A DNA stretch of 33,490 nucleotides, taken from NCBI GenBank assembly GCA_030691735.1, contig JAUYDS010000073.1, forward strand, positions 1 to 33,490, written 5' to 3'. The number at the start of each line of letters is the position of its first letter. Positions within the stretch are counted from its first letter, which is position 1. The notes beneath the pieces are model-generated. The model searched no databases, was not told the origin of the DNA, and worked only from the letters and a program-made list of their open reading frames with translations. A program made the translations under genes and the position numbers. Source of the stretch: Candidatus Aminicenantota bacterium (GTDB lineage: Bacteria; Acidobacteriota; Aminicenantia; Aminicenantales; UBA4085). This document shows, piece by piece, positions 1 through 33,490 of this stretch.

Positions 1-150
1 AACCATGAGCTCTTGGCCCTTGGCGATGCCCTCAGGGTTATGGCACCAGAGGCAATGCAGGGGGCAGCCTTTGAAAAAAACGGTCGTCCGGATGCCGGGG
101 CCGTCATGAACGGCGAAACGCTTGATATCGAAGATCACGCCCTTGGACAT
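1..150 (-). CDS. Glycyl-radical enzyme activating protein, radical SAM (5' part only)
   Basis: This is the first 50 codons of a gene that runs off the left edge. The translation begins [20 protein letters not shown], the usual opening of PflA-type activases. The radical SAM cluster motif CPLHCLWC (C29-x3-C33-x2-C36) follows, then HNPEG. These proteins use a [4Fe-4S] cluster and S-adenosylmethionine to place a glycyl radical on a partner enzyme such as a pyruvate formate-lyase homologue. An in-frame ATG five codons upstream (165) is possible, but the ATG at 150 has a weak purine-rich site (CAGGGAA) before it and matches the family start. The partner enzyme lies outside the window, so the substrate cannot be named. 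Confidence 0.85.
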
Positions 151-199
151 GAGATTCCCTGCCATTGCGATCGTAATATATCACATATCAGAGCTAAAA

Positions 200-220
200 T
201 CAAGCTGTTTTTCAGCTTGA
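200..220 (-). terminator. Perfect 8-bp hairpin in the gap after galM, possible weak terminator
   Basis: TCAAGCTG and CAGCTTGA form a perfect 8-bp stem around a 5-nt loop. On the minus strand the stem is followed by a short T-rich run (ATTTTA). It lies about 150 nt past the stop of the epimerase and before the activase gene, so it could separate the two. The U-tract is poor. The rest of 151-366 shows no gene. Confidence 0.35.
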
Positions 221-366
221 AAAAGCCGCGCTTAGGGATATAAAAGTGCTTGAGTTTATTGAAAAATATTCAATGAAGCGAGCGGAATCGACGATCTCAA
301 AGGAGAGGAAATGAAAAACTATTGGGCCTATCGTTTCATTTTTAGGCCGCGCCCTCGTCCGCGATC

Positions 367-1533
367 TTATCGCTTCGTATAGAATTTATGGATGGTCAAG
401 CTCTTTAAGACCCGGCCCGGAAGAAGGATCGTCGAGGGAAAATTCGGATGATTCGGCGAATCGGGAAAGTGCTGCGTCTCCAGGCACAGTCCGAAATGCT
501 TCTTGTAGACCCGGCCGCCTTTGCCGGGGATCGTGCCGTCGAGGAAATTGCCGCTGTAGAACTGGATGCCGGGCTCGGTCGTGGTGATCTCCATGACCCG
601 GCCGCTGGTCGGGTCGGCCAGCCGCGCCGCCAGCCCCGTCGCAACGTCGGCTTTGTTTAAAACGTAGTTATGGTCGTAGCCTCCTTCGACTTTCGCGATC
701 CGCGAGCCGATCGTCATCGGCGTCGTAAAGTCCATCGGCGTTCCCTTGACCGGAGCCAGCTCGCCCGTGGGGATGAGGCCTTGATCGACGGGCGTATAGC
801 GATCGGCGGCAAGCATCAGCTCGTGGCCGAGGATGTCCCTCGCGCCGCCCGCTAAATTGAAATAGCTGTGGTGGGTCAGATTGACGGGCGTGGCTTTGTC
901 CGCGGCCGCCTCGTAGCTGATCCTGAGCTCGTCGTCGTTCGTGATCGTGTAGAGGACGGCCACCTCGAGGTTGCCGGGATAGCCCTCCTCCCCGTCCCGG
1001 CTTAGATAGGTGAATTTCACGCCGACGCTGTTGGATTCCATCCGCGGCTGGGCGTCCCAGACGACCTTGTCGAATCCCTTGAGGCCGCCGTGGAGATGGT
1101 TCTCGCCGTTGTTCACGGCCAGCTTGTAAACGGCGCCGTCGAGCGTGAAGCGGCCTTTGGCGATCCGGTTGCCGTAGCGGCCCACGATCGCCCCGAAATA
1201 GGGATTGTTCTTGACGTAGCCGTCGAGCGCGTCATAGCCGAGGACGACGTCGCCGAGTCGGCCGGACCGGTCCGGAACTTCGAGGGAGACCAGGATCGCT
1301 CCGTAGGTCATGATACGTGCTTTCAGGCCGTTCATGTTGGAGAGCGTGTAGATCTCGACCTGCGTGCCGTCGGGAAGGCGGCCGAAAAGGTCCTTTTTTA
1401 CGTCCATTTTCGCAACTCCGTTCGCCTCGGCGGATGCGGCCGGCGTCGGCTTTTCTTTTTTGCAAGCGGACAGACCGAAGCCTATGATCAAAACAAGGGC
1501 CGCGGCCATCGCCCTGAACATCGTCTTTCTCAT
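367..1533 (-). CDS. galM: Aldose 1-epimerase (mutarotase), predicted lipoprotein
   Basis: It interconverts alpha and beta anomers of aldoses such as galactose and glucose. Family motifs are clear: NGENHLHGG (His146, His148), LTHHSYFNLAG (catalytic His about 222) and CLETQHFPDSPNHPNFPST (catalytic Glu about 352), in the normal order and spacing. The start at 1533 is chosen over an upstream ATG because AGGAGG lies 8 nt before it and a lipoprotein signal peptide (MRKTMFRAM..., lipobox GLSAC, Cys24) begins there. The 388-aa product is therefore predicted to be membrane-anchored outside the cytoplasm, while the E. coli enzyme is cytosolic. It lies 83 nt downstream of the radical SAM gene on the same strand, with a possible promoter of its own in the gap. 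Confidence 0.93.
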   Translation of the reverse strand: MRKTMFRAMAAALVLIIGFGLSACKKEKPTPAASAEANGVAKMDVKKDLFGRLPDGTQVEIYTLSNMNGLKARIMTYGAILVSLEVPDRSGRLGDVVLGYDALDGYVKNNPYFGAIVGRYGNRIAKGRFTLDGAVYKLAVNNGENHLHGGLKGFDKVVWDAQPRMESNSVGVKFTYLSRDGEEGYPGNLEVAVLYTITNDDELRISYEAAADKATPVNLTHHSYFNLAGGARDILGHELMLAADRYTPVDQGLIPTGELAPVKGTPMDFTTPMTIGSRIAKVEGGYDHNYVLNKADVATGLAARLADPTSGRVMEITTTEPGIQFYSGNFLDGTIPGKGGRVYKKHFGLCLETQHFPDSPNHPNFPSTILLPGRVLKSLTIHKFYTKR

Positions 1534-1584
1534 AGCGTTGGCCTCCTCGGCACTGGTTGGCGTGGCCATTGTTTCATAAGACTC

Positions 1585-1613
1585 AAAATATCAGATTTCA
1601 TCTCGTGAGACAA
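1585..1613 (-). promoter_or_regulatory. Possible sigma-70 promoter for galM
   Basis: Minus strand: TTGTCT, 17-nt spacer, TATTTT with a TGn extension before the -10. Each hexamer matches the consensus at 4 of 6 positions. It lies in the gap between the radical SAM stop and the epimerase start. Confidence 0.4.
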
Positions 1614-1616
1614 ATA

Positions 1617-2951
1617 TCATTCGTTGAGGAGAGCCTGGAGCTCGCGGTATTCCTCGGGGGAGATGTCGCCCCAGATATAGGGAAAAACCATCTTGTTATA
1701 GATCAGCGGATCGGCGTCCTTCTTCAGCCGGCCCTGCTCGACAAGCTCCCGCCAGATGCGCGTCCCGGGGATCGGCGAAAAATAGGCCATGCGGGGCTTG
1801 GCCCCGAGCCCGCGGACATCCCGAATACTTTCCTTGATGCCCGCCACGTCTTGATTCGGCAGCCCGGTGATGAGATAGACATGGATGTCCTCCCGCCTGT
1901 AACCGGCCTCGATGAGATGTCCGATCGCCGTTTCAAGATCGCCCCGCCCCACTTTGGGACAAGCTTCGCGGATCACGTCCTCGTCGGTCGATTCCTGGCT
2001 GAGATAAAGCGACAGAACGCCGGCCCGGGCGAAGAGGCGGGCCAGGTCCCGGTCGATCTCCCGGACATGAAGGCCGTTGGGCGTATGAAAGAAGATCGGC
2101 AGCTTTCGACGGACGACGTCTTCCAAGATGGGGACGATATGAGACTCGTGTTTGAGGAGAAGGGCGTCGTCATAGAAAGCAAAATCGCGCGTTCCATAGC
2201 GGTCGACGGCGTCGGCGATCTCCTCGATAACGCGGGCGGGTTCTCGCTGCTCAAAACGGCCATAGAGGAGCGGCCCAGCGCAGAACGTGCACCTGAACGG
2301 GCAGCCGCGCGAAGTCAGGAGCGGAAGGGAACGCTTGTCTCCGAGGAGATCCAGCGCCGGCCGCGGCAAGTCTCGGAACGATGGGAAGTCCGCATCGCGG
2401 ACGCTTCCGTCGCCCCAGATCTCGCGGGCGGCGCGCAGGATCCTCTTCTCCGCCGGGCCGGGTAGGACCATGTCCGCTCCCGAGAAACGCCGGGCATGAT
2501 CCTCGGCCAGTGTCGCGTAGATGCCGCCGAGGACGATCGGGACCGTCCCGAATTTTTGGCGGACCAGTTCGACGGCGAGCTGGACGCCCGGATACCAGTA
2601 GGTCATCGTGCACGTGATCAGGACGAGATCCGGGACCGGGCCGCGCCCCAGCTCAGATAAAAACAGATCGATCGGGATCCCGTAGCGTGAATACCTCCGC
2701 GGGACGGTTTTCAGGACCTCCGGCTTCGGGATCTCCACCTTTAAAAAATGGCCGCGGCCGTCCGGTTTGGACCTCGCCGGCGGCGGCAGTCCGGGATGGA
2801 ACCGGTCGAGACAATCGATGAGACGGAGGTCGACGTCCGCGTTGTCCCGGAGGATCGAAGCGGCGTAGAGAAGTCCGAGCGGCCGGAGCCAAAAATCGTA
2901 GGCCGTGAAATCGGTGATCCAAGGGTTGATCAGGAGGACGTTTTTCTTCAT
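1617..2951 (-). CDS. B12-binding-domain radical SAM protein
   Basis: The 444-aa protein begins MKKNVLLINPWITDF, typical of the cobalamin-binding Rossmann-like domain of class B radical SAM enzymes. This N-terminal domain (about 1-190) is followed by a radical SAM core with CPFRCTFC (C217-x3-C221-x2-C224) after LTSRG. The C-terminal part has the usual HTPNGLHVREIDRDLARL and ITGLPNQD segments. The reaction cannot be predicted; members carry out methylations and other radical chemistry. The ATG at 2951 uses the last A of the encoded tRNA-Leu CCA as its first base, so no separate Shine-Dalgarno site exists. A start nine codons upstream would lie inside the tRNA T-arm and is unlikely. Confidence 0.85.
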   Translation of the reverse strand: MKKNVLLINPWITDFTAYDFWLRPLGLLYAASILRDNADVDLRLIDCLDRFHPGLPPPARSKPDGRGHFLKVEIPKPEVLKTVPRRYSRYGIPIDLFLSELGRGPVPDLVLITCTMTYWYPGVQLAVELVRQKFGTVPIVLGGIYATLAEDHARRFSGADMVLPGPAEKRILRAAREIWGDGSVRDADFPSFRDLPRPALDLLGDKRSLPLLTSRGCPFRCTFCAGPLLYGRFEQREPARVIEEIADAVDRYGTRDFAFYDDALLLKHESHIVPILEDVVRRKLPIFFHTPNGLHVREIDRDLARLFARAGVLSLYLSQESTDEDVIREACPKVGRGDLETAIGHLIEAGYRREDIHVYLITGLPNQDVAGIKESIRDVRGLGAKPRMAYFSPIPGTRIWRELVEQGRLKKDADPLIYNKMVFPYIWGDISPEEYRELQALLNE

Positions 2952-3041
2952 GGTGCGGAAGGTGGGACTTGAACCCACACAGCCTTATAATCGGCTATAA
3001 GCTCCTGAGGCTTACGCGTCTGCCAATTCCGCCACTTCCGC
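2951..3041 (-). tRNA. tRNA-Leu (CAG anticodon), CCA encoded
   Basis: The minus strand folds as a class II tRNA. The acceptor stem is GCGGAAG/CTTCCGC. The D-arm contains GCGGAATTGGCAGACGC. The anticodon stem TAAGC/GCTTA has loop CTCAGGA (anticodon CAG, decodes CTG). A long variable arm (AGCC/GGCT) and a T-arm GTGGG-TTCAAGT-CCCAC follow. Discriminator A and CCA are encoded at 2954-2951. The 3' terminal A is also the first base of the downstream radical SAM start codon. Confidence 0.97.
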
Positions 3042-3069
3042 ACGCCTGTAAGCCTATGAAAGCTTCCGT

Positions 3070-3098
3070 ATTATAATATCATGGCCTCCATGAGTAAA
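3070..3098 (-). promoter_or_regulatory. Promoter of the tRNA-Leu gene
   Basis: Minus strand: TTTACT (3098-3093), 17-nt spacer, perfect TATAAT (3075-3070). The predicted start point, near 3063, lies about 22 nt before the mature tRNA 5' end. The ATTATAAT core is palindromic and also offers a -10 on the plus strand, but no good plus-strand -35 is visible. Confidence 0.7.
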
Positions 3099-3111
3099 GG
3101 GGGGCTCGCTC

Positions 3112-3412
3112 GAAGCGGGCGAAAGCTCTCCTTGTCGCGGGTCGTATCGGCAAGATCGGGAAACGGCTTCGCTCCCGACTCGGGTTTTTAACGCCGTTTC
3201 CTCACCGTCCTTCTCGGCGGCTCACAACTCGCTTCCCGGCTTCCTAATGACGGGGGTGCGCCGGGAAGCTCAAACATGGTTCGCCGGCCGGCCTCTTCCG
3301 GGCCGGCTTCCCTCTAAGGACGGCTCGGAAAGGCTGAACCCTCCATGGTCGCTTCAGCCATTTCCCGATCTTGTCGTTCGGTTCAATCCATGATTGAGCT
3401 TTCGCCCGCTTC
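3112..3412. other. 301-nt nested inverted-repeat (fold-back) element, possible structured RNA or MITE
   Basis: The ends are a perfect 17-bp inverted repeat: GAAGCGGGCGAAAGCTC at 3112-3128 pairs with 3396-3412. After symmetric 22-nt internal spacers a second long-range pairing follows: 3151-3168 with 3356-3373, 17 of 18 positions complementary. Inside lie two local hairpins, 3231-3240/3260-3269 (10 bp) and 3283-3289/3301-3307 (7 bp). Arms of the second helix can also pair locally instead: GGAAACGGC 3159-3167 with 3193-3201, and GGCTGAA 3332-3338 with 3353-3359. No convincing protein-coding frame is present. It does not match RNase P, tmRNA or SRP RNA signatures that I can recognise. The transcribed strand is unknown. 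Confidence 0.6.
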
Positions 3413-3768
3413 TTCTCTCACAGATTGATAACTCACCGAATTTGATCCTTGCTCCATATAAAACTAATACCTCTTCTATCATCTTGGGCGAGGGGAAGAA
3501 GGCGAAGCGACCTTTAGGAAATCTTGCCGCTGCGGTTCGTTTTTTCGGCGGACGATTCAAGGACGCGGAGGCAGGGTTGGCCCTAAGGCCCCCATAGCGG
3601 AGGGGGGCCCCGTCGCTTCGGCGGGGGGAACCGACGGGACTGGTTCCCCAGGGGGCCGGGGGCCACCCTGTCGCCGCGTCGACCTCTATCTCCGCAACCG
3701 GAAAAACCGAACAATGCAGGCGAAAAGATTTCCGCCGGGGAGCGAGTTTATTCCCCGAGCCCTTCCAC
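3413..3768. other. Gene-free intergenic stretch
   Basis: An AT-richer part (about 3413-3480) passes into a GC-rich part with many G and C runs (about 3585-3670). A 67-codon frame crosses it (3394-3597) but has no ribosome binding site and no recognisable domain. Apart from the 25-nt dispersed repeat listed separately, I see no supported feature. Confidence 0.5.
3638..3662. repeat. 25-nt dispersed repeat, copy 1
   Basis: This 25-nt stretch, containing GGTTCCCCAGGGGGCC, is the exact reverse complement of 16544-16568. Both copies are intergenic and G/C-rich. Confidence 0.75.
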
Positions 3769-3797
3769 TTGACAAACGGCCCCCTCGCTCTTATTGT
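3769..3797 (+). promoter_or_regulatory. Sigma-70 promoter for the release-factor-like gene
   Basis: Perfect TTGACA (3769-3774), 17-nt spacer, TATTGT (3792-3797). It predicts a leader of about 94 nt ending in the AAGGAGG site before the ATG at 3898. Confidence 0.65.
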
Positions 3798-3897
3798 TAA
3801 ATATGCATGACCGTCTCCTTAACGAGAGAGCGCGTCCTGAGTCTCGATAAAAACAAGAAGGGGCGTTTTTAAAACACAATCCACTGAAGGAGGTTTT

Positions 3898-5040
3898 ATG
3901 AAACTTTTGAGCCGGCAACAGATGGAAAACCTTTCCCGTTTCAAGAGCGAGAAATTCCTGACGACCTCGTTCTTCCTCAACACCGATAAAAGCCGCCAGT
4001 CAAGGAAAGAGATCCTCGTCACGGCCAAGAACCTTCTGGCCGTCGGCCGAACGCGCCTCGAAGCCCTATCCCTCGAGAAGGACAGGAAAGCGTCCCTGGG
4101 CGGGGACCTGGACAAGATCACCGATTTCTGCTCCCAGAACATGACCTCCAATTCGCACGGAGTGGCCGTTTTCTCCTGCCAGGGGGAACGGTTTTGGGAA
4201 GACATTCACCTCCCCCATCCCCCGCGCGACCGGATCCTCTTCGACCACAATCCTTATATCCGGCCGCTGTCCCAGATCCTGAGCCGATATCATCGCATCT
4301 GCGTCTTTCTGGTTGGACGTCCAAGCGCGAAATGGTACAGCGTCTTCATGGGGGAAATCTCGCCCCTCGACGCCTTGACGAACGAGCTCCCGGTCCATGA
4401 CAAGGAGGGGGACTTCGACGGCACCTCAGTCCGCCGCATCGAGCGCCACCTCGAGGCCCATGTGCACGAGCATTACAAGAGAGCCTCGCAGCGGACGTTC
4501 GATCTGTTCAAGAAGGAGAAATTCGATTGGCTCTTCCTGGGCTGCGAGGACGGCTTCTTCTCGGAGCTGGAACTCTTCCTCCACTCCTATCTCCGCGAAC
4601 GGTTGAAGGGCCGGCTCAAGGCCAAGCCCTCCGACCGTGACGACAAGGTCCTCAAAGAGGCTGTCGAGCTCGAGGACCAGCTCAATCAAGCGGCCGAAGC
4701 CGAGACCGTCCGACGGCTCGTGGCCGAGCTCGAAAAGGGAGGCCTCGCCGTCTCCGGCGTCAAGGAAACGCTGCGCCGGCTGAACCAAGTCGAGGTCCAG
4801 ACGATGCTGGTGACCCACAATTTCGCCGCGTCGGGCAAGATCTGCCCGAAATGCCGGTTCCTCTATCTCGATGAGGCGGTCTGTCCGAGCTGCCAGAAAG
4901 CGACCGACCCCGTGGCCGACGTCGTGGACGAAGCGATCGAATCGGCCTTCCGCAGCCATGCCGAGGTCAAGCATATCACCCCTCCCTCGAAGCTCGACCA
5001 TTACGGGAAGATCGGGGCCTTCCTGAGGTATAAGGTCTAA
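3898..5040 (+). CDS. Bacterial archaeo-eukaryotic release factor (baeRF)-like protein
   Basis: The 380-aa protein resembles the eRF1/pelota fold in domain order. An N-terminal region (1-165) is followed by a helical segment beginning about residue 174 (DGTSVRRIERHLEAHVHEHY) that aligns by eye with the region after GGQ in eRF1. Next comes KFDWLFLGCEDGFFSELELF, then a domain-3-like segment GLAVSGVKETLRRLNQVEVQ. A zinc-ribbon pair CPKC (316-319) and CPSC (329-332) sits near the C-terminus. The GGQ catalytic tripeptide is absent. Members of the family are inferred to act on ribosomes, but no function is established for this one. The start has a strong AAGGAGG site and a promoter upstream. The gene is monocistronic and convergent with the efflux operon. 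Confidence 0.7.
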   Translation: MKLLSRQQMENLSRFKSEKFLTTSFFLNTDKSRQSRKEILVTAKNLLAVGRTRLEALSLEKDRKASLGGDLDKITDFCSQNMTSNSHGVAVFSCQGERFWEDIHLPHPPRDRILFDHNPYIRPLSQILSRYHRICVFLVGRPSAKWYSVFMGEISPLDALTNELPVHDKEGDFDGTSVRRIERHLEAHVHEHYKRASQRTFDLFKKEKFDWLFLGCEDGFFSELELFLHSYLRERLKGRLKAKPSDRDDKVLKEAVELEDQLNQAAEAETVRRLVAELEKGGLAVSGVKETLRRLNQVEVQTMLVTHNFAASGKICPKCRFLYLDEAVCPSCQKATDPVADVVDEAIESAFRSHAEVKHITPPSKLDHYGKIGAFLRYKV

Positions 5041-5045
5041 AGAGA

Positions 5046-5078
5046 TCCCCTCCCATCCCCCCTCTTCTAAAGGGGAGG
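5046..5078. repeat. C-run/G-run palindromic repeat after the baeRF gene
   Basis: CCCCTCTTCTAAAGGGG sits within a C-rich then G-rich block directly after the stop codon. It resembles the block at 16625-16645 (CCCCCCTTTGCTAAAGGGGG). It may act as a hairpin terminator for the plus-strand gene, although no T-tract follows. Confidence 0.5.
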
Positions 5079-5180
5079 GTCAAGGGACGAGCCTTCGCGG
5101 CGGAAGTGGACCCCCGGGCAATGCCCGCCCTCATTCGCTTCGCAAATGAGGACTGCAAAGCCTGGGGCCCCCGGCCGCCG
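5079..5180. repeat. GTCAAGGGACGAGCC palindromic repeat, copy 1 (with extra hairpin)
   Basis: It begins GTCAAGGGACGAGCCTTCGC and ends in CCGGCCGCCG. Copies in reverse orientation lie at 11576-11639 and 18324-18387. The core is an imperfect palindrome, GGCGG...CCGCC around a C-run/G-run stem. This copy is about 35 nt longer because its loop contains an additional hairpin, CTCATTCGCTTCGCAAATGAG-like, at about 5130-5150. It occupies the gap between two convergent genes. Confidence 0.75.
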
Positions 5181-5204
5181 TGGGGGGATTATGAGCTCCG
5201 GACT

Positions 5205-8200
5205 TTATTCTTCCGCGGGCTTATTCTTGAACGACACCCGCTCGAACAAGCTGTAGATGATCGGGAGGACGAACAGCGTCAGCAAGGTCGTCGCCGTCAG
5301 GCCGCCGATGACGGTGATGGCCATAGGCGACCGCATCTCGGAGCCCATCGATCGGCTGACGGCCATCGGGATCATGCCCAAGATGGTCGCCAACGCCGTC
5401 AGGACGACCGGCCGAAGCCGCGTCACCGCTCCCTGGATGATCGCTTCCTTCCGTTCCAAGCCGCGGCGTTTCAATTGATTCATGTAGTCGATCATGACGA
5501 TGCCGTTGGCCACGGCGATTCCGGCTAGAAGAATGAACCCGACGCCCACCATCAGATTGACCTGCTGAGACGTGATGATCAGGAGAAGGATGACCCCGAT
5601 CAAAGCCATCGGAATGGTGAACATGATGACTAAAGGATGGAGGAAGGATTCGAACTGGGAGGCCATGACCATGTAGATCAGGAGGACGGCCAGGGCGAAA
5701 ACGCCGGCCAGAACGAGGAAGGCGTCCTTCATCTGCTCATAGGCGCCGCCATATTCGAAGAAATATCCCGCCGGGAGCTCCTTTTCCATGGGGACCAGCC
5801 GGGCCTTGATATCCTTGACCACGCTGCCCAGGTCGCGGCCGGCGATGTTGGCCGTGACCGTCACGATCCGTGTCTGGTTCTCCCGGCTGATCTCGATCGG
5901 GCCTTCGCCCGGCTCGACCGCCGCCACTTGACTGAGATAGACCGTCTTGTTGAGAGGATTCAAAATGGGGATGTTCCGGATCATGTCCATGTCGTTCCGA
6001 AATTCCTCGCGGAACAGGACGCGGAGGTCGAACTCCTCTCCGCCTTCCCGATAGCGGGAGACAACCTTGCCCTGAGTGGCCGTCTGGACCATATTGGCGA
6101 CCTGGTAGACCGAGAGCCCGGCCTGGGCCGCCTTTTCCCGGTCGATCCGGATGCGATATTCGGGCTTCCCCTTGGCCAAGGTGTGGGTCAGGTCCCGCAA
6201 TCCAGCGATATCCCTGATCTGGCCGACGGTCCTGTCGCCAAGGTCCTTCAGCACGGCCAGATCCTTGCCGTAGATCTTGATGCTGACCGGGATCTGCTGG
6301 CCGCCGAGGATGAACCCGGAGACGTCGACGGCCTCGAACTTGACGTTCTCGAGCTTGGGCAGGCTGCGGCGGATCCGCTCGAGCACCTGAAGGTCGGTCG
6401 ACTTCCGGTCCGTCTTGTGGACAAGGCCGATCCACAACATCCCCTCGTGCGAGCCGCTCGTGCTGAATCCGCTTTGGGTGCTCATGGACCGGCCTTCCTC
6501 CGATTCCTGCCCGCCTTGGGCCGTGACGGTCCGCACTTCAGGATGTCCGGCGACGATCTTCTCGACGACCGTCAGGACGCGGTTAGTCTCGTCCAACGCG
6601 GTGCCGACGGGCATCTTGACCTTCAAAAAAATCATGTCAACGTCGAAGGCCGGCATGAATTCCGTTCCCAGGAAGGGCACCAGGACGAAAGACATGGCAA
6701 AGAGGAGAAAGGCGCCGCCCAGGATCCAGCCACGGCGGCGGAGCGCTTTTTCGAGAAGACGGCGATATGCCCGCCGGGCTTTTTCAAATTGGCTCTCCGG
6801 CCGCGCCCGGCCGGAGGCGAGGCCCTCGCCTTTGGCCCGCAGGAGCAGCGAAGAAAGCATCGGAACGATCGTCAGCGAAACGAAAAGCGATGAGACGAGA
6901 GAAAAGACGATGGCCACAGCCAGCCCCCGGGTCAGTTTGGCCGTGATCCCGGAAGCGACGACCATCGGGAAAAAGACGACGATCGTCGTCAGCGTCGAGG
7001 CCGTGACGGCCATGCCGACCTCCGAGGCTCCCCGGATGGCCGCTTCCTTGCGGCTCTCGCCGAGCTCGATGTGGCGGAAGGTGTTCTCGATGACGACGAT
7101 CGAATCGTCGACCATGCGTCCGACGCCCAAGGCCAGACCTCCGAGAGTCAGGAGGTTGAGGGTGTAGCCGGCTAGATAGAAAGCGATGAACGTGGTGACG
7201 ATCGACAGCGGGATAGCCAAGGCGATGATCAGGGTCGGCCGCCAGTTCCGGAGAAAGAGGAGGATGAGAGCGATGGCCAGAATCCCGCCAAAGAGGGCGT
7301 CGTCCACGGAGTACTTCGTCACGCGCTGGATCATCGCCGACTGGTCGAAGGCCTCGCTGAACTCGACGCCCGCGGGAAGGTTTATCCGGAGTTCGCCTAA
7401 GACCTTCTTCACGGCTTCGCCGGTGATGGCGGTGTTGGCCCCGGACCGCTTGCTGATCATCAGAAAAGCCCCTTTTTTGCCCTGGATCCGGCCGATCGAC
7501 CGGACGTCCTTCAGGCCGTCCTTGACGGCGGCGATATCCTTGACATAAATGACCTCGCCGGCGGGCGTAGCGCCCACGACCGTGTTCCGGATGTCGTCGA
7601 GTGTGCCGTACTCTCCGAGCGTCCGGATCAGATACTCCGAATGCCGCTCGTTGAGATAGCCGGCGGGAAGGTTGATGTTCTCCATGGCCAGGGCCATCAG
7701 GACTTTGTCGAGAGAGACCTTGCGGGCGTCGAGGGCGTTCTTATCGATCTCGACCTGGATCTCGCGCGTGTCCGAGCCGAAAACTCGAGCGGACGCGACG
7801 CCGTCGATACGTTCCAGACGTGGCGCTACGTCGTCCTCGAGCATCTTTTTAAGCGCGGCGCTGGGCATAGGACCGGTCACGCCGTACATGATGATCGGCA
7901 TCTGGGCGAAGTTGAACTTGACCACCATCGGATCTTCGGCGTCCTTGGGCAGAAAGTTCCGATAGAGCTTGATCTGGTCCCGGATGTCCTGGGCGGCGAA
8001 ATCCAGGTTCGCCCCCCAGACGAACTCGGTCATGATCATGGACACGCCTTCCATGCTCTGCGAAGTGACCTTGCGAACCTTGTTGACTGAGCTGACCACC
8101 TGCTCCAGCAGCCGCGTGATCGACTTCTCGATATCTTCCGAGGAGGCTCCTTGATAGTTGGTGATGACCGTGACCGTTGGATATTCGATGTCCGGGAAGA

Positions 8201-8306
8201 AATCCAGGCCGAGCCGGGAGAACGCGATCAATCCCACGACGACGAGGATCATGACGATCATCGTCGTCGAGACCCTTCGATGAACGGAAAATTCAGGCAG
8301 CTTCAT
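5205..8306 (-). CDS. RND efflux pump, inner-membrane transporter (AcrB/MexB-like, HAE-1 type)
   Basis: The 1033-aa protein has normal length for the family. It starts with a cytoplasmic SVHRRVSTTMIVMILVVVGL and TM1, followed by the porter-domain opening FPDIEYPTVTVITNYQGAS. Transmembrane helices 2-6 lie near residues 335-490, and TM4 carries the proton-relay pair D400-D401 in MVDDSIVVIEN. A second periplasmic loop follows, and TM8-12 form the C-terminal third (about 855-1025), including the internal-repeat segment GIAVANGIVMIDYMNQLKRRG. It exports substrates from the periplasm or inner membrane using proton flux and needs the adaptor and TolC encoded just upstream. It begins 10 nt after the adaptor gene, and AAAGG serves as the ribosome site. 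The substrate is unknown. Confidence 0.95.
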   Translation of the reverse strand: MKLPEFSVHRRVSTTMIVMILVVVGLIAFSRLGLDFFPDIEYPTVTVITNYQGASSEDIEKSITRLLEQVVSSVNKVRKVTSQSMEGVSMIMTEFVWGANLDFAAQDIRDQIKLYRNFLPKDAEDPMVVKFNFAQMPIIMYGVTGPMPSAALKKMLEDDVAPRLERIDGVASARVFGSDTREIQVEIDKNALDARKVSLDKVLMALAMENINLPAGYLNERHSEYLIRTLGEYGTLDDIRNTVVGATPAGEVIYVKDIAAVKDGLKDVRSIGRIQGKKGAFLMISKRSGANTAITGEAVKKVLGELRINLPAGVEFSEAFDQSAMIQRVTKYSVDDALFGGILAIALILLFLRNWRPTLIIALAIPLSIVTTFIAFYLAGYTLNLLTLGGLALGVGRMVDDSIVVIENTFRHIELGESRKEAAIRGASEVGMAVTASTLTTIVVFFPMVVASGITAKLTRGLAVAIVFSLVSSLFVSLTIVPMLSSLLLRAKGEGLASGRARPESQFEKARRAYRRLLEKALRRRGWILGGAFLLFAMSFVLVPFLGTEFMPAFDVDMIFLKVKMPVGTALDETNRVLTVVEKIVAGHPEVRTVTAQGGQESEEGRSMSTQSGFSTSGSHEGMLWIGLVHKTDRKSTDLQVLERIRRSLPKLENVKFEAVDVSGFILGGQQIPVSIKIYGKDLAVLKDLGDRTVGQIRDIAGLRDLTHTLAKGKPEYRIRIDREKAAQAGLSVYQVANMVQTATQGKVVSRYREGGEEFDLRVLFREEFRNDMDMIRNIPILNPLNKTVYLSQVAAVEPGEGPIEISRENQTRIVTVTANIAGRDLGSVVKDIKARLVPMEKELPAGYFFEYGGAYEQMKDAFLVLAGVFALAVLLIYMVMASQFESFLHPLVIMFTIPMALIGVILLLIITSQQVNLMVGVGFILLAGIAVANGIVMIDYMNQLKRRGLERKEAIIQGAVTRLRPVVLTALATILGMIPMAVSRSMGSEMRSPMAITVIGGLTATTLLTLFVLPIIYSLFERVSFKNKPAEE

Positions 8307-8316
8307 GGGTAGCCTT

Positions 8317-9414
8317 TCAGCGGATGTCGATCGGCGATCCGTCTGCGAGACCGTAATTTCCTTCGACGATCACGACCTCGCCTTCTTTCAAGCCGCTGAC
8401 GACCTCGACGATGTCCTTGTTCTGCAGACCGAGCACGACCTCCCGCCGGACAGCCTTTCCGCCTTCGGCCAAGAAGACGTATTTGTTATCGATGATCGCT
8501 TTCTGGGGCAAGGCCAGGACAAGGTCTTTTGTGCTGACCTCCAAAACGACCTGGCCGAAAGTGCCGGGCCGGAGGGTTTGATCGGAGTTGTTCACAGTCA
8601 CTTCAACCCGGAACTTCTTGGAGGACGCGTCCGCCGTCTGATTGATGAGGGTGACGGACCCCGGAAATTCGCGGCCGGCCAAAGAGGAGGTTTTCACGCG
8701 CGCGATCTGGCCCCTTTTGATCCGGGCGACCTCGCCGGGAGAGACATCCAAGACCATCTTGATCCGCGAAAAATCCATGAGCGTCAAGACGCCCGAGACC
8801 GGAGCGAAGCCTCCCATCATCGGATTGATGACGTCCCCGACCTGGGCGTTCTTGGAAGCGATCACGCCGGCAAAGGGCGCTTTCATGATGGACACGTCCA
8901 GGTAGTGCCGGGCCAGGTTCAAGCCGGCCTGGGCCTGCTCGAGCTGGGCCTTGGCCGCGTCGTATCCCAGTTTGACCTGTTCGTGCTGCTGGTCCGAGAC
9001 GGCCTTTTCCTTGAGCAGGCGGTCCATCCGTTCCTTGTTCTTTTCCATGTTCTTGAAATTCGCTTCGGCGACCGCTAAACCGGCCTCGGCTTGTTTCAAT
9101 TGGAGCCGGATGGATTCGGTGTCCAATTCGGCCAAGAGCTGCCCTTTTGAGACGAATTGGCCTTCCTCGACATAGATCTTGGCCACTTTGCCGGCGGTCT
9201 CGGGCGTGATGTTGATTTTCTCCCCGGCCTCGAACGTCCCTGTATAGGTGAGCGTTTCCGAGATCCTCTGCTTCGCGGCCTTGGTCACCTTGACCGGGGT
9301 CGCCAAGACCGCGGTTTCCTTGGCCGTCTCCGCTTGACGGGTCCCTCGGCAGGCCGCGAGCATCCCCCCCATCATCAGGATGACCAGACCGACCATAACG
9401 GTTGATTTCTTCAT
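8317..9414 (-). CDS. RND periplasmic adaptor subunit (membrane fusion protein), lipoprotein
   Basis: The 365-aa protein links the RND pump to TolC. It carries a lipoprotein signal peptide with lipobox MLAAC (Cys22). A beta-barrel/lipoyl half-motif ETAGKVAKIYVEEGQFVSKGQLLAELD (about 70-95) leads into an alpha-helical hairpin rich in Lys, Glu and Gln (about 100-165). The second lipoyl half (SIMKAPFAGVIASKNAQVGD) and membrane-proximal domains complete the protein. The ATG follows AAGGAGG by 7 nt. It lies 12 nt downstream of tolC and 10 nt upstream of the pump gene, so the three are co-transcribed. Confidence 0.95.
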   Translation of the reverse strand: MKKSTVMVGLVILMMGGMLAACRGTRQAETAKETAVLATPVKVTKAAKQRISETLTYTGTFEAGEKINITPETAGKVAKIYVEEGQFVSKGQLLAELDTESIRLQLKQAEAGLAVAEANFKNMEKNKERMDRLLKEKAVSDQQHEQVKLGYDAAKAQLEQAQAGLNLARHYLDVSIMKAPFAGVIASKNAQVGDVINPMMGGFAPVSGVLTLMDFSRIKMVLDVSPGEVARIKRGQIARVKTSSLAGREFPGSVTLINQTADASSKKFRVEVTVNNSDQTLRPGTFGQVVLEVSTKDLVLALPQKAIIDNKYVFLAEGGKAVRREVVLGLQNKDIVEVVSGLKEGEVVIVEGNYGLADGSPIDIR

Positions 9415-9426
9415 CGGAATCCTCCT

Positions 9427-10761
9427 TTATTTTTCGAGGGAAACGTCCCGTCCGGCGCCGATGGCCTTTTCCAATTGGGCTAGGGCCAGAGCGTAATCGA
9501 AAAGGGCCTGGGAATAGTTCGTCCGGGCCTGGGACAGAGCGACGTGGGCGGCGCTGACATCCAGGTTCGTGGCCAGGCCTTCCTTGTAGTTCAGCTCGGC
9601 GATCCGCACGGCTTCCTGCGCCTGCTCGACGTTCTTCTCCTGGGAAAAAAGCGATTCTTTGGCCTGCCCCAGGTTGAGGATGGCGTCATGGACCTCGAAC
9701 TTGACCCTTTCCGTCAGGCCCTTCTGGCCGTAGTCGAGCTGTTTGAGCATGGCCTTCGACTCGCCGACCTTGGCCGAGTTGACGAAGCCGTTGAAGATGG
9801 GGACGTTCAGGACCAGGTTGATGGAGTAATAGCTCTCCCAATTGTCTTTCTTGAAATTGAACTGGTTGCCCCAGTAGTTGTATTGGCCGCCGACGGCGAG
9901 CGTCGGGACATAGGCCGCGCGCGCCATCTTGACCATTTCGGCGGCCATCTGTTTTTGATAATTGAGCTGAACGAGTTCCGGACGGCTGGCCAGCGCCTGG
10001 GACACGTTGGCGTCCATATCGGCTTCGAACGCCTGATAGCTCAACTCCCCTTTGACCTCGATCGGCTGTTTGAGGTCCAGTCCCAACAGCATCTTCAAAC
10101 CGAGCTCGGCCGTGTTCAGCCCGTTCTTGGCCCGGATGAGCTGGGGCTTAAGGTTGGACGCCTGGACTTCCGAGCGCAGCAGGTCGAATTTGGAGGCCAT
10201 GCCGACCTCGTAGAGGCTCCTGACATTCTTCAGGTGTTTCTCGGCCAGGTCCACGGCCTCCTGGGCCACATCCACGAATTTGCGGGCGAGGAGATTGCCG
10301 TAGAAGGCTTTTTTAACGTTGAAGACCGTGTCCTGCATGGACTGCCGAATGGACTCTCGGGTCGCCTGCAAGTTGAAGTCGGCCTGTTTGTAGCCGGACA
10401 TGATCCTTCCGCCGGCATATAAAGGAACGGAGAAGGTCAGAGCGAACTGATAGTCCCGGGTGAAATCGAGCTTGAACTTCTGCGCCGGCATCCCGAAGAG
10501 GGACGGCATCTCGATCGTCATGACCTTTTTATCGAGGATGTGCGTCCCCTGGGCGTTAAGCGAGGGGAAGAAATTGGCGAAGGCTTCCCGGACCATGGCT
10601 GAGGCCTGATCCTCCTTGGCCTTTTCGGCCAGATAAAACGGGTTCTGCTGGAGAGCCAGTTTGAGGCTGTCCTCCAGCGTCAAAGTGATCTTTTCCTGGG
10701 CGAAGGATAAACCGCCCCACCCGACGGCGAAGATCAGGAGAATGATCCCGGCTTTCTTCAT
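9427..10761 (-). CDS. TolC-family outer membrane efflux protein
   Basis: The 444-aa protein begins with a Sec signal peptide (MKKAGIILLIFAVGWGGLSFAQ). Two repeated helical halves typical of outer membrane efflux proteins follow (TLEDSLKLALQQNPFYLAEK; ...ARTNYSQALFDYALALAQLEKAIG). It forms the outer-membrane duct for the adaptor and RND pump downstream. The ATG at 10761 is preferred over an earlier ATG because AGAGGAG lies 7 nt upstream and the signal peptide begins there. That ATG overlaps the tetR stop as ATGA, which supports translational coupling. Confidence 0.94.
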   Translation of the reverse strand: MKKAGIILLIFAVGWGGLSFAQEKITLTLEDSLKLALQQNPFYLAEKAKEDQASAMVREAFANFFPSLNAQGTHILDKKVMTIEMPSLFGMPAQKFKLDFTRDYQFALTFSVPLYAGGRIMSGYKQADFNLQATRESIRQSMQDTVFNVKKAFYGNLLARKFVDVAQEAVDLAEKHLKNVRSLYEVGMASKFDLLRSEVQASNLKPQLIRAKNGLNTAELGLKMLLGLDLKQPIEVKGELSYQAFEADMDANVSQALASRPELVQLNYQKQMAAEMVKMARAAYVPTLAVGGQYNYWGNQFNFKKDNWESYYSINLVLNVPIFNGFVNSAKVGESKAMLKQLDYGQKGLTERVKFEVHDAILNLGQAKESLFSQEKNVEQAQEAVRIAELNYKEGLATNLDVSAAHVALSQARTNYSQALFDYALALAQLEKAIGAGRDVSLEK

Positions 10762-11447
10762 GACGCGTCTCCTCTTAGAAGGGTGTTGTTTTGAATGCCG
10801 CAAAAAATGAAATCGACGATGCGGCCGGCGTCCCGTTCGACATCCGGTTTCGCATCGTCCCAGAATTTCTCGACGAAATAGCCTTCAATGACGGCCTCGA
10901 TAAACATGACGCCCGCCTCGAGGTCCATCGGCCGGAACTCCCCGGAGGCGACACCCTCCCGGAGAAGGGACCTCGAACCCTCGAGCATGGCCTTCCGCTT
11001 GGTTATGAGCTTGTGAAGGAATCTCTTCTCAGCGTCCGTGCCCGCCCCGGTTTGCTTGCCGACGAAGATCTGGAGAAGACGCAGGAAAGACCGGTCCAAA
11101 AGGAAGACGCGGGTGAGGCTCTCGTTCTCCGATAGGACGCGCAGGGAGCAGGAGATCCAGTCCCTGAGCCGTTCCCGGGCGCCGTCCGTCTGGTTCCGGA
11201 CGTTCCGAAGCCGGATGTCCAGGTCCTCGAGAAAATGGGTCAGGATCTCGAAGACGAGCTCGGACTTGCTCCGGAAATACCTGTAAAGGGTGGCCTTGGA
11301 GAACTGGGCTTCGGCGGCCACCTCGTCCATGGAGGCGGCGCTGAGTCCCTTGCGTCGGATGACGGCCTGGGCGGCATGGAGGATCGTCTCTCGGTTCTCC
11401 CGTCGCCGTTGGACCTCCCGGGCGGCGCGCAGATCATTTTTTTTCAT
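10758..11447 (-). CDS. TetR/AcrR-family transcriptional regulator of the efflux operon
   Basis: The 229-aa protein has the TetR N-terminal helix-turn-helix at residues about 20-64 (TILHAAQAVIRRKGLSAAS... FSKATLYRYFRSKSEL). The all-helical ligand-binding C-terminal domain is variable and gives no hint of the inducer. It is the first gene of the tetR-tolC-MFP-RND operon and is joined to tolC by an ATGA overlap. It is probably an autorepressor, because a dyad overlaps the promoter directly upstream. The start at 11447 has GAGGG 8 nt before it. Confidence 0.93.
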   Translation of the reverse strand: MKKNDLRAAREVQRRRENRETILHAAQAVIRRKGLSAASMDEVAAEAQFSKATLYRYFRSKSELVFEILTHFLEDLDIRLRNVRNQTDGARERLRDWISCSLRVLSENESLTRVFLLDRSFLRLLQIFVGKQTGAGTDAEKRFLHKLITKRKAMLEGSRSLLREGVASGEFRPMDLEAGVMFIEAVIEGYFVEKFWDDAKPDVERDAGRIVDFIFCGIQNNTLLRGDAS

Positions 11448-11486
11448 GTATTAAACCCTCACGTTCATGATCAATACTGGATCGTT

Positions 11487-11504
11487 TAATGATAAAACTC
11501 ATTA
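11487..11504 (-). promoter_or_regulatory. Candidate TetR operator (inverted repeat)
   Basis: TAATGA-6 nt-TCATTA is a perfect dyad that overlaps the -10 and spacer of the tetR promoter. Binding here would block the whole efflux operon. Assigning it to this regulator is inference from position. Confidence 0.5.
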
Positions 11505-11517
11505 GTTTACTTGTTAA
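11489..11517 (-). promoter_or_regulatory. Sigma-70 promoter of the tetR-efflux operon
   Basis: Minus strand: TTAACA (11517-11512), 17-nt spacer, TATCAT (11494-11489); both hexamers match the consensus at 5 of 6 positions. The predicted leader is about 35 nt. Confidence 0.65.
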
Positions 11518-11575
11518 GGCTAACGCATGGACCAGACGCTTGTCAAGAGGAATGTGGCGACGACAGGCGGTTCGA

Positions 11576-11639
11576 CGGCGGCAGGGGCCCCAGGCTTTGT
11601 CTGGGGATCCGCTTCCGCCGCGAAGGCTCGTCCCTTGAC
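11576..11639. repeat. GTCAAGGGACGAGCC palindromic repeat, copy 2 (reverse)
   Basis: This is a reverse-strand copy of the element at 5079-5180 without the extra loop hairpin. Its GGGGCCCC/GGGGATCC core and GGCGG/CCGCC ends can fold into a long hairpin. It lies between the divergent efflux operon and the orphan secreted-protein gene. Confidence 0.75.
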
Positions 11640-11680
11640 GCTTTTGAAAGCCGACGGGAAAAAGGCTAAAATGGACTTCG

Positions 11681-12370
11681 ATGAGCGAAACATTCTGGAG
11701 GCGGCGACCGCTGTGGCCGGCGTCTCTTATTTTATGCCTTGTCCTCCCCTCCTTCCCAGCCGCGACCAATAAGAACGGACCACCGTCGTGGGACGTCAAG
11801 ATGACCGTCGAGGTCCGCGGCGATTATCGGATGGAGACGCCCGGCGTCAAGGTCTCGGGCACTTACGCCTTCGTCTTCTGCTGGACGGGGACTATGGGAA
11901 AAGACGACGAGGACTATCTCCTTGTCCACAACGACTGTGATCTGACGACGTGGGAGATCGAAGAGAAGGCCGACGCGGAGGGCGCGCTCCGCGTCCTGAC
12001 CACGAGGGGCTTCCCCGATAAACCCGCCCTGAAAGTGAATTACATCCTGAAGCTGGAGGACGGTCTACACGTCGATTTCGCCATCGAAGGCTTCACCGTT
12101 CCCCGAACGATCGCGGCCGAAGGCTTCGAGCTCATCTTCCCCGCCACTAAAGGGAATATCGCCCGCTTCGGCTATCTCAATTATGACCTCTTCGTCAGAA
12201 CCGGGTCCAACAACCTGGTCATGGATGAAAAGGCCATCCTTCGGGGCCCCGCCGAAAAGACCTTCGACTGGACCTGGAAACATCAAGCCTGGGTCCAAAA
12301 GCAAGAGCGGACGATTTTCCAGGCCAACGCCCATAAGACTAAAGTGAAGATCGAGATCACTCCTCGTTAG
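11681..12370 (+). CDS. Uncharacterised secreted protein
   Basis: I do not recognise this 229-aa product. It begins with a basic stretch (MSETFWRRR) and a hydrophobic segment (PLWPASLILCLVLPSFPAA), which together look like a Sec signal peptide cleaved near residue 28. The rest alternates charged and aromatic residues in beta-strand-like patterns (TVEVRGDYRMETPGVKVSGTYAFVF; NYILKLEDGLHVDFAIEGF), suggesting a beta-rich periplasmic or surface domain. The two cysteines of the mature part are far apart. No good Shine-Dalgarno site is seen before the ATG at 11681, so the start is uncertain. It stands alone between a divergent operon and a convergent one. Confidence 0.65.
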   Translation: MSETFWRRRPLWPASLILCLVLPSFPAATNKNGPPSWDVKMTVEVRGDYRMETPGVKVSGTYAFVFCWTGTMGKDDEDYLLVHNDCDLTTWEIEEKADAEGALRVLTTRGFPDKPALKVNYILKLEDGLHVDFAIEGFTVPRTIAAEGFELIFPATKGNIARFGYLNYDLFVRTGSNNLVMDEKAILRGPAEKTFDWTWKHQAWVQKQERTIFQANAHKTKVKIEITPR

Positions 12371-12388
12371 CTAAGCGGGGAATAGATT

Positions 12389-12478
12389 GGGGTCGCGTCT
12401 ACACTTTCCACTTTTTGTGGCCATACTTCGGGCCACCGAACGTCATGGGAAAAAAGTGAAAAGTGTAGACGCGACCCC
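12389..12478. repeat. REPIN-like element A (GTCGCGTCTACACTTT family)
   Basis: Two 23-nt arms in inverted orientation (12389-12411 and 12456-12478, one mismatch) contain GTCGCGTCTACACTTT and its complement. They enclose a T-run/A-run extension and a loop with its own GTGGCC/GGCCAC hairpin. The same arms occur at 18302-18452 and 23942-24033. It lies between convergent genes and could double as a terminator. Confidence 0.85.
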
Positions 12479-12481
12479 GTA

Positions 12482-13384
12482 TCATGCCCGCGGATGGAAT
12501 TTATCGTAGACTTTGCGCAGCCGGTCGCGGCTGACATGGGTGTAGATCTGGGTCGTCGTGATCTGGCTGTGCCCCAGCATGAGCTGGACCGAGCGGAGGT
12601 CCGCCCCTCCTTCCAGGAGATGCGTGGCGAAGGAGTGCCGGAGCACATGAGGGCTGATCTTCGCCGTCATATGGGCGGCCCGGGCATGCCGCCGCAGCAT
12701 TTTCCAGAAACCCTGCCGGGTGAACGGTCCGCTCCGCCTCGTCAGGAACAGGGCGTCCGTCGGCTGCTTCAATAGCCGCGGCCGCGCCTCCTCCAGATAT
12801 TTCCGGACGGCCTCGACGGCGGCCCCGCCGACGGGGACGATCCGCTCTTTGCCTCCCTTGCCGCGGCAGAGCACGAAATCGTCCCGGAGATGGATGTCAT
12901 CGACCCTTAATCCGACGAGTTCAGAGACGCGGAGGCCGGCGGCGTACATGACCTCGAGCATGGCCCGGTCGCGGACGCCATGGACGTCCTCCGGGTCGGG
13001 TTGGCGGAGGAGGGTAAGGACCTCTTTGACGGTCAGAAATTTGGGCAGGGAAAACCAGGCTTTGGGCGAGGACAGATGGATGGTCGGGTTTTTTTTTGCT
13101 CGTCCATCTACGATCAAAAATTTGTAGAAGGCCTTGAGCGCCGAGATCAGGCGGGCGAGCGACCGGGCCGACAGTCCGCCCTGGCTCTGCCCGTGAATGA
13201 ACCGGACGAGGTCCGCTTCGCGGGCTTTCGCCCAAGACAGCTTCTCATTTTTAAGGAAAAGCAGGAACTTGGACAGATCCCGGCCGTACGACTGGACCGA
13301 ATTGTCCGAAAGGGTCTTTTCCGCCCTTAGGAAGAGCTGGAATTGGGAGAGGATGTCCTCGGACGGAGGCGACGGCGAGGTCAT
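12482..13384 (-). CDS. xerD: Tyrosine recombinase, XerD-like
   Basis: The 300-aa length is usual for XerC/XerD. The N-terminal SAM-like core-binding domain is at about 10-95 (FLRAEKTLSDNSVQSYGRDLSKF). The catalytic domain carries Arg152 (AAGLRVSEL), Lys in GKGGKERIVPVG, HVLRHSFATHLLEGG, LGHSQITTTQIYTHV and the nucleophile Tyr281. These enzymes resolve chromosome dimers at dif sites. The full conserved set and length argue for the housekeeping recombinase over a phage or integron integrase, but a second Xer gene elsewhere cannot be excluded. Its ATG overlaps the stop of the metallo-hydrolase gene as ATGA. REPIN element A follows directly. Confidence 0.88.
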   Translation of the reverse strand: MTSPSPPSEDILSQFQLFLRAEKTLSDNSVQSYGRDLSKFLLFLKNEKLSWAKAREADLVRFIHGQSQGGLSARSLARLISALKAFYKFLIVDGRAKKNPTIHLSSPKAWFSLPKFLTVKEVLTLLRQPDPEDVHGVRDRAMLEVMYAAGLRVSELVGLRVDDIHLRDDFVLCRGKGGKERIVPVGGAAVEAVRKYLEEARPRLLKQPTDALFLTRRSGPFTRQGFWKMLRRHARAAHMTAKISPHVLRHSFATHLLEGGADLRSVQLMLGHSQITTTQIYTHVSRDRLRKVYDKFHPRA

Positions 13385-14001
13385 GTGAGGAACGAATTGT
13401 CGGCCCGTTCCTGGCCGACGGTCGTATGGGGACCATGGCCGGGAAGGACGACGGTCTCGTCGGGCAGGGTCATGATTTTCTCTCGAATGGATTGCTCGAG
13501 CTGCTTCTGCGAGCCGCCGGGAAGATCCGTCCGGCCCACGCCCTCCATGAACAGGGTGTCCCCGGAAAGAAGAAAACCGTCGCCCAGCAGGCTGACGCTC
13601 CCGGGCGAATGCCCCGGAGTATGGAGGACGCGGAGGGATCCGTTCCCGATCCGGATCTCCTCGCCGTCGGTCATCAAGTGATCGGCGGGAGGAGAATCTT
13701 TGGCCTCCAGGAACAGGCTGAGCTCGAGCTGCTGGACCTTGCCCAACATCGGATTGTCACCCGCGTGGATATAGAGGGGAACGCCGAAATGCTCCTTGAT
13801 GTCCTTGTTGGCCCCGATATGGTCGATGTGGCCGTGGGTGTTGATGAGAACGATTGGAGTCAGCCCTTCCTCGAAGATCACGGGGAAAATCCGTTCATGC
13901 TCGGCGCCCGGATCGACGACGGCGCAGGCGCGCGTATCCTCGCAGTAGACAAGGTAGCAATTGGTCTCGAGCGCCCCGACGACGATGATCTTGTATTTCA
14001 C
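13381..14001 (-). CDS. Metallo-beta-lactamase-fold hydrolase (glyoxalase II-like)
   Basis: The 206-aa protein has the metal-binding motif THGHIDH (H56-x-H58-x-D60-H61), a further His in HTPGHSPGS, the bridging Asp in LLSGDTLF, and the late His in VLPGHGPHT. This is the small glyoxalase II-like subgroup that hydrolyses thioesters or related substrates; the substrate is not clear. The start is GTG at 14001, preceded by GGAAAGAG, with a promoter further upstream. It is the first gene of a two-gene unit with xerD. Confidence 0.88.
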   Translation of the reverse strand: MKYKIIVVGALETNCYLVYCEDTRACAVVDPGAEHERIFPVIFEEGLTPIVLINTHGHIDHIGANKDIKEHFGVPLYIHAGDNPMLGKVQQLELSLFLEAKDSPPADHLMTDGEEIRIGNGSLRVLHTPGHSPGSVSLLGDGFLLSGDTLFMEGVGRTDLPGGSQKQLEQSIREKIMTLPDETVVLPGHGPHTTVGQERADNSFLT

Positions 14002-14017
14002 GGCTCTTTCCGGATTT

Positions 14018-14047
14018 ATACTAATTCTAAATTCAAACGAATGTCAA
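14018..14047 (-). promoter_or_regulatory. Promoter of the metallo-hydrolase/xerD unit
   Basis: Minus strand: perfect TTGACA (14047-14042), 18-nt spacer, TAGTAT (14023-14018). An overlapping TATAAA (14020-14015) gives a 21-nt spacer and is less likely. Confidence 0.5.
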
Positions 14048-14062
14048 ATTGAGGAAAAAGTC

Positions 14063-14104
14063 GGGGACACGTACCGAATTCAAGAGAATTCGGAACATGT
14101 CCCC
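14063..14104. repeat. GGGGACA-type palindromic repeat between divergent genes
   Basis: GGGGACA at the left end pairs with TGTCCCC at the right, and the inner CCGAATTC pairs with GAATTCGG around a 4-nt loop. It shares the GGGGACACGTAC word with the array at 26889-27012. It sits between the divergent promoters of the metallo-hydrolase and methyltransferase genes. Confidence 0.85.
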
Positions 14105-14134
14105 ATCAATTTCGTCAAGCCCGTCGATTTTTGT

Positions 14135-14140
14135 TATAAT
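14135..14140 (+). promoter_or_regulatory. Extended -10 element of the methyltransferase gene (leaderless type)
   Basis: TGTTATAAT is a perfect TATAAT with a TGn extension. Only 7 nt separate it from the ATG at 14148, and there is no Shine-Dalgarno site. The -35 is weak. The predicted transcript begins at or next to the start codon. Confidence 0.65.
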
Positions 14141-14147
14141 CCGGGCC

Positions 14148-14957
14148 ATGGAACTCAAGCCCTGGCAGCTGCGGATGGTCCAGCGGTCCCTCAAGAAAAA
14201 AGAGAAGATCGACCTGATCGAGCGCCGGATTCCGGTCGGCCCGAACGATGTGCTCTTGGACCTCGGCTGTGCCCAGGGCATATTGAGCTATTTTCTGAGG
14301 CGGAAGGGCGGCACTTGGGTCAGCACCGACCTCGATTTCATCAACGTCAGATCGAGCCAGGCCCTGCTCGGCCGCAATTTCGTCCAGATGGGCGAACAAG
14401 CTCTTCCCTTCAAGGACCGCGCCTTCGACCAGGTCGTCTGCCTCGATTATTTGGAACATGTGGACGACGACGACCTCACCCTCCGGGAGATCCGCAGGGT
14501 CCTGAAGGACGGAGGTCGTTTGGTCCTCGTCACGCCGCACACGGGGAAATTCTTCCTCCTCCAGAAGCTTCGGCCGAGGGTCGGTCTCAAGCTCGAATTC
14601 TACGGCCACAAGCGGGAAGGATACGGCCGGCGGGACCTCGAAACGAAATGCGCCAAGGCCGGGCTGAGGATCGTCGCGCACAAGACCTATTCGCGGTTCT
14701 TCACCGAGTTCCTCGAGCTCGTCCTGAACGCCGTCTATATCAATCTGCTCTCGAAAAAGCCGCAAGCCAAGCTCCGCGACGGCCATATCCGGCCGACGAC
14801 GGCGGACGAGTTCTCTTCGCAGAGCCAGGCCTTCAAGCTCTATACGTTCGTCTATCCGCTCGTCTGGCTGATCTCCCGTCTCGACAAACTCCTCTTCTTC
14901 ATGCGCGGCAACGCGATCATGGTCTGGGCCGAAACGGCCGAAGAGGATCATCCATGA
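14148..14957 (+). CDS. SAM-dependent methyltransferase, class I
   Basis: The 269-aa protein has a Rossmann-type SAM-binding motif LLDLGCAQG (36-44), an acidic second motif (STDLDF), QALPFKDRAFDQVVCLDYLEHV and RRVLKDGGRLVLVTP. These are the usual Methyltransf_11 landmarks. The C-terminal third (about 180-265) has hydrophobic segments that could contact the membrane. The substrate is unknown; lipid or quinone-like acceptors are possible but unproven. Longer upstream starts are rejected because they would run through the palindromic repeat and the -10 element. Its stop overlaps the start of the transporter gene as ATGA, so the two are probably co-translated. Confidence 0.85.
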   Translation: MELKPWQLRMVQRSLKKKEKIDLIERRIPVGPNDVLLDLGCAQGILSYFLRRKGGTWVSTDLDFINVRSSQALLGRNFVQMGEQALPFKDRAFDQVVCLDYLEHVDDDDLTLREIRRVLKDGGRLVLVTPHTGKFFLLQKLRPRVGLKLEFYGHKREGYGRRDLETKCAKAGLRIVAHKTYSRFFTEFLELVLNAVYINLLSKKPQAKLRDGHIRPTTADEFSSQSQAFKLYTFVYPLVWLISRLDKLLFFMRGNAIMVWAETAEEDHP

Positions 14958-16519
14958 CGGCGGGCCAAGAAGACCACCAGAGCGATGAATCTCCCTTCCG
15001 GGAAAAACTGACCCCGCGGGAAGAGCGGTTCGAGGAATGGCGGAAGACCGTCGGCCTGGTCCTCGGCCCTCTCGCGGCGGTCGTCCTCGCCCTCGTCCCG
15101 ATGCCCGCGCTCGGCCGGCCCGCTCACACGCTGGCCGCGATCCTGGGTTGGGTCGTCGTCTGGTGGATCACGGAGCCCATTCCCCTGCCCATGACGGCCG
15201 TCCTGGGCGCCACCCTGGCCGTCGTCTTCGACGTGGCGCCCGCCAAGACGGCCTTCGCCGCCTTCGCCGATCCCATGATCTTTCTTTTCCTGGGCAGCTT
15301 CATCCTGGCCCGGGCCATGTCCTATCATCGCCTGGATAGGCGGTTCGCCTACCGGATCCTGTCGCTTCGCTGGGTCGGCAACCGTTCGGGCCGCGTCCTG
15401 TTCGCTTATGGGGCGATCTGCGCCTTCGTCTCCATGTGGATCAGCAATACGGCCACCTGCGCCATGATGTTTCCCATCGGCCTGGGCATCATCACTACGA
15501 CGGCCGATCTCACCGCCCGGAGGACCGGACGGCCCGTCGACCCCAAGATGCTTCGCTTCGGCACGGCCATGATGCTGATGGCGGCCTACGCCTCGTCCGC
15601 GGGCGGGATCGGGACACCCGTCGGAACGCCTCCGAATATCATCGGGATCTCCCTGATCGAAAAATTCACCAAGATCAAGATCCCGTTCTTCCAATGGATG
15701 CTCTTCGCCGTGCCCCTGCTGGTGGTGATGTATGGGCTGCTGTATTTTCTCATGTACGCGCTCCACAAGCCGGAACAGGGCGAGCTCCGGGGCGGGGCGG
15801 AGTTCGTCAAGGGGGAACTGGCCAAGCTGGGACGCTGGAGCCGGGGCCAGAAGAACGCCCTGATCGCCTTCCTGGTCGCGGTGGTCCTGTGGATCGCGCC
15901 GGGATTCATCGCTCTCGTTTGGGGCAGCCGGTCCGCCGCGGCCGGGTTTTATAATGCCCGCGTTCCCGAAGCGGCGGCCGCCCTGATCGCCGCTTTATTG
16001 CTTTTCGTCCTGCCCGTCGATTGGGAAAAAAAGGAGTTCACGATCTCCTGGAAACAGGCGGTGAAGATCGACTGGGGTGTCCTTCTTCTCTACGGCGGAG
16101 GGATCGCCTTCGGCGATCTGATGATCCAGACCAAGCTGGCCGACGCCGTCGGCCAGAGCCTGCTCCGTTTGAGCGGGGCGAGCTCGATGTGGGGCATCAC
16201 CCTGGCCGCCATCTTCATCGCCATCCTCGTCAGCGAAGCCGCCTCCAACACGGCCTCGGCCAACATGGTCGTGCCGGTCATCATCTCCCTGGCCTTGGCG
16301 GCCGGGGTCAATCCCCTCCCCCCCGCGATCGGGGCCACGCTGGGCGCCAGCTGGGGCTTCATGCTGCCCGTCTCGACCGCGCCCAACGCCATGGTCTACG
16401 GATCGGGCCTGGTCCCCATCACGAAGATGATCCGGGCGGGGATGCTCTTCGATCTGCTCGGCGGCCTGACGATCTGGTTGGGCCTGCGGCTCCTTCTGCC
16501 TCTCGTCGGCCTAGCCTAG
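14954..16519 (+). CDS. DASS/SLC13-family sodium:anion symporter
   Basis: The 521-aa integral membrane protein has two Ser-Asn-Thr substrate and sodium-binding motifs, S164-N165-T166 (WISNTATCAMMFP) and S431-N432-T433 (EAASNTASANMVVPV). Their partner hairpins are GTPVGTPPNIIGIS and LPVSTAPNAMVYGSG. This is the internal two-fold repeat of the divalent anion:sodium symporters, which import dicarboxylates such as succinate or malate, or sulfate. About 11-12 hydrophobic segments are visible after a 35-residue charged N-terminus. The ATG at 14954 lies in the methyltransferase stop (ATGA) with GAGGA 6 nt upstream. An in-frame extension back to 13961 has no coding support. Confidence 0.93.
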   Translation: MTAGQEDHQSDESPFREKLTPREERFEEWRKTVGLVLGPLAAVVLALVPMPALGRPAHTLAAILGWVVVWWITEPIPLPMTAVLGATLAVVFDVAPAKTAFAAFADPMIFLFLGSFILARAMSYHRLDRRFAYRILSLRWVGNRSGRVLFAYGAICAFVSMWISNTATCAMMFPIGLGIITTTADLTARRTGRPVDPKMLRFGTAMMLMAAYASSAGGIGTPVGTPPNIIGISLIEKFTKIKIPFFQWMLFAVPLLVVMYGLLYFLMYALHKPEQGELRGGAEFVKGELAKLGRWSRGQKNALIAFLVAVVLWIAPGFIALVWGSRSAAAGFYNARVPEAAAALIAALLLFVLPVDWEKKEFTISWKQAVKIDWGVLLLYGGGIAFGDLMIQTKLADAVGQSLLRLSGASSMWGITLAAIFIAILVSEAASNTASANMVVPVIISLALAAGVNPLPPAIGATLGASWGFMLPVSTAPNAMVYGSGLVPITKMIRAGMLFDLLGGLTIWLGLRLLLPLVGLA

Positions 16520-16543
16520 CGGCGCTGGAGAGCGGGGCGGTAT

Positions 16544-16568
16544 CCCCCGGCCCCCTGGGGAACCAGTC
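16544..16568. repeat. 25-nt dispersed repeat, copy 2
   Basis: This is the exact reverse complement of 3638-3662. It lies in the gap after the transporter gene. Confidence 0.75.
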
Positions 16569-16624
16569 TCCGCTCAAAATTACTCCCCTTTCCCCGTTTC
16601 TGAAGGGGGGCACGCCTTTTTTCT

Positions 16625-16645
16625 CCCCCCTTTGCTAAAGGGGGG
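16625..16645. repeat. C6T3/A3G6 hairpin repeat
   Basis: CCCCCCTTT and AAAGGGGGG form a perfect 9-bp stem around GCT, followed by a G-rich run. A related smaller block (CCCCTT...AAGGGG) lies at about 16585-16610 with a T-run after it. The pair may terminate the methyltransferase-transporter transcript. The block resembles 5046-5078. Confidence 0.7.
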
Positions 16646-16684
16646 TGGGGGGGGATTATGAACGGCCCATTCCCCACGGACCTT

Positions 16685-16713
16685 TTGATTTTCCCCCTAT
16701 TTTCCCCTATGAT
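16685..16713 (+). promoter_or_regulatory. Sigma-70 promoter of the ammonia-lyase gene
   Basis: TTGATT (16685-16690), 17-nt spacer, TATGAT (16708-16713). The predicted leader of about 26 nt carries GGGAGG before the GTG start. Confidence 0.6.
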
Positions 16714-16745
16714 ATAGGCTCATTTTAAGAAGATGGGAGGACAGT

Positions 16746-18269
16746 GTGGCCATCATTCTGAACGGATCCCAACTGACGGTCGAGCAGCTGACCTCGATCG
16801 CCAGGAACAACGAGAAGGTCGAGCTCCATCCTGAATCTCTGGCCAAGATCAAGCAGTGCCGGGCGATGATCGAAGAGAAGATTAAAGCCCGGGAGATCAT
16901 GTACGGCACCAACACCGGCATCGGCGAATTCTCGGAGGTCGTCCTCACCGACGAACAGGTCAAGGATTTCCAGAAATATCTCATTTATAACCACGCCGCC
17001 GGCATCGGCGACCCGGCGCCCATCGAGCACGTCCGCGGGGCGATGGCCGGCCGGATCAACGTTCACGCCAAAGGCCGTTCCGGCTGCCGACCCGAGATCA
17101 CACTGACCTACGTGGACATGCTCAACAAAGGCGTCACGCCCGTGGTCTGCCAAAAAGGATCGGTCGGCGCCTGCGGAGACCTCGCCCCGATGTCCCAGAT
17201 CGCGCTCTTGCTGATGGGCGAAGGCGAGGCCTTCTACAGGGGCGAGCGGCTGCCCGGCCGCACGGCCATGGAACGCGCGGGGATTCCCATCCCCGGCCTC
17301 CAGGCACGGGATGGCCTTGCCGCCATCAACGGCTCCAACATGATCACAGCCATCAGCGCCCTCCAGTTGTACGATATCAACCGTTGGCTTAAGGAGACAG
17401 AGATCGCCTGCGCCATGTCGCTCGAGGCCTTGATCGCCAACCTCAAACCGTACGACGTGCGCCTTCACCGGGAGCGAGGTTTCCCCGGCGCCATCCGCTC
17501 GGCTCAGGCCATCATGAAGTGCATCCAGGGGAGCGATCTGGTCAGCGGCAAGATCAAGACCAAGGTCCAGGACGCCTACTCGATGCGTTCGAGTCCCCAG
17601 GTGATCGGCGCCGCCCACGACGCCGTCGCCCATGCCCGCCGCCAGGTTGAGATCGAGCTCAACGCCGTCGCCGACAACCCGATCTTCCTGGCCGAGCACA
17701 AATTGACGCTGACCGGAGCCAATTTCCAGGGCTCGCCGGTGTCGCTGCCGATGGACATGATCGGAGCCGCCGTGACCATGGTCTGCGTCCTCAGCGAGCG
17801 CCGCCTCAACCGGCTGACGAACCCGGCCCTGAGCGTCGGCCTCCCCGCTTTCCTGACCAAGGGCGCCGGAATGTTCTCGGGCATGATGCTGAGCCAATAC
17901 ACGGCCGACACGCTGATCGTCGAGCAGAGGATCCTGTCCGCTCCGGCCTCGATCCAATCCATCCCGGCCGCGGCCGACCAGGAGGACTTCGTCTCGATGG
18001 GGATGAACACGGCCCTCAAGAACGGGCAGATCCTCGACAACGCCTACGGCGTCCTCGGCATCGAATTCATGGCCGCGGCCCAGGCCCTCGACTTCCGCGA
18101 ATTCACGCCGGGCCGGGGCGTCCAGGCGGCGCGCGGCGTGATCCGCAGACACGTCCCCCACCTCGACGTCGACCGGCCGCTTTACGTCGACCACAACATT
18201 ATGAAAGCGCTGGTAAGATCGGGCGAGATCCTCGAGGCCGTGGAGAGCGCGGTCGGCGCCTTGGATTAA
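16746..18269 (+). CDS. hutH: Histidine/aromatic amino acid ammonia-lyase (HAL/PAL family) with Ala-Cys-Gly MIO triad
   Basis: The 507-aa enzyme belongs to the MIO-dependent lyases, which remove ammonia from histidine (giving urocanate) or an aromatic amino acid. Recognised active-site residues, which fall on or near Pseudomonas HAL numbering, are Tyr53 (YGTNTGIGEF), His83 (NHAAGIG), Asn195 (INGSNMI), Tyr278 and Arg281 (QDAYSMRSSPQV) and Glu413 (DQEDFVSMG). The cofactor-forming triad is Ala142-Cys143-Gly144 (GSVGACGDLAPMSQ), not the usual Ala-Ser-Gly. NFQGSPV and Phe415, where typical HALs have other residues, make histidine specificity less certain. Start is GTG with GGGAGG 5 nt upstream. No other hut gene is adjacent. 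Confidence 0.88.
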   Translation: MAIILNGSQLTVEQLTSIARNNEKVELHPESLAKIKQCRAMIEEKIKAREIMYGTNTGIGEFSEVVLTDEQVKDFQKYLIYNHAAGIGDPAPIEHVRGAMAGRINVHAKGRSGCRPEITLTYVDMLNKGVTPVVCQKGSVGACGDLAPMSQIALLLMGEGEAFYRGERLPGRTAMERAGIPIPGLQARDGLAAINGSNMITAISALQLYDINRWLKETEIACAMSLEALIANLKPYDVRLHRERGFPGAIRSAQAIMKCIQGSDLVSGKIKTKVQDAYSMRSSPQVIGAAHDAVAHARRQVEIELNAVADNPIFLAEHKLTLTGANFQGSPVSLPMDMIGAAVTMVCVLSERRLNRLTNPALSVGLPAFLTKGAGMFSGMMLSQYTADTLIVEQRILSAPASIQSIPAAADQEDFVSMGMNTALKNGQILDNAYGVLGIEFMAAAQALDFREFTPGRGVQAARGVIRRHVPHLDVDRPLYVDHNIMKALVRSGEILEAVESAVGALD

Positions 18270-18301
18270 AAACGGATCCGGACCGCGGCACAGAAGAAAA
18301 G

Positions 18302-18452
18302 GGGGTCGCGTCTACACTTTCCACGGCGGCCGGGGCCCCGGGTATTGCCCGGGGGTCCACTTCCGCCGCGAAGGCTCGTCCCTTGACTTTTACGACTATC
18401 ATCCGAATAGCCGAAGGTCTCTAGAAAAAGTGGAAAGTGTAGACGCGACCCC
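18302..18452. repeat. REPIN-like element B, carrying a second repeat inside it
   Basis: Two perfect 23-nt inverted arms (18302-18324 and 18430-18452) are of the same family as 12389-12478 and 23942-24033. The interior is longer than in the other copies because a complete copy of the GTCAAGGGACGAGCC palindrome lies directly against the left arm. It is followed within 12 nt by the -10 of the next gene. Confidence 0.88.
18324..18387. repeat. GTCAAGGGACGAGCC palindromic repeat, copy 3 (reverse, nested)
   Basis: This is a reverse-orientation copy of the family at 5079-5180 and 11576-11639. The CCCCGGG...CCCGGGG core is nearly palindromic around TATTG or CAATA. It is embedded in REPIN-like element B. 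Confidence 0.8.
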
Positions 18453-18463
18453 AAATAAAGAAT

Positions 18464-18469
18464 TATAAT
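18464..18469 (+). promoter_or_regulatory. -10 element of the MPN-like gene (leaderless type)
   Basis: A perfect TATAAT ends 8 nt before the ATG at 18478. There is no Shine-Dalgarno site. No convincing -35 is seen; upstream sequence is the arm of REPIN-like element B. Confidence 0.55.
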
Positions 18470-18477
18470 TTCCTTCG

Positions 18478-18897
18478 ATGGACGCTTTCCTGACCATCGA
18501 GGCCCAGCAGACGCTCCGGGCGGTCAAGGCGATCGCGCCGCGGAGGAACGCCGCGGGCCTCTTGATAGGCCATAAAAGGGGCCGGCGGTTCTTCGTCGAA
18601 AAGGCCTTCCCCGTGCCCCGGGGATTCCAGCCATCGCTCAAGAATCTGGAGGTCCTCGACACCGTCTTCGAAGGACGGATCATCGGTTTTTTCCACGTCA
18701 ATCCCGGCGAGAAGGACGAAAGGACCCTCCTCCAGCCGTTCGCCTGCGGCAAGCTCTTCCTGGCGATCGAATCCCGGTCCGCCGCGGCATCCGTCCTCAT
18801 CGGCTACCTCATCGATTACGACGGCCGCTACGTCCTGGAGCAAATCCCCATCACTCTTGAGGCCGCCTTGCCCAAAAAAGGACGGATCCCGACATGA
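18478..18897 (+). CDS. Small MPN/JAB-like protein, catalytic motif not conserved
   Basis: The 139-aa protein has the outline of an MPN/JAB (JAMM) domain: AAGLLIGHKRGRRFFVEKAFPV (25-46), a helix about 53-65, then IIGFFHVNPGEKDE (68-81) where active enzymes have GWYHSHP with Ser and Asp further on. Only the first His (73) and Pro (76) of that motif are kept, and the second metal His is Asn75. The assignment is by eye and tentative; if right, it would be a binding or scaffold version and not a metalloprotease. The stop overlaps the AMMECR1 gene start as ATGA, so the two products are probably made together. Confidence 0.5.
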   Translation: MDAFLTIEAQQTLRAVKAIAPRRNAAGLLIGHKRGRRFFVEKAFPVPRGFQPSLKNLEVLDTVFEGRIIGFFHVNPGEKDERTLLQPFACGKLFLAIESRSAAASVLIGYLIDYDGRYVLEQIPITLEAALPKKGRIPT

Positions 18898-19439
18898 GCG
18901 AATTCTTGAACGACGAACAGAAAGAGTCTCTCCTCGATCTCGCCCGGGACGCGGTCTCGGCCAAGATCAAGGAAGATCGGACCCTCTCCGCCGAGACCGA
19001 CGATCCGGTCCTTCTATCCAAGCGCGGCGTGTTCGTCACGTTGAAAGTCAACGGCGAGCTGCGCGGCTGCATCGGCTATCCGCTGCCGCAGAAGCCGTTG
19101 GCCGAGGCTGTCGGCGAGATGGCCATCGCCGCCGCGACCCAGGATCATCGTTTCGAACCGCTGGGCGAAAGCGACCTCGGCTGCCTTGAGATCGAGATCT
19201 CCGTGTTGACGCTGCCCCGGCCCGTCGAGGATATCCGCGAGATCATCGTCGGCCGGCACGGGATCATCGTCTCCAAAGGCCATCACAAAGGCCTCCTGCT
19301 GCCCCAGGTCCCGGTCGAGCACGCCTGGAACCTGGAGACCTACTTGCGGCACGGCTGCATGAAGGCCGGCTTGGACGGGAACGAGTGGAAACGCGGGGCG
19401 GTGATCGAGGTCTTCGAGGCCCAGGTCTTTTCGGAATAG
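18894..19439 (+). CDS. AMMECR1-domain protein (AmmA-type)
   Basis: The 181-aa protein contains the diagnostic LRGCIGY motif (56-62) preceded by GVFVTLKVNGE. It is followed by AAATQDHRFEPLGESDLGCLEIEISVLT and VEHAWNLETYLRHGCMKAGL, a full AMMECR1 domain. The family is conserved from archaea to humans and often occurs with MEMO-like and radical SAM genes; neither partner is next to it here. The molecular role is not established. Translation is coupled to the upstream MPN-like gene by ATGA, and a secreted subtilase gene follows 15 nt later. Confidence 0.9.
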   Translation: MSEFLNDEQKESLLDLARDAVSAKIKEDRTLSAETDDPVLLSKRGVFVTLKVNGELRGCIGYPLPQKPLAEAVGEMAIAAATQDHRFEPLGESDLGCLEIEISVLTLPRPVEDIREIIVGRHGIIVSKGHHKGLLLPQVPVEHAWNLETYLRHGCMKAGLDGNEWKRGAVIEVFEAQVFSE

Positions 19440-19454
19440 CGGGGAGAGAACGCC

Positions 19455-20933
19455 ATGTCGCAACTCAAGCGGACGCTCGTCGTCGTAAGCCTGTTCCTGT
19501 TCGTCCAGGCGCCCCTCCCTTTAAAGCCCGATCCTCAACTCAAGATCTCCGTCGACCTTCTCACCGCGATGGTCGACACTCGGGCGGCCTCGGCGCCGCT
19601 TCATGTCTGGGTCTATTTTCGGGACAAGGGACTGAAGGGCGAAGCCGGGCGCCTGCAGGCCGTCATGGAGACCCAGCAGACCCTCCGAGCCCGCTGCCGA
19701 TGGCGGCGGTCGAAAGTGCGGCCCGCGACGAACCTGGCCGACCTCGAGGACGTCCCGCTGTCGACCGCCTATACGGACCGGGTCCGGGCGCTCGCGACCC
19801 GGGTCAGGACCCTATCCCGCTGGCTCAACGCCATGAGCGTCGAAGCCACCGCCGAGCAGGTCCGGACCCTGGCCTCACTGGATTGCGTGGCGGGATTGGA
19901 CACGGTCCGAAGCTTCCAACGGGAGAAAGCTGTCGCTCAGCCAATAACCCGATTCCTGGGACTTCCCTCGGCCCCCAGCCCCATTTACGGGCCGGCGTTC
20001 AGCCAGCTCAACCAGATCAACGTCCTTCCCCTCCACCAGCAGGGCTTGAGCGGCCGCGGGGTTCTCGTCTGCCTGCTGGATGTCGGCTTCCGCAAGAGCC
20101 ATGAGGTCTTCCGCCTGGCCCATCTCGTCGCGGAATGGGACTTCGTCTTCGGCGACGGCGACGTCCAGCAGAACCTCGACGATCCAAAAGATTATTCGGA
20201 CAGCCACGGCACGGCCACCTGGTCGCTCCTGGGCGGTTTCAAGTTCGGGCAGATGGTCGGGCCAGCCTTCGGGGCCGACTTCATCCTGGCCAGGACCGAG
20301 GACGACCGTTCCGAAACGCCCATCGAAGAAGATTACTGGGCGGCCGGGATCGAATGGGCCGAATCGCTCGGAGCGGAAGTCGTTTCCTCGTCGCTCGGAT
20401 ATACGGACTGGTACCAGTTCAAGGACATGGACGGGAAAACGGCGGTCACGACCCGGGCCGCCGACCGCGCCGCGAGCCTCGGCGTGGTGGTGGTCAACGC
20501 CGCGGGGAACGAGCGGCGCAACGCCTGGGGCCACATCATCGCCCCGGCCGACGGATTCAACGTCATCGCCGCCGGCGCGGTGGATTCGTCGAACAAGATC
20601 GCCAGCTTCAGCTCGCCCGGGCCAACCTACGACGGCCGGATCAAGCCCGAGGTCTGCGCCCTGGGCGTCAACAACTGGATCGCCCAGAACCGCGCTCAGG
20701 ATGAAAGCGATTATTACACGAGAGGTTCGGGGACGTCCTTCGCCACCCCGCTTGTGGGAGGCGTCGCGGCGCTCCTTCTAGAGGCCCATCGCGACTGGAC
20801 CCCGGCTCAGGTCCGCGCCGCCTTGATGAACACCGCGGGCAACGCCTCGTCGCCGAACAACGATTTCGGCTGGGGGATCGTCAACGCCGCCGCAGCCGCG
20901 GCCCCGGCCGCTGCGGCGCGATCCTCGCGATAA
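19455..20933 (+). CDS. Secreted S8 (subtilisin-like) serine protease
   Basis: The 492-aa protein has a signal peptide (MSQLKRTLVVVSLFLFVQAPL). A propeptide-like region follows (LHVWVYFRDKG... AEQVRTLASLDCVAGLD), typical of peptidase-inhibitor I9 prodomains. The catalytic domain begins at about 200. The triad is Asp209 (LLDVGF), His251 (DSHGTATWSLLGG) and Ser428 (GSGTSFATPLVGGVAALL), with oxyanion Asn352 (NAAGNE). The C-terminus ends shortly after the catalytic domain in an Ala-rich tail, with no added sorting or repeat domain. It probably degrades extracellular or periplasmic protein. The ATG has GGGGAG upstream. Its stop is 4 nt from the stop of the convergent TPR gene. Confidence 0.94.
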   Translation: MSQLKRTLVVVSLFLFVQAPLPLKPDPQLKISVDLLTAMVDTRAASAPLHVWVYFRDKGLKGEAGRLQAVMETQQTLRARCRWRRSKVRPATNLADLEDVPLSTAYTDRVRALATRVRTLSRWLNAMSVEATAEQVRTLASLDCVAGLDTVRSFQREKAVAQPITRFLGLPSAPSPIYGPAFSQLNQINVLPLHQQGLSGRGVLVCLLDVGFRKSHEVFRLAHLVAEWDFVFGDGDVQQNLDDPKDYSDSHGTATWSLLGGFKFGQMVGPAFGADFILARTEDDRSETPIEEDYWAAGIEWAESLGAEVVSSSLGYTDWYQFKDMDGKTAVTTRAADRAASLGVVVVNAAGNERRNAWGHIIAPADGFNVIAAGAVDSSNKIASFSSPGPTYDGRIKPEVCALGVNNWIAQNRAQDESDYYTRGSGTSFATPLVGGVAALLLEAHRDWTPAQVRAALMNTAGNASSPNNDFGWGIVNAAAAAAPAAAARSSR

Positions 20934-20937
20934 CAGC

Positions 20938-21732
20938 TTATTTCAGTTTCTTCTTGGCCGCGGCCAGTCCCAGTTTGGCTTCTTCCTTGTAGCCGTTATC
21001 TTTCGTCAGGGCGATGGCCAGGCCATCGCACTTCTCGAATTCCTGGGCGGCCAGATCATATTTTTTTAGGGCCATGTAGGTCCGGCCGAGCTCGAGATGG
21101 TGGTTAATATAATCCGGCTTCAGTTCGACCGCCTTATTCAAGGCTTTCGCGGATTCATCGAAGGAGCCCTTGGGGATGCTCCCGAAAAGGAGGCCGCCGA
21201 GCAACCGCGACGCTCCCCCGATCTCCGCCATGCGGCGCTGCCAACGGCCCAGGGCGTGATAGGCCAGGTCGTTGTTGGGATCGAGCTCGATGGCCTTGTC
21301 GATCGCCGTTTTGACCTCTTTGGACATGGCGATCTGATCTTTCTTGCCCAGCAGAAGGGCGTACTTCCCGAGGGCGGCCGAAAGGTAGAAGTGGCTCCAG
21401 GTGCTGTCGGCGTTGAGCGCGACGGCTTTGCGGGCGTATGTCTCGGCGTCCTTGTAATATTTCTTCTGCTTGTCGTCGTTGCCCTTGACCTTGACGTCGA
21501 CCAGATCCCCGACGTCGATCAGGGACCGGCAGGCCTTCCACGCCGCTTCGAAATTGTTCGGATCGGCCGCAGCGGCGGCCAGGTATTCCTCGAGGGCTTT
21601 CTCGTCGTTGAGCTGGCCATAGTACTCGTCGCCCTTTTTCAGGCGCTCATCGGCCGTCTGAGCGAACGTGAACGCCACCGCGCCGAAGAGCAGGACAAAA
21701 AGCCCCAAGAGACGGATCATTCTCTTCTTCAT
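20938..21732 (-). CDS. Secreted TPR protein, RMDN-like
   Basis: The 264-aa protein has a Sec signal peptide (MKKRMIRLLGLFVLLFGAVAFTFAQ) followed by about four to five TPR-type helical repeats (ALEEYLAAAAADPNNFEA; TYARKAVALNADSTWSHFY; AIDKAIELDPNNDLAYHALGRW; LNKAVELKPDYINHHLELGRTY). The segment HALGRWQRRMAEIGG... LLFGSIPKGSFDESAKAL resembles the family that includes eukaryotic regulator of microtubule dynamics proteins. The start at 21732 is chosen because GGAGGG precedes it and the promoter occupies the longer candidate 5' region. It is likely a periplasmic protein-protein adaptor of unknown role. Confidence 0.8.
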   Translation of the reverse strand: MKKRMIRLLGLFVLLFGAVAFTFAQTADERLKKGDEYYGQLNDEKALEEYLAAAAADPNNFEAAWKACRSLIDVGDLVDVKVKGNDDKQKKYYKDAETYARKAVALNADSTWSHFYLSAALGKYALLLGKKDQIAMSKEVKTAIDKAIELDPNNDLAYHALGRWQRRMAEIGGASRLLGGLLFGSIPKGSFDESAKALNKAVELKPDYINHHLELGRTYMALKKYDLAAQEFEKCDGLAIALTKDNGYKEEAKLGLAAAKKKLK

Positions 21733-21760
21733 TTTTCCCTCCACGAGTTCGGATTGTTCC

Positions 21761-21789
21761 TTTGTATTCATTTTAGCTTAAAAAGTCAA
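21761..21789 (-). promoter_or_regulatory. Promoter of the TPR protein gene
   Basis: Minus strand: TTGACT (21789-21784), 17-nt spacer, TACAAA (21766-21761). The predicted leader is about 22 nt, which fits the ATG at 21732. Confidence 0.6.
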
Positions 21790-21827
21790 GCCGGCTCGAG
21801 TTGGCGTCGGAACGCGGATCGTCCGCG

Positions 21828-22487
21828 TCATGACTTGTCGAAATAATCGTCCACGTCCCTATCGAAGTCGATCATGATCCGTTCGACGCGCCGCCGCTCC
21901 CCTTCCATGCCCTCGGCGGCCAGCCCGGGAGGGATCTCGATGGGCGGGCCGTAAACGGCCGCGACCTTGGAAAACGGGGTGAAAATCAGAAACCGGTCCC
22001 AGCTGCGCAAGGTCTTCTTTTTCGAGGTCGAGAAAGAGAACGGGACCAGAGCGGCTCCTGTTTCCGTGGCCAGCTTGATGCAGCCCAGCTTGAGTTTGCG
22101 ATCGGGCCCCCGCGGTCCGTCGGGGACGATGATGACCTCGCCGCCGCCGAGGAGCTCCTTCTTCATGTCCAGCCAAGCGTTCTTCATGAAGTGCGTGCCC
22201 GAGCCGCGGAGCAGTTTGTATCCCCACCCGTCCATGATCCTGGCCGCGATCTCCCCGTCCCTGGACGGGCTGACCAAAGGCATGATGTTCCTCTTGCGGA
22301 AAAAATAGGGCACGATGAAGATCTTGCCGTGCCATATCAGATGGATCACCGGCCGGCCCGCTTTCCGCAGCGCCTGGTAGCCTTCCTCCCCCGCGATGGT
22401 CAGACTGGTGGATTTCATCCATAGCCAGATGATGGGTTTGCCGAGGGCGTCGATGATCAGCCCGCGCAGGCGTTCTTTGAAGGCCAT
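21828..22487 (-). CDS. DUF374 lysophospholipid acyltransferase-family protein
   Basis: The 219-aa protein has the DUF374/LPLAT hallmarks: VIHLIWHGKIFIVPYFFRKRN (about 47-67), LVSPSRDGEIAARIM, RGSGTHFMKNAW and EVIIVPDGPRGPDRKLK. The acyltransferase HX4D box of PlsC is replaced by HGK..., as is usual for DUF374. It is probably an inner-membrane-associated acyltransferase for lipid or lipid A-like substrates, but the acceptor is unknown. The ATG at 22487 has no Shine-Dalgarno site and lies 8 nt after a TATGAT hexamer. The symporter gene ends 40 nt upstream. Confidence 0.85.
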   Translation of the reverse strand: MAFKERLRGLIIDALGKPIIWLWMKSTSLTIAGEEGYQALRKAGRPVIHLIWHGKIFIVPYFFRKRNIMPLVSPSRDGEIAARIMDGWGYKLLRGSGTHFMKNAWLDMKKELLGGGEVIIVPDGPRGPDRKLKLGCIKLATETGAALVPFSFSTSKKKTLRSWDRFLIFTPFSKVAAVYGPPIEIPPGLAAEGMEGERRRVERIMIDFDRDVDDYFDKS

Positions 22488-22495
22488 CGACGAAA

Positions 22496-22524
22496 ATCAT
22501 AGCCGAAAACGGGCCGGCAGTAAA
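22496..22524 (-). promoter_or_regulatory. Promoter of the DUF374 gene (leaderless type)
   Basis: Minus strand: TTTACT (22524-22519), 17-nt spacer, TATGAT (22501-22496), then 8 nt to the ATG. The -35 is identical to that of the tRNA-Leu promoter. The transcript would start at or within 1-3 nt of the start codon. Confidence 0.65.
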
Positions 22525-22527
22525 CTC

Positions 22528-23925
22528 TCAGCTACGTTTGAAACGATCCAGGGCCAGGCCGGCGCCGAAGCCCGCGAGGCTGAGGGCTAAACCGTAAGGA
22601 ACGGAATAAGGCCAGACCGGCAATCCCAAGGGGAGGACGTTCACCGCGCCGAGGAAGCTCAGGATCGAATATCCGCCGCCGAGACAAAGGCTCAACAGGC
22701 CGGCCAGCGGTCTGCGCCGTCTTGAAAAGATCATGGCCAGGCCGGGGACGAACAATCCCTCGGCCATGATCTCGGAGGACAGCCCGATGGTCTTGAGGAT
22801 GCTCTGGAATCGCGTAGCAACCAGAAAGGCCAGCAAGCCCACTAGGAGAGTCGCGAGGCGGCCGGCGGCGACGGGACCGAGACCGGACCCGGGAAAGAGC
22901 TGGAGATGGACATCCCGGGTCAAGGACAGCGCGCCGGTATTGATCGCCGTGTCCATGGTCGAGAGGATGGCGGCCAGAACGGCCACGAAAAGGAGGCCGC
23001 CGAACCAAAGACCGACCTTCGAGGCGATGATCTCCGAAACGAGCGGATGGGAAAGCGGCTGGCCCGGGGACAGAGGAAGAGAGGCCAGGCCAATGAAAGT
23101 CACGGACGCGTAGAGGAGGAACAGCATCCCGGCCGCGGCGAATAACCCCGTTCTGGCCTCCCGGACCCCGCGCGCGGCCTGGATCCTTTGCAGGGCGATG
23201 GGCGAAATGGTCCAGGCCAGAATGAATGAAAAGGCGATCAGGACGTTCTCCTTGAGATTGTGAAAAAGATCGAAATAGCCGGCCTTTCCGCCCCGCGAAG
23301 CGAGATCGGCGATGGCGGTCCCCGACCAGAAGCCGCCCAGCCAGATGACCAGGCCGGCCACTCCAGCGACCAATAAAAAAAACTGAACAACGTCGGTGAA
23401 AACCACCGAACGAAGACCCCCGATCATCGAATAAAGGAGAACGACGGCCGTGGCCAGGCCCAGGCCGGCGAGATAGGATAAGCCGAGGAACATTTTCAAG
23501 AACTGCCCCAAGGCCACCATCTGGGAAGCCGCGAGAAGAACCATGTACCAGATGATGAGCCCGGAAGCGAGGTGACGGACGAGCCGGCCGTAGCGAAGTT
23601 CGACGAGGTCGGGGATGGTCATGATCGGCAAGCGCTGCAACGGGCGGGCCAGAAAAAAGGCAAGGAGGAGAACCGTGAGTACGGCCGGAACGCCCATGAT
23701 CCAGAAGGCGCTGAGGCCCGTTCTCATCGCTTCATCGGTCGAAACGAGGATGGACGTCGCCCCGAACCACGAGGCGGTCAGGGAGAGAAAGATCAGACCG
23801 GCGGACAGGCACCTTGAGGCGAGGAAAAAGTCCTCGAGATTCTTCATCCTCCGGGAGAAGGCCAACCCAGCCAGGAGGACGAGGGCGAAATAAGCGGCCA
23901 GGAAGAGGAAGAACTCGGGTCTCAT
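22528..23925 (-). CDS. Sodium:solute symporter (SSS family)
   Basis: The 465-aa polytopic protein opens MRPEFFLFLAAYFALVLLAG, then SRRMKNLEDFFLASRCLSAGLIFLSLTASWFGATSILVSTDEA. This is the TM1-TM2 region of SSS transporters, with the unwound helix and ASWFGA signature. About 12-13 hydrophobic segments follow, including MIGGLRSVVFTDVVQFFLLV, the conserved SSS region near TM5-6. It imports an unidentified solute with sodium. The ATG at 23925 is preferred over a longer start at 23991, which would run through the REPIN-like element. The gene has a TATAAT 9 nt before it and is divergent from lolA. Confidence 0.9.
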   Translation of the reverse strand: MRPEFFLFLAAYFALVLLAGLAFSRRMKNLEDFFLASRCLSAGLIFLSLTASWFGATSILVSTDEAMRTGLSAFWIMGVPAVLTVLLLAFFLARPLQRLPIMTIPDLVELRYGRLVRHLASGLIIWYMVLLAASQMVALGQFLKMFLGLSYLAGLGLATAVVLLYSMIGGLRSVVFTDVVQFFLLVAGVAGLVIWLGGFWSGTAIADLASRGGKAGYFDLFHNLKENVLIAFSFILAWTISPIALQRIQAARGVREARTGLFAAAGMLFLLYASVTFIGLASLPLSPGQPLSHPLVSEIIASKVGLWFGGLLFVAVLAAILSTMDTAINTGALSLTRDVHLQLFPGSGLGPVAAGRLATLLVGLLAFLVATRFQSILKTIGLSSEIMAEGLFVPGLAMIFSRRRRPLAGLLSLCLGGGYSILSFLGAVNVLPLGLPVWPYSVPYGLALSLAGFGAGLALDRFKRS

Positions 23926-23934
23926 ACGGAAGAG

Positions 23935-23940
23935 ATTATA
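23935..23940 (-). promoter_or_regulatory. -10 element of the symporter gene (leaderless type), abutting REPIN-like element C
   Basis: Minus strand: a perfect TATAAT, 9 nt before the ATG at 23925. At 17-nt spacing upstream lies TGGAAA (4 of 6 to the -35 consensus), which is part of the repeat arm. The repeat may therefore supply part of the promoter. Confidence 0.55.
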
Positions 23941-23941
23941 T

Positions 23942-24033
23942 GGGGTCGCGTCTACACTTTCCACTTTTTTCGGAAAAGCTTTCGAATGCATCTACATCCT
24001 GCCGCAAAAAGTGGAAAGTGTAGACGCGACCCC
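23942..24033. repeat. REPIN-like element C between divergent genes
   Basis: Perfect 23-nt inverted arms (23942-23964 and 24011-24033) continue into T-run/A-run extensions. The interior of about 35 nt is unlike elements A and B. It lies exactly between the -10 elements of the symporter and LolA genes. Confidence 0.88.
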
Positions 24034-24042
24034 AATTAATGC

Positions 24043-24048
24043 TATAAT
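24043..24048 (+). promoter_or_regulatory. Extended -10 element of the lolA gene (leaderless type)
   Basis: TGCTATAAT is a perfect TATAAT with a TGn extension. It ends 9 nt before the ATG at 24058, with no Shine-Dalgarno site in between. Confidence 0.65.
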
Positions 24049-24057
24049 CCGGGCGAT

Positions 24058-24720
24058 ATGAAACGAATTGGATCCGTTTTGGCTATCCTGGCGGTCTCGT
24101 CCCTCGGCCTCCTCGCTCAGATGTCGCCCCAGAATATCGTTGCCCGACTCGAAAAAGAGTTGCGGTCCATAGCCAGCTTCCAAGCCGATTTCGTCCAAAC
24201 CTCCACCTCGACCACGGTCTCCGCCCCCCTCAGACAGTCCGGCAAGATCTATTTTAAGAAGCCCGACCTAATGCGCTGGGAATACGGCCCCCCCGAACCC
24301 TCGACCTACGTTTACAAGGAAGGCCTCTACCTCTCGTATTTCCCCGAGGATAACCAGCTCTGGAAGCAGAAGATATCCCGTGAAGAACATGAGACGGGTA
24401 TCCTGGGGATCCTTTTCGGCAAGGCGCGCCTGGCCGAGAGATACGTCATCGAATCGAGCGCCTTCCCCGGCGGCGAGAAGGGCTCCGCCCAAGTGAAGCT
24501 CACCCCCCGGGAAGAGGGCGATAATACTTATATCCTGCTCGAGATCGACCGGAAGAGCTGGATGCTCCGGCGGGCCGTCCTTTTCGACTGGGCCGACAAC
24601 AAGATCGAATACGGGTTCAGCCGGATCAAGACGAACATCGACCTGGCCAAAGACCTCTTCGAGATCAAAGTCCCTCCGGACTGCGAGATCATCGAGGACG
24701 CGGGACCCCGGAAAAAATAA
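24058..24720 (+). CDS. lolA: LolA-like outer-membrane lipoprotein carrier
   Basis: The 220-aa protein has a signal peptide (MKRIGSVLAILAVSSLGLLAQ) followed by the LolA start IVARLEKELRSIASFQADFVQTS. The fold signatures GKIYFKKPDLMRWEYGPPEPSTYVYKEGLYLSYFPEDNQLWKQ and a C-terminal FDWADNKIEYGFSRIKTN...FEIKVPPDCEII complete the half-barrel. It would carry lipoproteins across the periplasm from LolCDE to the outer membrane, in keeping with the lipobox proteins in this window. It precedes the ECF sigma operon by 50 nt on the same strand. Confidence 0.9.
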   Translation: MKRIGSVLAILAVSSLGLLAQMSPQNIVARLEKELRSIASFQADFVQTSTSTTVSAPLRQSGKIYFKKPDLMRWEYGPPEPSTYVYKEGLYLSYFPEDNQLWKQKISREEHETGILGILFGKARLAERYVIESSAFPGGEKGSAQVKLTPREEGDNTYILLEIDRKSWMLRRAVLFDWADNKIEYGFSRIKTNIDLAKDLFEIKVPPDCEIIEDAGPRKK

Positions 24721-24740
24721 ACTATTTCGGTCTCCGTCCG

Positions 24741-24769
24741 TATAAAGTCCGTGAGGACATTGAGTCCTC
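24741..24769 (+). promoter_or_regulatory. Possible -10 and leader hairpin of the ECF sigma gene
   Basis: TATAAA (24741-24746) is followed by a perfect 6-bp hairpin, GAGGAC-ATTGA-GTCCTC (24753-24769), directly before the ATG. The only purine-rich ribosome site (GAGGA) lies in the left arm, so the stem could hide it. A GGAAA word at about 24710, upstream, could be an ECF-type -35, but this is weak. Confidence 0.35.
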
Positions 24770-24770
24770 G

Positions 24771-25334
24771 ATGCATGAAGACCAAAAACTTGTCCGACGA
24801 ACTCTCCGCGGCGATCGAGGAGCCTTCGAGATGATCGTCCGCCGCTACCAGCAGCCGGTCCTCAACTATATCGGACGCATGGTCCGAGAACGGGAGATGG
24901 CCCTCGATTTCAGCCAGGAAGTCTTTCTCAAGGTCTACGCCTCCCTCCGCTCGTATCAGCCCCAGTTCAAGTTCAGCACCTGGTTGTTCAAGATCGCCTC
25001 GAACACCATGATCGACCACTGGCGGAAAAAAAAGGTCCCGACCTTGTCCATCGACACCCAACCTGAGGGCGAGGAGGACTGTCCGCCGATCCAGCTTCCG
25101 GACCAAAATCCGTCCATCATCCGACGGTATGAGTTGAAAGAGCTGCGGATGAAGATCGACGCCGCCATCGACAAGCTGCCGCTGTCTCTCCGGGAACTGT
25201 TCGTCTGGCGGCATGTCAACGGATTCAGCTACGAGGAAATGGCTGAGATCAAAGGCCTCCCCCTCGGAACGGTCAAAAACCGCGTCTTCCAGGCCAAAGA
25301 ACTGTTGAAAAAGCTTCTCGAGGAGCCGTCATGA
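24771..25334 (+). CDS. ECF-subfamily RNA polymerase sigma factor
   Basis: The 187-aa protein has region 2 at about 20-90, including VREREMALDFSQEVFLKVYASL (2.1-2.2) and FSTWLFKIASNTMIDHWRKKK (2.3-2.4). Region 4 lies at about 125-185 (IDKLPLSLRELFVWRHVNGFSYEEMAEIKGLPLGTVKNRVFQAKELLKKLL), joined by an acidic linker. Regions 3 and 1 are absent, as in ECF factors. The next gene, a zinc-finger anti-sigma, overlaps its stop (ATGA), the normal arrangement for sigma/anti-sigma pairs. Confidence 0.95.
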   Translation: MHEDQKLVRRTLRGDRGAFEMIVRRYQQPVLNYIGRMVREREMALDFSQEVFLKVYASLRSYQPQFKFSTWLFKIASNTMIDHWRKKKVPTLSIDTQPEGEEDCPPIQLPDQNPSIIRRYELKELRMKIDAAIDKLPLSLRELFVWRHVNGFSYEEMAEIKGLPLGTVKNRVFQAKELLKKLLEEPS

Positions 25335-25927
25335 CCTGCCTGAAGCTTGAAAAACTGTACGCCTATCTCGAAGGGGATCTGGCCGGTCGGGAGAAGAAGG
25401 CCGTCGAGGAGCATGTGGCGTCCTGTTCGGCCTGCCGCGAAGCGCTCGAAGAGCGACGAGTTCTGCTTCAAGCGGCGGAAACGCTCCCCGCTTTCGAGGT
25501 CCCCGGAGATTTCGTCCAAGCCGTCATGGACAAGATCGCTCCGGCGCCGGAACGTTCCAAGGCGAAGGCCGCCGGCTGGCTGCTGGCCGCGGCGGCGGGA
25601 TTGACGACCTTCGCCGTCGCGCTCGTCGCGACGGCGCTCATCACCGGCCACAACCTGTCGCAGCTCGTTCTCGGCCTGAACAGGTTCCTCTGGAACAACC
25701 TCCAGGGCCTCGCCTCCGTCCTGACCAAGGGCGCCAAATACGTCTTCCTCACCTTCAACGTCCTCGTCCAGATCGCCGAAAAGATCCTGGAGATCTTAAA
25801 GGACCTGACGTCCTTCATCGGCCCCGAGACCCAGATCGTTCTCTTCGGCACGACGGCCCTCCTCGTTCTCGGCGGCGGCTTCCTCTGGAGCCGCAGATTA
25901 TCCGCGGAGAGAAATCATGAAGAATAA
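25331..25927 (+). CDS. Membrane anti-sigma factor with ZAS-type zinc finger
   Basis: The 198-aa protein carries the zinc-binding anti-sigma motif H28-x3-C32-x2-C35 (EEHVASCSACREAL) in its N-terminal cytosolic domain. A strong transmembrane helix follows at about 80-103 (GWLLAAAAGLTTFAVALVATALI), then a periplasmic part with amphipathic segments and a second hydrophobic stretch near 175-190 (IVLFGTTALLVLGGGFLW). It would hold the ECF sigma at the membrane until a signal releases it. It overlaps sigma by 4 nt and the bactofilin-like gene by 11 nt, so the three form one operon. Confidence 0.88.
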   Translation: MTCLKLEKLYAYLEGDLAGREKKAVEEHVASCSACREALEERRVLLQAAETLPAFEVPGDFVQAVMDKIAPAPERSKAKAAGWLLAAAAGLTTFAVALVATALITGHNLSQLVLGLNRFLWNNLQGLASVLTKGAKYVFLTFNVLVQIAEKILEILKDLTSFIGPETQIVLFGTTALLVLGGGFLWSRRLSAERNHEE

Positions 25928-26882
25928 AAGAAGCTTTCTCCTCATGGCCACCCTGATTATCTTCGTTCTGTTGCCTCTCGCCGGAGCCCAGAAGATCGGG
26001 GACCAGATCAGCTATCGCGATAAAATCGTCGTCTCCTCGGGGGAGACACGCGACAATGTCGTCACCTTCGGGAGCGACGTCGTCATCGAGGGGACGGTCC
26101 GTAAAAACGTCTTCGCCGTGGGCGGGACCATCACCATCAGCGGGGAGGTCGGCGATTCCGTCGTCGGCATCGGTGCCCGGATCGCCTTGAAATCCACCGC
26201 CGTCATCAAGCGCGACTTAGTCGGGTTGGGCGGAACGATCGAGAAGGAACCCGGCTTCCGCGTGGACGGCGATACGGTTTATTTCAAGGGATCGGACATC
26301 TCGGCCAAGTACCTCGATAAAGGCTTTGCGGGGATCTTCTCCTTATCGCTCCTGCCGATCATCCTGATCTTCAAGCTGGTCAACATCATCGTCTGGTTCC
26401 TGCTCGCGGTCGTCGTCGCCTCGCTCTTCCCGCGGCAGATGACCTTCGCCGCGTCCCAGGTCCGAACCAACTTCTGGCCCACCCTCGGCACTGGGCTCGT
26501 GGCCTACGTTCTCTTCGTCTTCGCCATCATCGTCGCGGCCCTCCTCTGCATCATCCTCATCGGCATACCGATCCTATTGACCCTGGCCATGGCCGGGCTC
26601 GCCATCAAGATCTTTGGGAAGGTCGCCCTATTCTATTTCTTCGGCGAAAGCCTGTCCCGGTCGCTCCACCGGCCGGCCGTTTCGCCGCTGGGCGGGGCGC
26701 TGCTCGGACTGCTTCTCATCAGCTTGATCGGTTTCATTCCGATCCTCGGGTTCCTCTTCACCTTCGTCATCAGCCTCATCGGCTGGGGCGCGGTTCTCCG
26801 GACGAAATTCGGCACCACGGAGAACTGGTTCAGGAGATCGGCGCCGATGCCGGCGGTCCCCCCTCCTCCCCCGACGCCATAA
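25917..26882 (+). CDS. Bactofilin-like beta-helical membrane protein
   Basis: The 321-aa protein has a signal peptide or first TM (FLLMATLIIFVLLPLAGA). A short right-handed beta-helix-like repeat follows (about 30-120) with regular V/I-G-x turns (DNVVTFGSDVVIEGTVRKNVFAVGGTITISGEVGDSVVGIGARIAL), as in polymer-forming (bactofilin-type) domains. Four to five TM helices (about 140-300) and a Pro-rich tail (PMPAVPPPPPTP) follow. This architecture is often encoded with ECF sigma/anti-sigma pairs. It may be the envelope effector or sensor of the pathway; the role is inferred from position only. Confidence 0.78.
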   Translation: MKNKRSFLLMATLIIFVLLPLAGAQKIGDQISYRDKIVVSSGETRDNVVTFGSDVVIEGTVRKNVFAVGGTITISGEVGDSVVGIGARIALKSTAVIKRDLVGLGGTIEKEPGFRVDGDTVYFKGSDISAKYLDKGFAGIFSLSLLPIILIFKLVNIIVWFLLAVVVASLFPRQMTFAASQVRTNFWPTLGTGLVAYVLFVFAIIVAALLCIILIGIPILLTLAMAGLAIKIFGKVALFYFFGESLSRSLHRPAVSPLGGALLGLLLISLIGFIPILGFLFTFVISLIGWGAVLRTKFGTTENWFRRSAPMPAVPPPPPTP

Positions 26883-26888
26883 TCAAAA

Positions 26889-27012
26889 GGGGACACGTAC
26901 CTTGGGGACACGTACTTTGGGGACAGGTCCTAACTTATTTTGATTTAAGTGGTTATCCCGGCCTTCTAATGTATGTGTCCCTCAGGTACATGTCCCCAAA
27001 GTATGTGTCCCC
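26889..27012. repeat. Inverted array of GGGGACA 15-nt units
   Basis: Left half: three units in a row with 15-nt period, GGGGACACGTACCTT, GGGGACACGTACTTT and GGGGACAGGTCCTAA (26889-26933). The right half carries three inverted, slightly diverged units up to 27012. About 37 nt separate the halves. It lies between convergent genes and shares its word with the hairpin at 14063-14104. Confidence 0.88.
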
Positions 27013-27015
27013 GAT

Positions 27016-29193
27016 CTAAGAGCTTGATCCCAACGCGGCTTTGACCCGCTCCGGCGTCATGGGAAGCCGGAGCAGTCTCGCGCCGGACGCGTCGTGGACG
27101 GCGTTGGCGATCACGGCGCCCATGGTGATGATCGGCGGCTCGCCCCCGCCCGCGATGGGGACCTCCGGCGAATCGAGAAGGACGGTCTCGATCTTCGGCA
27201 GCCAGGAAAAGCGGGGCAATTCGTAGGTATCGAAATTCAGGTCGAGAACCTGGCGGCCCTTGAAGTGGACCTCCTCGGTCAGCGCGTAGCCCAGACCCAT
27301 CATGATGCAGCCTTCGATCTGGAGCATGGCCCCGTCGGGATTGACGGCCACACCCATGTCCTGAGCGCAGACGACGCGCTTGACCTGAACGCGCCCCGTC
27401 GACCGATCGACCGCGACTTCGGCCATCGTCGTCAAGTATGTTCCCAGGTAATCGGCGCAAGCGACGCCGACCCCGCGCCGGCTCGGCGCCTTGGCCGGCG
27501 TCCAGCCGAACTTGTCGGCCGCGGCCCGGAGGATGCGCTTCATCCGCTCGTCGCTCAGGTTGGCCAGGCGGAACTCGACGGGATCGATCCCCGCTTGGGC
27601 GGCCATGATGTCGATATGGCATTCCCGGGCGAACGTATTCGTGTTGCTGGCCGGCGCGCGCCAGGGGCCGACCTCGAACGGATGGCCGCCGCCTTGGCCT
27701 GCCCCGCCGCCTCCTCCCCATTCGCCGCGGACGACGGTCCGGTGATGGGGGATGTTGTAGAACTGCTGGGAGCTGCGCTCGCCGGCCCAGAGGACCTCAT
27801 AGTCCCAGAAGACGATCCGCCCTTCACTCGAGATCCCGGACTTGATGTTGACGATGGCCGCCGGCCGGAACGTATCATAGAAAAACTCGTCGGCCCGGGT
27901 CCAGGCGACCTGAACGGGCCGGCCGGTGATCTTTGCCAGTCGGGCGGCCTGCACGGCTTGCGGGCTGGCGGTCTTGCCGCCGAACCCTCCCCCGACGAAG
28001 GGCATGATCACGTGGACGTTCTGGGTCGGAATTTTTAAAGTCTGGGCCACGCTGTCCCGAGCCCGGAACGGACCCTGCGTCGAGGACCAGACTGTCGCTT
28101 TGTCGCCGTCGATCTTGACCACCGCCGTATGCGTCTCCATTGCCGCGTGAGAAACGTAGGCGTTCAGGTATTGTTTCTCGACGGTCAAGGCGGCCAGCTT
28201 GGCCCCTTCCTCGATGTTCCCTCCTTGGGCCGCGGCTCGGCCGGCCGGCGCCGCCTTGATGAGATGGTCGTAAATGTTCTTGTCGTCGAGGTCCGCCGGG
28301 GGGAGGTCGTATTCGACCTTGATCATGGCCAACGCCGCTTCGGCGACGTCGGGTTGTTCGTGAACGACGGCGATCAGATCGCCGTCCTGAACGACGCGGG
28401 CGCCGGGGACTTTTTCCGCGGCGCTCGTGTCGAGCGTTTTCAGCTTCGCCCCGTGGGCCGGCGGACGGAGAACCTTGCCGTAGAGCAGGCCGGGCAGGCG
28501 GATGTCGCCGGCATACTGCGCCTTGCCCGTGGCTTTATCCAGGGCATCCCGCCGGGCGGCCGGTTTTCCCATCACCTTGAACTCGGCCGGCTTTTTGAGG
28601 GCCGGCTTCTGTTTGGCCTGCCGGGCGATGGCCTTTCCCTGGGCCAGATCGGCGTACGTGACCTTCGTTTGAGGCCGGCTCTTGTCGAAGACGGCGCCGT
28701 CGCGGGCCTCGAGCCGATCGAGGGGGACGTTGAGCTTTTCCGAAGCGAGCTCCATGAGCACGACGCGCGCCTCGGCGGCCGCCGCGCGGAGGGGCGGGCC
28801 GAAGCTCCGCACGGTCAGCGATCCGAACGTCCCTCCGTCATAGGGACAAAGGTCCGTATCGCCCAGAATGATGTCCACGGTCTCCGGACGGACTTCGAGC
28901 TCTTCGGCGAGCATGAGCGGCAGGACGGTCATGGCCCCCTGACCCTGTTCGATCTTGCCCGTAAACAGGGTGACCCGGCCGTTTTCACCGATCTTGAGGA
29001 AAGCGTTGAAATCCGACGGCAGCCCGCCGCGCCCGGTTTGAAGGCGGGTCGGCTCCTGAGGAAAAATCATGTCGCCGGCGGAGAAAAAGATGACGATACC
29101 GCCGCCGAAAAGCTTGAGGAATTCCCGGCGGTCGAGGGTCATCGGGTCATCGTTGCCGTCTGTTCGAGGAACGGAATATTTTTCGTCGCTCAT
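27016..29193 (-). CDS. Xanthine-dehydrogenase-family molybdopterin-binding large subunit (IorB-like), Tat-exported
   Basis: The 725-aa protein has a twin-arginine signal (DRREFLKLFGGGIVIFFSAG, Arg22-Arg23). The large-subunit architecture follows: KIGENGRVTLFTGKIEQGQGAMTVLPLMLAEELEV, a repeat of the same type, and the molybdopterin region FVGGGFGGK and PFEVGPWRAPASNTNTFARECHIDIMA. The GGGEPP motif near the C-terminus holds the catalytic Glu. This is the isoquinoline 1-oxidoreductase/aldehyde oxidase type that hydroxylates an aldehyde or N-heterocycle. It acts with the [2Fe-2S] subunit encoded upstream, whose stop it overlaps (ATGA). The start at 29193 is supported by AAAGGAG; a longer frame back to 29598 is an out-of-frame extension through the small subunit. 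Confidence 0.9.
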   Translation of the reverse strand: MSDEKYSVPRTDGNDDPMTLDRREFLKLFGGGIVIFFSAGDMIFPQEPTRLQTGRGGLPSDFNAFLKIGENGRVTLFTGKIEQGQGAMTVLPLMLAEELEVRPETVDIILGDTDLCPYDGGTFGSLTVRSFGPPLRAAAAEARVVLMELASEKLNVPLDRLEARDGAVFDKSRPQTKVTYADLAQGKAIARQAKQKPALKKPAEFKVMGKPAARRDALDKATGKAQYAGDIRLPGLLYGKVLRPPAHGAKLKTLDTSAAEKVPGARVVQDGDLIAVVHEQPDVAEAALAMIKVEYDLPPADLDDKNIYDHLIKAAPAGRAAAQGGNIEEGAKLAALTVEKQYLNAYVSHAAMETHTAVVKIDGDKATVWSSTQGPFRARDSVAQTLKIPTQNVHVIMPFVGGGFGGKTASPQAVQAARLAKITGRPVQVAWTRADEFFYDTFRPAAIVNIKSGISSEGRIVFWDYEVLWAGERSSQQFYNIPHHRTVVRGEWGGGGGAGQGGGHPFEVGPWRAPASNTNTFARECHIDIMAAQAGIDPVEFRLANLSDERMKRILRAAADKFGWTPAKAPSRRGVGVACADYLGTYLTTMAEVAVDRSTGRVQVKRVVCAQDMGVAVNPDGAMLQIEGCIMMGLGYALTEEVHFKGRQVLDLNFDTYELPRFSWLPKIETVLLDSPEVPIAGGGEPPIITMGAVIANAVHDASGARLLRLPMTPERVKAALGSSS

Positions 29194-29672
29194 TTCGGCA
29201 CCGCTCCTTTCATCCCCGAGGCCGCTTCCTCGATCGCCCGGACGACACGGTTGTGCGTGCCGCAGCGGCAGAGATGGTCCTCCATACCCTTGAGGATGTC
29301 CGCCCTCGAAGGCCGCGGGTTCTTCTGCAGGAAACCGACCGCTTCGACGATCATGCCCGACGTACAGAATCCGCACTGCATGGCCTCGTGCTTGATGAAG
29401 GCGTCTTGGACCGGATGGAGTCGGCCGTCCTTGGCCAGCCCCTCGATCGTGACGACGGACTTCCCAGCGACGTTCTTGACGGGATAGCCGCAGGACGGCG
29501 TCGGCTCGCCGTTGACGAGGACGGTGCAGGAGCCGCAATATCCCTCGCCGCAGCCGTATTTCGTTCCCGTCAGGCCGAGGTCGGTCCGCAGGACCCACAG
29601 GAGCATCCTCTCGCCGTCCACTTCCAGGCGGACGGACTTGTCGTTGAGTCGGAATTGGATGATGTCTGTCAT
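29190..29672 (-). CDS. [2Fe-2S] small subunit of xanthine-dehydrogenase-family oxidoreductase (IorA/CoxS-like)
   Basis: The 160-aa protein has the plant-ferredoxin-type cluster CGEGYCGSC (C41, C46, C49) with C61, then the second cluster C100-x2-C103 (CGFC) and C135-x-C137 (CRCG). That is the full set for two [2Fe-2S] clusters. It passes electrons from the Mo centre to an external acceptor. No FAD subunit or cytochrome gene is next to it, as in the two-subunit isoquinoline-oxidoreductase type. The ATG at 29672 has GGGGAGGG upstream, which favours it over the longer frame start. Confidence 0.92.
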   Translation of the reverse strand: MTDIIQFRLNDKSVRLEVDGERMLLWVLRTDLGLTGTKYGCGEGYCGSCTVLVNGEPTPSCGYPVKNVAGKSVVTIEGLAKDGRLHPVQDAFIKHEAMQCGFCTSGMIVEAVGFLQKNPRPSRADILKGMEDHLCRCGTHNRVVRAIEEAASGMKGAVPK

Positions 29673-29706
29673 GCCGCCCTCCCCTCGAAATTCCCGATGT
29701 CGAAAA

Positions 29707-29735
29707 AACTTATCACAGGGAAGGGGCGAAGTCAA
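29707..29735 (-). promoter_or_regulatory. Possible promoter of the molybdoenzyme operon
   Basis: Minus strand: TTGACT (29735-29730), 17-nt spacer, TAAGTT (29712-29707). The -35 is good but the -10 matches only 3 of 6. Confidence 0.4.
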
Positions 29736-29747
29736 AAACGAGGAAGT

Positions 29748-29786
29748 AAAAAAGAAAGGGCCGCGTGGCTTCGAGCGGCGTGCCCC
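29748..29786 (-). terminator. Rho-independent terminator of the translation operon
   Basis: On the minus strand a GC-rich hairpin (GCCGC/GCGGC at 29779-29775 and 29764-29760, extended by GGG/CCC) is followed by a T-rich tract (TTTCTTTTTT). It lies about 10 nt after the frr stop. Confidence 0.7.
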
Positions 29787-29795
29787 GAGCCCCCC

Positions 29796-30353
29796 TTAGA
29801 TCTGCATGATCTCTTTTTCTTTGGCCGCGGCGACCTCTTCGGTCTTCTTGGTGAAATCGTCGGTGAGCTTCTGGAGCTCCTCGAGGCCCTTGAACTTGTC
29901 GTCCTCGCCGATCTCCTTTTCCTTCTCCAACTCCTCGATGAATTCCTTGGTCTCGCGGCGCATGTTGCGGAGGGCGGTCTTCTCGTCCTCGAGCATCTTC
30001 TTGACGCCCTTGACGATCTCGCGCCGCCGCTCCTCGTCCAGCGGCGGGATGGGGATCTTGAGGACCTTGCCGTCGTTGATCGGATTCAAGCCCAGGCCGG
30101 CCGCCTTGACGGCCTTGTCGATCGCTTCGAGGAGAGAGGCGTCATAGGGCTGGACGGTGATCAGGCTGGGATCGGGGATGCCGATCTTGGCCGTCTGGTT
30201 GACGGGCATCGCCACGCCGTAATAATCGACCTTGATGTCCTCGAAGATGGCCAGGTTGGCTCGGCCGGTCCGGAGTTTGCTCAAGTCCCTGCGGAAATGC
30301 TCCAGGGACGTTTTGAACTTCTTCTCGAGATCCCGTAAAACGTCTTTGACCAT
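29796..30353 (-). CDS. frr: Ribosome recycling factor
   Basis: The 185-aa protein has typical length and the expected motifs: LEHFRRDLSKLRTGRANLAIFEDIKVDYYG, the hinge TVQPYDASLLEAIDKAV, KIPIPPLDEERRREIVKGVK and a long charged helix ALRNMRRETKEFIEELEKE. It splits post-termination ribosomes together with EF-G. It is the last gene of the rplM-rpsI-rpsB-tsf-pyrH-frr unit, 21 nt after pyrH, with AAAGGG before the ATG and a terminator after the stop. Confidence 0.98.
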   Translation of the reverse strand: MVKDVLRDLEKKFKTSLEHFRRDLSKLRTGRANLAIFEDIKVDYYGVAMPVNQTAKIGIPDPSLITVQPYDASLLEAIDKAVKAAGLGLNPINDGKVLKIPIPPLDEERRREIVKGVKKMLEDEKTALRNMRRETKEFIEELEKEKEIGEDDKFKGLEELQKLTDDFTKKTEEVAAAKEKEIMQI

Positions 30354-30374
30354 GGTTCGCCCTTTCGGAAAAGA

Positions 30375-31094
30375 TCAATAGACCTTGGTGCCGATGTTCT
30401 CGCCGAGGACGGCCCGCTTGATGTTGCCGTTCTTCCTCAGGTTGAAAACGATGATCGGCAGGTCGTTGTCTTTGCACAGGGAAATGGCCGTGGCGTCCAT
30501 CACCCGGAGCCCCCTCTTGAGGACGTTCATGTAGCGGATGGAGCCGAACCTCTTGGCTTTCGAATCCTTCAGCGGATCGGCGGTGTAGACGCCGTCCACT
30601 TTGGTTGCCTTGAGGATCACTTCGGCCTTGATCTCCAGGGCCCGCAGAGCAGCCGCCGTGTCCGTCGTGAAGTAGGGGCTGCCGAGGCCGGCGCTGAAAA
30701 TGACGACGCGGCCCTTTTCCAGGTGCCGGATGGCACGGCGCCGGATGAAGGGCTCGGCCATCGCCCGGATCTCGAGCGCCGAGACATGCCGGGTGAAGAC
30801 GCCTAATTTCTCGAGGGCGTTCTGCAGGGCGATGCCGTTCATGATCGTGGCCAACAGGCCCATTTGATCGGCCGAGACCCGGTCGAGGCCTTCGGCCGTG
30901 CCGTGACTGCCGCGGAAAATGTTTCCCCCGCCGATCATGATGGCGATCTGAACGCCCAGGGCGTGGACGTCCTTGATCTCCTGGGCGATGGACAGGGTCG
31001 TCTTGAAATCGATGCCGTAGTCGAGCTTCCCGAGCAGGGATTCGCCGGAAAGCTTCAGCAGGATCCTTTGATACGCTGGCTTCGGCGCGGACAT
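30375..31094 (-). CDS. pyrH: UMP kinase
   Basis: The 239-aa protein phosphorylates UMP to UDP with ATP. Motifs are [12 protein letters not shown] (N-terminal phosphate loop), [33 protein letters not shown] and [23 protein letters not shown], followed by [13 protein letters not shown], the amino-acid-kinase family end. It lies 6 nt after tsf and 21 nt before frr, the arrangement found in many bacteria. The ribosome site is weak, so coupling to tsf is likely. Confidence 0.98.
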
Positions 31095-31100
31095 CGGCGT

Positions 31101-31694
<594 letters not shown>

Positions 31695-31730
31695 GATGCA
31701 CTCCTCAGTTTTTTCCGACGCGGGAGCGGG

Positions 31731-32507
31731 TCAGACTGTTCCGCCGCTTTCGAGCTCCGAGTCCGGTTCTCCGTCCGCCGCGGCTTCCCCCGCTTTCTTT
31801 TCCTGGACCATTCCTTTCTGGATGCGGCTTTTCTTCCCTTCGAGGATCGAGTCCGCCACCTTGTTGGCGAAGAGCTCGATGGCCCGGACCGCGTCGTCGT
31901 TGCCCGGGATCGGATAGGTCAGGTTGTCCGGATCGCCGTTGGTATCGACGATGGCGATGATCGGGATGTTCATCTTCAGCGCTTCCGAGATGGCGATCTC
32001 CTCGTTCGACGAATCGATGATGAACATCGCTCCCGGCTTGCCCGTCATGGTCTTGATGCCGCCCAGGTTCTTGGACAGCTTCCGGTAGACCTTGTCCTGT
32101 TTGGACTGGTCCTTCTTCGAGAGCAGGTCCCAGCGGCCGTCCTCCCTCATCTCCTCGAGCTCGATGAGCTTGTCGATGCTGCCCCGCATGACCTTGAAGT
32201 TCGTCAACAGGCCGCCGAGCCAGCGCTGGTTGACGTAGCTCGACTCGCACCGGCCGGCCGCCTCCCGGACGATGTCCTGGGCCTGTTTCTTGGTGCCGAC
32301 GAAGAGAATGTTCTGCCCGTTCTCGGCCAGGGTCCGGATGAACTGGAGGGCTTCTTTGAAGACTTTGATCGTCTTTTGGAGGTCGATGATATAGATGCCG
32401 TTGCGCTGGCCGTAGATGAACTCCTTCATCTTGGGGTTCCACCGCTTGGTCTGGTGGCCGAAATGTACGCCGGCTTCCAACAGCTCCTTCATAGATACTT
32501 GGACCAC
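31731..32507 (-). CDS. rpsB: 30S ribosomal protein S2
   Basis: The 258-aa protein has the S2 signatures MKELLEAGVHFGHQTKRWNPKMKEFI and a late FIIDSSNEEIAISEALKMNIPIIAIVDTNGDPDNLTYPIPGNDD. It begins at GTG with GGAGG 7 nt upstream; the family start M-V-Q-V-S-M fits this. It has an extended acidic C-terminus (PDSELESGGTV). It lies between rpsI and tsf in one operon. Confidence 0.98.
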   Translation of the reverse strand: MVQVSMKELLEAGVHFGHQTKRWNPKMKEFIYGQRNGIYIIDLQKTIKVFKEALQFIRTLAENGQNILFVGTKKQAQDIVREAAGRCESSYVNQRWLGGLLTNFKVMRGSIDKLIELEEMREDGRWDLLSKKDQSKQDKVYRKLSKNLGGIKTMTGKPGAMFIIDSSNEEIAISEALKMNIPIIAIVDTNGDPDNLTYPIPGNDDAVRAIELFANKVADSILEGKKSRIQKGMVQEKKAGEAAADGEPDSELESGGTV

Positions 32508-32525
32508 GTTCTTCCTCCGATCGCC

Positions 32526-32930
32526 TTAACGTTTGTGATACTGCGGAGCTTTGCGGGCGCCGAGCAATCCGTATTTCTTCCGTTCCTTGATCCGCGAGTC
32601 CCGGGTCAGCAGGCCGGCGGCCTTGAGCGTCGGCCTGAGCTCCCGGTTGAACTCGAGCAGGGCGCGCGCGACGCCGAGCCGAACGGCCTCGGACTGGGCG
32701 CGCACGCCGCCGCCCTCGACGCGCAGGAAAATATCGAACTTGTCCTGCGTCTCGGTCAGCATGAACGGCTGCTTGACGGTCAGTTTGTAGGATTCGAGAT
32801 GGAAATAGTCGTCGAAGGGACGGACCCGTTTATTGACGAAAAGCGTGATCTCGCCTTTGCCGGTGCGTAAAAAGACCCGGGCGATGGACGTTTTCCGTTT
32901 TCCCGTGCCGTAGTATTGGATTAGACTCAA
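32526..32930 (-). CDS. rpsI: 30S ribosomal protein S9
   Basis: The 134-aa protein has YYGTGKRKTSIARVFLRTG at the start, GGGVRAQSEAVRLGVARALLEF in the middle and the basic tail RDSRIKERKKYGLLGARKAPQYHKR, the tRNA-contacting C-terminus of S9. The start is TTG at 32930 (protein begins MSLIQYYGTG), with AGGAGG 4 nt upstream. A longer ATG-started frame would run into rplM and is rejected. It follows rplM by 8 nt. Confidence 0.96.
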   Translation of the reverse strand: MSLIQYYGTGKRKTSIARVFLRTGKGEITLFVNKRVRPFDDYFHLESYKLTVKQPFMLTETQDKFDIFLRVEGGGVRAQSEAVRLGVARALLEFNRELRPTLKAAGLLTRDSRIKERKKYGLLGARKAPQYHKR

Positions 32931-32938
32931 TGGGCCTC

Positions 32939-33367
32939 CTAAAAGGTGTATTCTTTCGGGTTCTGGGCCTCGTGAGGATGCGTCGGTCCGCGGTAGACCT
33001 TGAGCTTCTTGTAGACCGAGCGGCCGAGCTTGTTCTTGGGAATCATGCCCCATACGGCCCGCTTGATCACTTCCTCGGGCTTCCTGGCGAGGAGCTTCTC
33101 GAGAACCTCGGTCTTTAATCCTCCCGGATACTGGGAGTGCGAAAAGTATTCCTTCTTGGCCAGCTTCCGGCCCGTGACCGCCACCTTCTCGGCGTTGATC
33201 ACGATGACGAAATCGCCCGTATCGAGGAAATTGGAAAATTGCGGTTTATTCTTGCCCCGGAGCAACACCGCCACCCGCGTGGCCAGGCGTCCCAGGATCT
33301 TACCGTCGGCGTTGATCACCCACCACATCTTCTCGATATCACCCTTTTTAGGGACAAAAGTCTTCAT
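32939..33367 (-). CDS. rplM: 50S ribosomal protein L13
   Basis: The 142-aa protein has the L13 landmarks WWVINADGKILGRLATRVAVLLRGK, DFVIVINAEKVAVTGRKLAKKEYFSHSQYPGGLK and AVWGMIPKNKLGRSVYKKLKVYRGPTHPHEAQNP. The ATG at 33367 is preferred over an upstream TTG because GAGG lies 9 nt before it and the family starts MKTF. It opens the ribosomal operon. In E. coli rplM-rpsI stands apart from rpsB-tsf and pyrH-frr; here all six are continuous. Confidence 0.98.
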   Translation of the reverse strand: MKTFVPKKGDIEKMWWVINADGKILGRLATRVAVLLRGKNKPQFSNFLDTGDFVIVINAEKVAVTGRKLAKKEYFSHSQYPGGLKTEVLEKLLARKPEEVIKRAVWGMIPKNKLGRSVYKKLKVYRGPTHPHEAQNPKEYTF

Positions 33368-33393
33368 CCTAGAGTACCTCAAACGATAAATTA

Positions 33394-33420
33394 TTAAACG
33401 ACTTATGAGTTTTCGTTTAA
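33394..33420 (-). promoter_or_regulatory. Hairpin in the rplM leader
   Basis: TTAAACGA and TCGTTTAA form a perfect 8-bp stem around an 11-nt loop in the leader between the promoter and rplM. A second TCGTTTGA word just before the GAGG ribosome site could pair with the same arm instead, a possible autoregulatory switch. Confidence 0.4.
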
Positions 33421-33436
33421 GCTAAAAGGCTGCAAT

Positions 33437-33465
33437 AAGATACTAAATTCCGGCATAAAAGTCAA
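33437..33465 (-). promoter_or_regulatory. Promoter of the rplM-frr operon
   Basis: Minus strand: TTGACT (33465-33460), 17-nt spacer, TATCTT (33442-33437). The predicted leader is about 63 nt and contains the hairpin at 33394-33420. Confidence 0.55.
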
Positions 33466-33490
33466 CCATCCGCTCTTTTTTTCGGGTTAT

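What the first reader, a model, noticed from the sequence alone, without database searches (positions are those of the whole stretch)
3112..3412. 301-nt fold-back element with two nested long-range helices and alternative local pairings
Seen directly: a perfect 17-bp terminal inverted repeat, symmetric 22/22-nt spacers, an inner 18-nt pairing with one mismatch, two internal hairpins, and local sequences that can compete for both arms of the inner helix. No protein is encoded, and no RNA family I recognise fits. Conserved helices with diverged spacers suggest selection on structure (an RNA) or a non-autonomous mobile element. It lies between tRNA-Leu and the release-factor-like gene.
Basis: partly seen in the sequence, partly recalled or inferred. 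Interest (0 to 1): 0.62.

Follow-up and report, generated by a model that had tools for sequence, protein, structure and literature searches.

The report
Structured RNA inside a mini-transposon
The fold-back segment is part of an old non-autonomous jumping element whose core is a previously undescribed, strongly conserved folded RNA motif, found in up to 56 copies per genome only in one order of uncultured bacteria (Candidatus Aminicenantes) and carried there between the ends of ISL3-type transposons.

Summary
But 3112-3412 is only the left half of a composite repeat (about 3099-3764) that fills the gap between the divergent promoters of tRNA-Leu and a baeRF-type gene. Four orthologous loci lack it.

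Its core, read on the MINUS strand (3379 to 3149), is a structured RNA motif. Covariance models find it in 63 of 94 genomes of the order (up to 56 copies each) and in none of 278 sampled elsewhere in the phylum. No Rfam family matches. 95% of cells pair, 49-51 of 58 pairs show two-sided changes, no shuffle reached this. G-U outnumbers A-C about 4:1, and the RNA strand folds more stably in 45 of 45 copies.

In relatives it lies between inverted repeats starting GGYT, often with 8-bp target duplications. The commonest repeat type is that of intact ISL3 elements, which lack the RNA. All 20 complete repeat pairs in one genome enclose it.

So: an ISL3-type MITE carrying a new structured RNA; the window's copy is a fossil. 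The RNA's activity is unknown; I found no insertion-site guide, internal promoter or orientation rule.

The parts
3099..3764 (.). Whole composite non-autonomous element, between the -35 boxes of two divergent promoters
   Evidence: Homology of other copies runs from about 3098-3104 to 3760-3776; absent from orthologous loci L072, L073, L074, L075
3149..3379 (-). Structured RNA motif (core): closing helix P1, rod of helices, short hairpin, variable arm
   Evidence: 198-214 bits with two covariance models; covariation counts; strand test
3151..3168 (.). P1 arm (3' arm on the RNA strand), pairs with 3356-3373
   Evidence: 18 nt, one mismatch; all 17 P1 pairs in the family show two-sided changes
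3356..3373 (.). P1 arm (5' arm on the RNA strand)
3112..3128 (.). Outer 17-bp helix, left arm; seen only in this genus
3396..3412 (.). Outer 17-bp helix, right arm
3231..3269 (-). Variable apical arm; a perfect hairpin here, expanded to about 60 nt or more in other size classes
   Evidence: sequence; size classes of about 191, 255 and 325 nt
3480..3764 (+). Second, degenerate copy of the motif, opposite orientation; basal half recognisable, apical part replaced
   Evidence: 29.9 bits, E 6e-7 with R2; same place in L008 89.9 bits
3556..3684 (.). Palindromic module that also occurs alone or inverted elsewhere
3740..3763 (-). Right terminal repeat (GGGCTCGGGGAATAAACTCGCTC read on minus)
   Evidence: pattern search: 35 such ends in the genome, none for the reversed-pattern control
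3099..3112 (+). Left terminal repeat, truncated (GGGGGGCTCGCTCG; intact copies read GGGCTCGGGGAAGAAGCTCGCTCG)
3070..3098 (-). Promoter TTTACT-17-TATAAT of tRNA-Leu, abutting the element
3769..3797 (+). Promoter TTGACA-17-TATTGT of the baeRF-type gene, abutting the element

Best explanation
The segment is the left half of a decayed, composite, non-autonomous transposable element whose core is an undescribed structured RNA motif on the minus strand. Shown by computation: (1) the motif is a 190-330 nt branched fold (closing helix P1, a rod of further helices, a junction with a short hairpin and a variable arm) whose helices change sequence with compensation while internal motifs stay fixed; (2) selection is on one strand; (3) elsewhere in the order the motif is the sole cargo of MITEs with 18-24 bp terminal repeats starting GGYT and, often, 8-bp target duplications, and the commonest repeat type is that of intact ISL3 transposase elements that lack the RNA; (4) in this genome the copies are old: shared with the sister species, no detectable target duplication, no ISL3 transposase gene. 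Inferred: an ISL3 transposase moves these elements in trans, and copies with a correctly folding RNA spread or persist better. I take it most likely that the motif acts as a transcribed RNA serving the element as a whole rather than regulating its neighbours; its biochemical activity is not identified.
For: Family and covariation: 63 of 94 genomes of the order, none of 278 outside it; 94.9% of cells paired, 51 of 58 pairs with two-sided changes, 0 of 500 shuffles, slid controls 38-52%; 49 of 58 on 45 diverse copies. The structure-free MAFFT alignment of 14 copies already gave 38 of 58 compensated pairs. Strand: P1 G-U 49 against A-C 13; RNA strand more stable in 45 of 45. Mobile element: TIR plus 8-bp duplications, e.g. 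L209 GATTTATC, L211 AATAAATC, L214 AATAAAGT, L184 TAATCTTC, L191 TAATTTTT. Autonomous partners L244 and L246: TIR 20/20, duplication 8/8, ISL3 transposase E 2e-72 for L244, no RNA. In G063 all 20 complete TIR pairs contain an RNA hit, 17 strong and 3 weak. Insertion: empty orthologous sites. Fossil state here.
Against: No transcript has been seen, and no promoter inside the element stands out (7 of 87 copies against 6 for the control side). Copies are not oriented so that neighbours would co-transcribe the RNA. The window's own copy has no target duplication and no ISL3 gene in its genome, so its link to ISL3 rests on relatives. The counts come from alignments fitted to the model, and shuffles ignore relatedness.
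Confidence: 0.74

Rival explanations
1. A palindrome-rich MITE with no RNA function: pairing is kept by DNA processes (cruciform or template-switch correction of quasi-palindromes, gene conversion between copies), and the fixed motifs are transposase or host-factor binding sites.
For: Nested, modular, mosaic palindromes are typical of these genomes; no transcript or internal promoter found; orientation not biased toward co-transcription.
Against: These processes act on both strands alike, yet G-U exceeds A-C about fourfold and one strand folds better in 45 of 45 copies; conserved internal loops are asymmetric, not pulled toward perfect palindromes; the autonomous ISL3 elements examined do not need the motif.
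Confidence: 0.13
2. A folded single-stranded DNA substrate (as in integron attC sites or IS200/IS605 ends): one strand folds during replication or transfer and is recognised by an enzyme.
For: Selection is on one strand of the fold, which single-stranded DNA would also give; element ends coincide with the fold in this genus.
Against: Target duplications, terminal repeats and the linked DDE transposase point to ordinary double-stranded transposition; a 190-330 nt fold with many fixed loops is more than known DNA substrates need (established knowledge).
Confidence: 0.07
3. A cis-acting insulator or processing element (terminator, RNase III site) between the divergent promoters or at gene ends, as proposed for NEMIS or ERIC hairpins.
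For: Copies are intergenic, often just after a stop codon; in the window the element separates two promoters exactly.
Against: Orthologues do without it; neighbour orientation is mixed; no terminator-like T-run beyond chance; a simple hairpin would not need fixed internal motifs over an order.
Confidence: 0.05
4. A guide RNA of a mobile element, such as an IS110 bridge RNA or a TnpB/IscB omega RNA, directing insertion or cleavage.
For: A conserved scaffold with a variable apical arm inside a mobile element resembles such RNAs in outline.
Against: The RNA does not match its own insertion flanks better than those of other copies (longest shared word 6.8 and 7.0 against 6.9 and 7.0). The linked transposase is ISL3 (DDE), not IS110 or TnpB. 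No Rfam HEARO match.
Confidence: 0.01

Closest known systems
ISL3-family insertion sequences and MITEs derived from insertion sequences
   Same: Terminal repeats starting GG, 8-bp target duplications, repeat type identical to intact ISL3 elements in the same order; no transposase in the small copies.
   Different: The inside is not a deletion remnant of the transposase gene but a conserved structured RNA motif that the autonomous elements lack.
Bacterial structured repeats NEMIS/Correia, ERIC, RUP and BOX (from general knowledge)
   Same: Short, intergenic, high-copy, palindromic, modular, non-autonomous.
   Different: Those are short hairpins or modules limited to single genera or families of enterics, neisseriae or streptococci; here a 190-330 nt branched fold with order-wide covariation and fixed loops.
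RNAs of mobile elements: HEARO/omega RNAs, IS110 bridge RNAs, IStron introns (from general knowledge)
   Same: A structured RNA encoded inside a small mobile element.
   Different: No associated nuclease or recombinase ORF, no Rfam match, no match to insertion site, DDE transposase acting from elsewhere.
Large structured bacterial RNAs of unknown function (OLE, GOLLD, ROOL, raiA motif; from general knowledge)
   Same: Defined by covariation, elaborate, no ORF, function unknown.
   Different: Different sequence and fold (no Rfam match), very high copy number, carried by MITEs, not found in the phage, plasmid or viral collections searched.

Membership tests
ISL3-derived MITE (family as a whole) | Terminal inverted repeats starting GG, about 18-24 bp | tested here: met
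   Several types in relatives
ISL3-derived MITE (family as a whole) | 8-bp target-site duplication | tested here: met
   8/8 in L177, L184, L191, L201, L209, L210, L211, L214; 7/8 in L022, L023, L212, L213, L230
ISL3-derived MITE (family as a whole) | Same terminal repeat as an ISL3 transposase element of the host | tested here: met
   G063: RNA MITEs and transposase locus L235 share GGTTCTCTTCCATTTTGTGTGGG exactly; complete elements L244, L246 in G047, G035. Shown for one repeat type only
ISL3-derived MITE (family as a whole) | Mobilised in trans by ISL3 transposase | not testable with these tools
   Needs a transposition assay
ISL3-derived MITE (the window's copy) | 8-bp duplication and an ISL3 gene in the same genome | tested here: not met
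   No duplication visible; no PF01610 hit in G000 or G001. Its membership rests on descent of its core from the family
Structured RNA | Compensatory changes beyond chance | tested here: met
Structured RNA | Strand-specific tolerance of G-U | tested here: met
Structured RNA | A transcript | not testable with these tools
   No expression data held; promoter scan inconclusive
Any Rfam 15 family | Covariance-model match at or near the gathering score | tested here: not met
Guide RNA of a mobile element (bridge or omega RNA) | Match between the RNA and its own insertion site | tested here: not met
   Own flanks no better than other copies' flanks
attC / IS200-IS605 single-strand substrate | Folded DNA strand recognised by a recombinase | not testable with these tools
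   Strand bias alone cannot separate RNA from single-stranded DNA

The most novel reading that the evidence does not exclude
A new class of mobile structured RNA with its own biochemical activity (for example a ribozyme, or an RNA that recruits a transposase or protects the host from the insertion), which outlives the terminal repeats that carry it and is the reason these MITEs succeed in Aminicenantales.
Probability: 0.3. Interest if true: 0.9.

Novelty: new variant of a known kind. Interest (0 to 1): 0.72.

Why it matters
MITEs are usually seen as deleted transposons with nothing of note inside. Here the inside is an elaborate fold under strong strand-specific selection, present in all 20 complete copies of one end type in one genome, kept across an order and across several end types, and absent from the autonomous elements examined. 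That makes a testable question: what does a non-autonomous element gain from a 200-300 nt RNA? If the RNA is active, it is a new RNA class with dozens of natural variants per genome; if not, it shows how far DNA processes alone can mimic RNA covariation.

Tried and rejected
Rfam at gathering and at E up to 10: no match. Viral contigs by two exact patterns, plasmids and phages by distant blastn: none. Guide-RNA idea: no match of the RNA to its own insertion flanks. Internal promoter: no excess. Orientation relative to neighbours: weak bias, not toward co-transcription. RNA in the ISL3 transposase loci: none. Conserved alternative local pairing: not kept in homologues. Literature: nothing on Aminicenantes palindromic repeats or on ISL3 MITEs with structured RNA in the open library searched. 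Ends of full elements in this genus often abut a -35 box (read by eye); not quantified, and not a feature I checked order-wide. A single empty site in the sister genome (L017 against L146) gave an imperfect 14-nt duplication for a multi-module cluster, which I could not reconcile with 8 bp and leave open.

Full report
OBSERVATION. It is the only 301-nt frame in the window with such ends. Both strands fold far better than shuffles (z -9.1 and -9.7). No protein is encoded and Rfam has no match.

IT IS A REPEAT, AND LARGER. The segment has about two dozen relatives at 84-94% identity in its own genome and similar numbers in a same-genus genome. Homology runs on to about 3764, where a terminal repeat GGGCTCGGGGAATAAACTCGCTC ends the element; the left repeat is truncated. 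Copies are mosaics: some carry a 102-nt hairpin insert at two fixed places, others hairpin arrays at 3178, and others hold module 3556-3684 inverted inside the left half.

INSERTION AT THIS LOCUS. The genome is a Candidatus Aminicenantes assembly, judged from six orthologous loci in named MAGs. In L072, L073, L074 and L075 the two divergent promoters of tRNA-Leu and the baeRF-type gene lie close together with no element; L071 holds an unrelated palindrome; L070, the same-genus genome, holds a shorter version. In the window the element fills precisely the gap between TTTACT (3098, minus) and TTGACA (3769, plus).

THE CORE IS A STRUCTURED RNA MOTIF. The inner part has relatives throughout the order. 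On a structure-free alignment of 14 of them, 38 of 58 predicted pairs show compensatory changes. A covariance model from these finds hits in 63 of 94 genomes of the order, and only within the order when 297 genomes of the phylum are sampled (8 with hits, all in the order; none in the other 278). Copies number 56 in G063, 40 in G059, and 29 in the window's genome. On 87 distinct copies 94.9% of cells pair, 51 of 58 pairs have two-sided changes, no shuffle comes near, and slid structures drop to 38-52%; 45 more diverse copies agree. Closing helix P1 (17 pairs) varies at every pair while AGCGACC, UUUAGCC and GGCGUUAAAA hold.

WHICH STRAND. If the fold matters on one strand, G-U is tolerated there and A-C is not. 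On the window's minus strand P1 shows 49 G-U against 13 A-C (p 5e-6; copies are related, so the p-value is optimistic). The minus-strand fold is the more stable in 45 of 45 copies, mean -104.7 against -88.5 kcal/mol. This speaks for a single-stranded form of that strand, most simply an RNA.

THE VEHICLE. In relatives the motif lies between terminal repeats with 8-bp duplications, for example GATTTATC around GGTTCTCTTCCATTTTGTGTGGG...CCCACACAAAATGGAAGAGAACC in L209. At least five repeat types carry the motif, several with duplications. Elements L244 and L246 have the first type at both ends (20/20), perfect 8-bp duplications and, in L244, an intact 416-aa ISL3 transposase; they contain no RNA. 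In G063 all 20 complete pairs of this repeat enclose an RNA hit, 17 strong and 3 weak, and the one ISL3 gene there ends in the same repeat. On a tree of the RNAs the repeat type changes repeatedly (27 changes for 9 labels, against 47.9 in shuffles; one label is 'none recognised'), so the RNA outlives its ends, whether by swapping or by divergence of the repeats.

THE WINDOW'S COPY. It holds an intact motif on minus, 3379-3149 (198 bits), and a degenerate second one on plus, 3480-3764 (29.9 bits), back to back. No target duplication is visible and neither this genome nor G001 has an ISL3 gene. Many insertions are shared by the two species, so the copies are old. In two orthologue pairs the core is 94-95% identical against 89-91% in flanks (Fisher p 0.001); a third, more diverged pair points weakly the same way (84% against 82%). 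Selection or gene conversion could explain this.

HOW IT WORKS. Shown: a mobile, non-autonomous element with a strand-specifically conserved fold. Inferred: movement in trans by ISL3 transposase. The role of the RNA is open. It does not match insertion sites, has no internal promoter signal, and is not oriented for read-through in a fixed sense; so a function for the element or host in trans, exercised by some copies, fits better than control of neighbours. I hold the combined identification at 0.74 and any specific activity far lower.

LITERATURE. Searches in the open library gave no report of this motif; absence there is not proof of novelty.

Noticed in passing
window 12386-12485, 18301-18458, 23935-24040: Three copies of another palindromic repeat, GGGGTCGCGTCTACACTTTCCACTTTTT...AAAAAGTGGAAAGTGTAGACGCGACCCC. 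It puts the same peptide, KVESVDATP, at the ends of two unrelated ORFs.
   Followed up: no
window 5076-5127, 11571-11639, 18319-18387: Another hairpin module (GGCGGCCGGGGC...GAAGGCTCGTCCCTTGAC). The copy at 18319 sits in the loop of the palindrome at 18302-18452, and the same module is inserted at position 3178 of other copies of the main element (L012, L057, L061).
   Followed up: partly
L018, L049, L050, L052 at 3308-equivalent; L005, L013, L018, L049, L053 at 3638-equivalent: A 102-nt hairpin insert (GGTCACTCTTGGAAGGAAACCC...) occurs at two fixed places of the composite element; its own loop has two alternative forms.
   Followed up: partly
window 26904-27012; L006; L063; L071: Short palindromes GGGGACACGTAC...GTGTCCCC and GGGGTCAGGTCTTAACTTTTAACA...GACCTGACCCC in intergenic gaps, REP-like in look; L071 has one at exactly the orthologous site of the main element.
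   Followed up: no
ends of full elements in L002, L008, L009, L011, L049, L050, L057 and the window: A -35-like box, often with a -10 about 17 nt further, lies 8-14 nt outside the CCCCGAG end in many copies of this genus (read by eye). It could be insertion beside promoters or an outward -35 carried by the element.
   Followed up: partly
L017 1488-2155 against L146 13083-13096: An empty site in the sister genome gives an imperfect 14-nt duplication around a multi-module cluster, not 8 bp.
   Followed up: partly
G063, G059: The RNA comes in discrete sizes, about 191, 255 and 325 nt; in the 255-nt class the extra stretch often contains GGACAT and, in some copies, a T-loop-like GGUUCGAA.
   Followed up: no
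window 16539-16568: A 30-nt fragment of module 3638-3667 in inverted orientation, isolated.
   Followed up: no
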